A DNA stretch of 64,000 nucleotides. Origin: Aphrocallistes beatrix. Taxonomy: Eukaryota; Porifera; Hexactinellida; Sceptrulophora; Aphrocallistidae. The translations under genes and the position numbers were made by a program. Numbering within the stretch: the stretch's first letter is position 1; the number at the start of each line of letters is the position of its first letter. Positions 1 through 64,000 of this stretch are shown here, piece after piece. The DNA lies in the NCBI GenBank assembly GCA_963281255.1, contig OY725499.1, forward strand, positions 372,001 to 436,000. The letters are read 5' to 3'. Below the pieces are notes generated by a model, which saw only the letters and a list, made by a program, of their open reading frames with translations, ran no database searches and was not told the origin of the DNA.

Positions 1-232
1 CTCCCCCTAACACCTCCCTACGCCCTTGAGTCTTGTAAAGATTCGTAGACTACTCCCGAATCCAAGGTTATGTATTGCATATGTTTTGATTCTTATGGTC
101 CATTGTGCTAGATTTGTGTCTCAAGAATAAAACTATTACAGATCATTTCACTTGAATGAGTGCCTATCTGAGGTTGAGAAATTCTACCAGGATCCACAGC
201 CAAGGACTGGACTCGAGGATTGAGATTATTCA

Positions 233-466
233 GATAATGCCCGACTCCACAAGACCAAGCTGGTAAGGGAAAAGTTGGAAAGTGAGAGAGTTGTAGAGCT
301 AGATCCTCCTCCCTACTCACCAGACCTCGCTATGTGTGAGTTATGTCTCTTCCCTGAGCTGAAGAAACACCTGGGAATTCCAAAATCGAGCTCACTTCGG
401 ATCAGAGATTTTCCAGTTTATGAAAGCTATACCACGAGAAGACTTCAGAAAGAATTAAATGAATAA
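233..466 (+). mobile_element. mariner transposase relic (C-terminal part)
   Basis: Read from 233, the frame gives D-N-A-R-L-H and, 30 residues later, P-P-Y-S-P-D-L followed by L-F-P-E-L-K-K-H-L-G. These are the second and third catalytic aspartate regions of mariner (D34D) transposases. The spacing is slightly short and the rest of the enzyme is missing, so this is a dead fragment. No terminal repeats were found around it. Confidence 0.75.
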
Positions 467-981
467 AGAGGTTAAAACTAGTGATAAACCATCAAGGAGA
501 TTATTTCGAGAAATCACTACTTTGATATTAATTCCTTTACCATAGTAAATTACACGATGATTACTTATTGTACGCCCGTGGTAACTAACGGAAATGATTA
601 GTGCCAAGTTAGTTTTTTTGTTGTTAAAATACGAGGATTTGTCTCCCCCAAACTACTGTGATAGAAGGAATTCTCCATCAAAATATTGCAAGTTAATTTT
701 TAGACGTGTTCTTGCACTAATTATTACATCAAATATTGGATATCAGTAACTCTTACTTGCGACAAGTCCCCAGGAACAGAATTGTTCCCATACATAGAAG
801 TTAATACTAAATCTCATCGGTTATTTGGGAACTCCGTTTGATCGGGGAAAAATATCCGAGACCAAAATCTCCAGAATAAGCGGAATCACCTGTAGGGGCG
901 TAGCCAGTGGCGCCTACAAGGGCCTGCCAGGGGACATGGTCCGTCTTAACTGGGCCTGCGGGCAGGCTCTGCAGGCCCATT
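467..981. other. intergenic, nothing recognised
   Basis: AT-rich sequence with no convincing coding frame. The last 100 bases are more GC-rich than the surroundings and run into the hAT-like element that follows. Confidence 0.5.
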
Positions 982-989
982 GGCTACAC

Positions 990-1311
990 CAGTGTTTCTC
1001 AACCTTTTTCTTCTCGCGGCACCCTTTCTAAACTTATACCTTTCAGCGGCACCCCTTAATTTGACTTAGGGGCAGGCCAATGAACAAATGATAGTAAAAG
1101 TGAAGATTGATTTGAATTATTACGACTTTATTATAGAATAACTAATTAATAAACTAGGAAATTATTGTGAATATTGTGTAATAAATTATTCCAGAGGATT
1201 GTCAGAGGACAATCATCAAATTCAACACATTGACAATGGTATCAATAGAAAATAAAATAAAGCAGTATGTAAGTGTGGTAAGGCCTGCGGCACCCCGGTT
1301 GAGAACCACTG
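990..1311. mobile_element. hAT-like MITE with perfect 8-bp TSD
   Basis: The ends are CAGTGTTTCTCAACC and the complement of CAGTGGTTCTCAACC (14 of 15 match). The 8-base direct repeat GGCTACAC flanks it at 982-989 and 1312-1319. The 322-bp interior has no coding frame. Terminal CAGTG and 8-bp duplications are typical of hAT elements. Confidence 0.9.
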
Positions 1312-1319
1312 GGCTACAC

Positions 1320-1888
1320 CTATGATCACCTGTATGTAGTGATATGCCAGGTAGCACGGAATTTTTGACCAAATTTTATACGAAATATATTACAATATCC
1401 AATATCATTATACATATCCAATTTCTACAGTACTATATTGAATATAATTTCACCACTAAATTAGTTAGAATCCATCTTGATTATAAATTTAATATTTAAT
1501 AACGCTACAATCTCAATTCTTATTCGATTTTTAACCAATTTAGTTCTCTATCATGATCTAATTCACTCCTTCATTCTAGTTTTTATAAATTCTTTTATTT
1601 ATTTAATATTTTTCGCCAAAATAATTAATTGCTAAAAACTGACTCCATAAGCATTTTAATATTTAATCATTGCTAATAAGATATCTTATGACAATGTAAA
1701 GAAATTGAATCTTACTGTAGGCAGAGTTAAAGTATATAAGAGTTTGTATTGTGAAAAGAATTTGAATAAGATCTCGCATCTAATCATTTTTATCTCATAC
1801 AAACTAACACAAGTGCAATTTACACGAATCTATTCGAGACTATCCATATCTCATGTGAGTTGAATTCGTTAATATTAATCGTTAATTG
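1320..1888. other. intergenic AT-rich, nothing recognised
   Basis: Very AT-rich with no open frame of note and no repeat shared with other parts of the window that I could see. Confidence 0.5.
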
Positions 1889-1897
1889 ATACTAACA

Positions 1898-2094
1898 CAT
1901 ACTTGCCAACTGTCCCGCTTTTTCCACTCTTCTATTGAGCTAATTTTCACGAGTGTCCCGCTATTTCATGCAAATTACCCCATTATGTCCCGCTTTTTTG
2001 TATTCTATGTATAGTACTTTTCTATTGAGTCCCGCCATGTCCCGAGAAATTCAACACTGTGTCCTGCTTTTATCATGGCTCAATATGGCTTGTA
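1898..2094. mobile_element. repeat family A copy (GGGAC-rich MITE)
   Basis: Begins near CATACTTGCCAACTGTCCCG and ends ATGGCTCAATATGGCTTGTA. The same block recurs, often degraded, near 2690-2890, 9080-9195, 15150-15455, 26243-26415, 27963-28060, 39290-39720, 41560-41655 and 46768-46913. This copy is flanked by the 9-base direct repeat ATACTAACA (1889-1897 and 2094-2102, sharing the last base), which may be a target-site duplication. A long TSD would suit a Mutator-like or hAT-like element; the class is not settled. Confidence 0.7.
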
Positions 2095-2687
2095 TACTAA
2101 CAGGTTTACGTTTCGCGGCTAGCGGACACTTTGTGTCCACCTGAACCACTCCTTAGACGTTTTGTGTTCACTTCAATTTGGATGTTTTCGAGAATGTGTC
2201 AATTTATTTCGAGTTTTATCTCTGAAATGGTTTGATTAGGAAATTCATACTAGTGGGGAATGGACTGAGAGTTTAGAAGCAATAACTGCCCTCTCAAAAA
2301 ATTTGAGGTTTAATTCGAATTTGAATTTGAATCGCGAAATTTCTACTTTTTCGCGGTTCAAAAATTGATTTTACACCTCTAATGTTTTTTTAGAAGTCTG
2401 CTACAGCTATATATTCAATAATTTTTTTGAATTATTTTGATTTTTAAGCATATTTTGCGAGATTTGCCAATTAATTGCTTTTTACACCAAAAAAACAAAC
2501 AAAAAACAAATATTTACCAGAGACACTAGGAAATGCAATATTCGAAATCCACGCTCTCGAAAATCCCCATCAACCATTGAAACACATGTCTGAAGCTTCT
2601 ATGAAAATTAATGTGCTTTGTGGTCTTTTAGAGAACAAAATATTTAATCTGAGACAATATATTAAAAAATTTACATCAAACTACCCA

Positions 2688-2893
2688 ACCTGAACCATTA
2701 TTAAAGCGGGACTCAGCGTTGAATTTCGTTGGACATGGTGGGATTCAATTCTAAAAGTATTATAGATGCAATTCATAAAATCCGTGCATAACGAGTGAAT
2801 TTCATGTAAAAACGTGACACTTGTGAAAATTAACTGAGAAAGAAGAGTTAGAAAAGTGAGATGTCCCACTAAAACAAGACATTTGGCAGCATA
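2688..2893. repeat. degenerate family A copy, reverse orientation
   Basis: Contains AAGCGGGACTCAGCGTTGAA and GGACATGGTGGGATTCAAT, which are the reverse-strand version of the repeat at 1898. Heavily mutated. Confidence 0.55.
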
Positions 2894-3682
2894 CCAAAGA
2901 TATAACATAATTCAACTTATTTGAATATATGTACATATAAGTAGGAAAGTGAACTCTATAACGGCCATCCAAGGGACTAACCAAAATGCCGTTATGCACA
3001 GGTGGTCATTATTTCGAGGTTGATTGTATTGGGAAATTCCGAACACAGAACTGTTTTTACGTGGCCGTTAGAGCAAATTCAATTATATTTATTACCTTTT
3101 TGAAAATCTCAAAATCTGAACTGGTCTCCTTGTATTTTTCTCATTATAATAATCCCACCAAAAAACAGGATGATTGGCAAGTATGTTACAACTTCGAATA
3201 GACGAGATTCAGAGTGGAAAGCTAATCACTACCATTTTAGATTATATCCTATACTGTACGTCAGTGGTGTAGCTTAATGAAAATTGTGGGAGAACAGAGC
3301 ATAATGAATGGGGGACAATTTTATATTTGTATTTCCAAAGTAAGAACATTTGAAGTATTTTTTTGTGTCACAGAATTCATATTTACATGCACATACTAGA
3401 ATGTTCCTCTAAGGAACCTGGAATTACAAAGTATGCATTCCCACTACCAAATCTATAGTGTTTCTAATACGCAACCTCACTTACGGTCTCTTCGGGGCCT
3501 TTCCAAGTTTATTTTGCTCGTTCGCACTCGTCTGCTTAGCTAAATTTTTCAGACATTAAAACAGACCAAATTGCGTTTGATTTGAGCAGTTCAGGGAAAT
3601 TAATTATGCATCCAAATTTCCTTGGACAGTCCAAGAATTTCTTCCTCTGTTCATGCGTTCAGGGATTTATTTGTAGCAAATA
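2894..3682. other. intergenic; one short shared repeat
   Basis: Contains CTATAACGGCCATCCAAGG at about 2955, closely similar to CTATAACGGCCACTCAAGG near 47498, so part of this stretch is an old dispersed repeat. No gene seen. Confidence 0.4.
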
Positions 3683-3935
3683 CAGGGTGTGCAGAAATTA
3701 TTGGCACCTTATGACATTATTCCTGACTTACTATAATTTAGTATAACCATACTGTATATCCTTCAACCTTCCCATTATTCTATTGAGCCTCTCTGTAATA
3801 GCTATTATTTGATGCCTGATAGGATTAGGAAGTGTATAGAAAATGCTGGAGATATATTTATGCGATAGTTTATCATACTAAATTATAGTAAGTCAGGAAT
3901 AATATCATAAGGTGCCAATAATTTCAGGACACCTG
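3683..3935. mobile_element. Tc1/mariner-like MITE with long inverted ends and TA TSD
   Basis: The left end reads CAGGGTGTGCAGAAATTATT; the right end is the complement of CAGGTGTCCTGAAATTATTG. The inverted similarity runs for about 60 bases each side, through GGCACCTTATGA and TATAATTTAGTAT. TA dinucleotides flank both ends (3681-3682, 3936-3937). The 253-bp element is nearly all inverted repeat. Confidence 0.88.
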
Positions 3936-4597
3936 TATTTCCTGTACAACTACCTGGACGTCCAGGGAATCCCTGAAGCAGTTGTATCCTTCATTTCCAT
4001 ATTTTCCTTGGATCATCCGCTCTACAATTTACTAGCTAAATTCCGAACGATTAGTTGGTAAGAGAATCATTGAAAATACTAATAAACGTTTTCTGTGAAC
4101 GAGCAAATTGTCTAAAATATGTATTTAAAAAACATCGCGTACGTACGTGTATTTAAAAAAACAAAATCGCGTCCAGTGATATTAGCAAATTTCCGGATGG
4201 GAAATTCGAAGCATCCAAGGACTTAGAAAGTTGGCAGGTATGTAAAGCTAACGAAAAATAGGGGGGGAAGGTAAGAAAAAAAAAGAAATGTGCGCACTAC
4301 TTCCTCTACCCCCATGGTTACGATACATACTCGAATAATTGCCCCAATAAGATGGTTAAAATATTTACCCCATAAGATTTGTTTATATCAAATTATTCCC
4401 TCTTTCCATTTTAAAATCATGTTGGTAGTTTTATATTCATTTAGATGTCTCTAATATCTGCAATATTAAATTTTCATCAGCTTGTAAATAGCTATGCTAA
4501 TAGTTCATGATTCTTCGACGCCGAGATATATATTATTTAATTGTTTTAATCGAACTTTGGATTTATATATATATACTGTACGTATTTCTATTTATAG
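3936..4597. other. intergenic, upstream of the NLR gene
   Basis: AT-rich. TTTATAG ends at 4597, 11 nt before the chosen NLR start, and looks like a splice acceptor. No other feature recognised. Confidence 0.4.
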
Positions 4598-4608
4598 TGT
4601 CACAAGAG

Positions 4609-7600
4609 ATGGCAAAAAACCTTGAAGAATATTCAGACCTTATCGACATAGGCATACAGCTATCATCTGATAATGTCCAGAAAATGAAGACACTGCTAAA
4701 TATCCCAGCCGCATTCGCAGAAAAAGTGACCAATGGTACCACCCTTCTAACCGCATTGCAAGACTGGGGTGAACATGATCCATCTCTGTTCTACGATGGA
4801 ATGAGATCAATAGGAAGATCCGACCTGTTGAAAAAAGCGCAGAAGTATCCATGGTTAGCTTCAAAATCCTCAATTGAACGCAAAAAGGAAATTTCCGTGA
4901 AAAGTTTCGTAACAGTTCTGAAAAATGAACTCAGTGACGAGGATTGGCATCGAATCAAACTAATCGACTCCACTGTTAATGTGTCTATGCCATTTGAAGC
5001 CAAAATAGAATTTCTCCTCCAGAATCGTTACATCGCTACTGACCTAACACAGTTAACCAAACTAATGTCAGTCATTAAACGTGAAGACGTGGCAAATTCC
5101 GTTCAAGAATATCAACATTTTTTTTCACAAAACCCCGATTTGATATCAAATTTCGCAACAAAGCATCTCAACGTTGTCGAGAAAGATATTGCAAAATGGA
5201 ATGTTTCCCTCATGAAATACCTAGAACTTCAGAATAAGAAAGTGCAGCAGATGCTAGATGACGAAGAAAAGGTGGATCTCGAATCCGTGTTCGTTCCTCT
5301 AACGATTATCAAAGAAGAGCCCAGATTAGTGAATCCAGAGGACGAGACTACCTACAATGAAATTGAGTTTATGCGTAAAATTGCCAGAAAAGAAATCAAA
5401 ATCACACCTGTCGATTTTGAAAATGAATTACACGAGTATTTACCCTCAAAACCTGAAATACAACCACAAATCTGGTGCCTCATCGGGAATCCTGGCTGCG
5501 GCAAGACATTCCTTTGCCATAGGATAGGCCTTCTTTTCGGCCAAAACAAACTTCCTCAATTCTCCTTTGCTGTTTCCATTCCTTGTCGAAACGTAGAATG
5601 GCACCAAATGGAACAAAGCAAGAAAGTGTCTGTTGGCATCAATAAGGAATTTGTACAAAACTGGCTCTGCTTATCCATGCCAGTCAATGCCAGCTGGCGT
5701 TCCGACCTTGCGAAACATCTCGTCGAGTCAAACGGTGAAGGACTTCTGATTATCATTGACAGTCTAGACGAGTACACCAAAGAAGTCCCCTTCGCTCGAA
5801 CTCTCCTCTTCCTTCTCCTCACGAGAAGAGTCCTAAAATCCTCCACCATCCTCGTGACGAGCCGTCCAGGTGCTTATACGAACATTTCTTCCAACTTCCA
5901 ACTCAGCATCGACCGCTTTTATCAAGTCCTCGGATTCTCTCCTGAGAACCGAGACCTCTACTTCCGCATCCAACTTCCAGAACAGGAGAAACTGGATCAG
6001 TTGAAGTATTTAATCTACCTCCATGACGATATAAACCAGCTCTCTCTCGTGCCAGTAAACGCGTCATTATTCGCAGCTCTTGTTCGTGAAAATGATAATG
6101 TGAGCGCCTTCACCCTCACACTCCTCTACACAGAGTTGATCAGCTACCTCATCAGGCGACAACTCTCAAGAATGAACTTGAAGCACCTGGCCAAGAAACA
6201 GTTGTTTCCCCGAATGCATCCAGATGTAGTGGATTGTCTGCATCGCGTCGGCGAGGTAGCTTATCTCGGAGTGTCCAGTCGAGAACTGACCTCCACGAAG
6301 GATATCCTCCTTAACGTGGACGGAGTAGATCAGGCATGTCAGTGCTTGGGCCTGGCAGAAGAGCACATTAAGAAGCTCCCTCATGGCAAAGTTGTCCGTG
6401 TGTGGTGTTTTTCCCACCTGACCATCCAAGAGTTTGTCGGTGCTAACTGGTTGCGCAATTGTTCATGGAGGGACCAATGCCTAAGCACTCGCTACATTGT
6501 CAACTCCGATGACAACTTTTCAGTGTTTAAGATGGTGGTGAGGTTTGTGTGCGGTTTATTGTCCGACGATGCAGACCTGATTCTCTCCATCCTGTTCAAA
6601 TTCGTTCCAACGAAGACAGTTGACATGATCCAGATGCCAATGGTATGGCAACTCAACTGCAACAAACAACTTCTCGAATATTCAGGTTGTAAGGAATTTA
6701 CTCGAGATTTCTTAGTTTTGTCAGAAATGCTTTTTGAATGCGACTCCAAATCGGTTTTAATATCATTTGCCAAATTCCGTCGTTTCCTTCCTGAGTCGCT
6801 ATACTTCTATTTTGAAGATTCCATATCTCCTAACGAGTGGAAGTGTTTCTTAAAGTCGCTACGTCTCCTCCGTTCCATACAACTAATACATTTCAATTCA
6901 AAATACATATCTCCGCCTCAGTTCAGATCATTACTGGAGCATCTGCATACTTGTTCCCTGAACTACTTAGCAGTGAGGTTATATCACGGAATATTTTCCA
7001 CTCTGTCTTCTTACAGTGGAGCCTTAGAAGAAATTCAACTACCTCCTGGAGCTAAACTTAAATTGGAACTTTTTGGTTGTGACCTCACAGACAGTTACTC
7101 AGCTGTTTCTGTGTCAAATCTTCCAATGCTCAAACTATCCACGAGTTTGTGTTTCGATAATACAAATTTTCCTCTTAAATCTCTTCAGCATGTGTGGAAT
7201 CAATTGAAATCCACTGATCATTTACTTTTTAATCCCAGAAATCCGGAAGAAGGAATTTTAATTCCATTTGTCAACCTTGTACGGAAACAGAAACGACCAG
7301 AGAACTTTTATCAAAAGCTCAAAAAGTTGTCCACCCGTAGCCGTTCGGGTGGTACACAGCTCACCGGTCTACATCTCTATGATATTAAACGATATGAACT
7401 GGAATTAGAAACACTACTCCCTCTACTCTCCAATCTACAGGAGATAACATTGGAAGGAGGAGATACAGACTCACTACTACCTCACCTCTGCAATCTAACC
7501 AGACTCACATACCTACATCTAGACCCCTCCTACCACTTCTTTACACCTGAGGCTACGGTTCCTAAAGATCTACTACGAGTCCTGAATACTAACAAACACA

Positions 7601-8049
7601 CTCTGAGAGGATTGGAGTTGTCTAACTTACACAGAGTTGGACTAACTCGTTGGGATGAATTCTTCAGCTCAATATGCACATGTACCAACTTAGTACTTAT
7701 TCGACTAAACCAAACTATACTAGAACCGGATGATGTCACTCTCCTCGGTACAGCAGTGAGTGGACTCAGATCTTTAGTCCATTTGTATCTATATAAAGTC
7801 CCACTGGATAAAATTGTGTTGTTACATATGTGTAGAGGACTCATCTACCATCCTACTATCCTGTATTTAGGACTAAAGTTTTGTTACTTAAGTTTCAACT
7901 TTTGCGATATTCTCACACACCTCATACCGACTCTACTACAGCTGAAGACTCTAGAACTGGATGGTAATGAACCCTACAAACAATATCTTAAACCCGTCCG
8001 ACTTCTTGAAAGAACCGCAAAGCTATATTCTGTAACTCTTAAGCTTTAA
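4609..8049 (+). CDS. NLR-like receptor: two DED-like domains, NACHT, LRR
   Basis: About 1146 residues, no intron. Probably an intracellular immune sensor of the NACHT/NLR class. Residues ~10-80 and ~100-175 look like two death-fold domains of the DED type; the first ends with S-I-G-R-S-D-L-L, close to the usual DED helix-5 pattern. The NACHT ATPase follows: Walker A GNPGCGKT at ~293-300, Walker B LLIIIDSLDE ending at ~388, then a sensor-like LVTSRPGA. The C-terminal third holds irregular leucine-rich repeats (for example LTGLHLYDI, LQEITLEGG, LTYLHLDPS). An upstream in-frame ATG at 4507 would add 34 residues of hydrophobic AT-rich sequence that looks untranslated, and TTTATAG lies between the two starts, so 4609 is preferred. 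Tandem DEDs ahead of NACHT are unusual; vertebrate NLRs mostly carry CARD or PYD. The DED assignment is by eye and needs a profile search; NACHT is certain. Confidence 0.88.
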   Translation: MAKNLEEYSDLIDIGIQLSSDNVQKMKTLLNIPAAFAEKVTNGTTLLTALQDWGEHDPSLFYDGMRSIGRSDLLKKAQKYPWLASKSSIERKKEISVKSFVTVLKNELSDEDWHRIKLIDSTVNVSMPFEAKIEFLLQNRYIATDLTQLTKLMSVIKREDVANSVQEYQHFFSQNPDLISNFATKHLNVVEKDIAKWNVSLMKYLELQNKKVQQMLDDEEKVDLESVFVPLTIIKEEPRLVNPEDETTYNEIEFMRKIARKEIKITPVDFENELHEYLPSKPEIQPQIWCLIGNPGCGKTFLCHRIGLLFGQNKLPQFSFAVSIPCRNVEWHQMEQSKKVSVGINKEFVQNWLCLSMPVNASWRSDLAKHLVESNGEGLLIIIDSLDEYTKEVPFARTLLFLLLTRRVLKSSTILVTSRPGAYTNISSNFQLSIDRFYQVLGFSPENRDLYFRIQLPEQEKLDQLKYLIYLHDDINQLSLVPVNASLFAALVRENDNVSAFTLTLLYTELISYLIRRQLSRMNLKHLAKKQLFPRMHPDVVDCLHRVGEVAYLGVSSRELTSTKDILLNVDGVDQACQCLGLAEEHIKKLPHGKVVRVWCFSHLTIQEFVGANWLRNCSWRDQCLSTRYIVNSDDNFSVFKMVVRFVCGLLSDDADLILSILFKFVPTKTVDMIQMPMVWQLNCNKQLLEYSGCKEFTRDFLVLSEMLFECDSKSVLISFAKFRRFLPESLYFYFEDSISPNEWKCFLKSLRLLRSIQLIHFNSKYISPPQFRSLLEHLHTCSLNYLAVRLYHGIFSTLSSYSGALEEIQLPPGAKLKLELFGCDLTDSYSAVSVSNLPMLKLSTSLCFDNTNFPLKSLQHVWNQLKSTDHLLFNPRNPEEGILIPFVNLVRKQKRPENFYQKLKKLSTRSRSGGTQLTGLHLYDIKRYELELETLLPLLSNLQEITLEGGDTDSLLPHLCNLTRLTYLHLDPSYHFFTPEATVPKDLLRVLNTNKHTLRGLELSNLHRVGLTRWDEFFSSICTCTNLVLIRLNQTILEPDDVTLLGTAVSGLRSLVHLYLYKVPLDKIVLLHMCRGLIYHPTILYLGLKFCYLSFNFCDILTHLIPTLLQLKTLELDGNEPYKQYLKPVRLLERTAKLYSVTLKL

Positions 8050-8487
8050 CAACTCAGGAAGTATTAGAAAAACACGTAATTTTTTTGATGTCTAAATCTT
8101 GTTTACTTTCTGTTTCCTTGTTTACTTCGTTATTAGTATTTGTTGCTAGAAAATATCAAGAATTCCTTTGTATCTCTGTTCGTATCAGTTCATGTGTAGT
8201 TCTACATAGACACGGGATGGAGCAGAATAGAACAAGATACATGTGCTATTTCTAACATGCAAAACCTGTTTCAATTTGTCCATCGTAGTCTAGAGCTTCA
8301 CTCTTGCCAGAACTTAAGCATTCCACAAAATGAAGTGGGCCCATGTATAGAGTGGAATTCTCTTATTAATTATTACTAACTCGAGTTGTGCTTAAACGAA
8401 AAGTTCGCTAATAAGCGAAGTTGCAAATAGGGGAACATAATTAATACTAAATCTACACGACCTGAAAATTTATTGCTTATAATAGTA
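8050..8487. other. NLR 3' flank, nothing recognised
   Basis: No open frame or repeat that I can identify. Confidence 0.4.
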
Positions 8488-8663
8488 CAGGCGTGTCAAA
8501 CTGGTGGCCCGCTGGTTGTTCAGAGGTGGCCCGCCTGCCAGTTGCGAAAAAATATTATAATTGAATGAATCAGTAGTTAAAATTTATTCGTTTCTATTAT
8601 GGCCCGGGGAAGAGCTGGGGTTATGAAATTGGCCCACTATCCGATTCGAGTTTGGCACACCTG
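8488..8663. mobile_element. hAT-like MITE (176 bp)
   Basis: Ends are CAGGCGTGTCAAACT and the complement of CAGGTGTGCCAAACT. Flanks TAATAGTA (8480-8487) and TACTAGTA (8664-8671) match at 7 of 8 positions, a slightly decayed 8-bp target duplication. Confidence 0.82.
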
Positions 8664-9079
8664 TACTAGTAGTAGAGCAATATTGGTAATAAACGAACTT
8701 CCAATGTATATTTTTCGAATTGGTTTCTTGTCGAAAATATTGTGATCTGTTATGTTTATGCTCATTAGTTCCCATACTTGTTCTCGAACAAATATTTGCA
8801 TGGAATCCAATCCATTCGCCAAAAATTTCCTGAAACGTGCTCAGCAGCCTACCTGATCGATCAATTGGGAATCTCTGCAACTCAGACGTCGCAACAATTA
8901 GCATATGAGCATCCTTGTTTTTAGAAAATTTCCCAAGCCCGAAAATGCAGCATAATAGGTGCTAATAATATTTTTCTAAATATTATTGTTCTTGGTTGGT
9001 AACAGGTTTGTTCTAGTTAATCACAAACCACCACTAGACCGTGATCTACTCAGCAACCCTATGCGAGATACTTGTCTAT
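8664..9079. other. intergenic, nothing recognised
   Basis: No coding frame or shared repeat seen. Confidence 0.4.
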
Positions 9080-9310
9080 TTCATACAGTCCAACTGTCCC
9101 GTTTTTAAATGAAATTTCCCCATTATGTTCCACTTTTTTTAGTCCCCGCATAATACATTTATATTGTGTCCAACCATGTCCTGCGAAATTCAACACCAGG
9201 GTTTCATACAGAGGGTAGTAGGGGGGGCACTTGCCCCCCCCCCCTGTTCGATCGACCGGTTGGAAGCCCCTGGAAATACACCATCATTTCCAGGGCGTAG
9301 ACTCGGGATG
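9080..9310. repeat. truncated family A copy joined to a C-rich repeat
   Basis: 9080-9195 matches the left and middle part of family A (CCAACTGTCCCG through CATGTCCTGCGAAATTCAACA). It stops abruptly at CAGGGTTTCATACAGAGGG, where a second repeat with a run of 13 C begins. Similar G/C-run sequence occurs at 63920-63960. Confidence 0.5.
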
Positions 9311-9356
9311 AGGATTGGTAGTGCCGTGCTAATTAGACAAACCGTATTATGACTAA

Positions 9357-9984
9357 TCTTATATATTAAAATGCTAGGATTTTTTTTGTGTTTGTCCGAA
9401 TTGATTAAAGAATTGGGAAGTCATAGAGGTGTGAAAATCGGCATGTAGGTGTCAAATAATATGACTGCCATTAAGTTCTAAGATCTCAGCGAAATTTTCA
9501 CATCTCTGCAAAAAATGGAGAACAATTTTTCACACCTTTTCTATACAAAATAAATGACTACACTCACAATAGAAATCATTGTACAAGTATAATATATCAC
9601 TACAATAGATCGTCATTGTTATTAATACTTCAAAGCCACAAATTATGTTTGATACCTTAAATGTATTATAATGTATGGCAATAAAAAAGATTATGTGCAT
9701 ATTTTCACACATTTATATACATATTTTACACCATTTGATGAATTTTGGAAAATATGCTAGAAACTAGCTTCCAATGGTTGACATGGGGTTTTTAGAGCTG
9801 TAAATTTAAAATATTATATTTTCGGATCCATATGAGAAATTATTCGTTGACCTTTGTTTACAATATTTATATAAAAGAAAAAATTCCCAAAATATGTTAG
9901 TTGAGTAACTCTAGGCGCCTGCAGGGCGACTCTGCGGACACACGTGTCCGCAAGGCGCGAGCGCAAGCAAGCGAAGCGTGCTTG
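9357..9984 (+). mobile_element. Helitron-like non-autonomous element
   Basis: Starts TCTTATATATTAAAATGCTA and ends with two hairpins: one around GGACACACGTGTCC, then AAGCG...CGTGCTTG. It sits between A (9356) and T (9985), as expected for Helitron insertion into AT. The 5' end, the hairpins and the 3' CTTG recur at 15858-17437 and 58502-59137, and 3' ends alone at 27387-27453 and 27890-27961. The canonical Helitron terminus is CTRR; CTTG departs from it, so class assignment is moderate. No Rep/helicase coding. Confidence 0.7.
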
Positions 9985-10134
9985 TAGAATATAATAGCCT
10001 TGGACAAATTATTCATAAAAGGCCATTGCCCTTCCAAACCTACCCGAGTCTACGTGTTCAAACGTTACGTTCAAAGGCTTTTTCAAACGCTACGTAACAC
10101 TACGGGGAGAGAGGAGGAGTGCGTTCAGGGAATC

Positions 10135-10364
10135 GGAATAAGACCTAAAGTTGAAATAGGAATAAGACCTAAAATTAGAGGGAGAGAGAAAGCGGGCATT
10201 TTAGGTTTGAAATAGTGTTCGATTGAACGTGAAAGTGGCATTTTTGTTCGTAAGGGGGGTAATGTGTAGCATTTTAGGTCTTAATCCTACTTGGCTGTTT
10301 TTAGGTCTTATTCATACTTCGCATATTTTAGGTCTTATTCCTATTTCGAATTAAGTCTTATTCC
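10135..10364. repeat. cluster of opposed GGAATAAGACCTAAA motifs
   Basis: GGAATAAGACCTAAA occurs at 10135-10149 and 10159-10173. The reverse-strand version (TTTAGGTCTTATTCC, with variants) occurs at 10273-10287, 10300-10313, 10327-10341 and 10351-10364. Two forward and four reverse copies face each other across about 100 bases, so the transcript could fold. It lies 120 bases before the zinc-finger start. Confidence 0.65.
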
Positions 10365-10485
10365 AGGGACTCGTTTGAATTTTGTAAATAAGTTAAAGGA
10401 TCTGTTTATTGAGATTAGTTTCAATTCATTAAATATTGTAGGAGTTAAATACGAGTACTAGAGTGTGTACAATTTTAGAATCAAT

Positions 10486-11454
10486 ATGGAACTGGAGTAC
10501 GAAACCGAATCCATTTACGAATCTGCTGAAGAAGGATCTGAGTACTTGAGTGTGTCAGATAGTAGAGAGGAGATAAAGTTTGATGGTGATTTTGTTGATC
10601 AGGATAACCAGCGTGAAGATGAGAGTGTTAGTGTTCCCATGCTAGCTTCAAGACGTTCCATTCGTATCATGGAAAATAAAACGACAAAAATAGCTCAAAA
10701 ACCAGGGATTCAAATATGTCCGACAAATTTGCAAAAATCTCCTCCTACCGCGCATAATGTCCTTAAAACCATTGAAAAGCTATATCAATATAGGATTTGC
10801 TCTAAATCGTTCATAACTCCATCATCACTTAAAAGATACAATCGGATACAAACTGGAGAGTCATACGAATGTCAAATTTGCCACAAATCATTTTCTCAGG
10901 GCTCACATTTGAAACAACACATTCGTACTCATACTGGAGAGAAGCCGTACAAATGTCGGACTTGTCACAAATTATTTTATCAGAACTCACATTTAAAACA
11001 ACACATCCGTACTCATACAGGAGAGAAACCATATAAATGCATGACTTGTTCCAGACCATTTTCTCAATTGTCAAACCTGAAAAAACACATTCGTACTCAT
11101 ACAGGAGAGAAGCCGTATAAATGTGAGACTTGTTCTAAATCATATTCTCGATTGTCACACCTGAAAGAACACATTCATACTCATACAGGAGAGAAGCCAT
11201 ACGAATGCCAAACTTGTCGTAAATCATTTTCTCAGCGTTCAACTCTTAATATACACATTCAGACACATACTGGAATGAAGCCTTATGAATGCACTACTTG
11301 TTCTAAATCATTTTCTCGATTGTCACTTCTGGAAGGACACATTCGTACTCATACAGGAGAGAAACCATTTGAATGCTCGACTTGTTCTAAATCCTTCACT
11401 CAACTCCCACATCTTAAGAAACATGCTTTATATGCACATCGAGGAGACAAGTAG
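10486..11454 (+). CDS. C2H2 zinc-finger protein (seven intact fingers)
   Basis: About 322 residues, intronless. Residues 1-55 are acidic and serine-rich (for example ESAEEGSEYLSVSDSREE). Seven canonical fingers, joined by HTGEKP-type linkers, fill residues ~125 to the end. An eighth unit just before them (YQYRICSKSF) has lost the first Cys and the His pair, so it is degenerate. The last finger has a four-residue gap between its histidines. Probably a nuclear DNA-binding regulator; target unknown. The frame is open back to a GTG at 10465, but the first ATG is at 10486, 7 nt after ATTTTAG. I cannot name an orthologue. Confidence 0.92.
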   Translation: MELEYETESIYESAEEGSEYLSVSDSREEIKFDGDFVDQDNQREDESVSVPMLASRRSIRIMENKTTKIAQKPGIQICPTNLQKSPPTAHNVLKTIEKLYQYRICSKSFITPSSLKRYNRIQTGESYECQICHKSFSQGSHLKQHIRTHTGEKPYKCRTCHKLFYQNSHLKQHIRTHTGEKPYKCMTCSRPFSQLSNLKKHIRTHTGEKPYKCETCSKSYSRLSHLKEHIHTHTGEKPYECQTCRKSFSQRSTLNIHIQTHTGMKPYECTTCSKSFSRLSLLEGHIRTHTGEKPFECSTCSKSFTQLPHLKKHALYAHRGDK

Positions 11455-12586
11455 AGGACATCTCTATTTATACTAATGATAGCTCCCTTATATCTATAAT
11501 TAATACTTTTAGATCTCGCATAATTATTAATAATTATATAAATCCTGCGGTTGGCTTGGTGTTTTCTTCTATTTATAGTCAGACCCCAAACTTGTATGGC
11601 TTCTCTGCCCAAAATGGCTTAAAACGGAAATTTTATTACTGAAATAAAATCAGATCTCTTAATCAAACCAAGGGTTAGAAAACTCCCCCCAGATGAGAAT
11701 TTATGGAATCCTAAGTGTTCACATCTTTGTTCTGCTATCCCGAAATATATTCAATAAATACAATACTTTCATGGAACCGAAGTATCATATAACAATAAAT
11801 TACCATTAATTAACCTAGGGTTATGCTTAGAATTCGAAATGGGCTTGTCTATTGTAGGCTTAAAGTTATTAGCATAAGACCGAAATTTCGTGACCGGAAT
11901 TCCGGGTCTACCACGGAAGTTTTGTATATAACTCCTATTTTTTTAGTCTTTGTGAACGAACTATTATAAATACAATCATAGGATCGGAGTTTTCTAACAT
12001 CCAAGGATTTTGTAAATTTAATCGCTCAACTTTCCATTTTCAATTATTCACGCATGGGAAATTTTAGATTCATTTATCTTACTGAAAATATTTTTCAGGA
12101 TATGGAGCATACTACGTCTCACGAAATTAGAGATAAACCTCGGAAAAGTGTGAGACCCAGGGCATTCTCATCTGAGCTCAATAATTTGATGTGAAATTAA
12201 ATTTTACTTTAAATGAATTCATGAAGAATACCATAAATATATTAAAACGCTTTAGGATTTTGTCCGAATTGCTGAAATAATCACCCAAAAAATAAGTCAA
12301 AACGCCTGGTAAAATATTGTAATGAAAATATAGATGTTGGTAAGGAGAATATTGTTTATAACCCCAGAATTTCTCTTAGTAATTGTCGACCCTCTCAAAA
12401 AGAAAGAAATGTGCTTATGGGAAAAGTAGAGCCAAACGGAGGGATAAATGACGAGAAGACATTAAATTAATACTGGGCAATATCTTGATATATAAGTACA
12501 AGCATACAAATTGATATAATTTTTATATGTATCATTATACTGATATGTGATATTCTATGGACTACGAAATTATTGGATTCGACTAC
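11455..12586. other. intergenic with a short dispersed repeat
   Basis: 11565-11630 resembles repeats at 18297-18375 and 42240-42325 (GACCCC...CCCAAAATGGCTTAA...CGGAAAT). The remainder shows no gene. Confidence 0.4.
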
Positions 12587-12893
12587 AGTAGAGGTTCTTA
12601 ACCGGAAGGAAATTACAGCATTTCTGGGGGATATCTAGGATGCTCTCAGAAAAAGTGCAGACTGTACAGTGATACTGATAGTAAAATGTAAAATTTCTGA
12701 ATTATAGCAATTGTCCAGGAATGAAACCCTATTTTCAATCCCAGAATTACGACCAAATTACTAACTTGATTCTATTCTTCCAGGATTCCAAATCTTGATG
12801 AATATAATATTTTGGGATGTGTAGAAATACAAGGGGAAAATCATGATTGGGTACCACGGAGGAAAATCATGTAAATAAGGTTAAGAACCACTG
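12587..12893. mobile_element. hAT-like MITE
   Basis: Left end GAGGTTCTTAACC, right end GGTTAAGAACCACTG (complement CAGTGGTTCTTAACC). GACTACA is repeated on both sides (12581-12587 and 12894-12900). The first bases of the left end have drifted. Confidence 0.65.
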
Positions 12894-13070
12894 GACTACA
12901 TATTATGAAAAAGGTAGAGTAAGCAGTTACTAGTCTTAATGATTAGGGTTTAGGGAAAATTACCATGTGCTAATATCTTTTGCATTATTACAGCTCAGGA
13001 CTATTGTATATGCCGATAGTATATATAAGAACAAAATGTTGAACTCTAGACAAGATTATAGGGAAAAGAT

Positions 13071-14228
13071 ATGCATGATAATATTTTGATGTACGATTGG
13101 GAAATCGTTTTTAAGGTGGATTGTATTCTTTTAGTACCGCTTGCCTTTCTAACAGCAATTTTGTTCATTATTTGGAACGTTTATTTTCTGAAAAAGGTTC
13201 GATTTTTTATCACACAACGTTCACAAGCATTAGAAAAGGCTAAATGTGACATTTTAGGAAATTTTGCACAATTAGCGGAAAACCATAAGATCGAAATAGT
13301 GAAATATTGCTTTCTTTCCGTCATCAGTAATGTAGAATTATTCACTATCATTGTTTATGCCGTCGCTTTTCTTGCGTCCTATATCGTTCTATATACTAAA
13401 GATCTGACCTATTTCCCCGAAAACGTTAACAAATCGAACTGCTCTTTACACTATGTCAATTTCAAAAATGCGCAATCACTTTCTTCTCGAATTCCCGCGC
13501 TAAATTTCAGTATAGCATTAGGACAAATCGGAGTGATGCTCATAATGACTCTCTGTGTCTGTCTTGTCAAATACTTGCATGCTAGTTACTTCAAAATCGG
13601 AGGTAGTACAAGATGGATTTTACGTTTTCTTTTTATCACACTATTCATATGCATCGTTAAACTGATCTGTAGTGTGGTGCCTGCGTTGATGATTTTTTAT
13701 TTTTTATTTGGACCTGTATTTCAATTTTTTTATTTATACTTATTCGTCAAGTATTTGCGCATATTTCGCCGCACCTTGAAGAGACAGACTATTGACTTGA
13801 AGATAATCTGCAAACCCAAAGCAACGATTGAAACATCAATTAGATTAAGGAAACAATTCACTGTCGTTTCAACCCTGAACTGTTTTGGTTTTGGATGCCT
13901 TATTTTCGCTGAATCTTTGGATCAATATGTTTTCGTTATCTCCATAGCTCTTTATTTTGCACCTTGTTTCACTGAATATGCTTATGGGAGAGTATTATAT
14001 CAGGCTCCACTAGTAAACACAGTTCAGTTCGACCAACTTCAAATGGCAGTACAAATCATCGACTGGATCGCAAATGCCTTTTTTATTGTGGCCTGTATTT
14101 GCATAGCCTCTCACTTCACTTTAGTATCATTATTTCTTTTTAGCGCCAAAGTACGCAACGACCTTAAAATGAGATTTGGAAATCGTTTCCGTTATAGTCC
14201 AATAATTACCCAACCACTTTTACAGTAG
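13071..14228 (+). CDS. orphan multi-pass membrane protein (about 7 TM)
   Basis: 385 residues with hydrophobic stretches near 18-40, 87-108, 148-168, 182-203, 204-228, 264-300 and 329-358. That suggests seven, perhaps eight, membrane passes. The segment between passes 5 and 6 is basic (RRTLKRQ, KPKATIETSIRLRKQ), as in the third intracellular loop of a 7TM receptor. The loop after pass 2 carries NKSNCS, possible N-glycosylation sites. No DRY, NPxxY or other family signature was recognised, so a receptor role is only a guess. ATG at 13071 is 9 nt after ATTATAG; M7 is an alternative start. No homologue recognised. Confidence 0.75.
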   Translation: MHDNILMYDWEIVFKVDCILLVPLAFLTAILFIIWNVYFLKKVRFFITQRSQALEKAKCDILGNFAQLAENHKIEIVKYCFLSVISNVELFTIIVYAVAFLASYIVLYTKDLTYFPENVNKSNCSLHYVNFKNAQSLSSRIPALNFSIALGQIGVMLIMTLCVCLVKYLHASYFKIGGSTRWILRFLFITLFICIVKLICSVVPALMIFYFLFGPVFQFFYLYLFVKYLRIFRRTLKRQTIDLKIICKPKATIETSIRLRKQFTVVSTLNCFGFGCLIFAESLDQYVFVISIALYFAPCFTEYAYGRVLYQAPLVNTVQFDQLQMAVQIIDWIANAFFIVACICIASHFTLVSLFLFSAKVRNDLKMRFGNRFRYSPIITQPLLQ

Positions 14229-15149
14229 ATATATACTATTTTTGTATCTTTCCCCATGCATTATACAAGTACATGTAAATGTATTGCTTTCCATATAAGC
14301 TTTTTAAATTATTATACTATTATTATACGTGAATGTTATAATAAAAAGATATTTATAGTTGGATTTATCTCAGCAAAAATTAAACTGAATTATTCACACA
14401 AAATATGGTAAACTTGAGATAGATTTTACTTTTAATACAGCGTATTTTTCGATCTGAAATATGATATTCGAAATCTAAACCCCATATCAACCGTTGGAAG
14501 CTAGTCTGTAACCTAATTTTGGAATTTAGTTTTATGTATCTATTGTTGACGAAAATAAACAAATAATTTATCATATCGACCTGAAATATGATATTCGAAA
14601 TCTACACCACTAAAAGTCCACATGTCAAGCGTTGGAAGCTAGTCTCTAGCATATGTTTCAAAATTCGTCAAATAGTGTGTAAATATGCATATAAAGGTGT
14701 GAAAATTAAGTTAACACAAAACTGGCTTCCAAAGATTGGCATGGGGTTTTTAGGGGTGTAGATTTAGAATATTATATTTCGAACCTATATGAGAAATTAT
14801 TAGTTAATTTTTGTTAACAATATTATATACTACAATAAACAAATTCCCAAAACAGGTTAGATTGAATAACTCCAGGCACCCGTAGGTGACTCTGAGGACA
14901 CAAAGTGTCCGCAGAGTCAAATGGCCTCCTGGCTGGCCCCACCCCACTTTGCCTAACATTATAATTATAGTATCATAATATCTTACTACGTTTTTCTAAT
15001 GGAGGCCATCAACTCATGAACAGTCTGACACAGTAAAAATATCATAGCAAACAAGAGATAAAACGACAGTCAGCCTTAAGGATACCGAACCTCGTGAATT
15101 TTGTTCAATTAAGAAGGGTTCTAAGGGGGCTCTGACCTAAATTTTGTTG
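14229..15149. repeat. degenerate Helitron-like remnants
   Basis: Stretches such as ATATGATATTCGAAATCTA, GCGTTGGAAGCTAGTCT and GGACACAAAGTGTCCGCAGAG match interior and 3' parts of the Helitron-like elements at 9357 and 16672, partly in inverted order. At least two decayed copies seem to be superposed. Confidence 0.55.
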
Positions 15150-15455
15150 AATTCATGCCAAACGTTTATTGTATTTCATGTATAGTACTTTCTATTGCGT
15201 CAAGCCATTTCTGCGACATTCAACGCTGCGTCCCACATTTATCATGGCTCAAGTTGCCCCAGCACCCCCTTCCACATATATTGCCAACTGGAGCCATGAT
15301 AAAAGCGGACGCGACGTTGAATTTTGCGGAACATGGCGAGATGCAACAGAAAAGCATTATACATTGAATAAAAAGGTGGGACCGTGTAGAAATTGCATGC
15401 AAAACGGGATACCCGGGATATCCCGCCAAAAAAGGGGACGGTTGGCATGTATGCT
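15150..15455. repeat. two family A halves, head to head
   Basis: 15160-15265 is family A in forward orientation and 15290-15450 in reverse, ending AAAGGGGACGGTTGGCATGTA. The pair forms a large imperfect inverted repeat. Confidence 0.6.
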
Positions 15456-15944
15456 CCAGGTTCGATGCCTTTGATCAGCCTGAAGGGTGGGGGCTTCCTG
15501 CTCTCATTACGTAGATTTGATTGATTTATATTGTTATAATTCGCTATACATGGCCGGCGCCATGTTTTATCGGCAGTGGGTGTCCTAAGAGGAATTTCTC
15601 TGAAAGTGGGTGTCCATTTATGGAGGGATACATATTGTATAATATGATACACCCCCGGTGGCGCCGGCCCTGCTATGTCATGTTTAATGTACCGTAAACT
15701 GGGGCGACTTTGGCCCTAAGAGGTGACTTTGTCCCCCACAATAGCATTTTAATAAAATAACTGAAAAGAAATATTGCGGTTTAAATAACTTTGAATTTAT
15801 TGAGAGTTTCATTCAATATATTATCAATGTGATTACATTGATCCATAAGTTCGAGTATCTTATATATTAAAATGCTAGGATTTTTTTGTTTGTTTGTTTG
15901 TTTATTTGCTTGTCCGAATTGATTGAAGAATTGGTAAGACACAT

Positions 15945-16075
15945 ATAATTACACATGTAATTACACATGTAATTACACATGTAATTACACATGTAATTAC
16001 ACATGTAATTACACATGTAATTACACGTGTAACTACACGTGTAATTACACATGTAATTACACGTGTAATTATAGT
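15945..16075. repeat. 12-bp satellite (ACACATGTAATT)n
   Basis: About ten to eleven copies of a unit made of two overlapping palindromes (ACATGT and TGTAATTACA). Later copies change ATG to GTG. Confidence 0.9.
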
Positions 16076-16535
16076 TACAAGCGCGCTTCGCGGCTGGCGG
16101 GCACTTAGTGTCCGCCGGAGGCTCCCTTCGGTCGCCTGGGGGTGAAATTGGTTAATTATAAGGGAGATATAATCTCTAAACATGTTCATCTTAGTTTTAA
16201 AATCGATATCACTCGAAAAATCACCAAATTTGTCAATTTTTGATGAGTAATGATGACGTCATAACAAAGTGATGACTCATCATTTTTTGACGATAGTTGT
16301 ATCATATGTGACACATGTTAGTATACATATTCTATTAAAATTTCAACCATCTATCTCCTATAATGGCTGAGTTATGCTCGAATAACTGTGTTGCTTAACT
16401 TTTAAAAAAGATGACGTCATAATTCCATGATGAGTCGACATTTTGCTCTGAGCTCAGAACTTACTGGAGCCATAGCCAAAATACTCCCACATGCCAAAAA
16501 TCAGCTTTCTGCAGTTTCTTCAATCAATTCGTTAC

Positions 16536-16537
<2 letters not shown>

Positions 16538-16580
<43 letters not shown>

Positions 16581-16590
16581 TAAATATACA
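16538..16590. repeat. (TA)n followed by (AAAT)n microsatellite
   Basis: About 16 TA units followed by AAATAAATAAATAAAT. Confidence 0.9.
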
Positions 16591-17549
16591 TTAATCGAGT
16601 TTTAATAGTAAGGATATTTAAAAAAAGAACTTATTTATATTAAAAAAAAGAACTAGTTATATTTAGTTATAATTAATGCTAGGATTTTTGTGTGTGTGTG
16701 TGTGCGCGTGTGTGTATGTGTGTGTTTGTCCGAATTGATTGAAGAATTGGGAAGTCATAGAGATATGAAAATTGGCATGTAGGTGTCAAACGATATGACT
16801 ACGATTAAGTTCCAAGATCTAAGCGAAATCTTCACACCTCTGCAAAAAAATGGAAAACAATTTTCAGACCTTTTCTATACTGAATAAAGGACTCGATTAT
16901 CACAATAGTAATCATTGTATGACACTACAATAGATCGTCATTGTTATCAATACTTCAAAGCCACAACTTATGTTTGATATCTTAAATATATTATAGTGCA
17001 TGGCAATAAAAAAGATTATGTGCATATTTTCACACCTTTATGTACATATTTTCGCACCATTTGACGAATTTTGAAAAATGTGCTAGAGACTAGCTTCCAA
17101 CGGGTGACATGGGGTTTGTAGGGTGTAGATTTCGAATATCATATTTTCAAGTAAATTTGATGATCAATTTGTTTACTTTTGTTTACAATAGATACATAAA
17201 GTAAGCAAATTACAAAAATAGGCTAGAGACTAGCTTCCAACGGTTGACGGTTTTTAGTGCTGTAGATTTCGAATATTATATTTTCGGATCCATTTGAGAA
17301 ATCATTCGTTAACCTTTGTTTACAATATTTATATAAAGGAAAAAAATCCCAAATAGGTTAGATTGAGTAACTCCAGGGCGACTCTGCGGACACGCAGTGT
17401 CCGCAATGCCCCGCAGCGCAAGCAAGCTAATCGCTTGTATTTTATTAAAATTGCTATTGTGGGCCAAAGTCGCCCCAGTTTACGGTACTTCCCAATTGTG
17501 GTGCACTATAAACACATATTTTATTCATTGATTTTAGCTAGACCAAAGA

Positions 17550-17870
17550 ATGCATTCGGACAGCATATCTCCCGTCTATCTCGATCAAGAACGATTTCTT
17601 CCTCTTGCCAATATTTCGCGAATTATGCGGAATACCTTACCTGCAAATTGTAAGGTATCAAAGGGTGCTAAACAATCGATGCAGGAGTGTCTATCAGAAT
17701 TCATTTCATTCATCTCATCCGAAGCTTTGGAGAAATGTACTCGAGAGAAGCGAAAGACGATTTCTGGAGAAGATATACTTTATTCTTTTGCAGTTTTGGG
17801 ATTTGACTTGTACGTCAATCCTTTGAAATTGTATTGTCATCAACTAAAATCTGTTTATTGTACACAATGA
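17550..17870 (+). CDS. NFYB: NF-YB (CBF-A/HAP3) histone-fold subunit
   Basis: 106 residues, single exon. NF-YB pairs with NF-YC and, with NF-YA, binds CCAAT boxes in promoters. Residues ~11-100 match the family core: QERFLPLANISRIMR, KVSKGAKQSMQECLSEFISF and KRKTISGEDILYSFAVLGFD, the last preceding a typical VNPLKLY. Little lies outside the histone fold, so the protein is near the minimal size and lacks the longer activation regions of vertebrate NF-YB. ATG at 17550 is 12 nt after ATTTTAG. The promoter region was invaded by transposons: a TIR element ends at 17485. Confidence 0.93.
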   Translation: MHSDSISPVYLDQERFLPLANISRIMRNTLPANCKVSKGAKQSMQECLSEFISFISSEALEKCTREKRKTISGEDILYSFAVLGFDLYVNPLKLYCHQLKSVYCTQ

Positions 17871-18057
17871 GTTGGACTTTCTTTATTTTCCATACTATGC
17901 ATGATTTTCCATTAAAGATCTTTAGGATCAATATTCTGTTATTTCTTCAAAGCTCATGGAGGTCAATGAATTCTATAGTGTTGTCTTATTGTTTTGGAAA
18001 GCAGTGTTCTTTGGGACGTATATACTACACAATTCATATTTTTTCGATGGTTAACAC

Positions 18058-18202
18058 CAGTGTTTTTTAAGCTAAATTAGAGGGCTCAAAAGGACCTCTA
18101 ATTTCTTAACATTTTTATTGACATATACTTAGCTACATATTTGTGGTAAGGGATCTCTAATCTTTTGCAGGGCCCTCTGAACAAATCCTTAAAAAATCCC
18201 TG
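18058..18202. mobile_element. hAT-like MITE with perfect 8-bp TSD
   Basis: 145 bp, ends CAGTGTTTTTTAAGC and complement of CAGGGATTTTTTAAGG. GTTAACAC flanks at 18050-18057 and 18203-18210. Confidence 0.88.
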
Positions 18203-18296
18203 GTTAACACCACGGATGCTGAGTTACAAAGTCTCAACCACAAAACACTCCTTAGTGGCTATTCTTGTTGAATAAATTCCGGCAATGACACAGAGT

Positions 18297-18375
18297 CCAT
18301 TTTATTTATAGCAGGGACCCCACATTTCTAAGGTTTCCTCCCCCAAAATAACTTAATCGGAAATGAGCTAGCAAA
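18297..18375 (+). repeat. short dispersed repeat H
   Basis: TTATAGCAGGGACCCCACAT through CGGAAATGAGCTAGCAAAA. Also at 42240-42325, 11565-11630 and, reversed, about 59158-59245. Here it is about 50 bp before the inversin start; the 42240 copy is about 40 bp before NUP214 exon 2. Confidence 0.65.
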
Positions 18376-18428
18376 ATCCATAGTACATTAATTTACACTG
18401 TAATTTAGAGTGTTTCTAACTTCCCGAT

Positions 18429-21400
18429 ATGTCACATTATGTATCATCACGCATGTCAGCAAGACCAGGCGGTGGTGGGCAAAATACACAACGGCAAATA
18501 ATAAAGTCAGTGGATGCATGGAAAACTGCTAGCTCTCTTCTACAAGATTCTACGCACGTTATGGGTGTGTATAAAGCTGCTCTACACGGAGATGCTAACC
18601 TTTTGATGCATATCGTGACTGCGGAGGGATTACATCTGATCAATCAACAGGACCAATTGGGAATTCCACCCATGATCTACGCAACTCTCAGTGATAGCCC
18701 TGCTTGCATTGAGAGGATTCAGGAATTAGGTGAGTTGGTGACACATGCGGTACGAAATAAATTTGTACCCAGGCAGGGTTTCATCCAGCTTTCCAAAGTC
18801 ATACGCCTAAATGGACGTCACCATTTTTCTACGCGCTTAGACTCATTTTTATATATGTTTTATACCACGCGCCTAAGTAGGCGTATGCCGCGCGCCTAGC
18901 CCCAAAAATCATACGCCTAATTATGATCCATGGGATCGAATACGCACGCCTAGATGAAAGCCCTGAAAGCCTACCCAGGGTAGCGATTATTTCTATTTTC
19001 ACACCGCTCTGCTATACTTATTTTTGTTTTCATCATGCTCAACTCCATATTAACGAGTTGGGCTTTAACAACTAAACAGATAATTTCTCTCTTTATCTAT
19101 TTACCAATGAATATCTTCTGCTATCCTTGGTTGATATTCTTTGTTCTTCCAATGGAAATTTATACAGTAGAACTCGGTTTGTACGTACCCCTCTGGGAAG
19201 CGGAAAAAAAATACGTACTATCCGTAAGTACGTACTAACCGAGTTGATATTACATATGAATCTATATATAATAAATGAATTCTCGTTCAGAGAAATGAGT
19301 ACGTACTAACCGAGTTCTACTGTATTTACCATAGAACTCGGATAAGACGTAGCCAGGGATGATCGTGGGAGTTTACTAAGTCCAGGCGAGGCGACAAAAA
19401 TCCAATGACCTGGATGCCCCCCCCCCCTGGAGTACCCCTGGACGTACCCCTTCGGGAAGCGGGATAAAGTACTTTGTAACTGAATTGATATGACATAGGG
19501 ATCTATATACAGTAGAACTCGGTTAGTACATTCTTCGATTTAGTATGTACTCTTTTCTCTGAACCAAAATCCATTTATAATATAGATTTATATGTGGTAC
19601 AAACTCGATTAGTACGTACTTACGAATAGTACATACTAATAATTCCTTCCCGAAGGGTACGTCCGAGTTCTACTGTATTGTATTGTATTAAATGAATTTT
19701 AGTTCAGAAAATGGGTACGTACTAACCGAAGTTCGTCTTATCCAAATTTCTACTATATTAATAAAAAATATTTCAAACAGGCGGGAAGAAAGAAGTCAGT
19801 GACATGTATGGACGTACTTCCGTCCACTACGCGGCTTACTTCAGCAAAATGAAAGCTCTCAAATTCCTCCTCCAATCAGCTTCAGATTGGTCCTCTATAG
19901 ACTTATACGGCCGCACTCCATTACATTGGGCTTGTGCCAGCAAATCAGTGAAAGCGCTACGTTTCCTTTTAGAATATGCGAACTCTGTGCATGGACAGAC
20001 GGAATATGTGGATTTTGAGCGAACTACTCCTGTCTTTGTAGCTGTGCAGTTTTGTAATGCCCAGCATATTGAGATTCTAGCCAAGGAAGGTATGTTCATA
20101 TCAGAGACTTTTATCTGTATTTGTATACACTGCCTGAACAAAAATATTCGTACACCCCATAATTCCCCATACAAATAGTTATAATACTGATTTATTTAGC
20201 GTTTCAAGAATATTTAATTTGTGAGAGATACACTTAATTCGACTTCAAGTTCGAATTCTCCACATTCAAATTACCCACTTTATAAGTTTTCAACTTATTT
20301 ACTCTTCTTCATGATTAAGTATTTTCAGCATTTGCTTTCCTATGCCACATGTCGCGAGTTATCACCATTGTATATGATGGCATTGGTGGTATGAAGTGGC
20401 ACAGTTTTTTAACCTTGTGGGAATGTAAACAAGTTGAAAGATTAAAAAGTGAGTAATTCGAATATGGAGAATTCGAATTTGAAGTTAAATTCAGCGTATC
20501 TCTTACCAATTAAATACCTTGACTCGCTAAATGAATCAGTTTTATAACTATTTGTATGGGAAATTATAAGGTGTACGAATACTTTTGTTCAGGCAGTGTA
20601 TAGTCGACTCCGCTTAATTAATAGTGCCACATTGGTCAAAGGACATTTTCCCGATTAAGCGGAGAACCCTATTAATCGAAGTTATTTTGTATTAGCTTCT
20701 ATGTGTGAGAGCTATTCCGGTCCTGCCAAAAGTGGCCCGATTAAACAGTGACCTTATTAAGCAGAGTCGACTGTTGTTGAAGTCGGGTTTTTTTGTCCAA
20801 TTGATTTTATAGCCTACAAACTACTCCGAATATTTTGTAATACAGTCCTGGTACTAACAAAATAATGTTTACAGAGCCTAACGACAAAAAAAGAGTCAAA
20901 AATCAGGATATATATCACTATATTATTTCCCTAAATCATGTTTTAAGAGCGATCTTGGTGTAAAATACCACCACGATTTTTAGAAGTCACACCACGATTC
21001 ATATATTTTCTGTGTTTAACACCACAATCAAGCTAAGTTACACCAAGGTCTCAAACTTCTCAACCTTTCATTTCACTAAATTGGTACCATTCATATCAGT
21101 GTTTCCCACAGAACTTTCCAATGCCCTCATTTAGCAACCTCAAAGCGCTTTTGACACGTTTTGACAAGCTATAACGCGCTTTGACACTCTTTAACGCAGT
21201 TTAAACGCTTGGTTTTTATTATACAGTCGACTCCGCTTAATAAGGTCACTGTTTAATCGGGTCACTTTTGGCAGGACCGGAATAGCTCTCACACATATAA
21301 GCTAATACCAAAATATTTTCGGTTAGTAGGGTTCCCCGCTTAATCGGGGCAAAATATCCCCTGACCGATGTGACCCTATTAAGCGGAGTCGACTGCATTC

Positions 21401-24072
21401 TGGTTTAGGGAAAAGTTAAGCTTGTCATTTAACGCGCTTTGCGGGAAACATTGATTCATATTACTACTGTACTGACACAAAAATTCAAATGACCTCTTTT
21501 AGGCCACAATTTCCTACAGGAGGATATTGAAGGCAAAACTGCCTTCCATTGGACAGTCGACAACCCGAACACTAACTGCGTGGAGTCTCTACTCAAATTC
21601 CAACCTGAATTGTTGAATAAGCAGGACGGAGAGGGAAAAACACTCCTTCACATCGCTTGTGAGTACAATCTCTCCCATATTGCATACAATCTCCTCATAA
21701 ACCAAGGCATACTGATCGATTTACGAGACTCAAACGGGAGAACACCTCTACATTCAACCGCTATTTCTGGTTCCCCAAACTTAACCGAAGCTCTGCTCTC
21801 CCAAAAAGCGCTAGATTCCGTGTTCGATGATGGGAATTTAACAGCACTCCACTATGCAGTGCTGTACAAACACGTGCAGTGTGTTAGTGTGTTCACGCTA
21901 CAAGATAATATGAGTCATCTCCCTGATAATGAATTCAGAACTCCGTTAATGTATGCTGCATGTATTAGTGAAGTTCCAATCTTAAATGCGATACTGTCTC
22001 GACCTGAAATTTGTACACAGATCAATGCACAAGATAAACAGGAAAACACCTGTTTACTTCACGTTGTGATTGCAACACAGTCAGTTGAGGCAATGCAGGT
22101 TCTATTAAATGCAGGAGCTGATCCCAATGTATTGAATGCTCAAGGCTATAATGCACTTCACATTTGCTGCCAAATGAACTATGTAGAAGCGGCGATTTTA
22201 TTGATTGATTCTAGAGCTTCCGTTCTAATACCAGACCGAAATGAATTGCTGTCACCTCTACACATTGCCGTTAGACACTCGAGCAAAGATGTTCTTACGT
22301 TTTTAGCTTTACAGTCGGAATGTGTGAATCTTGTCACACAGGATGGTTTAAATGCGTTACATTTCGCAGCTCAAATGGGCGATAAGGTCTTAGTTGAGAT
22401 TCTATTGGATTCTCCTTTAAGTTCAACGCTTATAAACGCTGTAGATTCAACCGGGTTATGTTCAATCCATCACGCGATACTGAAGGAAAAGACAGAAACT
22501 GTTGCCATTCTCTGCCAATTTGGCGCCTATTTAGACCTCCAACTTCGTGATTTTGATTCTGACACCTGCCTTGATTTGGCCATTAATAATAATCAGCAGG
22601 ATATAGTCAATGTGTTGAAGAAGTACAATGCTAAGACCAAATTAGAATTGGAAACAGGTGCAGCTGTTGTCATTCAAACTTGTGTGCGATTTTTCCTCGC
22701 TAGAATTCAATTTTTACAGTTAAAAAGAAAAGGCAAAGCTGTTTCAACTATTTCAGCATATTTTAAGGGATTTAAGGCACGAAATTTTTACTCTGATTTG
22801 AAGCGGAAACAGACGAATGCTGTGACAATTCAATCGTTTTATCGCGGTTTTCTTCAGCGTAAGAAGTTTAAAATTGATCTGCAAAAATTTCGCGCTTATA
22901 ACCTTCATAATTTATATATCGATATGATGCACCAGAATTATATGAATGAGATAGCAAATTCAAAATTCAAAATGTTAACAATTGAAGATTTAGATTTCCA
23001 AAATTCGCTTTTTATTAGTCCATGGAGAAGTTCCTTGCGTGAGAAAAGACAGGAAACTTTAGATGATAGATCGAGACGTTTAGAAAATGAACAGCGGCTA
23101 CGTCTTGAAAGTTCTCTTAAACTCAGACGAAACATTTCGAAAAAGTCCTCAGAATGGTTGAAATTCATAAAAGATGAAGACAAGAGAAGAGATTCAAAAT
23201 TGATGAGAGAAAAACGTCTTAGAAACCTTGAAATTGTGTCTCGAAGCAAGGAAAGACGCAAAGTTATCACAGAAAAGTATTCATCAATCAAGTTACTGCA
23301 AATAAAGGTACACTCTGCCATCGTGATTCAAAGACAATTCCGCACATGGGTTCAACTCAAAGAATATAAAAAATCAGATGAAATTTTCCGAAAGATTCAC
23401 ACAAAAACACGCGAAAATGCAGCTTGCCTTATACAGAAACATTGGCGTCGCTACCTCTATCGATTGATGGAACGTGAATTGAAGGGAACCACGGAGATAT
23501 TAGACACGAATATAGCCTACCCACTTGCGATTTTAGGCACTCAACCTGTCATCCCAACCCCACCCGATGTTAAAAAACCCAAATCATACCTCTCTGATAC
23601 TCTCCTAACCTCACAACCTAGGCGTAAGCTCCTAATGCCACCGAGTCGTGATGTACTTAAGGAAGCGAAAAAAGATTTGCTTTCTCTTTCGCTTCCAGAA
23701 CGAAATGTTCTCGCTTTGAAAGAGATTATCAGACCGAGTAAACCGAGTTCAGTTGGGTTGTTGCATAGAGGTAAGTCAGTTTCGACCGTTTTAACAATCC
23801 CTTTGGATTCGAAAAACGATCCTTTTAAAAATTTTAAGCGTCAAATCACACGCGTTAGATCAGAATTTGAATTGCCGGATAATTTACAGCATAGAACACC
23901 AATAAATCCCGAAACTAATCGGAAATCGTATGTGATGAAAAGAGCTAGCTCTCTACAAATTCTGAAAACAGATTCTTCTCTTCCATTCGTTGCTTCTGAA
24001 ACTAAGCAAATGCCTATCCTCACTGAAACCAAGTCATCCATTACTTCTCTCCCACCAATTGTTCAGAAATAA
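18429..24072 (+). CDS. INVS: inversin-like ankyrin/IQ protein, three exons
   Basis: Exons 18429-18729, 19781-20089 and 21503-24072. Both introns split a Gly codon after its first base and have GTGAGT/CAG and GTATGT/TTTTAG ends. The joined protein is 1059 residues; human inversin is 1065. Residue ~47 onward (VYKAALHGD, then QDQLGIPPMIYATL) lines up with the start of the inversin ankyrin array. Ankyrin repeats run to about residue 575 (GRTSVHYAAYFSKMKALKFL, GRTPLHWACAS, IEGKTAFHW, GKTLLHIACEYN). IQ-type motifs lie near 590, 615, 638, 808 and 843, separated by a basic coiled-coil-like stretch; the tail is serine/lysine-rich. Inversin is a ciliary scaffold acting in planar polarity and Wnt branch choice. 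Having more IQ motifs than the vertebrate protein is a difference. No D-box was checked. Confidence 0.87.
18774..18971. mobile_element. hAT-like MITE (family G) in inversin intron 1
   Basis: Starts CAGGGTTTCATCCAG and contains GATGAAAGCCCTG near its end. Perfect 8-bp repeat TACCCAGG at 18766-18773 and 18972-18979. A second copy is at 63327-63550. Confidence 0.85.
19165..19322. mobile_element. pogo/mariner-type MITE, TA TSD (intron 1)
   Basis: Ends CAGTAGAACTCGGTT and its complement; TA on both sides. A sister copy is at 19510-19675, and partial remnants lie at about 19330-19500 and 19690-19755. Confidence 0.85.
19510..19675. mobile_element. second copy of the CAGTAGAACTCGG MITE (intron 1)
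   Basis: Same ends as the copy at 19165, with TA at 19508-19509 and 19676-19677. Confidence 0.83.
20128..20598. mobile_element. Tc1-like MITE with long TIRs (intron 2)
   Basis: CACTGCCTGAACAAAAATAT inverted at the right end (ATACTTTTGTTCAGGCAGTG). Inverted similarity extends well over 100 bases each side. TA flanks at 20126-20127 and 20599-20600. Confidence 0.88.
20601..20773. mobile_element. pogo-like MITE (CAGTCGACTCCGCTTAAT family)
   Basis: Ends TAGTCGACTCCGCTTAAT and its complement. It abuts the preceding Tc1-like element at the shared TA. Other copies: 21224-21395, 47925-48113, 58302-58489, 62988-63144. Confidence 0.82.
20777..20905. repeat. short inverted repeat element (GAAGTCGGTTTTTTTGTC family)
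   Basis: Left TGAAGTCGGGTTTTTTTGTC and right ACGACAAAAAAAGAGTC are inverted. Related copies at about 28066-28205, 52478-52575 and 52690-52775. Confidence 0.6.
21224..21395. mobile_element. pogo-like MITE (intron 2)
   Basis: CAGTCGACTCCGCTTAAT at both ends, inverted. TA on the left (21222-21223) but CA on the right. It ends about 107 bases before inversin exon 3. Confidence 0.83.
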
Positions 24073-24186
24073 ACGAATTTTTATATATTTTCTACTTTCT
24101 TATGTTTTCGTTATATGACAGTATATTATATACTCCATTATTTTATTTGATATCCGAATTATTCGCAAATATCTGAGCTTTGTAGT

Positions 24187-24290
24187 TAGTACCAGGGTTG
24201 CCGTGGGAATGGGAATCTGTGGGAATTCCCATAGGAAAACCCACAGATTCCCACATGGGATGGGAATGGGAATGAAAAATCAACGAAAGG
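24187..24290. repeat. partial copy of the GGGAATGGGAATCTGTGGG repeat
   Basis: CCAGGGTTGCCGTGGGAATG onward matches the MITE at 57838-58000 but lacks its right end. The rest of 24073-24538 shows nothing else. Confidence 0.6.
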
Positions 24291-24538
24291 TTTAGATCCA
24301 GCTTAACTCCTTATATTTTGTGCCAAATGATGTAAGCTAATATGCAAAATTTGGAAAGATTACATCAAGTTTGTGAAGTTGCACATTCATTTAGTTTGTT
24401 TCTATCGGAATTTGTATTAGAAAGTGGTTCCGAGTTTGGAGAGACTCAAAACCATGCACAGGCTGGGTTTAATTGATCGGGGTTACTGGCAAAAATAATG
24501 AACTTTCAAATTAAATAACTTTTGTTTTTAGCAAGACA

Positions 24539-25816
24539 ATGTTTAGATGGTTACCTCTTCGCATTGCAAACTTTTGTCGTTATCGCTTTAACACACAATT
24601 CATTCGCTATACTCACAAAAATCTAGGATTCGATGGTCAGATAGTCAATTCTATGAATAGAGAACGCCCTCGTCCGAAAAAATATTCTGAAGTAGAATTA
24701 AGGATGTTGTCTTCGTACCATGAACCCATCATGATTTCACACCTATCAAGTCAACGTTCATTATTCACAGTTTCAGGTGATGGTGCGAAAAGTGTACTAA
24801 ATGGTTTGATTACAAATGATATATCACTTCTTGATGACAAAGAAAACGTCATTTTTACATACGCACTTAATCCGAAAGGACGGATTCTGTATGAAATGTT
24901 GATATATCGTTTTACAGATGTTGCTCCACTATTGGATTCAGTGGCACTTGAGAATTTCACTGGAACCGAGGAGAGTTATGTGATAGAATGCGAGCACAGT
25001 CAAATGGATGAGTTGATTCGTCATATTCGCGTTTATATGTTACGTCGGAAATTACGTTTTATTAAATTGGAAGAATTGAACTTATTTACTACCTATCCAA
25101 CTCCTTTTATCTGCGATATTTCTCAATTCTATAAAGTCTTCAATGATCCAAGACACTCAGTATTAGGTTCACGTGTTCTGATGAAAAAAACCGATCACAT
25201 TGAAGACTATATAAAACATTTAATCAAAGTTCCGATTATCTTTTATAAAGATTTTTTAAACCATAACTCAATTCCACAAGGTCCAATTGATATACCACCA
25301 GGAAAATACCACCCCTTGCAATTTTCCGGCGATCTTATGAACGGAATAAGTTTTTCTAAAGGCTGCTATCTCGGACAAGAGCTCACTACACGAACTCACT
25401 ACACTGGCAATGTTCGAAAGAGGCTTCTATCTTTACGTAGGACTACTTCGAGTCTATCTTTAGTTGTCGAACCAGGTTTTGAGATTCTTGATAGCTGTGA
25501 TTTCAATGCTAAAGTTATAGGAAAGGTAGTTAATTTCGACAACTATCTATGCTCAGGTATAGGTTTGGTTGACTATAAAGCATTACGTGTTGTTGATTGC
25601 CCCACAGCAATTCGAATTCCACCGGAAAGAATTGAAAAAATTGCTATATATCCTCCTGTCTGGTGGAATTCTAAACAAAATTCAACATTTGAGAAGAGCG
25701 AAATGAATACACCAGAAGGTGATGAGGTGCAACTAGACACATTTTACAAAGCTTATATAGAAAGCGAGCAAATGAAGACAACTATTCAGAATTTGAAATT
25801 TATAAATGAAAGTTAA
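24539..25816 (+). CDS. IBA57: IBA57/CAF17 mitochondrial Fe-S assembly factor
   Basis: 425 residues, single exon. IBA57 is a folate-binding-fold (GcvT-like) protein that works with ISCA1/ISCA2 in mitochondria to build 4Fe-4S clusters. The diagnostic loop KGCYLGQELTTRTH starts at K274, with the conserved Cys at 276. The GcvT-like N-terminal fold is seen in RSLFTVSGDGAKSVLNGLIT (about residues 77-96). The first ~25 residues are basic, aromatic and acid-free (MFRWLPLRIANFCRYRF), fitting a mitochondrial presequence. The C-terminal 60 residues look extra and poorly conserved. ATG is 7 nt after GTTTTTAG, a strong acceptor-like site. It starts 466 bp after the inversin stop. Confidence 0.93.
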   Translation: MFRWLPLRIANFCRYRFNTQFIRYTHKNLGFDGQIVNSMNRERPRPKKYSEVELRMLSSYHEPIMISHLSSQRSLFTVSGDGAKSVLNGLITNDISLLDDKENVIFTYALNPKGRILYEMLIYRFTDVAPLLDSVALENFTGTEESYVIECEHSQMDELIRHIRVYMLRRKLRFIKLEELNLFTTYPTPFICDISQFYKVFNDPRHSVLGSRVLMKKTDHIEDYIKHLIKVPIIFYKDFLNHNSIPQGPIDIPPGKYHPLQFSGDLMNGISFSKGCYLGQELTTRTHYTGNVRKRLLSLRRTTSSLSLVVEPGFEILDSCDFNAKVIGKVVNFDNYLCSGIGLVDYKALRVVDCPTAIRIPPERIEKIAIYPPVWWNSKQNSTFEKSEMNTPEGDEVQLDTFYKAYIESEQMKTTIQNLKFINES

Positions 25817-25885
25817 CGTATGTTATTATTACTGAATATTAACATTTGTCATTTTCTGGTAATTCGAATTGAAAATGGGATTTAT

Positions 25886-26215
25886 AAAGAATGGCGGACA
25901 ATTCGTCGCATCACTTCGTCGCATGAACATTTCGTCATCTAAACATTAGTTACCGGACAACGAGTAGCGGAACTTTCGTCCCTGGGATTTTCGTCATCGA
26001 AGTTTTCGTCCCCTGAAATACCCCTTTCGCACCTACTCATTTCTTAATCAAAAGCCCTCATTTTCACCCTTTTTTCAAAACATATTCCACTCCAAAAGCC
26101 TCAACGTTCCTTATATATTAGTACCAGTTTATTTAGTCTCTAATGAGACGAAAATTCCGCTACACATTGTCTGGTAACAGTGTTCAGAGGACGAAATGTC
26201 CAGCAACGAATGAAA
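25886..26215. repeat. TTCGTC-rich imperfect inverted repeat
   Basis: Contains ATTCGTCGCATCACTTCGTC on the left and GACGAAAATTCCGCTAC and GGACGAAATGTCC on the right, suggesting a degenerate inverted-repeat transposon. Ends not resolved. Confidence 0.4.
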
Positions 26216-26242
26216 CGCTTTATAAAGGTTTTGTAAAGTTAC

Positions 26243-26415
26243 ATTTCAAATTCACTCTGCTATTGAGCAAATTTTCACAGTGTTCCGTTTTTATATAAAA
26301 TTTCTCCATTATGTCTCGCTGTTTTGGATTTCATGTATAATATTTTTCCATTGCGTCTCGCCATGTCCCGCGATATTCAGCACTACTTCACATTTTATCA
26401 TGGCTCAAGTTGGCA
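26243..26415 (+). repeat. family A copy
   Basis: Matches the repeat at 1898 from CTATTGAGCAAATTTTCAC to ATCATGGCTCAAGTTGGCAT. Confidence 0.6.
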
Positions 26416-27380
26416 TTTATGAATTTCGGATAATACAAACAAATTTCCACCATCCCCTGGTAGAAGTTTGAAAGTGTAGGTATACCACACTTCAGTATCG
26501 TAACCTATACGTGAGTTGATCAGTTCCATCGCGCAAGCACTTAGATACAAAATTAACATTCACCTGGCAGAGTGATATATCTTTACATATGCAGATGTAG
26601 CAATAAATTTATTTGATGTATTGAGAAGAATAAGCAGGGTGAACTTGATAGAATTGTTTCAATATATGCATCTACACTTATTATTGATTATTCCATGATC
26701 TAATGACCCACAACCCTGCCTATTTGCCTGATTAATTCAACATAGCTATCCTAAACCCGAGGATTATATTTGAGAAATTTGATATACATACCCAACTTGA
26801 ACTTTACTAAACATGATTAAATAGTGTTAGGAGTTCGCACAGATTCTTTATAATTAGGCTGCTGACCCATTATTTTATACTGTTTATTTCTAATTATTTT
26901 CAAATTAATCCAATAAGATTTGGTTCTATTTTTGAATTATCGCTCAGGTAATTTTAAATACTACCTATATGTAATTTATATATTTCAGTCGTGTCGAGGT
27001 ATTACTATTTTTCTAATTTGGGTTGATATTTCTCAAAATTTTCGGATCTTAAGCTATGTTATTATTTTGTTACCCATAAGTTCGCTATTATAAATCGAAA
27101 TACATACTATATATAGTTGGGATTCTATTAGAGAGCTTTATTGTTGAACTTAATATAATTCTTTATTTGATGAATGCATAATATAATACTCATGGGTTTT
27201 GAGATAGATAAATTAAAATACTATATACAAAGGGAAAAAATAATGCAATTATTAAATGTGCATTCGATGTATATTATGCCATCCTGTGCCATAAAGTGTG
27301 CCACAAAGAAAAGCGGGATGTGGCGTTGAATTTCGAGGGACATTGCTATAATTGTACGTATTGTTTCTCTAATATCCCCA
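26416..27380. other. intergenic, nothing recognised
   Basis: Low-complexity AT-rich sequence; a short family A scrap (AAAGCGGGATGTGGCGTTGA) is at about 27312. Confidence 0.4.
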
Positions 27381-27386
27381 AGCGCT

Positions 27387-27961
27387 CACTGGGTAACTCG
27401 GCGGACACGCAGTTTCCGCAAGCCGCGCAGCGTAAGCAAGCGAAGCGCGTTTGTAATGATAATTTCCCTTCATAAAAAAATTGAGCATATTTTGAGCATA
27501 ATTTGAGCACATTTTGATCATATTTTGATCATAATTTGATCATATTCCGAGCATATTTTGATCATAATTTGAGCATATTTTGAGCATAATTTAAGCATAA
27601 TTTGAGCATAATTCGAGTATATTTTGAGCATATTTTGAGCATTATTTGAGCTTATTTTGAGCATTATTTGAGCATAATTTGAGCATAATTTGAGCATATT
27701 TTTAGCATAATTTTAGCATTATTTGAGCATTATTTGAGCATATTTTAGCATATTTTGAGCATTACTTGAGCATAATGAGCATAATTTCCACGAACCCAAA
27801 TTTTCTGTTACATTCTGATTTCATTAATGTTACTACAGACAAATGGCAATTCAGCATACTTAGTAGAGAACAATATCTAATATCCCCAAGCGCCCAATGG
27901 ACAACTCTGTGGATACGCAGTGTCCGCAAGCCGCGCAGCGCAAGCAAGCGAAGCGCGCTTG
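27387..27961 (+). mobile_element. two Helitron-like 3' ends around a satellite
   Basis: GGACACGCAGTTTCCGCAAG...GCGCGTTTG ends at 27453 and GATACGCAGTGTCCGCAAGC...GCGCGCTTG ends at 27961, both followed by T. 27800-27961 resembles 58970-59137. No 5' ends seen. Confidence 0.65.
27481..27787. repeat. 11-bp satellite (TTGAGCATAWT)n, about 28 copies
   Basis: Near-perfect 11-base period with variants GATCAT and TAGCAT. It lies between the two Helitron-like 3' ends, as if carried within the second element. Confidence 0.9.
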
Positions 27962-27962
27962 T

Positions 27963-28205
27963 AGTCACGTAAAAACGGGACACTCCTGAAAATTAGCTCA
28001 ATAGACATGAAAAAAAGCGGGATATCCCGCTCAAACGGGACTCTTGTTATGTATGGTACAGTCAAGTCAGTTTTTTTTGCCCAATAGATTTCATAATCTA
28101 CAGGAAAAAAAGGCTATTTTGTAATGGAGTTACGAATACGAATAAAATAATGTTTACAGAAACCTAGCGTCGAAAAACAAACAATCAAAACGACTTCGAC
28201 TGGAA
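27963..28205. repeat. family A remnant then GTTTTTTTTGCC repeat
   Basis: 27970-28060 is reverse family A (AAAACGGGACACTCCTGAAA). 28066-28205 is a copy of the inverted-repeat element at 20777. Confidence 0.5.
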
Positions 28206-28299
28206 TCGTTTTAAGAGCTACCATGCATAATCTCATATAAATTACATTTCAGGCTAAGATAAGCTTATAGTATTTATTCTGGTGTTATTTAGGTGTAAA

Positions 28300-28329
28300 A
28301 TGGGAAATGAACATGTTCAAACTAACTAA
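28300..28329 (+). promoter_or_regulatory. short upstream ORF overlapping the transporter start
   Basis: An ATG at 28300 opens nine codons and stops at 28327-28329. It overlaps the main ATG (28307) in another frame and could lower translation of the long ORF. Confidence 0.35.
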
Positions 28330-31300
28330 CTATCTAATACTTTTCTTTACTCTATTCTTTACCCTGTCAACAACGAATGGAAAACTAAGTTGGAATCGCT
28401 TTAAAGATCCACGAGCCTTATGTAATGACTACACACGAAGTGGATACTTCATATCTTCCAATGTTAATCATTCCCTTGCACAGAATAAAACAAAATGGGT
28501 GATTTTCCTCGAGAGTGGTGGTGTTTGTTCAACGCCAGACGATTGTAACTATCGATACACAAAATTCCGTGCAGAACCGACCAAAAATGGAAACATGACA
28601 GTCTCCAGTCTAATGTCTAGCCTCGAAACGTTCTTTAGCGACGAGTTGTTATCCCAGGGAATGGAAGGTTATGACATTCTATCCACCGACCCAGTCTTAA
28701 ACCCCTCCTTTCACGACTACATCCATGTTCTGCTACCTTACTGTACAAGTGATTTATGGTTTGGCATCGGCCAGGATCAAAATCCGATTGACCCTACGCC
28801 ATTCAGCTTTTCAAATACCCATACTGAATCTTTTCAGTTCACATTTCGCGGTAGTGTAATCCTAAATAGCCTTTTTACTGAATTAAATCAGACATACAAA
28901 CTTAACAACGCTTCGAAAGTTATCTTTTCTGGTTCCTCAGCTGGTGGAATTGCTTTATTCACTCATGCCAAAACATTGCAAACATTTTTGTCACCTTCCA
29001 CTCAATTTTCCGTATTAGGAGATTCATCTTGGTTTATCAACTTTCAAGATTCATTTGAATTCATCAATGGCAGTGTACTCTACTATAATCTTCCAGCATA
29101 TCCGGCTTGTAGACTTCTCCGCCATGGAGTACCTTGTTGCATATCAGCACCTTGTATGCTAACAAACAATGAATTCTACCCACAAAACTTAAAAACACTC
29201 GTATTCTTCAGTCTCTACGATATCTACTTGCTTAATCAGACATTAGGTGATCAAGTTAGCGCTGAAAACTTCCTAATTTTCAACATTCTCCGTATTATTA
29301 CTGAGCTCGGTGGTGCTATGAATCATAGTCTTCAGTTGGTTGAGTCTTTTAATCACGATTTTAGTTTCATCGCTTCCTCCTGTCTCCAGCATGTTTTTCT
29401 TGCCACCTCATCTTTATGGGTGGAAGGACCATTCGGTTTATTCGCAGAGACAATTCAAGAAGAATACATCAATTCTGTATTTTCTATCACAGTAAAACCC
29501 GGAATTTGGACCAGTTATGCAATAAAACTGGATGGTAACAGTAACGAAAGCAAAACTATTACAATTCGTGATGCCATTACAGAATGGGATAGTGGTGCTA
29601 AAATTGGTTACAGAGATAGTTGTAAAAGTCCTCATTGCAATGACAGATGTCCTGAAACATTGACCCTTGGCCTAGGCACCCCATTCTGGCCCAAGAGTGT
29701 GCAATACACTCTAATCGGTGTTGTACTAACGATCGTAATTGTTTGTATAACAATAAAGCTTGGAATGACTTTATGGTATGCATTGATTAGACGGAATCAA
29801 AAGCGCTATGTAGAACGACACCAAAAACTACGTTCGAAATCTGTTAACTCCCGTGGCAACACCAAATCTTTTCAGATCATGAAATGCGACCCAGACGATA
29901 CTGTTACTCTAGCATGCCTCGATATCGAATATAAAGTGAACATATCTGCTCTAGCTGCAAAGAGATTACGTTACGCAGAAGAAGATATTGAACCGTTAGT
30001 ACTAAAATCTTTGGACACTATCAATGAAGATATGCTTAAAACCCTTGATAGGAAACAAATGCGAAGAAGGCATTCAGGGAAAATGACACAAAGTATGTCA
30101 ACTAATGATCTCCAACCATTTTCACCAATCCATGTTCAGAAGGAAAGTAGTTTTAGTAGTATGGGTGACTTTCCTGATGAAAATCCTTCGACTATTCTCC
30201 TGCATAATTCTCCTAGACGGAGTACTACAATGACATTCGATGATAGTCCTTATAAAAAGAAAAGATTGGTTAAAGACGACTCGATGCTTTTTGAAACACT
30301 TCAGAGAGTTGCATCTTTTCCGCCAGAGAGTAAAAGTAAAAAATCTTTCAAAAATCCACTCGCACAAAATTCCAGGACTATTCTCAAAGGCATTTCAGCT
30401 CTCTTCAATCCAGGCGAACTAGTAGCCATAATGGGCCCTTCCGGTTCAGGAAAAACAACTTTACTCGATTTACTCACAGGGCGTCGACAAGTTGGCGAGA
30501 TAAAGGGCAGTGTTTTCGTAAACGGATTTAACGTACAATCAATTCGTTCATGGTTTGTTGCGAATACTGGGTATGTCCTTCAACAGGCACAACCTTTCTA
30601 TGAAGAATTGACTGTCAGGGAGAATTTGACATTCTCCGCATTTATGCGTTTGCCTTCATCCATGACTCTCCATCATAAACTGGAACGAGTTGAGGAGGTG
30701 TTAAGGGAAACTTTTCTTATTGATCTCGGTGACACCAAAGTAGGTCGATCGGGTGGACCTGGGCTAAGCGGGGGCCAAAAACGACGTTTAAGTGTTGCTG
30801 TACAACTTTTGAAACGTCCAAGTTTGTTATTCCTTGATGAACCAACTTCAGGATTGGATGCCTCATCATCATATGAACTTCTAACTTACCTAAACCATGT
30901 CGCAGCCAGTGATCGCACAGTAATCGTTACAATCCATCAACCAAGGTTTGAAATTTTCCATCTTTTCAGTAAAATCATTCTACTCTGCCGCGGCCAGATT
31001 GCATACCATGGCGCCCCTGAGAAAGCGTATGAGGTGTTCGTAAACGCACACAAATCTTTCGCCTATACCCGTGGGATAAAGTTACCTGATATCGAGAAAC
31101 ACAATCCGGCAGATGTGATAATGGATATTTTAGGTAGCAAAGAATCGCGATCGGCTATACTCACCTATTATCGTTTAACTGAGGAAAGCGAGGCCATTTA
31201 TGATGCAATTTGTGAAGCTCAACAAAAGCGAAAAAAGTACTTCGGTCCTGTTAGGTATAGTCAACGGTTCAAAGGTCAAAAGTCCTCTTCATTCCTGGCC

Positions 31301-33031
31301 CGCATAGCTACATGGGAGGCCCGTGCATCCCTCCGTGTCACCTGGTCCCAACTGATCTATCTCCCGATTGTTTTCACTGTCTACGGCCTTCTTCTTGGTT
31401 CTGCATATAAACAAGCAAGCGAAGCTCTTCTCATCATTTCGGGTTTCTGTGTGTATAGTGTTGCAAGTGCTCTCTTTATGTTTCCAATAATGTTTACTTA
31501 CTACCAACCGACATTGAAGATTTATGCACAAGAGAGAGCAGATGGCGCTGGACATGCGTTTGACTTGTTGTTCCATGGCTTTGTCCGTTTTGTAAGTTGG
31601 GCTTTCTTACCGGTAGTGAGCTGTTGTGCTGTCCTCTACCTTTTCATTGTTCAATACTCATCTTATGACATTTGGGTGTTTTTTCAAGTGATGATTATCA
31701 ATTTGGCTTTGAATCACACGTGGATTGCGCTTTTAATGTTCATTATATTCTGTTTCCCTACAATTGCCCACCGAATCTCACCCATAGTGGCATCTGTTGC
31801 AGGTTTTGCTGGTGGATTTTTCGTACCCATTCATCTAATGCCCATTTATTACAAATTTCTTTTCTACATAAATCCCAATTTTTATGGTTTCTCAGCCAGT
31901 GCCAGGATAATCCTTGATAACCTCAAGCTAACTTGTCCCTACGAGTCCGAATTGGAATGTTACACCACTTCGGCTAACTACACCCTGCAACAGTTCGATT
32001 TTATAGATATCCAACCCTATCAGCATATCTTGATCCTCATGTGCATGACAGTCATTTTTCTCTTCTTAGCGCATACTGCGCTTTGGATAAGATACTTCAA
32101 TTGGAGGCAATTCTTGAAATGCAGCAAATCCGCGAAACATCTTGATATCGAGGATGGAGTTGACATGGACACGTATCTTGAAGGTTCAACTGAACATAAC
32201 CCATACACCATACCGAATAATGAAAAACGGCAATCTTCTGTCGGGCAAAATATTTCGAATGACTTTCATTGGGAATCTCCGATTGAAACAGGTGGGCAAG
32301 AATGGACAACATCAACGAAAAGATCTGCCCCACTATCAAATAATCGTTCAAGTATCATATCTGGCGAACAAAGTAGTTACTCCAATTTCATATTCGAGAA
32401 TCTTTCAAAAGAAAGTCCTTCAAAAAATAATTTCTCATCCCCAAATCTTGCTATTAGCCCTGATTCTGACACAAAATCTCGTAACATTATGATTGCAAAA
32501 CATCGATCTTTCAAGGTTCCACGGGCTGACGGTATTCAGGTTGAAAGTGAACTGGTACAATCTATTTCAATGACAAATCTAAGTTCGAATAAGAAACCAC
32601 GTTCATTACTGAAAAATCCGAATGAACAGATACGAGACCGCCAACAGAATATGTACCATCGTATTCAGGAATACAATCTTGTGTCGAAAGATATCGAAGA
32701 CGATGCAGTCAGGGATAGGGATCTGACTTTCAGAAAAAAATCTTCAAATTATTACCAAAATACAACGAAAAAAATTGATAAGAAACTATTTGAAGAACTG
32801 AATTTTTGCGAATTCGAATCTCACAAAAAGTTAGAACCTCTTTCTCGCAAGGTGTCAAAATTTGAAGTCGTCCACATAGATGGGTCTTCAACTTTGCCTA
32901 CAAAATTCGCCTCAAAAGATGATTTCGAGGACACTTTTATAGACTCGAAACAAGAGCCAGTTCGAAGTTTTGATGTACTAGGCGCCAACGAATCGAAAGG
33001 TCCGGAGTTAGTAAGGAGAAATAGTTTTTAG
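28307..33031 (+). CDS. NOTUM-like hydrolase fused to an ABCG-type transporter
   Basis: 1574 residues in one uninterrupted frame. Signal peptide ~1-25 (LILFFTLFFTLSTTNG). Residues ~26-440 are a NOTUM/pectin-acetylesterase-type hydrolase: FLESGGVC, LPYCTSDLWFG, FSGSSAGG with nucleophile Ser211, GDSSWF, a candidate Asp305 (SLYDIYLL) and His362 (SCLQHVF), all in the order of NOTUM's Ser-Asp-His triad. Multiple N-glycosylation sequons fit an outside location. A membrane pass lies at ~466-490. A linker leads to an ABCG nucleotide-binding domain: Walker A GPSGSGKT 710-717, signature LSGGQKRR from 820, Walker B LLFLDEPTSGLD with Asp844/Glu845. ABC2-type membrane segments follow (~1020-1275), then a ~300-residue serine-rich cytosolic tail. 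It is a half-transporter, so it should dimerise. Substrate unknown; family knowledge suggests lipids or lipid-linked molecules. ATG is 14 nt after TATTTAG. Confidence 0.92.
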   Translation: MNMFKLTNYLILFFTLFFTLSTTNGKLSWNRFKDPRALCNDYTRSGYFISSNVNHSLAQNKTKWVIFLESGGVCSTPDDCNYRYTKFRAEPTKNGNMTVSSLMSSLETFFSDELLSQGMEGYDILSTDPVLNPSFHDYIHVLLPYCTSDLWFGIGQDQNPIDPTPFSFSNTHTESFQFTFRGSVILNSLFTELNQTYKLNNASKVIFSGSSAGGIALFTHAKTLQTFLSPSTQFSVLGDSSWFINFQDSFEFINGSVLYYNLPAYPACRLLRHGVPCCISAPCMLTNNEFYPQNLKTLVFFSLYDIYLLNQTLGDQVSAENFLIFNILRIITELGGAMNHSLQLVESFNHDFSFIASSCLQHVFLATSSLWVEGPFGLFAETIQEEYINSVFSITVKPGIWTSYAIKLDGNSNESKTITIRDAITEWDSGAKIGYRDSCKSPHCNDRCPETLTLGLGTPFWPKSVQYTLIGVVLTIVIVCITIKLGMTLWYALIRRNQKRYVERHQKLRSKSVNSRGNTKSFQIMKCDPDDTVTLACLDIEYKVNISALAAKRLRYAEEDIEPLVLKSLDTINEDMLKTLDRKQMRRRHSGKMTQSMSTNDLQPFSPIHVQKESSFSSMGDFPDENPSTILLHNSPRRSTTMTFDDSPYKKKRLVKDDSMLFETLQRVASFPPESKSKKSFKNPLAQNSRTILKGISALFNPGELVAIMGPSGSGKTTLLDLLTGRRQVGEIKGSVFVNGFNVQSIRSWFVANTGYVLQQAQPFYEELTVRENLTFSAFMRLPSSMTLHHKLERVEEVLRETFLIDLGDTKVGRSGGPGLSGGQKRRLSVAVQLLKRPSLLFLDEPTSGLDASSSYELLTYLNHVAASDRTVIVTIHQPRFEIFHLFSKIILLCRGQIAYHGAPEKAYEVFVNAHKSFAYTRGIKLPDIEKHNPADVIMDILGSKESRSAILTYYRLTEESEAIYDAICEAQQKRKKYFGPVRYSQRFKGQKSSSFLARIATWEARASLRVTWSQLIYLPIVFTVYGLLLGSAYKQASEALLIISGFCVYSVASALFMFPIMFTYYQPTLKIYAQERADGAGHAFDLLFHGFVRFVSWAFLPVVSCCAVLYLFIVQYSSYDIWVFFQVMIINLALNHTWIALLMFIIFCFPTIAHRISPIVASVAGFAGGFFVPIHLMPIYYKFLFYINPNFYGFSASARIILDNLKLTCPYESELECYTTSANYTLQQFDFIDIQPYQHILILMCMTVIFLFLAHTALWIRYFNWRQFLKCSKSAKHLDIEDGVDMDTYLEGSTEHNPYTIPNNEKRQSSVGQNISNDFHWESPIETGGQEWTTSTKRSAPLSNNRSSIISGEQSSYSNFIFENLSKESPSKNNFSSPNLAISPDSDTKSRNIMIAKHRSFKVPRADGIQVESELVQSISMTNLSSNKKPRSLLKNPNEQIRDRQQNMYHRIQEYNLVSKDIEDDAVRDRDLTFRKKSSNYYQNTTKKIDKKLFEELNFCEFESHKKLEPLSRKVSKFEVVHIDGSSTLPTKFASKDDFEDTFIDSKQEPVRSFDVLGANESKGPELVRRNSF

Positions 33032-33283
33032 AGAACTTATGAGGTTGTGTTTTAATTTTTTATGATGTGTATATGTGCATGTTACCTTAATTTTTATATA
33101 TATATTTTGTATTTAACTATTTAGTCATTGTTTTATTTGTATATACCTATTTTGTTATTTATATCTTTTCTACTACATAGGTAAACATCTTTTTTGTAAA
33201 TATGATAGAGTTTGAGATATTTCTTTGTTTAATTTATACTTTTGACCTGATTAATTCTGGATTAAAGGACAATTAACATATAT

Positions 33284-33366
33284 CTCTATCTCTTTCCTTG
33301 TACAATTTTTTTATTCGTATAAAAAAATGTATATAGTATAAAAATTGTACAAGGGAAGAGATAGAG
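33284..33366. ncRNA. hairpin with 27-bp arms (possible small-RNA precursor or tiny MITE)
   Basis: 33284-33310 and 33340-33366 are inverted copies with one mismatch, separated by 29 bases. It lies about 250 bases after the transporter stop. Arm and loop sizes fit a microRNA-like precursor, but a mini-transposon is equally possible. No expression evidence. Confidence 0.35.
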
Positions 33367-33561
33367 CGCTAAAACTTTTCGGGTGCCCCTTAGGACAATG
33401 TTTTATATAAAATTATTGTCTCTATCCATTTATCAAATTGCTTAAATGATACCATTTATTGAAACATATTTTTATCTAATTTTTCATCAGGTAGAAAATA
33501 GAGTAATAAACTAATATTCACCCCTGTTACTCTGTGAGGATGTATGGTGACTTGTAATATA

Positions 33562-34205
33562 CACTACCTGGACTAAAGTATTCTACCACCACGAAAACCT
33601 CCATACTACAAAGAGTGGGTTTATTCGTAAAGGAATATGTACTCAAACTGTAGGAATAACTCTATTTTTGCTTTCAAATTCGTAAACCGCACATCCGAAT
33701 TACTCATTTTTGAAAGTTTCAACACAAAGACTTACTCTCATGTAGAAAATTATTAACCTGTGCCATTTTGTGTCACTAATCGCCATCATATATAATGATC
33801 GTGACTAGGGACAAGTAACATCAGATATCAGAAGTAGATATTTTAAAACTTGGTAGTTGGTAATTGAGTAATTAGTAGAATGTATAGATCAGAGGCCGGC
33901 AACCTTTTGAATGAAGTGTGCCAGTTTACCTATAATGTCAGTATATTTATGACCTTGTGTGCCAGTGGTACGCCTGCCTAGGGTTACCGACCCCTGAATA
34001 TACATAAATGTCGGTCTGTCGACCCACATATATTTTCAATTCCGCGTGCCATAGGTTGCCGACCCCTGGTATAGATTATTAATTTGAAATCAAAAATAGA
34101 ATCATTCCTACAATTTGAGTTAATATTCCTTTATGAATAGACCCACTTTGATAGTCTTTGTATGAAGGTTTTCGTGGTGATCGAATACTTTTGTCCAGGC
34201 TGCAG
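33562..34205. mobile_element. Tc1-like element with ~120-bp inverted ends
   Basis: Left CACTACCTGGACTAAAGTAT, right ATACTTTTGTCCAGG; inverted similarity continues through ACCACCACGAAAACCT and AATAGAGT-like blocks. TA on the left; the right terminus has mutated. It is interrupted by the hAT-like MITE at 33890-34068. Confidence 0.78.
33890..34068. mobile_element. hAT-like MITE nested in a Tc1-like element
   Basis: Ends CAGAGGCCGGCAACCT and complement of CAGGGGTCGGCAACCT. Perfect 8-bp repeat GTATAGAT at 33882-33889 and 34069-34076. Confidence 0.9.
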
Positions 34206-34424
34206 ATATTACGCGTATACCTAACATTATTCTTATGCTCATTGCTCAACCAACTTGAAGAGTTTAATTGATGTAAAGGGTACGTAAATGGCACATAATT
34301 ATATCAATAGGTTTACACTAAAATAGTGATTACCTGTTAAGTCACTGCCTATTGCAATCTTGCATTATGTACAGTGGTCTTTAAACAATATCATTCAAAA
34401 TAGAGATATTTAGAGGTTTTTAAA

Positions 34425-36107
34425 ATGGCAAGTTTATCCGCAACTAATGATCCTGAAGTTCAAGTGAATCAAGACGACGTTATTTCACCTTCGAATCCAT
34501 CAATAAGTGACGAAACAATCAAAGAAACGAACTTAGGTGAAGTAGATTTATTCCCAGGTTTAGAACAAGCAACTGCTAGCTTATGCGAGAACGGAATCAT
34601 ATTTAGGTTAATTGATTGTAATTCGAGTGTACGATCAAAAAGTTTTTCAGTGAAGCGTGAAAAGCTTAAAGCAGAATCATTGAAAAGTGAATTTAGTGAT
34701 ATTCCTCAGAAATGTATCATCATCAAGTGGGAGGATTTTCTTAATTGTCGTATTGTCAACGCGGAAAGTAAACAAAACCCCAATCTTCTTGAAATTATAA
34801 GCTACGAAGTGTGTGCGATAGCCAAAAAGTGTAAAAAGCGTTCTCGTTCGGTTTTACGGTTTTCTCCTTCACCGCTACCTGAAGATGGAAGTATAGAGCC
34901 TCTTTGGATCGATAAAATAATCCTAGCTAGTCGAAAATATGTACAAAGACATTACAAAGTAGTTAGGATGTTACGCGATGAGGAACTACTTGCCAAAAAG
35001 CGCGTTTTGGTGCTGTTAAATCCAGTGAGTGGTAAGGGTATGGCGCTCAAGATATTCCGTCAACAAATCGAACCCTTTCTGATTGAGGCAGGCATCGATT
35101 TCGAACTTTTCGTGTCAGAGAGAGTCGGTCATGTTAGAGATACGCTGAGGGAGAACTCTCTAGATCAATGGGATGCATTTCTGTTTGTAAGTGGTGATGG
35201 CCTCCTTAATGAAGGCATAAACGGTTTACTTTCTCGTGATGATGCCCATGTCGCCATTCAAAAGCCCATCGGCATATTACCATGTGGTTCAGGAAATGCC
35301 GTTGCTAGTGTCACTCTTTACTATTCGCATGAATTTTACTCTCCTTTAAATGCAGCTTTTATCTTTGCCAAAGGTCTCCACAACTCCTCCGAATGCCTTG
35401 ATATTGCCATTCTCACACAGGGTGAGAGAAAATCATACTTTTTCTTGGACATTGCTTGGGGTATAGTGGCTGATGTTGGTACAGAGACTGAAGTACTAAG
35501 GAGAATGGGCGAGGTACGATTCATTTTAGGCGCTTTATGGAGAATTTTAAAAAGACGCATATATCAAGCTGATTTATCTTATCTTCCTTATGATGATTCC
35601 TCACCAGTAGAAGGAAAAAGTCCCTCTGAAATTGAAAACATTCCCAGCGATAACCCTTCAGATTCCCTTCCAAAAGAGAAAGAAATATCGCCAGAAAATA
35701 CAAGTGATATCGTATCTAAACCAGGCGACAATGCAAATTCATCTTGGATTCAATTTCCAGGTCCTTTCACCAATGTTACTCTAACTCTATTGCCTCTAAT
35801 TGCTCATGACCTCTTTATAGCCCCAAATCATGAGTTTGGAAAAGGATTTTTCACTTTAACAGTCTTGCCGTATGAAAATATTCGCCGCCGAGATATTCTT
35901 CGAATGTTAGGTAGCATGAGTGATGGAAGCATTGATGGATTACAAGGCATTCATTTCATAAAAGTGAAAGCATTCCGTTTCAGGCCTACCTTCCCCCTAA
36001 ATGGATATATGACTTTTGATGGAGAACATGCTCAATATGCGGAAATCACTGCCGAATTGAGTAATTATAAACTGTGTATGCCAAATCTTTTTGATAGGGA
36101 CGACTAA
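34425..36107 (+). CDS. sphingosine-kinase-like lipid kinase, copy 1
   Basis: 560 residues, intronless. DAGK-type lipid kinase fold, most like sphingosine kinase, which makes sphingosine 1-phosphate. NPVSGKG at 199-205 is the glycine-rich phosphate loop, SGDGLLNEGINGL from 256 (Asp258) is the C2-type catalytic motif, PCGSGNA at 286-292 follows, and the C-terminal FPLNGYMTFDGE is the C5-type region. SGDG rather than GGDG favours sphingosine kinase over ceramide or diacylglycerol kinase. The first ~100 residues are acidic and unplaced. A ~65-residue polar insert (VEGKSPSEIENIPS...) lies between the catalytic blocks, as in other sphingosine kinases. ATG follows TATTTAG by 11 nt. Nearly identical to the next gene. 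Confidence 0.88.
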   Translation: MASLSATNDPEVQVNQDDVISPSNPSISDETIKETNLGEVDLFPGLEQATASLCENGIIFRLIDCNSSVRSKSFSVKREKLKAESLKSEFSDIPQKCIIIKWEDFLNCRIVNAESKQNPNLLEIISYEVCAIAKKCKKRSRSVLRFSPSPLPEDGSIEPLWIDKIILASRKYVQRHYKVVRMLRDEELLAKKRVLVLLNPVSGKGMALKIFRQQIEPFLIEAGIDFELFVSERVGHVRDTLRENSLDQWDAFLFVSGDGLLNEGINGLLSRDDAHVAIQKPIGILPCGSGNAVASVTLYYSHEFYSPLNAAFIFAKGLHNSSECLDIAILTQGERKSYFFLDIAWGIVADVGTETEVLRRMGEVRFILGALWRILKRRIYQADLSYLPYDDSSPVEGKSPSEIENIPSDNPSDSLPKEKEISPENTSDIVSKPGDNANSSWIQFPGPFTNVTLTLLPLIAHDLFIAPNHEFGKGFFTLTVLPYENIRRRDILRMLGSMSDGSIDGLQGIHFIKVKAFRFRPTFPLNGYMTFDGEHAQYAEITAELSNYKLCMPNLFDRDD

Positions 36108-36121
36108 ATTGTTAGTAAATT

Positions 36122-36152
36122 CCTTTTATTTTATTTTATTTTATTTTATTTG
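36122..36152. repeat. (TTTTA)n tract after copy 1, duplicated after copy 2
   Basis: The same pentamer tract follows copy 2 at about 38036-38064 as part of the tandem duplication. Confidence 0.85.
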
Positions 36153-36338
36153 TTATCTATTATTATTTATTGCATAAACTGTGTGTTATAAAAAACTTTT
36201 CGATCTTGAGCATTTAATTGTAGCATGGCCATAGGAAGCAATTTGACTGTTAAGGTCATGGCCTTACCACTTTTGCATTAACCGCAGTGGTCTTTAAACA
36301 ATATCATCCAAAATAGAGATATTTATAGGTTTTTAGAA

Positions 36339-38021
36339 ATGGCAAGTTTATCCGCAACTAATGATCCTGAAGTTCAAGTGAATCAAGACGACGTTATTTC
36401 ACCTTCGAATCCATCAATAAGTGACGAAACAATCAAAGAAACGAATTTAGGTGAAGTAGATTTATTCCCAGGTCTAGAACAAGCAACTGCTAGCTTATGC
36501 GAGAACGGAATCATATTTAGGTTAGTTGATTGTAATTCGAGTGTACGATCAAAAAGTTTTTCGGTGAAGCATGAAAAGCTTAAAGCAGAATCATTGAAAA
36601 GTGAATTTAGTGATATTCCTCAGAAATGTATCATCATCAAGTGGGAGGATTTTCTTAATTGTCGTATTGTCAACGCGGAAAGTAAACAAAACCCCAATCT
36701 TCTTGAAATTATAAGCTACGAAGTGTGTGCGATAGCCAAAAAGTGTAAAAAGCGTTCTCGTTCGGTTTTACGGTTTTCTCCTTCACCGCTACCTGAAGAT
36801 GGAAGTATAGAGCCTCTTTGGATCGATAAAATAATCCTAGCTAGTCGAAAATATGTACAAAGACATTACAAAGTAGTTAGGATGTTAAGCGATGAGGAAC
36901 TACTTGCCAAAAAGCGCGTTTTGGTGCTGTTAAATCCAGTGAGTGGTAAGGGTATGGCGCTCAAGATATTCCGTCAACAAATCGAACCATTTCTGATTGA
37001 GGCAGGCATCGATTTCGAACTTTTCGTGTCAGAGAGAGTCGGCCATGTTAGAGATACGCTGAGAGAGAACTCTCTAGATAAATGGGATGCATTTCTGTTT
37101 GTAAGTGGTGATGGCCTCCTTAATGAAGGCATTAACGGTTTACTTTCTCGTGATGATGCCCACCTCGCCATTCAAAAGCCCATCGGTATATTACCATGTG
37201 GTTCAGGAAATGCCGTTGCTAGTGTCACTCTTTACTATTCGCATGAATTTTACTCTCCTTTAAATGCAGCTTTTATCTTTGCCAAAGGTCTCCACAACTC
37301 CTCCGAATGCCTTGATATTGCCATTCTCACACAGGGTGAGAGAAAATCATACTTTTTCTTGGACATTGCTTGGGGTATAGTGGCTGATGTTGATACGGAG
37401 ACTGAAGTACTAAGGAGAATGGGCGAGGTACGATTCATTTTAGGCGCTTTATGGAGAATTTTAAAAAGACGCATATATCAAGCTGATTTATCCTATCTTC
37501 CTTTTGATGATTCCTCACCAGTAGAAGGAAAAAGTCCCTCTGAAATTGAAAACATTCCCAGCGATAACCCTTCAGATTCCCTTCCAAAAGAGAAAGAAAT
37601 ATCGCCAGAAAATACAAGTGATATCGTATCTAAACCAGGCGACAATGCAAATTCATCTTGGATTCAATTTCCAGGACCTTTCACCAATGTAACTCTAACT
37701 CTATTGCCTCTAATTGGTCATGACCTCTTTATAGCCCCAAATCATGAGTTTGGAAAAGGATTCTTCACTTTAACAGTCTTGCCGTATGAAAATATCCGCC
37801 GCCGAGATATTCTTCGAATGTTAGGTAGCATGAGTGATGGAAACATTGATGGATTACAAGGTATTCATTTCATAAAAGTGAAAGCATTCCGTTTCAGGCC
37901 TACCTTTCCCCTAAATGGATATATGACTTTTGATGGAGAACAAGCTCAATATGCAGAAATCACTGCCGAATTGAGTAATTATAAACTGTGTATGCCAAAT
38001 CTTTTTGATAAGGACAGCTAA
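36339..38021 (+). CDS. sphingosine-kinase-like lipid kinase, copy 2
   Basis: 560 residues, 12 substitutions against copy 1 (about 98% identical), none in NPVSGKG, SGDGLLNEGINGL or PCGSGNA, so both copies look active. Changes include Arg185Ser next to the phosphate-loop strand, Gln247Lys and Gly354Asp. The repeat period is 1914 bases and takes in about 50 bases before the ATG (GTGGTCTTTAAACAATATCA) and about 150 bases after the stop, including (TTTTA)n. The start context differs: here TTTATAGGTTTTTAG precedes the ATG, giving an additional acceptor-like AG two bases from the start. Confidence 0.88.
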   Translation: MASLSATNDPEVQVNQDDVISPSNPSISDETIKETNLGEVDLFPGLEQATASLCENGIIFRLVDCNSSVRSKSFSVKHEKLKAESLKSEFSDIPQKCIIIKWEDFLNCRIVNAESKQNPNLLEIISYEVCAIAKKCKKRSRSVLRFSPSPLPEDGSIEPLWIDKIILASRKYVQRHYKVVRMLSDEELLAKKRVLVLLNPVSGKGMALKIFRQQIEPFLIEAGIDFELFVSERVGHVRDTLRENSLDKWDAFLFVSGDGLLNEGINGLLSRDDAHLAIQKPIGILPCGSGNAVASVTLYYSHEFYSPLNAAFIFAKGLHNSSECLDIAILTQGERKSYFFLDIAWGIVADVDTETEVLRRMGEVRFILGALWRILKRRIYQADLSYLPFDDSSPVEGKSPSEIENIPSDNPSDSLPKEKEISPENTSDIVSKPGDNANSSWIQFPGPFTNVTLTLLPLIGHDLFIAPNHEFGKGFFTLTVLPYENIRRRDILRMLGSMSDGNIDGLQGIHFIKVKAFRFRPTFPLNGYMTFDGEQAQYAEITAELSNYKLCMPNLFDKDS

Positions 38022-38418
38022 ATTGTTAGTAAATTCCTTTTATTTTATTTTATTTTATTTTATTTGTTAGTATTATTATTCATTGCATAAACTGTGTGTT
38101 ATAAAAGCACTTTTCGATCTTGGGCATTTAATTCTACCATAACCATAGGAACCAATGCGACTGTTAAGGTCATAAGATACGTACATACGACTTATAAAGG
38201 AATAGCATATCACTAATTATGTGCTACTGGAGGATTTTTGCAATACATATACACAATTAAAATATAATAAAAAATAAGGAACCGTTAAAGGAGCTTTGAG
38301 GCTCAGAGGGATAGAAATATTAAGGAGCCCAGGGCTGCATTAAGGGGGCTATGGGTTCTGCAGCACCAGGCCCTGAGGGGGACCATTAAGGTACCGCATA
38401 GCCAGTGGACCTCTAGAG

Positions 38419-38782
38419 CAGTGGTGGGTAACCTTAATCCTTAAGTGGGCCACAATTGGGGTCTCGCGGGCCCCAAATCTGTCAGTTCTTTTTACGGATA
38501 CATCACCATGGCCATAGCAAGAACTGACTTTAGAAACCTATCTGGAAGCAATGTAACAACTAAAATTATACTAATAAATGCAAAAATAACTAAGTAAAAT
38601 AAATTGAATCATTATATAATGATTATAGAGAATATATTGATATTCAGGATCAATTTCACACCAGAATTAGGCGGGCCCATTTTGTATTACAATCACAAAC
38701 ACGCGGGCCCCATAATAGAGTGCTTGAAAAGAGTCGCGGGCCATCAAATTTTGTCTCGCAGGCCCAAGGTTGCCCACCGCTG
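38419..38782. mobile_element. hAT-like MITE with perfect 8-bp TSD
   Basis: Ends CAGTGGTGGGTAACCTT and complement of CAGCGGTGGGCAACCTT. CTCTAGAG at 38411-38418 and 38783-38790. Confidence 0.9.
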
Positions 38783-38865
38783 CTCTAGAGAGTTTTGCCC
38801 TGTATAGGGACCCGAGATTTTGGTCAGCACGAGGGCACAGACGACCCTTAATGCGGCCCTGAAAC

Positions 38866-39081
38866 AGGGCATGCCGAATTTTCTGGACGGGACGGAACCA
38901 TCAGGTACCTAATTTCCGGGAGGGGACGAGTCAAGATGCCTAATCTCCGGGGACGGGACAGAGAAGGTACCTAATTTCCGGGACGGGACGGGTTAAGATG
39001 CCTAATTTCCGGAACGGGACGGGTTAAGATACCTAATTCCCGAGACGGGATCCCGTCCCGTCCCGGAAATTAGGTATGCCC
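38866..39081. mobile_element. GGGACGGG-rich inverted-repeat element, 8-bp TSD
   Basis: Left GGGCATGCCGAATTTTC, right complement of GGGCATACCTAATTTCC, flanked by CCTGAAAC at 38858-38865 and 39082-39089. The interior repeats a ~30-base unit TAATTTCCGGGACGGGAC. A related hairpin lies in the NUP214 intron. Confidence 0.75.
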
Positions 39082-39303
39082 CCTGAAACAAGCCTGTGGC
39101 CAAGGGCCTGCTGGCAGACCCAGTAAAGTTGAACAGGCCTGTCACTGTAGATTTGCCGTTTTAGGTTGCTAGGCTGCTACAGATCTAATTGGCCTTGCTG
39201 TTCCGAGGCTTTAGTTTGAGATAAGGTGCCAACGTGTATCTATATATAAGGGTCGATCTACTTAGTATATACTTGATGTATTAGCATACATGCCAACTGA
39301 GGT

Positions 39304-39493
39304 ATTAAAAAGTCCATTGCGCATGCGCAATCGTCACACTGCGCATGATCAATTGACACATTGCGCATTATCAATTGTACATTGCGAACGATTGGTTGGA
39401 CTAAGTCCATTCCGCATCGCAATCGTCACATTGTAATTGACCAATTGATCATGCGCAATGTGACGATTGCGAACGTGCAATGGACTTTTTAAT
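39304..39493. mobile_element. palindromic MITE inserted in a family A copy
   Basis: ATTAAAAAGTCCATTGCGCA at the left is inverted at the right (GCAATGGACTTTTTAAT). It separates the left tip of family A (TACATGCCAACT, 39290) from the rest (GCCAACTGTCGCG, 39498 on). Confidence 0.75.
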
Positions 39494-39497
39494 ATTT

Positions 39498-39720
39498 GGC
39501 CAACTGTCGCGTTCTTTGCGATCGTCCCGCTTTTTCACTCTTCTATTGAGGTAATTATCACGAGTCCCGTTTTAACATGAAAAGTCTCCATTATGTCCCG
39601 TTTGAGTTTACGAAATAAAAAAGTATTAAGCATGGGCTTAATACTTTTTTATTTCGTCCCACCATTTCCACTAAATTTAGCGGCGCTGCGCCCGCTTTTA
39701 TGATGTTTCAAGTTGGCATC
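39498..39720. repeat. family A copy, right part
   Basis: CCAACTGTCGCG through ATGATGTTTCAAGTTGGCAT; ends about 50 bases before the NUP214 start. Confidence 0.6.
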
Positions 39721-39771
39721 TAACTTATTACCTATTTTTAGATTTGTTGTTTTAGCTATTCTAGCGTGAAT

Positions 39772-42700
39772 ATGGATGAAGAATACATTGACTATAACGA
39801 AAAAGAAGTGAATTTTACCTTCAAGCAATTGAGAAAAGTCGCACTTGGGGACGAAATCTCTCAATATAACTTCACCAAAGGAGATAAACTCTCGCTTTTA
39901 TGCTGTTCGAGATATTATGGGCTTGTCTTCATCTCAAAGTCTTCTGGTTTTATCGTCTTTCCATCGGACACACTCCTGAAATGTCACGAGACCAATTTTT
40001 CACAGCCTTTGAACCAAGTTATCCCTGCCCAATACTCCGGAATACAGTCTAGACATATTGAGTTAGGTTTCGCACCTTTTCTACTGTCACTCAACGCTGA
40101 TAATTCAATTTTAATTTGCTTCTTCCGTAACCCCCAAAATTTGATAACTGCGGCATTTTTTGACGTCACAAATTTTGCCGCAGAGATTCCCACATGTCAA
40201 CCGAATGCCGTTATACCATTGACGAAAGATCCCAACGTTATACTCACAGACTTCCAGTGGAATCCAACTAAGACAGACATGTTTGCTTTATGCTTTTCAA
40301 ACGGTGAATGCCTGTCATATCAATTCAGCTTGCCTCAAAATCTACAAGCGTTTCCACCTCTAAATAGCAAAACTACTTCTATTTGCTGGAGTCCTAAAGG
40401 GAAGCATTTAGCCATCGGAACAAGCGAAGGTAACTTAGAACAATACAGCTGCGAAAAAGATTCAATCCAATTCGTAAAAAAACACCCACAAATATCTAAT
40501 CTTGCTTCTTTACAAACCAAAGTGGTTCATTTGAAATGGGTTTCGACGTATCTTTTCGCGATTGTTTACTCTTTATTGACAGATAGCGGCGAAACAGATC
40601 AGATTTTAGTGTTGAAACACACGAAGAAAACTGAAAAGACGATCATCATCAATTTCAGTGACGTTTACGTTCAATCTGATAACTCACCAACTTTTTACTT
40701 TTCTGAACTTTTCTCACAGCAAGGAGTTCTAATTACCACTACGGGACTTGCGAATGAAGTTTTCGTATTGGCCAACCAAACTGATCTACCTAATGCTCGC
40801 GAATGGTTTCTAGCTGTCCTGGATGATACAAGTCGTGCTGAGATTCCTTTGGAAGGTGTAGAAGAGACTTATCCGATGGGTTTAGCTATTGATACCACTT
40901 CAATCACACCGATTCCAACTGATAAAGAGCTTGTACCACCTTGTCCTATCTTACTTTTACTCACGACAAAAGGAGTTTTATGTCCATTCCATATTATCTA
41001 TGAGAATATGCATGGATTGGTTGAACCTGCGAAACCATTGAAATCTTCAAAACAGCCTTCATTCAACCCTTCTCAGCTGATAAAAGCGCAGACTGGGAAT
41101 CCTCAAGATGTGCCGAAGAATCCCTCAACTACGACTGTAACTGTGGTGGGAGGTAGTAAACCTGTTACTGCGAAATCTCCCACTTTTGTACTCACACAAG
41201 AACATCCTGCACCTACGGGACAGGAGCAAGCTCTTGTTGGACCTTTCACTGAACCGATACCAGCGAAAACCTTAGGTGAGTTTTAACAATACTTTAGGAC
41301 AGTTCTTTCTTTGAATTTTCTCAATCATATCGCTTGATAAGACTTCTTTTTGATGAGAATTCGGTCGATATGTTTTCTCTTTCTTAGAAAATTCAGTACA
41401 TTTTTAGTGAAATATAACGGGTTAAGATGCCTAATTTCCGGGACGGGACAGGACGGAACGGGGCGGGATCCCGTCCCGGAAATTAGGCATCTTAACCCGT
41501 CCCGTCTCGGAAATTGGGTACCTTTTCTGTCCCGTTCCTGAAATTAGGCATGCCCCCGTTATATGAAATTCCCATCATGTTTTTCCATGTATAATACTTT
41601 TCTATTGCGTCCCGCCATGTCCCGCTTTTATCATGGCTCAGGTTAGCATGTATGCTAATTATACTAGTGCGTTGGACTTATTGGGATTATTGGGATCTAC
41701 TATCGAACCAGGGATTACATTAGTTCACTAGTTACCCTTTTTACCTCATGGACTAAACACCCACGATGTTTTTACTAGCCACCCCTCTCTTGATCAAATT
41801 TGCTATTTTTAAAAGATTTGACCCCCCACTCTCTTCCCTTCCCCTCAAATTTGAGACTGGATTCCTGGTTTCCCAATAGACTAATGAATTCTAGATATAG
41901 GATGGTTGATTGGTTATAACAAACTGAATTAGTATTTGAATCTATTTTTGGGGACGCAGCATTTGTCCGAATCGTAATTTTAATTTAGAACGTTTTGGAA
42001 ATGATATATCAGAAAAGTGTGAAAGGGAACTCCAGGGGTGGCAGGGGTAGCGTGCCACTCCAGACCTAAATGTTATGCTGACTTGGAGTGGCATGTCACA
42101 TTAGTTTGATATATGTTTACAAATCTCGCCACCCCAGCTAACCATGAAAAAATCAAAATAGTTACGCCTATGCATAAATTATTTTAAGAAACTATGAGAA
42201 AAAACATTCCAATTAAAAACCCTTAAATTACCTGGGGTCATTTCTATTTATAGCAGAGACCCCACACTTCTAAGGTTTCCCCGCCCAAAATGACTTAACC
42301 GGAAATGAGTTAGCAAAAATCTAGCGCCATTTAAAGGTTAATTCATGGATTTTCTATCGATAGGTGCAACACCGATAAGCTCTACTACATCCGTCCCCCC
42401 AGGACAAGAAAAAATCTTCAAAGTTCCTGCTCCTCCTTCAGCAGCAGCTGGGATATTCGGTGCTCCATCAGCTCCTCAACAGAGTATATTTACTGTTCCG
42501 AAGATAGATGAACAAACTCAAAAGAATCCTCCAAGCACAATCCAGATTCCTAATAACCAAATGGGAGCGGCTAAACCTTCAACTCAACCTGCCATATTTA
42601 ATATTTCTCCTGATCAAAATACTTTGGTGAAATCAGATCAAGTGCAAAAACATACGACAAATATGCCGCAATCCCAACCAACGTATAAACCAACTCTTCC

Positions 42701-45700
42701 AGAAACTACAGTTAATCCCCCCAACACTCAAAATAAGATTGAGATAACTCCGATTCTATCTAAACGTCCTCTAAGTCAGGTGAATCAAGTATCTGCATCC
42801 ACGAATACAATAGACCTTAAAACAACACCCAAAACTCCCCAAACCCAAAATCAACCCCCTCCAATCGGTCAACATGTCAATCCTAATCCTAATAATCTAC
42901 CCAAAACAGTAAGCTTCGAGCCACAAAGACAGACTACAGCCACAGTTCCTGCTGCTCCTAAAATCGCCATTTCCCCACAAATCGCACAATTGAGTCACCC
43001 TCAGGCCAAACCGATCCAAATGCCTTCACCCATTGTTAGTTCCTCGCCGACTAAACCCGTTTCATCTCAAGGACAGCCAACAAAGCCAACAATTTCTCTC
43101 TCAATTCCTGTGACTTCTCCAAATGAAATCGAGGTTCGCTACGAGACACACATTCGAAATGAAATTGAGGAATTTTCTGATGATCTTGAACAGTTAAAGA
43201 CAAAGTTGCGTGCAAAATTCGGTGATTTCGATGATGCTTTTCATGGAAAGTTGAAAGATCTGGTCGGATCTGTTGAAGAGAAAAATAAAATGTATCGTGA
43301 TACGTCAAAAGTTCGCATTGAATTGAATGTTCTTATAAAAACATTTGATGAGATGAATCAGATAATTTCTACAATTCGGAATGAAGGATTCCATATCCAA
43401 GAAAAAATTGAGGATGCGAATAAAGCAAAAAAATGGATTTCATCAGCGAAATTTGGATTTTTCATAGCAACGACACCTTTGGATCCTATTTCTGAACAGA
43501 AGAAGAAAGCCCTGATTCAAACCTATTCTATTCTGGATCAAAAACTTCAAGAAGTTGAGACGATGATACTAACTCTATTGAATAAATCCAGTGATATAAA
43601 TGACTTACAAGCGATTTATAAAACCATTTCTTCACAAGAGCAAATTGTACAAAATCTGCACTCGAAAATGGAGAAATTATCTCAAGATATAGAAGAATTC
43701 AAGTTTGAGAAGCAGTTATCTAAGATCAATATATCCACAACATGCATCAATCCTTATGAACTATTGACTAAATCGCTTGAAAAACAACATTTTGACTACA
43801 AAGTAAAAAGTAATCGGATGGTCGAGTTAAAAGATTATTTATGCCACATCCCAACTGCACAAATCATCAAACCCAGGAACCCGACGAACAAACTTAATAT
43901 TTCACGTTCAATTAACTCCACAAGAGAGAAAATTGTTCCGAAACCTAAATTACCAGAAAATGACTCACAAAAACCAGTGTTGAACCAACTCAATGCTTCT
44001 CTACCCCCCAACACTGGTTACAAACTTATATTATCACCTCAAGGTGATATTTATGTTTCCCCAATTCCGCATTCGTTACCAGAAGGCTGCGTTTCGTTTG
44101 ATGCATCTCAACTAAACCTCATTTCGCAAAACGCTCAGGCTACTAAAGCTAATAAACAATCACCAACACGTGACATGGTACCTGAAAAACTTGGGCAAAG
44201 CAATGATGAATATACGCGTGAATCGAAACCTAAAGTTATGATAGAACACAAGCCACAATCTGAATCTAAAACATCTCCCCCAAAATCCTCCCAAACAGGA
44301 GGCCACGATTTAGATAATCTTCCGAGAGATCAGCGTGTTAACCGTACACTTGATTTTTCAACACCTCCCAAACATCTCACTGGTAATTCAGATTCTGTCA
44401 CTTCTACACCAATGAGGCCTTTTGAAGATTCCCCGCAAGACATAGCACCTAATATTGATTTATTTTCTGGTAGTATTCCTCGTTTCGGGCCAGGCCCACT
44501 TGAATCATTACCCGATTACTCTTTCGGAGGTGGTCCAATGCACCCTATAATTATGCCTTCGCCTGGCAAAGCACCTTCGACAACTTTCGGCCATTCACCG
44601 AAACAACCTCAAATTCCATCCAACGACCCACGTTTAAAGCAGATGCCCCAAAGCGAAAGCAAGCCCAGTCAGGATAAAACGTTGTACAATTTGCTAAGCA
44701 CACATGATACAGCTAACCCAGGTGCACAAACTCAACCGCCCGGTAGAGATAAACCTAAAGGTATGAATCTTTTGAACCCTTTGCCAAATCCACCTTCTAC
44801 TCTTTTGCAAAGTACTAATCCAGAAAAGGTATCTTCACCACCCAAAACTTCGGATACCCATAAAGTAAAATCTGCAGCTGACTCTACTAGTAGACCAAAT
44901 TTAGGAGAAAATCCACAAACTATCGAAAATGCTCCTAGATCTATTTCTCATCTCTCTGACACTATGCCTGACTCTAAAAGCAGTTCAGATCTGGTCGGAC
45001 AAACTCTGAATATTCCTAATCCCTCAAATTTGCTCAGTAAAAAACCCGAACTGCCTTCTACAAGCGTATCTAGTAGTGAAACGAATGCAACAACCACAAC
45101 ATCAGCTAATCAAACAAAATTGCCTACTGGGCAGCTAAAACTGCCTAGTGATAAACCTGAGATCCAAGAGGATAGACATAGAACACCAACTGACCCAACA
45201 GGTGTACAAACTGAGAAAACAAATGTACCTAGTGGACAAACAAATGTACCCAGTGTACTAACAAATGTACCTGGTGGACAAACAAATATACCAAGTGGAC
45301 AAACAAAGGTACCTAGTGGACAATCGAATGTACCCGGTGGACAAACAAATGTACCTGCTGGGCAATCAAGTGCTACAACTGCACAAGCCAATCAACCAAC
45401 TGGACAAACCAGCACATCCACAAGTCAAATGCCCAACTTTCAACTAAAGTTTCCACAAGGCAATTCACCATTCCAACAAACTACCCAACCCAATCAACAC
45501 CCCACCTTGGATCTTGGACAAAATAATGGTCAAATTGGACCTCAACCTGGAAAAGAAAATCCCAAACCAGCAGTTACCATGCCTTTAGACGGAGATTCTG
45601 AAATGCAAGATGATACAACTGACGAAATTATCCAAGAAACATCTTTTGGACTTGGTGCTAGCTCTTCCACCCAATCAATGGGCAATAATCCCAATCCATT

Positions 45701-46136
45701 TGGGTATTCTAGCGGTCCAAAGAGCGGACCTACTGGTCTTCTTTTTTCTGGTGGAACCCCTCAAGGCACGACTGGTTTTAACATAAACCCCCCAAATCAA
45801 GCAGTTGGGCCAAGTCAACAGATGCCTACTAGTATCTTTGGGGTGAATGCACCTAACTTTGGAGGCGGAGCATCTCTCTTTCAAACTTCAACCCTCATTC
45901 AGGGTTTATCACCGCAAAAAGCAGAAATTGGTTTCGGACGAAATACTGGAGGTGCTACATTTGGTTCGATTGCCAGTAATCCACAACAGACTACTCCCTT
46001 TGGCCAAACTGGAAACCCAATGGCTCAACCTTCCTTTCAGCAACCGCAGAGTCAAAATCTTCTCGGAAGCATGCCGAGCATGAGTGGACAAGGAAGTAAC
46101 ATGACAGGAAAATCTTTCACTACGTATCGTTCATAG
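39772..46136 (+). CDS. NUP214: nucleoporin NUP214, two exons
   Basis: Exons 39772-41275 and 42364-46136; intron GTGAGT...CTATCGATAG splits a Gly codon after its first base. Joined length 1758 residues. NUP214 sits on the cytoplasmic side of the nuclear pore and binds DDX19 and NUP88 in mRNA export. Exon 1 is the N-terminal beta-propeller (for example SLLCCSRYYGLVFIS and NPTKTDMFALCFSNGECLSY). Exon 2 opens with a Pro/Gln-rich linker, then a coiled coil (about residues 760-960, EIEEFSDDLEQLKTKLRAKF), a long Ser/Pro-rich part and a sparse FG tail (SIFGVNAPNFGG, GATFGS, TPFGQTG). A 7-residue repeat near TNVPSGQ occupies part of the tail. A GTG at 39766 precedes the ATG in frame. TTTTAG ends 16 nt before the ATG. 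Joining is inferred from matching phase and content. Confidence 0.86.
41418..41499. repeat. perfect 31-bp inverted repeat in the NUP214 intron
   Basis: 41418-41448 and 41469-41499 are exact inverted copies (CGGGTTAAGATGCCTAATTT and on) with a 20-base spacer. Related to the element at 38866-39081. A family A scrap follows at 41560-41655. Confidence 0.85.
45215..45400. repeat. 21-bp coding minisatellite in NUP214
   Basis: About eight units of ACAAATGTACCTAGTGGACA-like sequence, translating as TNVPSGQ with substitutions, inside the low-complexity region. Confidence 0.88.
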
Positions 46137-46767
46137 AAAAATGTTTTCCTTTATAATATTTCTTCATGACTAGTGCTACTAATTCAAACTTAAGTGATTT
46201 TGTTCCTCAATTTATCTACACATAACATTTATTGTAGACTTTAATGATCTTATTTGTGTTTGTTATACGTATTGGCTGCGAAATATTTCAGGGAACTTTG
46301 ACATTTTTAAGAAGCTTTGGTTTGAAGGATATTGGCCTAGAAGGGGCGGGTCAAAATATGCAAATTCGGGGCATCTTCATTGATTTTGATTTAAGCTGTC
46401 ATGAAATCCGGGAAAAAGCGGATCTCCCCTTATAATTACCTACGCATAGTATAAACATTGATTTTATTTTGAGATGAGTAAGCATTTTCAATTTACATGT
46501 AATGATGTAGGAAATGTTATTTTAGTTATGTGTCTATCTGGCTAATGATAGAATATCATGTGAGGGATGTCATCAATTTCATCATACACCTTTTTTCAAA
46601 TTTGAACCTCCACAATTAACTTTATGCTAAAAAAACTAGAATTCCAATGGTTTGAGACTCGAACTTGCTCGTGAGAGTATTGCCAATATGCCTGTTATCT
46701 TGGAAGCTTCATCGAACCGATCCGCCATAACACTTTGGAGTGATCTCTGTCTCATAATTTGTAATTT
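46137..46767. other. NUP214 3' flank, nothing recognised
   Basis: No gene or recognised repeat before the family A element that follows. Confidence 0.4.
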
Positions 46768-46913
46768 CCATACATGCCAACTTGAGCCATGATAAAAGCG
46801 GGACGCAGCGTTGAATTTCTCGGGACATGGCGGGACGCAATAGAAAAGTATTTTGCATAGAATCAAACAAAGCGGGACGTCCCGCCAAAAACGGGACAGT
46901 TGGCTTGTATGAA
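46768..46913. mobile_element. best-preserved short family A copy
   Basis: CATACATGCCAACT at the left, AGTTGGCTTGTATG at the right (one mismatch when inverted). The interior carries several GCGGGAC blocks. AATTT lies close on both sides but a clean TSD is not visible. Confidence 0.7.
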
Positions 46914-46995
46914 TTTATTATTTGCGTGACAGAATTCTAATGATCTACCACATATCTCTGTACGTATTGTCATCACTATTTATTGAACTACTTAG

Positions 46996-47391
46996 ATGGC
47001 AAGTAACGATTGCGAATCAATCACTACTGCAGCTGACGCAAATGAAGAGTATAAAAGGCGTATTGACGAATTTTCAGAACTCGTGAACCAGGCGAATCCA
47101 GATTTAGTGAACTCCCTTCCTGATCGTGTGAAATGCCATGTCAAAGAACATCTTGCAAACACAAATCCTTCTGCTTTAGATCGGCCTCTTTCCTTTATAA
47201 CCGCACCTTCTAAAGAAGCTCATCCTTATCTGTACTACGGTTTGAAGCCTTTGTACATGATGTACCTAGCGGCACATTATTTAGGTGGAAAATTATCCTG
47301 GATGTTTGGGATAACCTCACCTGCATATCAAGATGCTATTGACATGACGGAGAATCAGTTAGAAAGGGAGGCACGAGAAGAGAATGATTGA
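46996..47391 (+). CDS. FAM177-like small protein
   Basis: 131 residues. The stretch YLGGKLSWMFGITSPAYQDA (about 95-115), followed by a charged tail rich in Glu and Arg, resembles the FAM177 family signature (GxKLAxxFGITSPKYQYAIDE). FAM177A1 is a Golgi-associated protein of uncertain role. The rest, including an N-terminal helical region, is not distinctive. ATG immediately follows CTACTTAG. The coding frame ends 4 nt into a second, out-of-phase frame that is not a gene. Assignment rests on one motif recalled from memory. Confidence 0.6.
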   Translation: MASNDCESITTAADANEEYKRRIDEFSELVNQANPDLVNSLPDRVKCHVKEHLANTNPSALDRPLSFITAPSKEAHPYLYYGLKPLYMMYLAAHYLGGKLSWMFGITSPAYQDAIDMTENQLEREAREEND

Positions 47392-47924
47392 GTTCCTTCT
47401 CTAGTTTGGTTGTTTTGAGTGTGCTTTTGCAGTTTGCTGTTTTTCAAATTGAATTGGTGTACATTATCTTGAAATCACATTTCTGCAATTTCAGTGTACC
47501 TATAACGGCCACTCAAGGAACTGGCCAAAATGATCTTTATGAACTGGCGGCTTATATAGACGGCTATTATTATTTTGAAAATTAAATTACCGGGACTGTA
47601 TTATGGCGGGTCTTTAACTATGAGCATAGTTTGAGACGGGCCTGGGGGTTATAGGTTTATCTAGGATTTCCCAGTCCGGCACTTTTTTAAAGATGATAGA
47701 GGTTATATAGCACCCAAATAGGGTTTATCTTGTAATTCGTGGGATGATGGCGATCCAGCACCAAAATCGAAACACACTGCAAGCACCTTGGCTCCTCAGA
47801 CGATAGTAACACCCCAAAATTATTAGTAGCCTCCTCCTAAATTTTAAGGTCTTTCTGTAGGAAGTAATAACTTAACTTACCCAATATAAGTTTGGGGTCT
47901 TACGGAATAAAGATATACAAGTAT
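47392..47924. other. intergenic; copy of the ACGGCCACTCAAGG repeat
   Basis: 47494-47545 matches 2948-2995. Nothing else recognised. Confidence 0.4.
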
Positions 47925-48113
47925 AGGTGACTCCGCTTAATCGGGACACTTCGGTCCCGGATATTTTGTCCCGATTAAGCGGAGTTCCCAATTAACCGAT
48001 GAAATTTAGTACTAGCTTCTATGTAAGGGAACCATTCCGTTCCTGGAGACTTGTCCCAATTAAGCGGTTGTCCCGAGTAACCGGTGTCCCGACCGATTTG
48101 GCGGGGTTGACTG
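47925..48113. mobile_element. pogo-like MITE upstream of the NHL gene
   Basis: GGTGACTCCGCTTAAT at the left and GGCGGGGTTGACTGTA at the right; more diverged than the other family members. Confidence 0.7.
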
Positions 48114-48189
48114 TAGTTAAAAGTTAAAATAATTTGAAAAAGAACAAAAAATAAAATGTCAAATACGTATATCCTTTTAGATTTGTTTG

Positions 48190-49287
48190 ATGGCTACTTT
48201 TACCGAATCATCTATTGAGAAATATAAAAATCAAATATTTGGTTATAAACAGGAAGTTAGAGAAAAGTTTGCTTTAATACGCTCTCAATTATCTTTAATT
48301 GAAAAAGAGAAACAAGAAGAATTAGATAAATTACTCTTAAAATTTGATCAGCCTAACACTACCACGGGATACGATTCTCTCACACAAGATGTCACACTCT
48401 GTTGGAATGAGCATGCAATTGACTCTATGTCTTCCTTTTGCAAAATTGAAATAAAACCATTACTGAATATTTTAAATCCAACTTGGTCTAGTGCACCAAA
48501 AGGTTCCCAAAAGGACCAAATTTTCCGACCGCATGGCCTTACTATTGATAAGGAAACTAAAACTATTTATGTAGCAGATTATTTTAACAAGCGTATTCAA
48601 GTTTTCGATCTCAATGGTGGCTACAGAAAATCTATCTTCCACCCAGACATACTAAATCATCATAGAATTTTGTCAGTATCCAATTTTCTCTATGTAACAG
48701 ATCCGATAAATAAGCAGATATACAAAATAAATAAAGAAAATTACGAAGTTGTGCTATCTGAAGAACTTGAGTATTGTCCAGGTGGACTAGATGTGTTAAA
48801 TTATCGAACATATATCAATGATACGGATCCGCCTTTCCGTATATTTGTGTATGATACAGACTTATATAAAGAAGGGCAAATTGAGTTGAAAGCTTCTACA
48901 AGTAATGAAGCGAAAACTGTATATTTATTGGATATAAAATTTGCCCATAATGTAATATATACTCTATTTAAAAATGCTCCTTATCGAGTTTCTCTGTTCG
49001 ATTTGAATGGCAATGTACTCTCATCCTTAATCCCATTATCTCTTGTGAATAAAGCTTTCTATTTCTGCATCGACGACCATGAAAATATTCTGATTAGCAG
49101 TTGGCAAGATAATCAAGTACTGGTGTTTTCGAAAGATGGTGAGCTTAAAAGTAGGATTGGAAATATTCTAGAAGGTGAGTACAATTCAATGGTTGAGCCT
49201 AGAGGATTAGATATCTTAAATAGTGGCGTTTTAGTTATTTGTGACAACAATCAATCTGCTTGTTTATATAGATATGAATATTTATAA
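48190..49287 (+). CDS. NHL-repeat protein with N-terminal coiled coil
   Basis: 365 residues, intronless. Residues ~5-60 form a charged coiled coil (EVREKFALIRSQLSLIEKEK). From ~110 on there are NHL-type blades: FRPHGLTIDKETKTIYVADYF and RIQVFDLNG, later CIDDHENILISSWQDNQVLV, and EPRGLDILNSGVLVICDNN, as in the propeller of TRIM-NHL proteins. No RING or B-box precedes it, so it is not a complete TRIM. Function unknown; NHL propellers bind RNA or protein. The first codon in frame is TTG at 48187; the ATG at 48190 is used. CTTTTAG ends 9 nt before it. AATAAA at 49325, 38 nt after the stop, is a likely poly(A) signal. Confidence 0.85.
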   Translation: MATFTESSIEKYKNQIFGYKQEVREKFALIRSQLSLIEKEKQEELDKLLLKFDQPNTTTGYDSLTQDVTLCWNEHAIDSMSSFCKIEIKPLLNILNPTWSSAPKGSQKDQIFRPHGLTIDKETKTIYVADYFNKRIQVFDLNGGYRKSIFHPDILNHHRILSVSNFLYVTDPINKQIYKINKENYEVVLSEELEYCPGGLDVLNYRTYINDTDPPFRIFVYDTDLYKEGQIELKASTSNEAKTVYLLDIKFAHNVIYTLFKNAPYRVSLFDLNGNVLSSLIPLSLVNKAFYFCIDDHENILISSWQDNQVLVFSKDGELKSRIGNILEGEYNSMVEPRGLDILNSGVLVICDNNQSACLYRYEYL

Positions 49288-50032
49288 TTTTTTTTGTTAA
49301 TATAGAAATACTATTGTATATAGCAATAAATGAATTTTTGTAGATATTTCAATATTTTGTAGGTTTATCCATCTTATTCTTATTGGATTTTCTAAATAAT
49401 TACTTTAGGTTGTTGCGTTCGTACCAACAACCTAGTTTGCAATTTAGAAATCCCTCATTTCTGTTGTTGTTTTTTTGTTTTAGATACATAAATGTATTTA
49501 TTTTTTCTGTTATTTGTTGGGGATAAATAGTGTGAACAATTGGAGAGTCCAGTTTTTTCTCATATTTATGTCAGGGATATCGGCCGATAGGGCTAAACGG
49601 CCTTCAACCAAAACTGCATTGCCGTCGGGAGCTCATAAAAAGTGGTAAGACCATTGCCATTATGTTAATCTAATATAGTAAGACTCGTCCTTTTTATCAC
49701 CCATAGAACTAATACAGTTTTAAAAAAGAATGGAAAGACCATGGCCTTGCCAGTCGCACCGTTTCCAACAGCTTTGAACTGGCTGGCATTATATGTCCTA
49801 TACGGGACTCCGTCAGGGGAGCAGGGGAGGGGTACCACTAACATCTTGCATCAAATTAAGTGAATTTTGCTTTCCACCCAAAAAGTTCGCTGTGAATTCT
49901 AGGAAAAAAATCCTCTTTTCCTACCATTTTTTTAAAACTAGTGAAGCATATACTGTGAGTACTGCTTCAATGCCTACAAGTAGGGATAATATAGTAAACT
50001 TTTACAAAATTATTTTCTATAGAATACTTTAG
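49288..50032. other. intergenic, nothing recognised
   Basis: No repeat or coding frame identified; ACTTTAG ending at 50032 may be the TMX1 5' acceptor. Confidence 0.4.
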
Positions 50033-50050
50033 ATCATAGTGAATATCGTC

Positions 50051-50788
50051 ATGAAATTTTTTATTATTGTCTTCTTATTAAACCTCTTCAACATTCTAAT
50101 ACGAACTGGAAACGCGCATCAAGATATTCTGTTAGATCCCGTTCCAACATCTCCACGCCTCATTTGTCCCCAATTAACATCAGACAATATTAGTTTAGCT
50201 TTTAAAGGTGAATGGCTTGTTAAGTTCTACGCCCCATGGTGTCCAGCTTGTCAAAATTTCCAACCAACTTGGGAAGAGGTAGCCTCACATTTTAACCAAC
50301 CACATAAATCCATTCGAATTGCAAAAGTGGATGTTACACAAGAGCCTCTAATTTCTTCGCATTTTATGGTCACGGCTTTGCCAACTATTTTTCACATTAA
50401 TGATGGTCAAGTCCGTATATTCCATACGTATAAACGAACTTTTCCGCAAATACTTAAGTACTTGAAAGATCGTGAGTGGGAAGAAACATTACCTATTGCT
50501 TTCCCGTTCCATCCTTACTCACCGCTAATGAGTGTCTTTGCATATGTGATATATTTTGCGATGGTGACACAAGAATTTGTGATGAATGTATTACAGGCAC
50601 AAAATCAAGATCATATAACTGTATTTTACATTGGAATATCAGTTATTTGTGGTTGTTTGTGTTTTGGTGTTGCTTTGGGATTGTTTATATATTTTTGTTG
50701 TGGAGTTTCTAAGTATCAAAGTTATGTCCCTAAAAAAGCTAGAGAAGAAGAAAAAAGTGAAAAAGGTGGAAAGACGAAAGTTGATTGA
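50051..50788 (+). CDS. TMX1: thioredoxin-related transmembrane protein TMX1
   Basis: 245 residues. Type I ER-membrane oxidoreductase that reduces or isomerises disulfides of membrane clients. Signal peptide 1-23 (FFIIVFLLNLFNILI). Thioredoxin fold with active site CPAC (Cys64-Cys67) in VKFYAPWCPACQNFQPTWEE, the unusual CPAC sequence that marks TMX1. cis-Pro111 in TALPTIFH; VDVTQEP before it. A membrane pass lies at ~196-222 (IGISVICGCLCFGVALGLFI), with a short basic/acidic cytosolic tail, shorter than in vertebrates. An in-frame GTG at 50039 is ignored. ACTTTAG ends 18 nt before the ATG. AATAAA at 50870 follows the stop by about 80 nt. Confidence 0.94.
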   Translation: MKFFIIVFLLNLFNILIRTGNAHQDILLDPVPTSPRLICPQLTSDNISLAFKGEWLVKFYAPWCPACQNFQPTWEEVASHFNQPHKSIRIAKVDVTQEPLISSHFMVTALPTIFHINDGQVRIFHTYKRTFPQILKYLKDREWEETLPIAFPFHPYSPLMSVFAYVIYFAMVTQEFVMNVLQAQNQDHITVFYIGISVICGCLCFGVALGLFIYFCCGVSKYQSYVPKKAREEEKSEKGGKTKVD

Positions 50789-50974
50789 ATTGAGCTATTA
50801 TTGAATTAGTTTACTTGTTAGAGAGTGTATTATTGTTATTTTTGTGTTGGTAGTGACATCTGTATTTGGAATAAATAAACTGATGAAACTTAAAAATCAA
50901 TTATATACTTAATTAATAATCAACATAACCAAGTCAGATTTTAAATAATTTACGGTTCTACTGAAATGTTTTTA

Positions 50975-51019
50975 AATAAATCTACAACCTAATCGCGGGG
51001 ATCAGGTTGTAGATTTATT
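50975..51019. repeat. perfect 16-bp hairpin
   Basis: 50975-50990 and 51004-51019 are exact inverted copies (AATAAATCTACAACCT) with a 13-base loop. It lies about 190 bases after TMX1. Possible MITE scar or structured RNA. Confidence 0.6.
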
Positions 51020-52900
51020 CATGCAAATCACTTCCGTTATAATTTAACTCTGTTGCAAGAAGTAAACTGATGTCCCTTTTGCTTTGTTATAACGGGAATT
51101 TACTGTGCATTATGTAGAAAAAACTCTTTGTAAAAAGTTCCCAAGTATTTAACATTATTTCAGCATTTTGATGATATCCATATATGTACATCTTGAGCAC
51201 AGCTTAAAATAATTATTTTTATCTTTTCCTAAATTAGCCTTCACTACTTCCTGTCTGATTCAAGGCTCGTGCAATACAATTCGCCACATAATACTGTTTT
51301 AGAAAGCATGTATATTGCTTAAGATTGCAACGTAATTTCAATATGGATCTCTGATGAAATATGATAGTAACAAATTAGTTTCATCATGAATTCTAACGCT
51401 AATTTTGGTCATATTCTTTTAATTTTTATTTTCGCTATATTTAACTTTTGTGTATCTAGACACGTGATTTCACTTGGTGAACGAAGTACTATTTAAACGA
51501 TTTTCATTGATAGAAGAAAAAAATATTTCTCAATATACTGGAAGTTTTATATATTTTGACAAGTAGGTTCTAAGCCTTAATATATATATATATATAATAG
51601 AGAGTATAAAAATCTCAACGCAAATTTTCTCTTCGAGATGTTGGAGGCGATATATTGATATCTTTTTAGATAATATCAATTCGATCATATAGTATATGTA
51701 TGTGCAAATCATTTGAAAATAAATTAACTGGTGTAAAACGAGTTTACAGTCAACTTTTTTAATTTGATTCCGTCTGAAAAGTACATTATCCAGTTTTTTA
51801 CATAAAAATTCAACAGAATCCATTCTGTGTTAACCCAATGCTTGAACTATAGCATATAGGTATAGCTTCTAGAGCTGAAAGAATATGCGGCATATTTATC
51901 AGGTTGAGTCCATACATAAACACATCACTTGTAGCCTTTCAATGTCACTATAATTCATAATAATGAGTTCAAGAACTTATAGAGGCTTTCTTCATAAATT
52001 GATATTCGAGCGTAGTAAAATTATTTTGCTTCTATGCCTATCATAATCCATTCCTTTTCTTTTTCCAGTAACCTATTTGATTTGTTTTGATTGTAAAATT
52101 CTTCCGATGAGGTCATAATTTCTATAATAGAGTGATCAAATAAGAAATAGAAGACAATTACTTTATAGTTACACCATCGTGGTAGCATATAACATCAAAA
52201 GGTATTGCAATAGAATACGACACTCAAACTTAAGTTCGTACATTATTACGTAATACATAACATACGTCTGCTTATTATCATAATAGGATTACTAGTGCAA
52301 ATCATTTGATAATGATTTAGGCATAAGTTGTATATATATAACCACATTTTTGATGTTTGGAGGGATTACTGAGTAGCTAGCTACAAAGTATGTTTTCAAG
52401 GAATAAAGTAACTTTATGTTTTTCTATTGTTAAATGCGAACAATCGCACATTTTATTCAATTATGCGTATATAGTCGAAGTCGTTTTTTTTGTCGCTAGG
52501 CCTCTGTAAACTCCATTACAAAGTAGTCGCCGTCTCCTGCAGGCAATAAATCATTTGAACAAAAGAACGACTTCGAATGTATATTATTTTCCAAGTAGCG
52601 TACGTACGTACGTATGAGTGTACAATGATGAATAAAGGTATTGAATTTACTTTTGGGCGGGGAAGTCATAAAAAGTGGGGCCTTCACTATAAAAGGGGGC
52701 GACAAAGAAAAACGATGGAAAACCCCCCCGACTATTTTGTAATGGAGATACTACTACTAAATTTCTAGCCGTTTTGAATTGCCTCGGAAGTTACGTATTT
52801 TCGAGGTTGTTCTGTATTCAATCATTGCCTTATATGTAGTACATTTACAAGATTGACTATTCTATTTTTCCAAATGTACCAGGAATTTGTAAGTTCAATA
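51020..52900. other. long intergenic stretch
   Basis: No gene seen. CCGTTATAA and TTATAACGG are inverted around 51030-51092. Copies of the short repeat at 20777 lie at 52478-52575 and 52690-52775, and a (GTAC)n run near 52602. Confidence 0.4.
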
Positions 52901-53220
52901 ATATTATGTGATGATAGATAGATTTTATCTCGTTCAATTATTCTATAAATTCAATTTACGCATGTCCTCAACTATTCTCAAAATCGCCTCGATATCGAGA
53001 GATTTAGTATATTCTCACACTAACATGATTTTTATGGTTTCTGTTGATTGTTTTGAGAATATATTCTCAGGCCTAAAAACATTTTTGTTCGACCATATAC
53101 GAAAGGAAGCAAAAGTGTCAAATATTGGCCGACCATAGAAGACACAGTTAGCAATTCACACTTGTTTTGACTCCTATTTTAGTCTCAGTTTAGTTTTATC
53201 ACAAAATTGTGTCTTCTCTC

Positions 53221-54759
53221 ATGAACGACGCTTATAAATCAGGTGCTACTAACAACACATCCTACTCTCCCGCCGCTGAACCCAATAACTCGACCCCAAG
53301 AAAAGAGAAAGGAGGGACAATGTCACGAATTCTTGGTCTTGGTAAGAAGAAGGGAGGCGAGTACAAGCCTGAAATTTCCTACCCATCCGATTTCAAACAC
53401 GATATACACGTTGGTTTTGACCCAGCAACGGGGGAATTCAGTGGAATGCCACCAGAATGGAAGGTAATGTTACAGAACGCCGGCATCGACAAGCAAGAAC
53501 AGGGAAAAAATCCGGAAACCGTTATTTCTGTCCTGAAGTTCTATAACTCGCAGAATATAAGTGCGAAAACTTACACTGAAAAGTATATGAGCACACAAAC
53601 ACCCGAGCACCATTATCAACCTCCGCCTGTTCCAAACATGGAACTGGCAAAATCAGGCTCCATTCCTGAAGTCCCACCCCGTCCTCCGTCTACAAAACAG
53701 AAAGTTGTGCCCCCTGTAATCGCCCAGAAACCGAGCCCCCCCGTAGCAGTCCAAGGCGCCAGTAAACCACCAGATATTCCCGAGAAAAAATCTGCCCCTC
53801 CTAAAGCAACAGCCGATCAACCAGCGGCGGATGTTTTGCGGTCAAAGGGGACTTCGAAAGCTAAAATGTCCGATCAAGAGGTCATCACAAAACTGCGAGG
53901 CATAGTCAGTGTTGGCGATCCGACACGAAAATACATACTCAGTCAGGAAATCGGCAAAGGTGCATCCGGCACAGTCGTGACAGCGATGGAACTTTCTAGC
54001 GGTAACGAAGTCGCCATCAAACAGATGAACTTAGCCTCTCAACCGAAAAAGGAATTGATTATCAACGAAATTATCGTTATGAAAGAAAACAAACAGGGAA
54101 ATATTGTCAATTACTTAGATAGCTACCTCGTGACTGAAGAGTTATGGGTTGTTATGGAGTATTTGCAGGGCGGTTCTCTCACTGATGTTGTCACTGAAAC
54201 GATATTAGAAGAGGCGCAAATTGCCGCGATTTGTCGTGAATGCCTTCAAGCATTACATTTCCTCCACTCGCGAAATGTCATACATCGTGATATCAAGAGC
54301 GATAACGTACTATTGGGGATGGACGGTCAAGTCAAGATAACAGATTTCGGATTTTGCGCTCAGATAACTCCAGAACAGAACAAAAGAAGGACAATGGTCG
54401 GAACGCCGTATTGGATGGCCCCTGAGGTTGTGACACGCAAGCAATACGGAACTAAAGTCGATATTTGGAGTCTTGGAATCATGACGATTGAAATGATCGA
54501 AGGAGAGCCTCCTTACCTAAATGAGAACCCCCTTCGAGCGCTCTACCTGATCGCGACTTATGGCACCCCAAAGATTAACAATCCTGAAAAGTTATCACCT
54601 GAACTTCGTGATTTTCTCGCCAACTCCCTCGAAATGGATCCAAACACGCGTCCTTCAGCCGAAGACCTTTTACGTCATCCTTTCGTGAAAAAAGCTGGAC
54701 CTCTAAGCTCACTAACACGAAATATAATCGCTGCTAAAAAATCGCTGAAAAAGAATTAG
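53221..54759 (+). CDS. PAK: p21-activated kinase, group I
   Basis: 512 residues, intronless. Ser/Thr kinase activated by Cdc42/Rac that controls actin and adhesion. The CRIB/p21-binding motif starts near residue 57 ([16 protein letters not shown]), followed by the autoinhibitory segment ([16 protein letters not shown]) that defines group I. A Pro-rich linker ([20 protein letters not shown]) could bind SH3 domains. Kinase domain ~238-500: glycine loop GKGASGTV, Lys267 in [12 protein letters not shown] with Asp357, DFG Asp375, activation loop [14 protein letters not shown]. All catalytic residues are present. The open frame extends back to a GTG at 53209; the ATG at 53221 is used. GTTTAG ends 27 nt before it. 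AATAAA at 54881. A metazoan PAK without introns is unusual. Confidence 0.95.
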
Positions 54760-54886
54760 CCTCTCATACGTATAGGATTCCTTTGTTTGTGTTTATGTAT
54801 TTTGTTTACCTACCAAAATTGTCCACCACACATCCATTCCTCAATGGCATTATACTGTGAAGATGAATTATTAGAATACAAATAAA

Positions 54887-56572
54887 TTTTGTACTTTTTT
54901 AAAACTTGAATTAATAATATTATTCAACCATTATATTATACATATCAAGTGCTAATTACTGGTATAATAAATTATCTCTCTAGTCTCTGTTTGATTTCTA
55001 TTCACATTATACTTATGAATAATAATTATTGTGTTTCATCTATTTTCAATTTTTTGTTTGTATTATTATCCTAGTTGTGGTATATATTGTTACTATGGCG
55101 TTGGGTGTGCATTTTTACATTCTTTGATTCAAATTTAAAGACGTATCCACCTTCAAAATGAAAAAAGTCAATGCAGAAGCGTAGCCAATGTGGTTCGAGG
55201 TGGTGCGTATTTTATAAAATATGTGGACCACCTAAGGTAGTGTGCACATAAACATTAGACATTCATTGAGACATAAATCCTTAGAATTGAAGGGTTATGT
55301 AGTGAGGTCATAACATTTTGTCTTATTGTGTGACACGACGAGATTGGAGAGTTGAGAAAATTTTGGCTACGCTATTGCATAATGACTAATGCTCCATAAG
55401 TTCAATATGTATAAAGTAAGGACGGACGTAGGAACTAAAAAGGAGGGGCCAATGTTTGTTCAAAACCTTTGCTGTATATAGTCAGGAATGGGACTGATTA
55501 TCATTGAGGCTAAAGCTATTAAAGCGGAAGCCTCCAGCTCTATTCATGTAAACGGATTCCTAATACGTGACAAGGGTCGAGTTGGACACGTTCAAGCTAT
55601 GGAATGCTTTTGATAAAATGGAGGACCCAAAGATTCGGACCCCCCTTTTCGTCCTAAGCATTCTATAGCGTGAACATAAAGAAGTTCAAACAAAGATCCA
55701 TTTTTTCAATCCCTGAGATATGAACCCTCCTTTTTTGATCCCTAAGTCCGCCCTTGGTGTCCCCCTGCGTTTGCCAACATTTCTTCAAAATCAAGATAGT
55801 AGTATATATGAGCTGATACACCAAAAAAATTCTTCAGAGAGACTTAATTGTCAAAAGTCAATAACTTTACTTCATTTTCATTATTGAACCATGGATAAGT
55901 TGATAAATTTAATTATAACTTATAAAGAACCTAGATTAGATGGCAAGCATTTTACATATACATACATAATTATATTTATAATTTCTTGCAGCCTATTATC
56001 CGATGTTAATTATAATTTCAATTATATGCTTATAATATCATATGCTTCATAATATTCTTCTTTCTGTGTTTAGCTTTTTCTCTCGAGAGATCAACCCAAA
56101 TAAGGTATTAGTATTTAGGGACATTTTATTATTTATTTAGTTTATATCTATTCTATAACATTATACAAGTCCTATACAGACAATGGCGTAGCCAAGATCA
56201 AACTTGTGATGGTGCACTTTAAAATTGAGGTTGTGCATATACGTATAAGAATGTGACATCTTTTCTCCAATCTCGTCGTGTCAACCAATTTGAAACAAAA
56301 TGTTATGATTTCATGAAATAATCGATGTAATATTATTCTGGCAATTAAATTGTTTTTTTGGCTAACATTATTTTGGCACCTATTTTGTGTGCAAAATTAT
56401 GGAATTTATTTGCCAAAAAAAGGATATTTCAGTTTTATGCCAAAAGAACACTATTTAATTGCCAAAATTATGGTACATCCTTAAATAATCCTTCAATTCT
56501 TACTATTTGTAGCTCAATGCATGTCTAAATGTCCTTGTGCGCACTACCTTAACCATGGCATAACTCTTAAGG
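54887..56572. other. intergenic, repeats only partly recognised
   Basis: 55180-55380 and 56180-56330 share inverted similarity (GCGTAGCCA..., CTCGTCGTGTC / GACACGACGAGATT), suggesting a transposon about 1.1 kb long around 55180-56330. No transposase seen. Confidence 0.4.
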
Positions 56573-56737
56573 CAGCACTTTTCAACCTTTTTTTGGCTGT
56601 GGACCCCCTATAGCAATTTTTCTATATTCTGTGGATCCCCTCCTATTAACCGTAGTGCCAAATTTCGAACGCTATGTACCCCTGATATCTTCTGTGGACG
56701 ACTAAGGTGTCCATTGATCCCAGATTGGGAACCACTG
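56573..56737. mobile_element. hAT-like MITE, decayed
   Basis: CAGCACTTTTCAACC at the left, complement of CAGTGGTTCCCAATC at the right. Flanks TCTTAAGG and ACTAAAGG match at 6 of 8. Related sequence at about 59905-60050 and a remnant at 63262-63317. Confidence 0.65.
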
Positions 56738-57077
56738 ACTAAAGGTAATGCGCACTACCACCTTGGTATGGCTATGAATACATATCTTGTATACACTAAT
56801 TCACGAATATATTGTCTATAATATAAATTCATAATTATGTAGTGCCAATATATCATATATCTAAAATAGTCCGTAGAACTCTTTCTATCTTAACAATGTA
56901 CATTTTCACCAAGTTTCATTCATATACTACTTGAGGTTTTGTCAATAGAGTAGATACGGAGGAAAAAACATGTTTTTGTGATGTTTTTGTGATTTTTGTA
57001 AATACTAGTTTCAGACCCCATTATTATATCTATTCAACCATCTTTTCTCTCATTTTTATAGGTTTATTACTCAAATA

Positions 57078-63849
<6,772 letters not shown>

Positions 63850-64000
63850 GTTACTCTTTTAAATCCATGTTAAATTATTAAAAAAATACAATTCGAAAAT
63901 TGCATTGCAGTTTTTTTTTTCTAGGGGTACAGGGGGTAATATGCCCCCCCTACCCTTTGCGTCTGTAAGGTACTTCCGGACTTGAAATAATACGCCTAAA

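Follow-up and report, generated by a model that had tools for sequence, protein, structure and literature searches.

A single uninterrupted reading frame in the analyzed window (64,000 nucleotides, base 372001-436000 of contig 13 in a genome of 100.5 Mb and 28 contigs) is predicted from its sequence to encode one bifunctional membrane protein, in which a PAE/NOTUM-family esterase is joined to an ABCG half-transporter. As to its function, we favor a processing exporter, to which we give a rough probability of 0.38: an ABCG dimer would export an acylated or acetylated cargo, and the tethered esterase would deacylate this cargo outside the cell.

Reading frame and domain organization

The first-pass annotation had described one frame of 1574 residues, and this was confirmed: 28307-33031 (+) runs from ATG to stop over 1574 codons and does not require an intron, while no stop-free run exceeded 161 codons when the bases of the window were shuffled 20 times. 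The predicted parts of the protein are listed in Table 1. Pfam scans of the linker (residues 465-681) and of the tail (residues 1301-1574) returned no family.

Table 1. Predicted features of the fusion gene (positions within the window)
Feature	Position	Strand	Basis
Whole CDS, 1574 aa + stop: PAE/NOTUM-type ectodomain, membrane pass, ABCG half-transporter, tail	28307..33031	+	ORF, Pfam, hydropathy, TIGR00955
Hydrophobic leader, residues 1-25, likely signal peptide	28307..28381	+	Hydropathy only; residues 10-20 LILFFTLFFTL
PAE/NOTUM-family esterase domain, residues 36 to ~450	28412..29656	+	PF03283 36-373, NOTUM-like cysteine motif 437-449
Ser211 codon, predicted catalytic nucleophile, in GSSAGG	28937..28939	+	Alignments to NOTUM and bacterial relatives
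Asp305 codon, predicted catalytic acid	29219..29221	+	Alignments to NOTUM and bacterial relatives
His362 codon, predicted catalytic base	29390..29392	+	Alignments to NOTUM and bacterial relatives
Single membrane pass, residues 469-487	29711..29767	+	Hydropathy, flanking charges
Linker, residues 488-686, probably cytosolic	29768..30364	+	Pfam scan of 465-681
ABCG nucleotide-binding domain (NBD), residues 687-915	30365..31051	+	Pfam, PDB matches, motifs
ABC2-type membrane domain, six hydrophobic segments between residues 1016 and 1259	31352..32083	+	Pfam, PDB matches, hydropathy, TIGR00955
C-terminal tail, residues 1285-1574 (~290), probably cytosolic	32159..33028	+	Pfam scan of 1301-1574

It is very unlikely that two genes have been read as one here, with a transcript boundary or an unrecognized intron between the domains. 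AATAAA hexamers within the coding sequence at 28484, 29521 and 29752 would suit such a boundary, whereas the linker stays open for 195 codons, which has a probability of ~10^-5.7 at the local base composition. Codon scores also argue for one gene, being higher in frame than in both other frames, by small differences, for the PAE domain (0.068), the linker (0.076), the NBD (0.058) and the tail (0.063); for the membrane domain the in-frame score (0.015) is lower than that of frame +2 (0.034). Moreover, the leader, the membrane pass and the charge pattern around the pass are predicted to form one coherent topology.

The esterase domain and its predicted active site

The Pfam family PAE (PF03283) matches residues 36-373 with 99 bits against a cut-off of 26.6. 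The stand-alone copy of this domain in the same genome scores 203 bits, and the fusion domain has thus diverged. The significant relatives with solved structures are NOTUM chains (best E 5.5e-12), the single-sequence match being limited to residues 34-246. Further toward the C terminus, the segment DSCKSPHCNDRCP is similar to DSCPWPHCNPSCP of NOTUM, although this segment is small and alone not significant; the NOTUM-like cysteine motif lies beyond the Pfam match, at residues 437-449 (Table 1). A profile built from two sequences, the fusion domain and the other copy of the genome, carries the NOTUM alignment across all three catalytic segments, with Ser in GSSAGG, Asp in 'lydiyll'/'lfdeaql' and His in 'clqH'/'clsH'.

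For comparison with bacteria, 30 loci were fetched from one phylum and 21 were kept at E 1e-3, some of the rows being mutually close (e.g. L070 and L072). In the MAFFT alignment of these 21 relatives, Ser211 and Asp305 are conserved in 21/21 and His362 in 20/21, the sole exception coming from a frame cut short by a contig end. For the Asp and His columns, the assignment depends on the two-sequence profile and on MAFFT; most bacterial Pfam matches span the N-terminal half alone. Residues Cys39, Cys74, Cys146, Asp149, Gly182, Gly209 and Gly213 are likewise invariant (21/21). The first-pass annotation had placed Ser211, Asp305 and His362 in triad order, and their columns do coincide with the NOTUM triad and with the bacterial Ser, Asp and His. 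Judged by these alignments, the ectodomain is a serine esterase of the PAE/NOTUM family whose predicted Ser-Asp-His triad is complete.

The predicted oxyanion segment reads Ser70-Gly71-Gly72, and at these positions Gly is present in 21/21, 20/21 and 21/21 bacterial relatives, respectively; the position of Ser70 is also Gly in the stand-alone copy of the genome. Since Ser70 takes the place of a conserved Gly, catalysis could be altered. Together with the divergence of the domain seen in its Pfam PAE score (99 bits, compared with 203 bits in the stand-alone copy), this substitution would fit an ectodomain that is not an enzyme at all and instead serves as a ligand-binding lid or as a receptor gating export. 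We consider such a role unlikely, as the catalytic triad has been retained despite strong divergence elsewhere in the domain. According to the available text of PMC8172013, the oxyanion hole of human NOTUM is made of the backbone amides of Gly126-Gly127, Gly127-Trp128 and Ser232-Ala233; a serine likewise has a backbone amide, so that Ser70 leaves activity undecided. AlphaFold2 yielded unusable models both for residues 660-1320 alone (mean pLDDT 40.8) and for residues 1-505, modeled together with part of a distant relative (mean pLDDT 35.9).

Membrane topology and the transporter half

The first-pass annotation had also proposed a signal peptide and one membrane pass. The pass was recovered by hydropathy at residues 469-487. 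With respect to the signal peptide, the hydrophobicity of the leader (residues 10-22) lies above that of every 13-mer of the soluble parts (0/927 as high), but its best 19-residue average, 1.46, is slightly below the cut-off of 1.5 used here for a membrane segment (19-residue hydropathy average), and the assignment is thus a likely one by hydropathy only. The 25 residues that follow the pass contain eight K/R and one D/E, compared with two of each in the preceding 24 residues. Under the positive-inside rule, this charge pattern places the N terminus outside, which suggests that the esterase is extracellular in the predicted topology. Residues 26-466 contain 12 cysteines and nine N-glycosylation sequons; 5.5 sequons would be expected, and 8% of shuffles are equally high, which is not significant. 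Seven sequons are present in the tail, which is expected to lie inside.

Both transporter domains named in the first-pass annotation, a full ABCG nucleotide-binding domain and ABC2 membrane segments, were found. Pfam ABC_tran matches residues 693-848 with 98.8 bits (cut-off 25), and the NBD motifs are all intact: Walker A (710-717), LSGGQ (820-824), Walker B (840-851) and the H-loop (876-879). Six membrane segments were delineated by hydropathy between residues 1016 and 1259, and ABC2_membrane matches residues 1012-1199 with 28.5 bits, barely above its cut-off of 26.9. The order of the domains is that of ABCG proteins, with the NBD ahead of the six-segment membrane domain. TIGR00955, the 'pigment precursor permease' model (ABCG-type, 617 positions), covers residues 678-1262 with 303.6 bits, which is below its cut-off of 736. 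Taken together, the NBD and the membrane domain align to ABCG1 over residues 688-1257 (E 2.1e-52), and a fungal pleiotropic drug transporter was matched with an overall E of 2.3e-60 (best stretch 687-1230). The protein therefore resembles ABCG1, ABCG2, ABCG5/8 and the fungal pleiotropic drug transporters in having the NBD first, a six-segment membrane domain and the ATP-site motifs. It differs from ABCG half-transporters by an additional, predicted secreted enzyme and a membrane pass at the N terminus, a linker of ~200 residues and a tail of ~290 residues.

Relation to NOTUM and to Wnt signaling

The protein resembles NOTUM (PDB 4UYU and others) in its sequence family, in the Ser-Asp-His order and motifs and in the C-terminal cysteine motif. 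In contrast to NOTUM, it is joined to an ABC transporter, lacks Gly-Gly-Trp and occurs in a genome with no Wnt match. Where NOTUM reads LEGGWYC, the fusion protein reads LESGGVC. The Gly-Gly-Trp of NOTUM (126-128 in human) thus corresponds to Ser-Gly-Gly in the fusion protein and to Gly-Gly-Ser in the stand-alone copy, neither of which has the NOTUM motif, and Gly72, at the position of the NOTUM Trp, is Gly in 21/21 bacterial proteins. The numbering and the role of Gly-Gly-Trp follow the accessible part of PMC8172013, and its use as a marker of the NOTUM subfamily is our reading of two NOTUM sequences. The label 'NOTUM-like' in the first-pass annotation consequently stands at the level of the family (NOTUM chains as significant hits, and the segment likeness described above) and does not extend to Gly-Gly-Trp.

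Six-frame searches of the genome produced no match to Wnt and none to Wntless, where control genomes gave no match either and short exons can escape the method. The same method found Frizzled at three places (185, 107 and 36 bits, the third being weak) and TGF-beta at five, which serve as positive controls. A search for DIX gave two places. One is a coiled-coil-like protein in which Pfam recognizes only a DIX domain at the C terminus, and which we take to be DIXDC1-like; the other is a frame of 50 aa. Glass sponges have been reported to be without Wnt, Wntless, Dishevelled and Frizzled A and to have kept Frizzled B (PMC5684314, in the text available), and our results for Wnt, Wntless and Frizzled agree with this pattern. 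The number of TGF-beta places equals the five ligands given for Aphrocallistes vastus in the accessible part of the same paper; Trichoplax, also with five, shows that this count is non-diagnostic.

The first-pass annotation had further cited the removal of palmitoleate from Wnt by NOTUM, and a Wnt role for the fusion protein found no support in the genome. A NOTUM that acts on Wnt palmitoleate and couples this to lipid movement could draw on the solved NOTUM relatives and on the likeness of DSCKSPHCNDRCP to DSCPWPHCNPSCP, which alone is not significant. Such an enzyme is nonetheless very improbable here, with Wnt and Wntless unmatched while Frizzled and TGF-beta were found by the same method, and with Ser-Gly-Gly where NOTUM has Gly-Gly-Trp. 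Given this oxyanion segment and the missing Wnt and Wntless matches, a role as Wnt depalmitoleoylase appears unlikely on sequence grounds.

Relatives of the two halves

PF03283 occurs at two places in the genome, namely in the fusion gene and in the stand-alone frame of 392 aa (L001), and ABC2_membrane occurs at 11 places, the fusion gene included. Among the 75 of 135 candidates that were scored, the next best genome match to the ABC half has 29% identity (residues 5-503 of 583), and matches to the NBD only reach 42% over ~260 residues and 48% over 71 residues. None of the scored candidates is thus a close paralogue of this half, and there is no obvious recent join to a duplicated neighbor.

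Searches against viral contigs found no relative of the whole fusion protein and no match to the PAE alignments, and the PAE part had no match among plasmids at E 1e-5. With the ABC alignment, 16 loci in viral contigs were obtained, covering the NBD at most. Among prokaryote genomes, the PAE alignments detected one Bdellovibrionales protein, which is ended by a contig edge. In the phylum of this bacterium, PAE is present in 69 of 368 genomes (78 matches), in open frames of 248-487 aa. Frames of this size, at least one of which (G001) runs off its contig, are too small for both halves.

Proposed function of the fusion protein

ABCG half-transporters pump as dimers; the cargoes that they export or flip are lipids and other hydrophobic molecules. 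A homodimer of the fusion protein would place two esterase domains outside the cell, beside the exit of the pump. The dimer may export or flip an O-acylated or O-acetylated molecule, candidates being acylated glycan precursors and esters of sterols or other lipids. As this cargo emerges, the esterase tethered to the pump would strip off the acyl group. Deacylation would then free the product and block its return, making export one-way. Several findings point to such a processing exporter: the single frame across both domains, the Pfam scores of PAE, ABC_tran and ABC2_membrane, each over its cut-off, the triad columns, the ABC motifs, the alignments to ABCG1 and to the fungal drug transporter and the charge pattern that places the esterase outside. 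Counting against it are Ser70, the narrow margin of the membrane domain (28.5 against 26.9 bits), the NOTUM match to residues 34-246 only, the non-significant enrichment of sequons and the seven sequons in the tail. The first-pass annotation had suggested that cleavage outside the cell may be coupled to lipid movement. Coupling of deacylation to transport is a plausible inference; a lipid substrate is not implied by the family, since plant pectin acetylesterases belong to it as well.

The transporter may also do no more than anchor or sort the esterase, which would then deacylate or deacetylate glycans or lipids of the surface or the environment that are unrelated to the pump cargo. This is possible, if doubtful: the PAE relatives stand alone both in the bacteria described above and in this genome, and Gly72 is shared with 21/21 bacterial proteins in place of the NOTUM Trp, whereas the pump half retains ATP-site motifs that a simple anchor would not need. 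If the processing exporter is taken one step further, the protein would represent an export-coupled esterase, an animal ABC transporter equipped with an extracellular hydrolase whose cutting of the cargo renders export irreversible, in which a lineage that lost Wnt has given a NOTUM-family enzyme a new, non-Wnt job; as a whole we consider this somewhat unlikely.

Comparison with known fusions and enzymes

The plant pectin acetylesterases of PF03283 belong to CAZy family CE13, as stated in the available text of PMC5465549. With these enzymes and the bacterial PF03283 proteins, the fusion protein shares the Pfam family, the triad columns and Gly at the position of the NOTUM Trp. The bacterial proteins are separate (frames of 248-487 aa), unlike the fused domain found here with Ser70 for Gly.

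Yeast Adp1 and plant ABCG24 and ABCG28 consist of a leader, an N-terminal ectodomain, a membrane pass, an NBD and a membrane domain, and to our knowledge none of their ectodomains is a PAE/NOTUM esterase. The fusion protein matches them in layout only (leader, ectodomain and pass before the NBD), and no protein so labeled was present among the 60 of 573 PDB matches listed. Both halves of the fusion are well-known families; it is the esterase nature of its ectodomain that sets it apart within this layout. In peptidase-containing ABC exporters, a cytosolic cysteine protease is attached to the exporter and acts on its cargo. These may be compared with the present protein as a mechanistic analogy only, in that a hydrolase is covalently joined to an ABC exporter; here the hydrolase is a predicted extracellular serine esterase, the bond cut would be an ester and the domains are unrelated.

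Among the matches listed in a search of titles and opening abstracts of the open-licence literature, no description of a PAE/NOTUM-ABCG fusion was found, and the accessible part of PMC5465549 contains neither 'transporter' nor 'domain architecture' (0 occurrences each). The fusion may already be present, unnoticed, in public databases. Fusions of enzymes and transporters reveal a physical link between chemistry and transport that mostly goes unseen. Should the esterase act on the pump cargo, the ester bond would offer a handle for finding what such ABCG proteins move. The protein could also show what role a NOTUM-family enzyme has in an animal without Wnt, and it bears on the origin of NOTUM, as a Wnt enzyme from the start or as a general esterase that was later co-opted for Wnt.

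Genome context

The GC content, the long single frames and the compact genome fit what the available texts give for the glass sponges Oopsacas minuta (36% GC, 1.59 introns per gene, ~61 Mb; PMC10280926) and A. vastus (80 Mb, many single-exon genes; PMC10282587), although the present genome, at 100.5 Mb, is larger than these published ones (61 and 80 Mb). Together with the gene content, these features make a glass sponge the probable source. The genes of the window point most likely to an animal: among its frames are tandem C2H2 zinc fingers, a NUP214-type propeller, a kinase that carries a p21-binding domain and a NACHT protein whose N terminus is DED-like. The window contains 14 frames of at least 200 aa, counting those with open ends, and its GC content is 31-43% in 2-kb steps.

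The stand-alone PAE/NOTUM-family copy

Besides the gene encoding the esterase-transporter fusion, the stand-alone frame L001 was the sole PAE/NOTUM-family match found by the genome-wide search. Its predicted nucleophile is surrounded by GVSTGG, and its oxyanion segment reads Gly-Gly-Ser. A six-frame search of the genome carrying L001 detected no Wnt.

Features in the window and the second PAE/NOTUM-family locus
Position	Feature	Length	Source
4507-8049	NACHT protein, one frame	1180 aa	Pfam
13071-14228	Frame	385 aa	
34425-36107	DAGK_cat lipid-kinase frame, first of tandem pair	560 aa	Pfam
36339-38021	DAGK_cat lipid-kinase frame, second of tandem pair	560 aa	Pfam
57078-57737	Short protein, MPQGPI-like repeat units, then weak NADAR match		
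G000:C14:3353198-3354166	L001, PAE/NOTUM-family frame, stand-alone	392 aa	

Neighbors of the transporter gene

The two DAGK_cat frames are 98.2% identical in DNA and differ at 12 amino acids. When their flanks are compared without gaps, the mismatch count reaches 30 by base 47 on the upstream side and by base 102 on the downstream side. Judging from these sequences, the pair adjoining the transporter gene appears to be a recent duplication.

Elsewhere in the window, the NACHT protein (domain at 76 bits in Pfam) has a DED-like N terminus scoring 35.4 bits, slightly below the 35.9 cut-off, and looks like an animal-type NLR. The NADAR match reached 28.3 bits in Pfam, below its cut-off of 35.1. 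The 385-aa frame gave zero matches in the Pfam scan; by eye its product is hydrophobic, and it probably crosses the membrane several times.

Two further features were seen by eye. A degenerate minisatellite with GAGCATAATTT-like units lies upstream of the transporter gene (27480-27780), and two stretches resembling GGTTGCCGACCCCTG occur in opposite orientations at 33890-34070, which we take to be similar to hAT-type miniature transposon ends.
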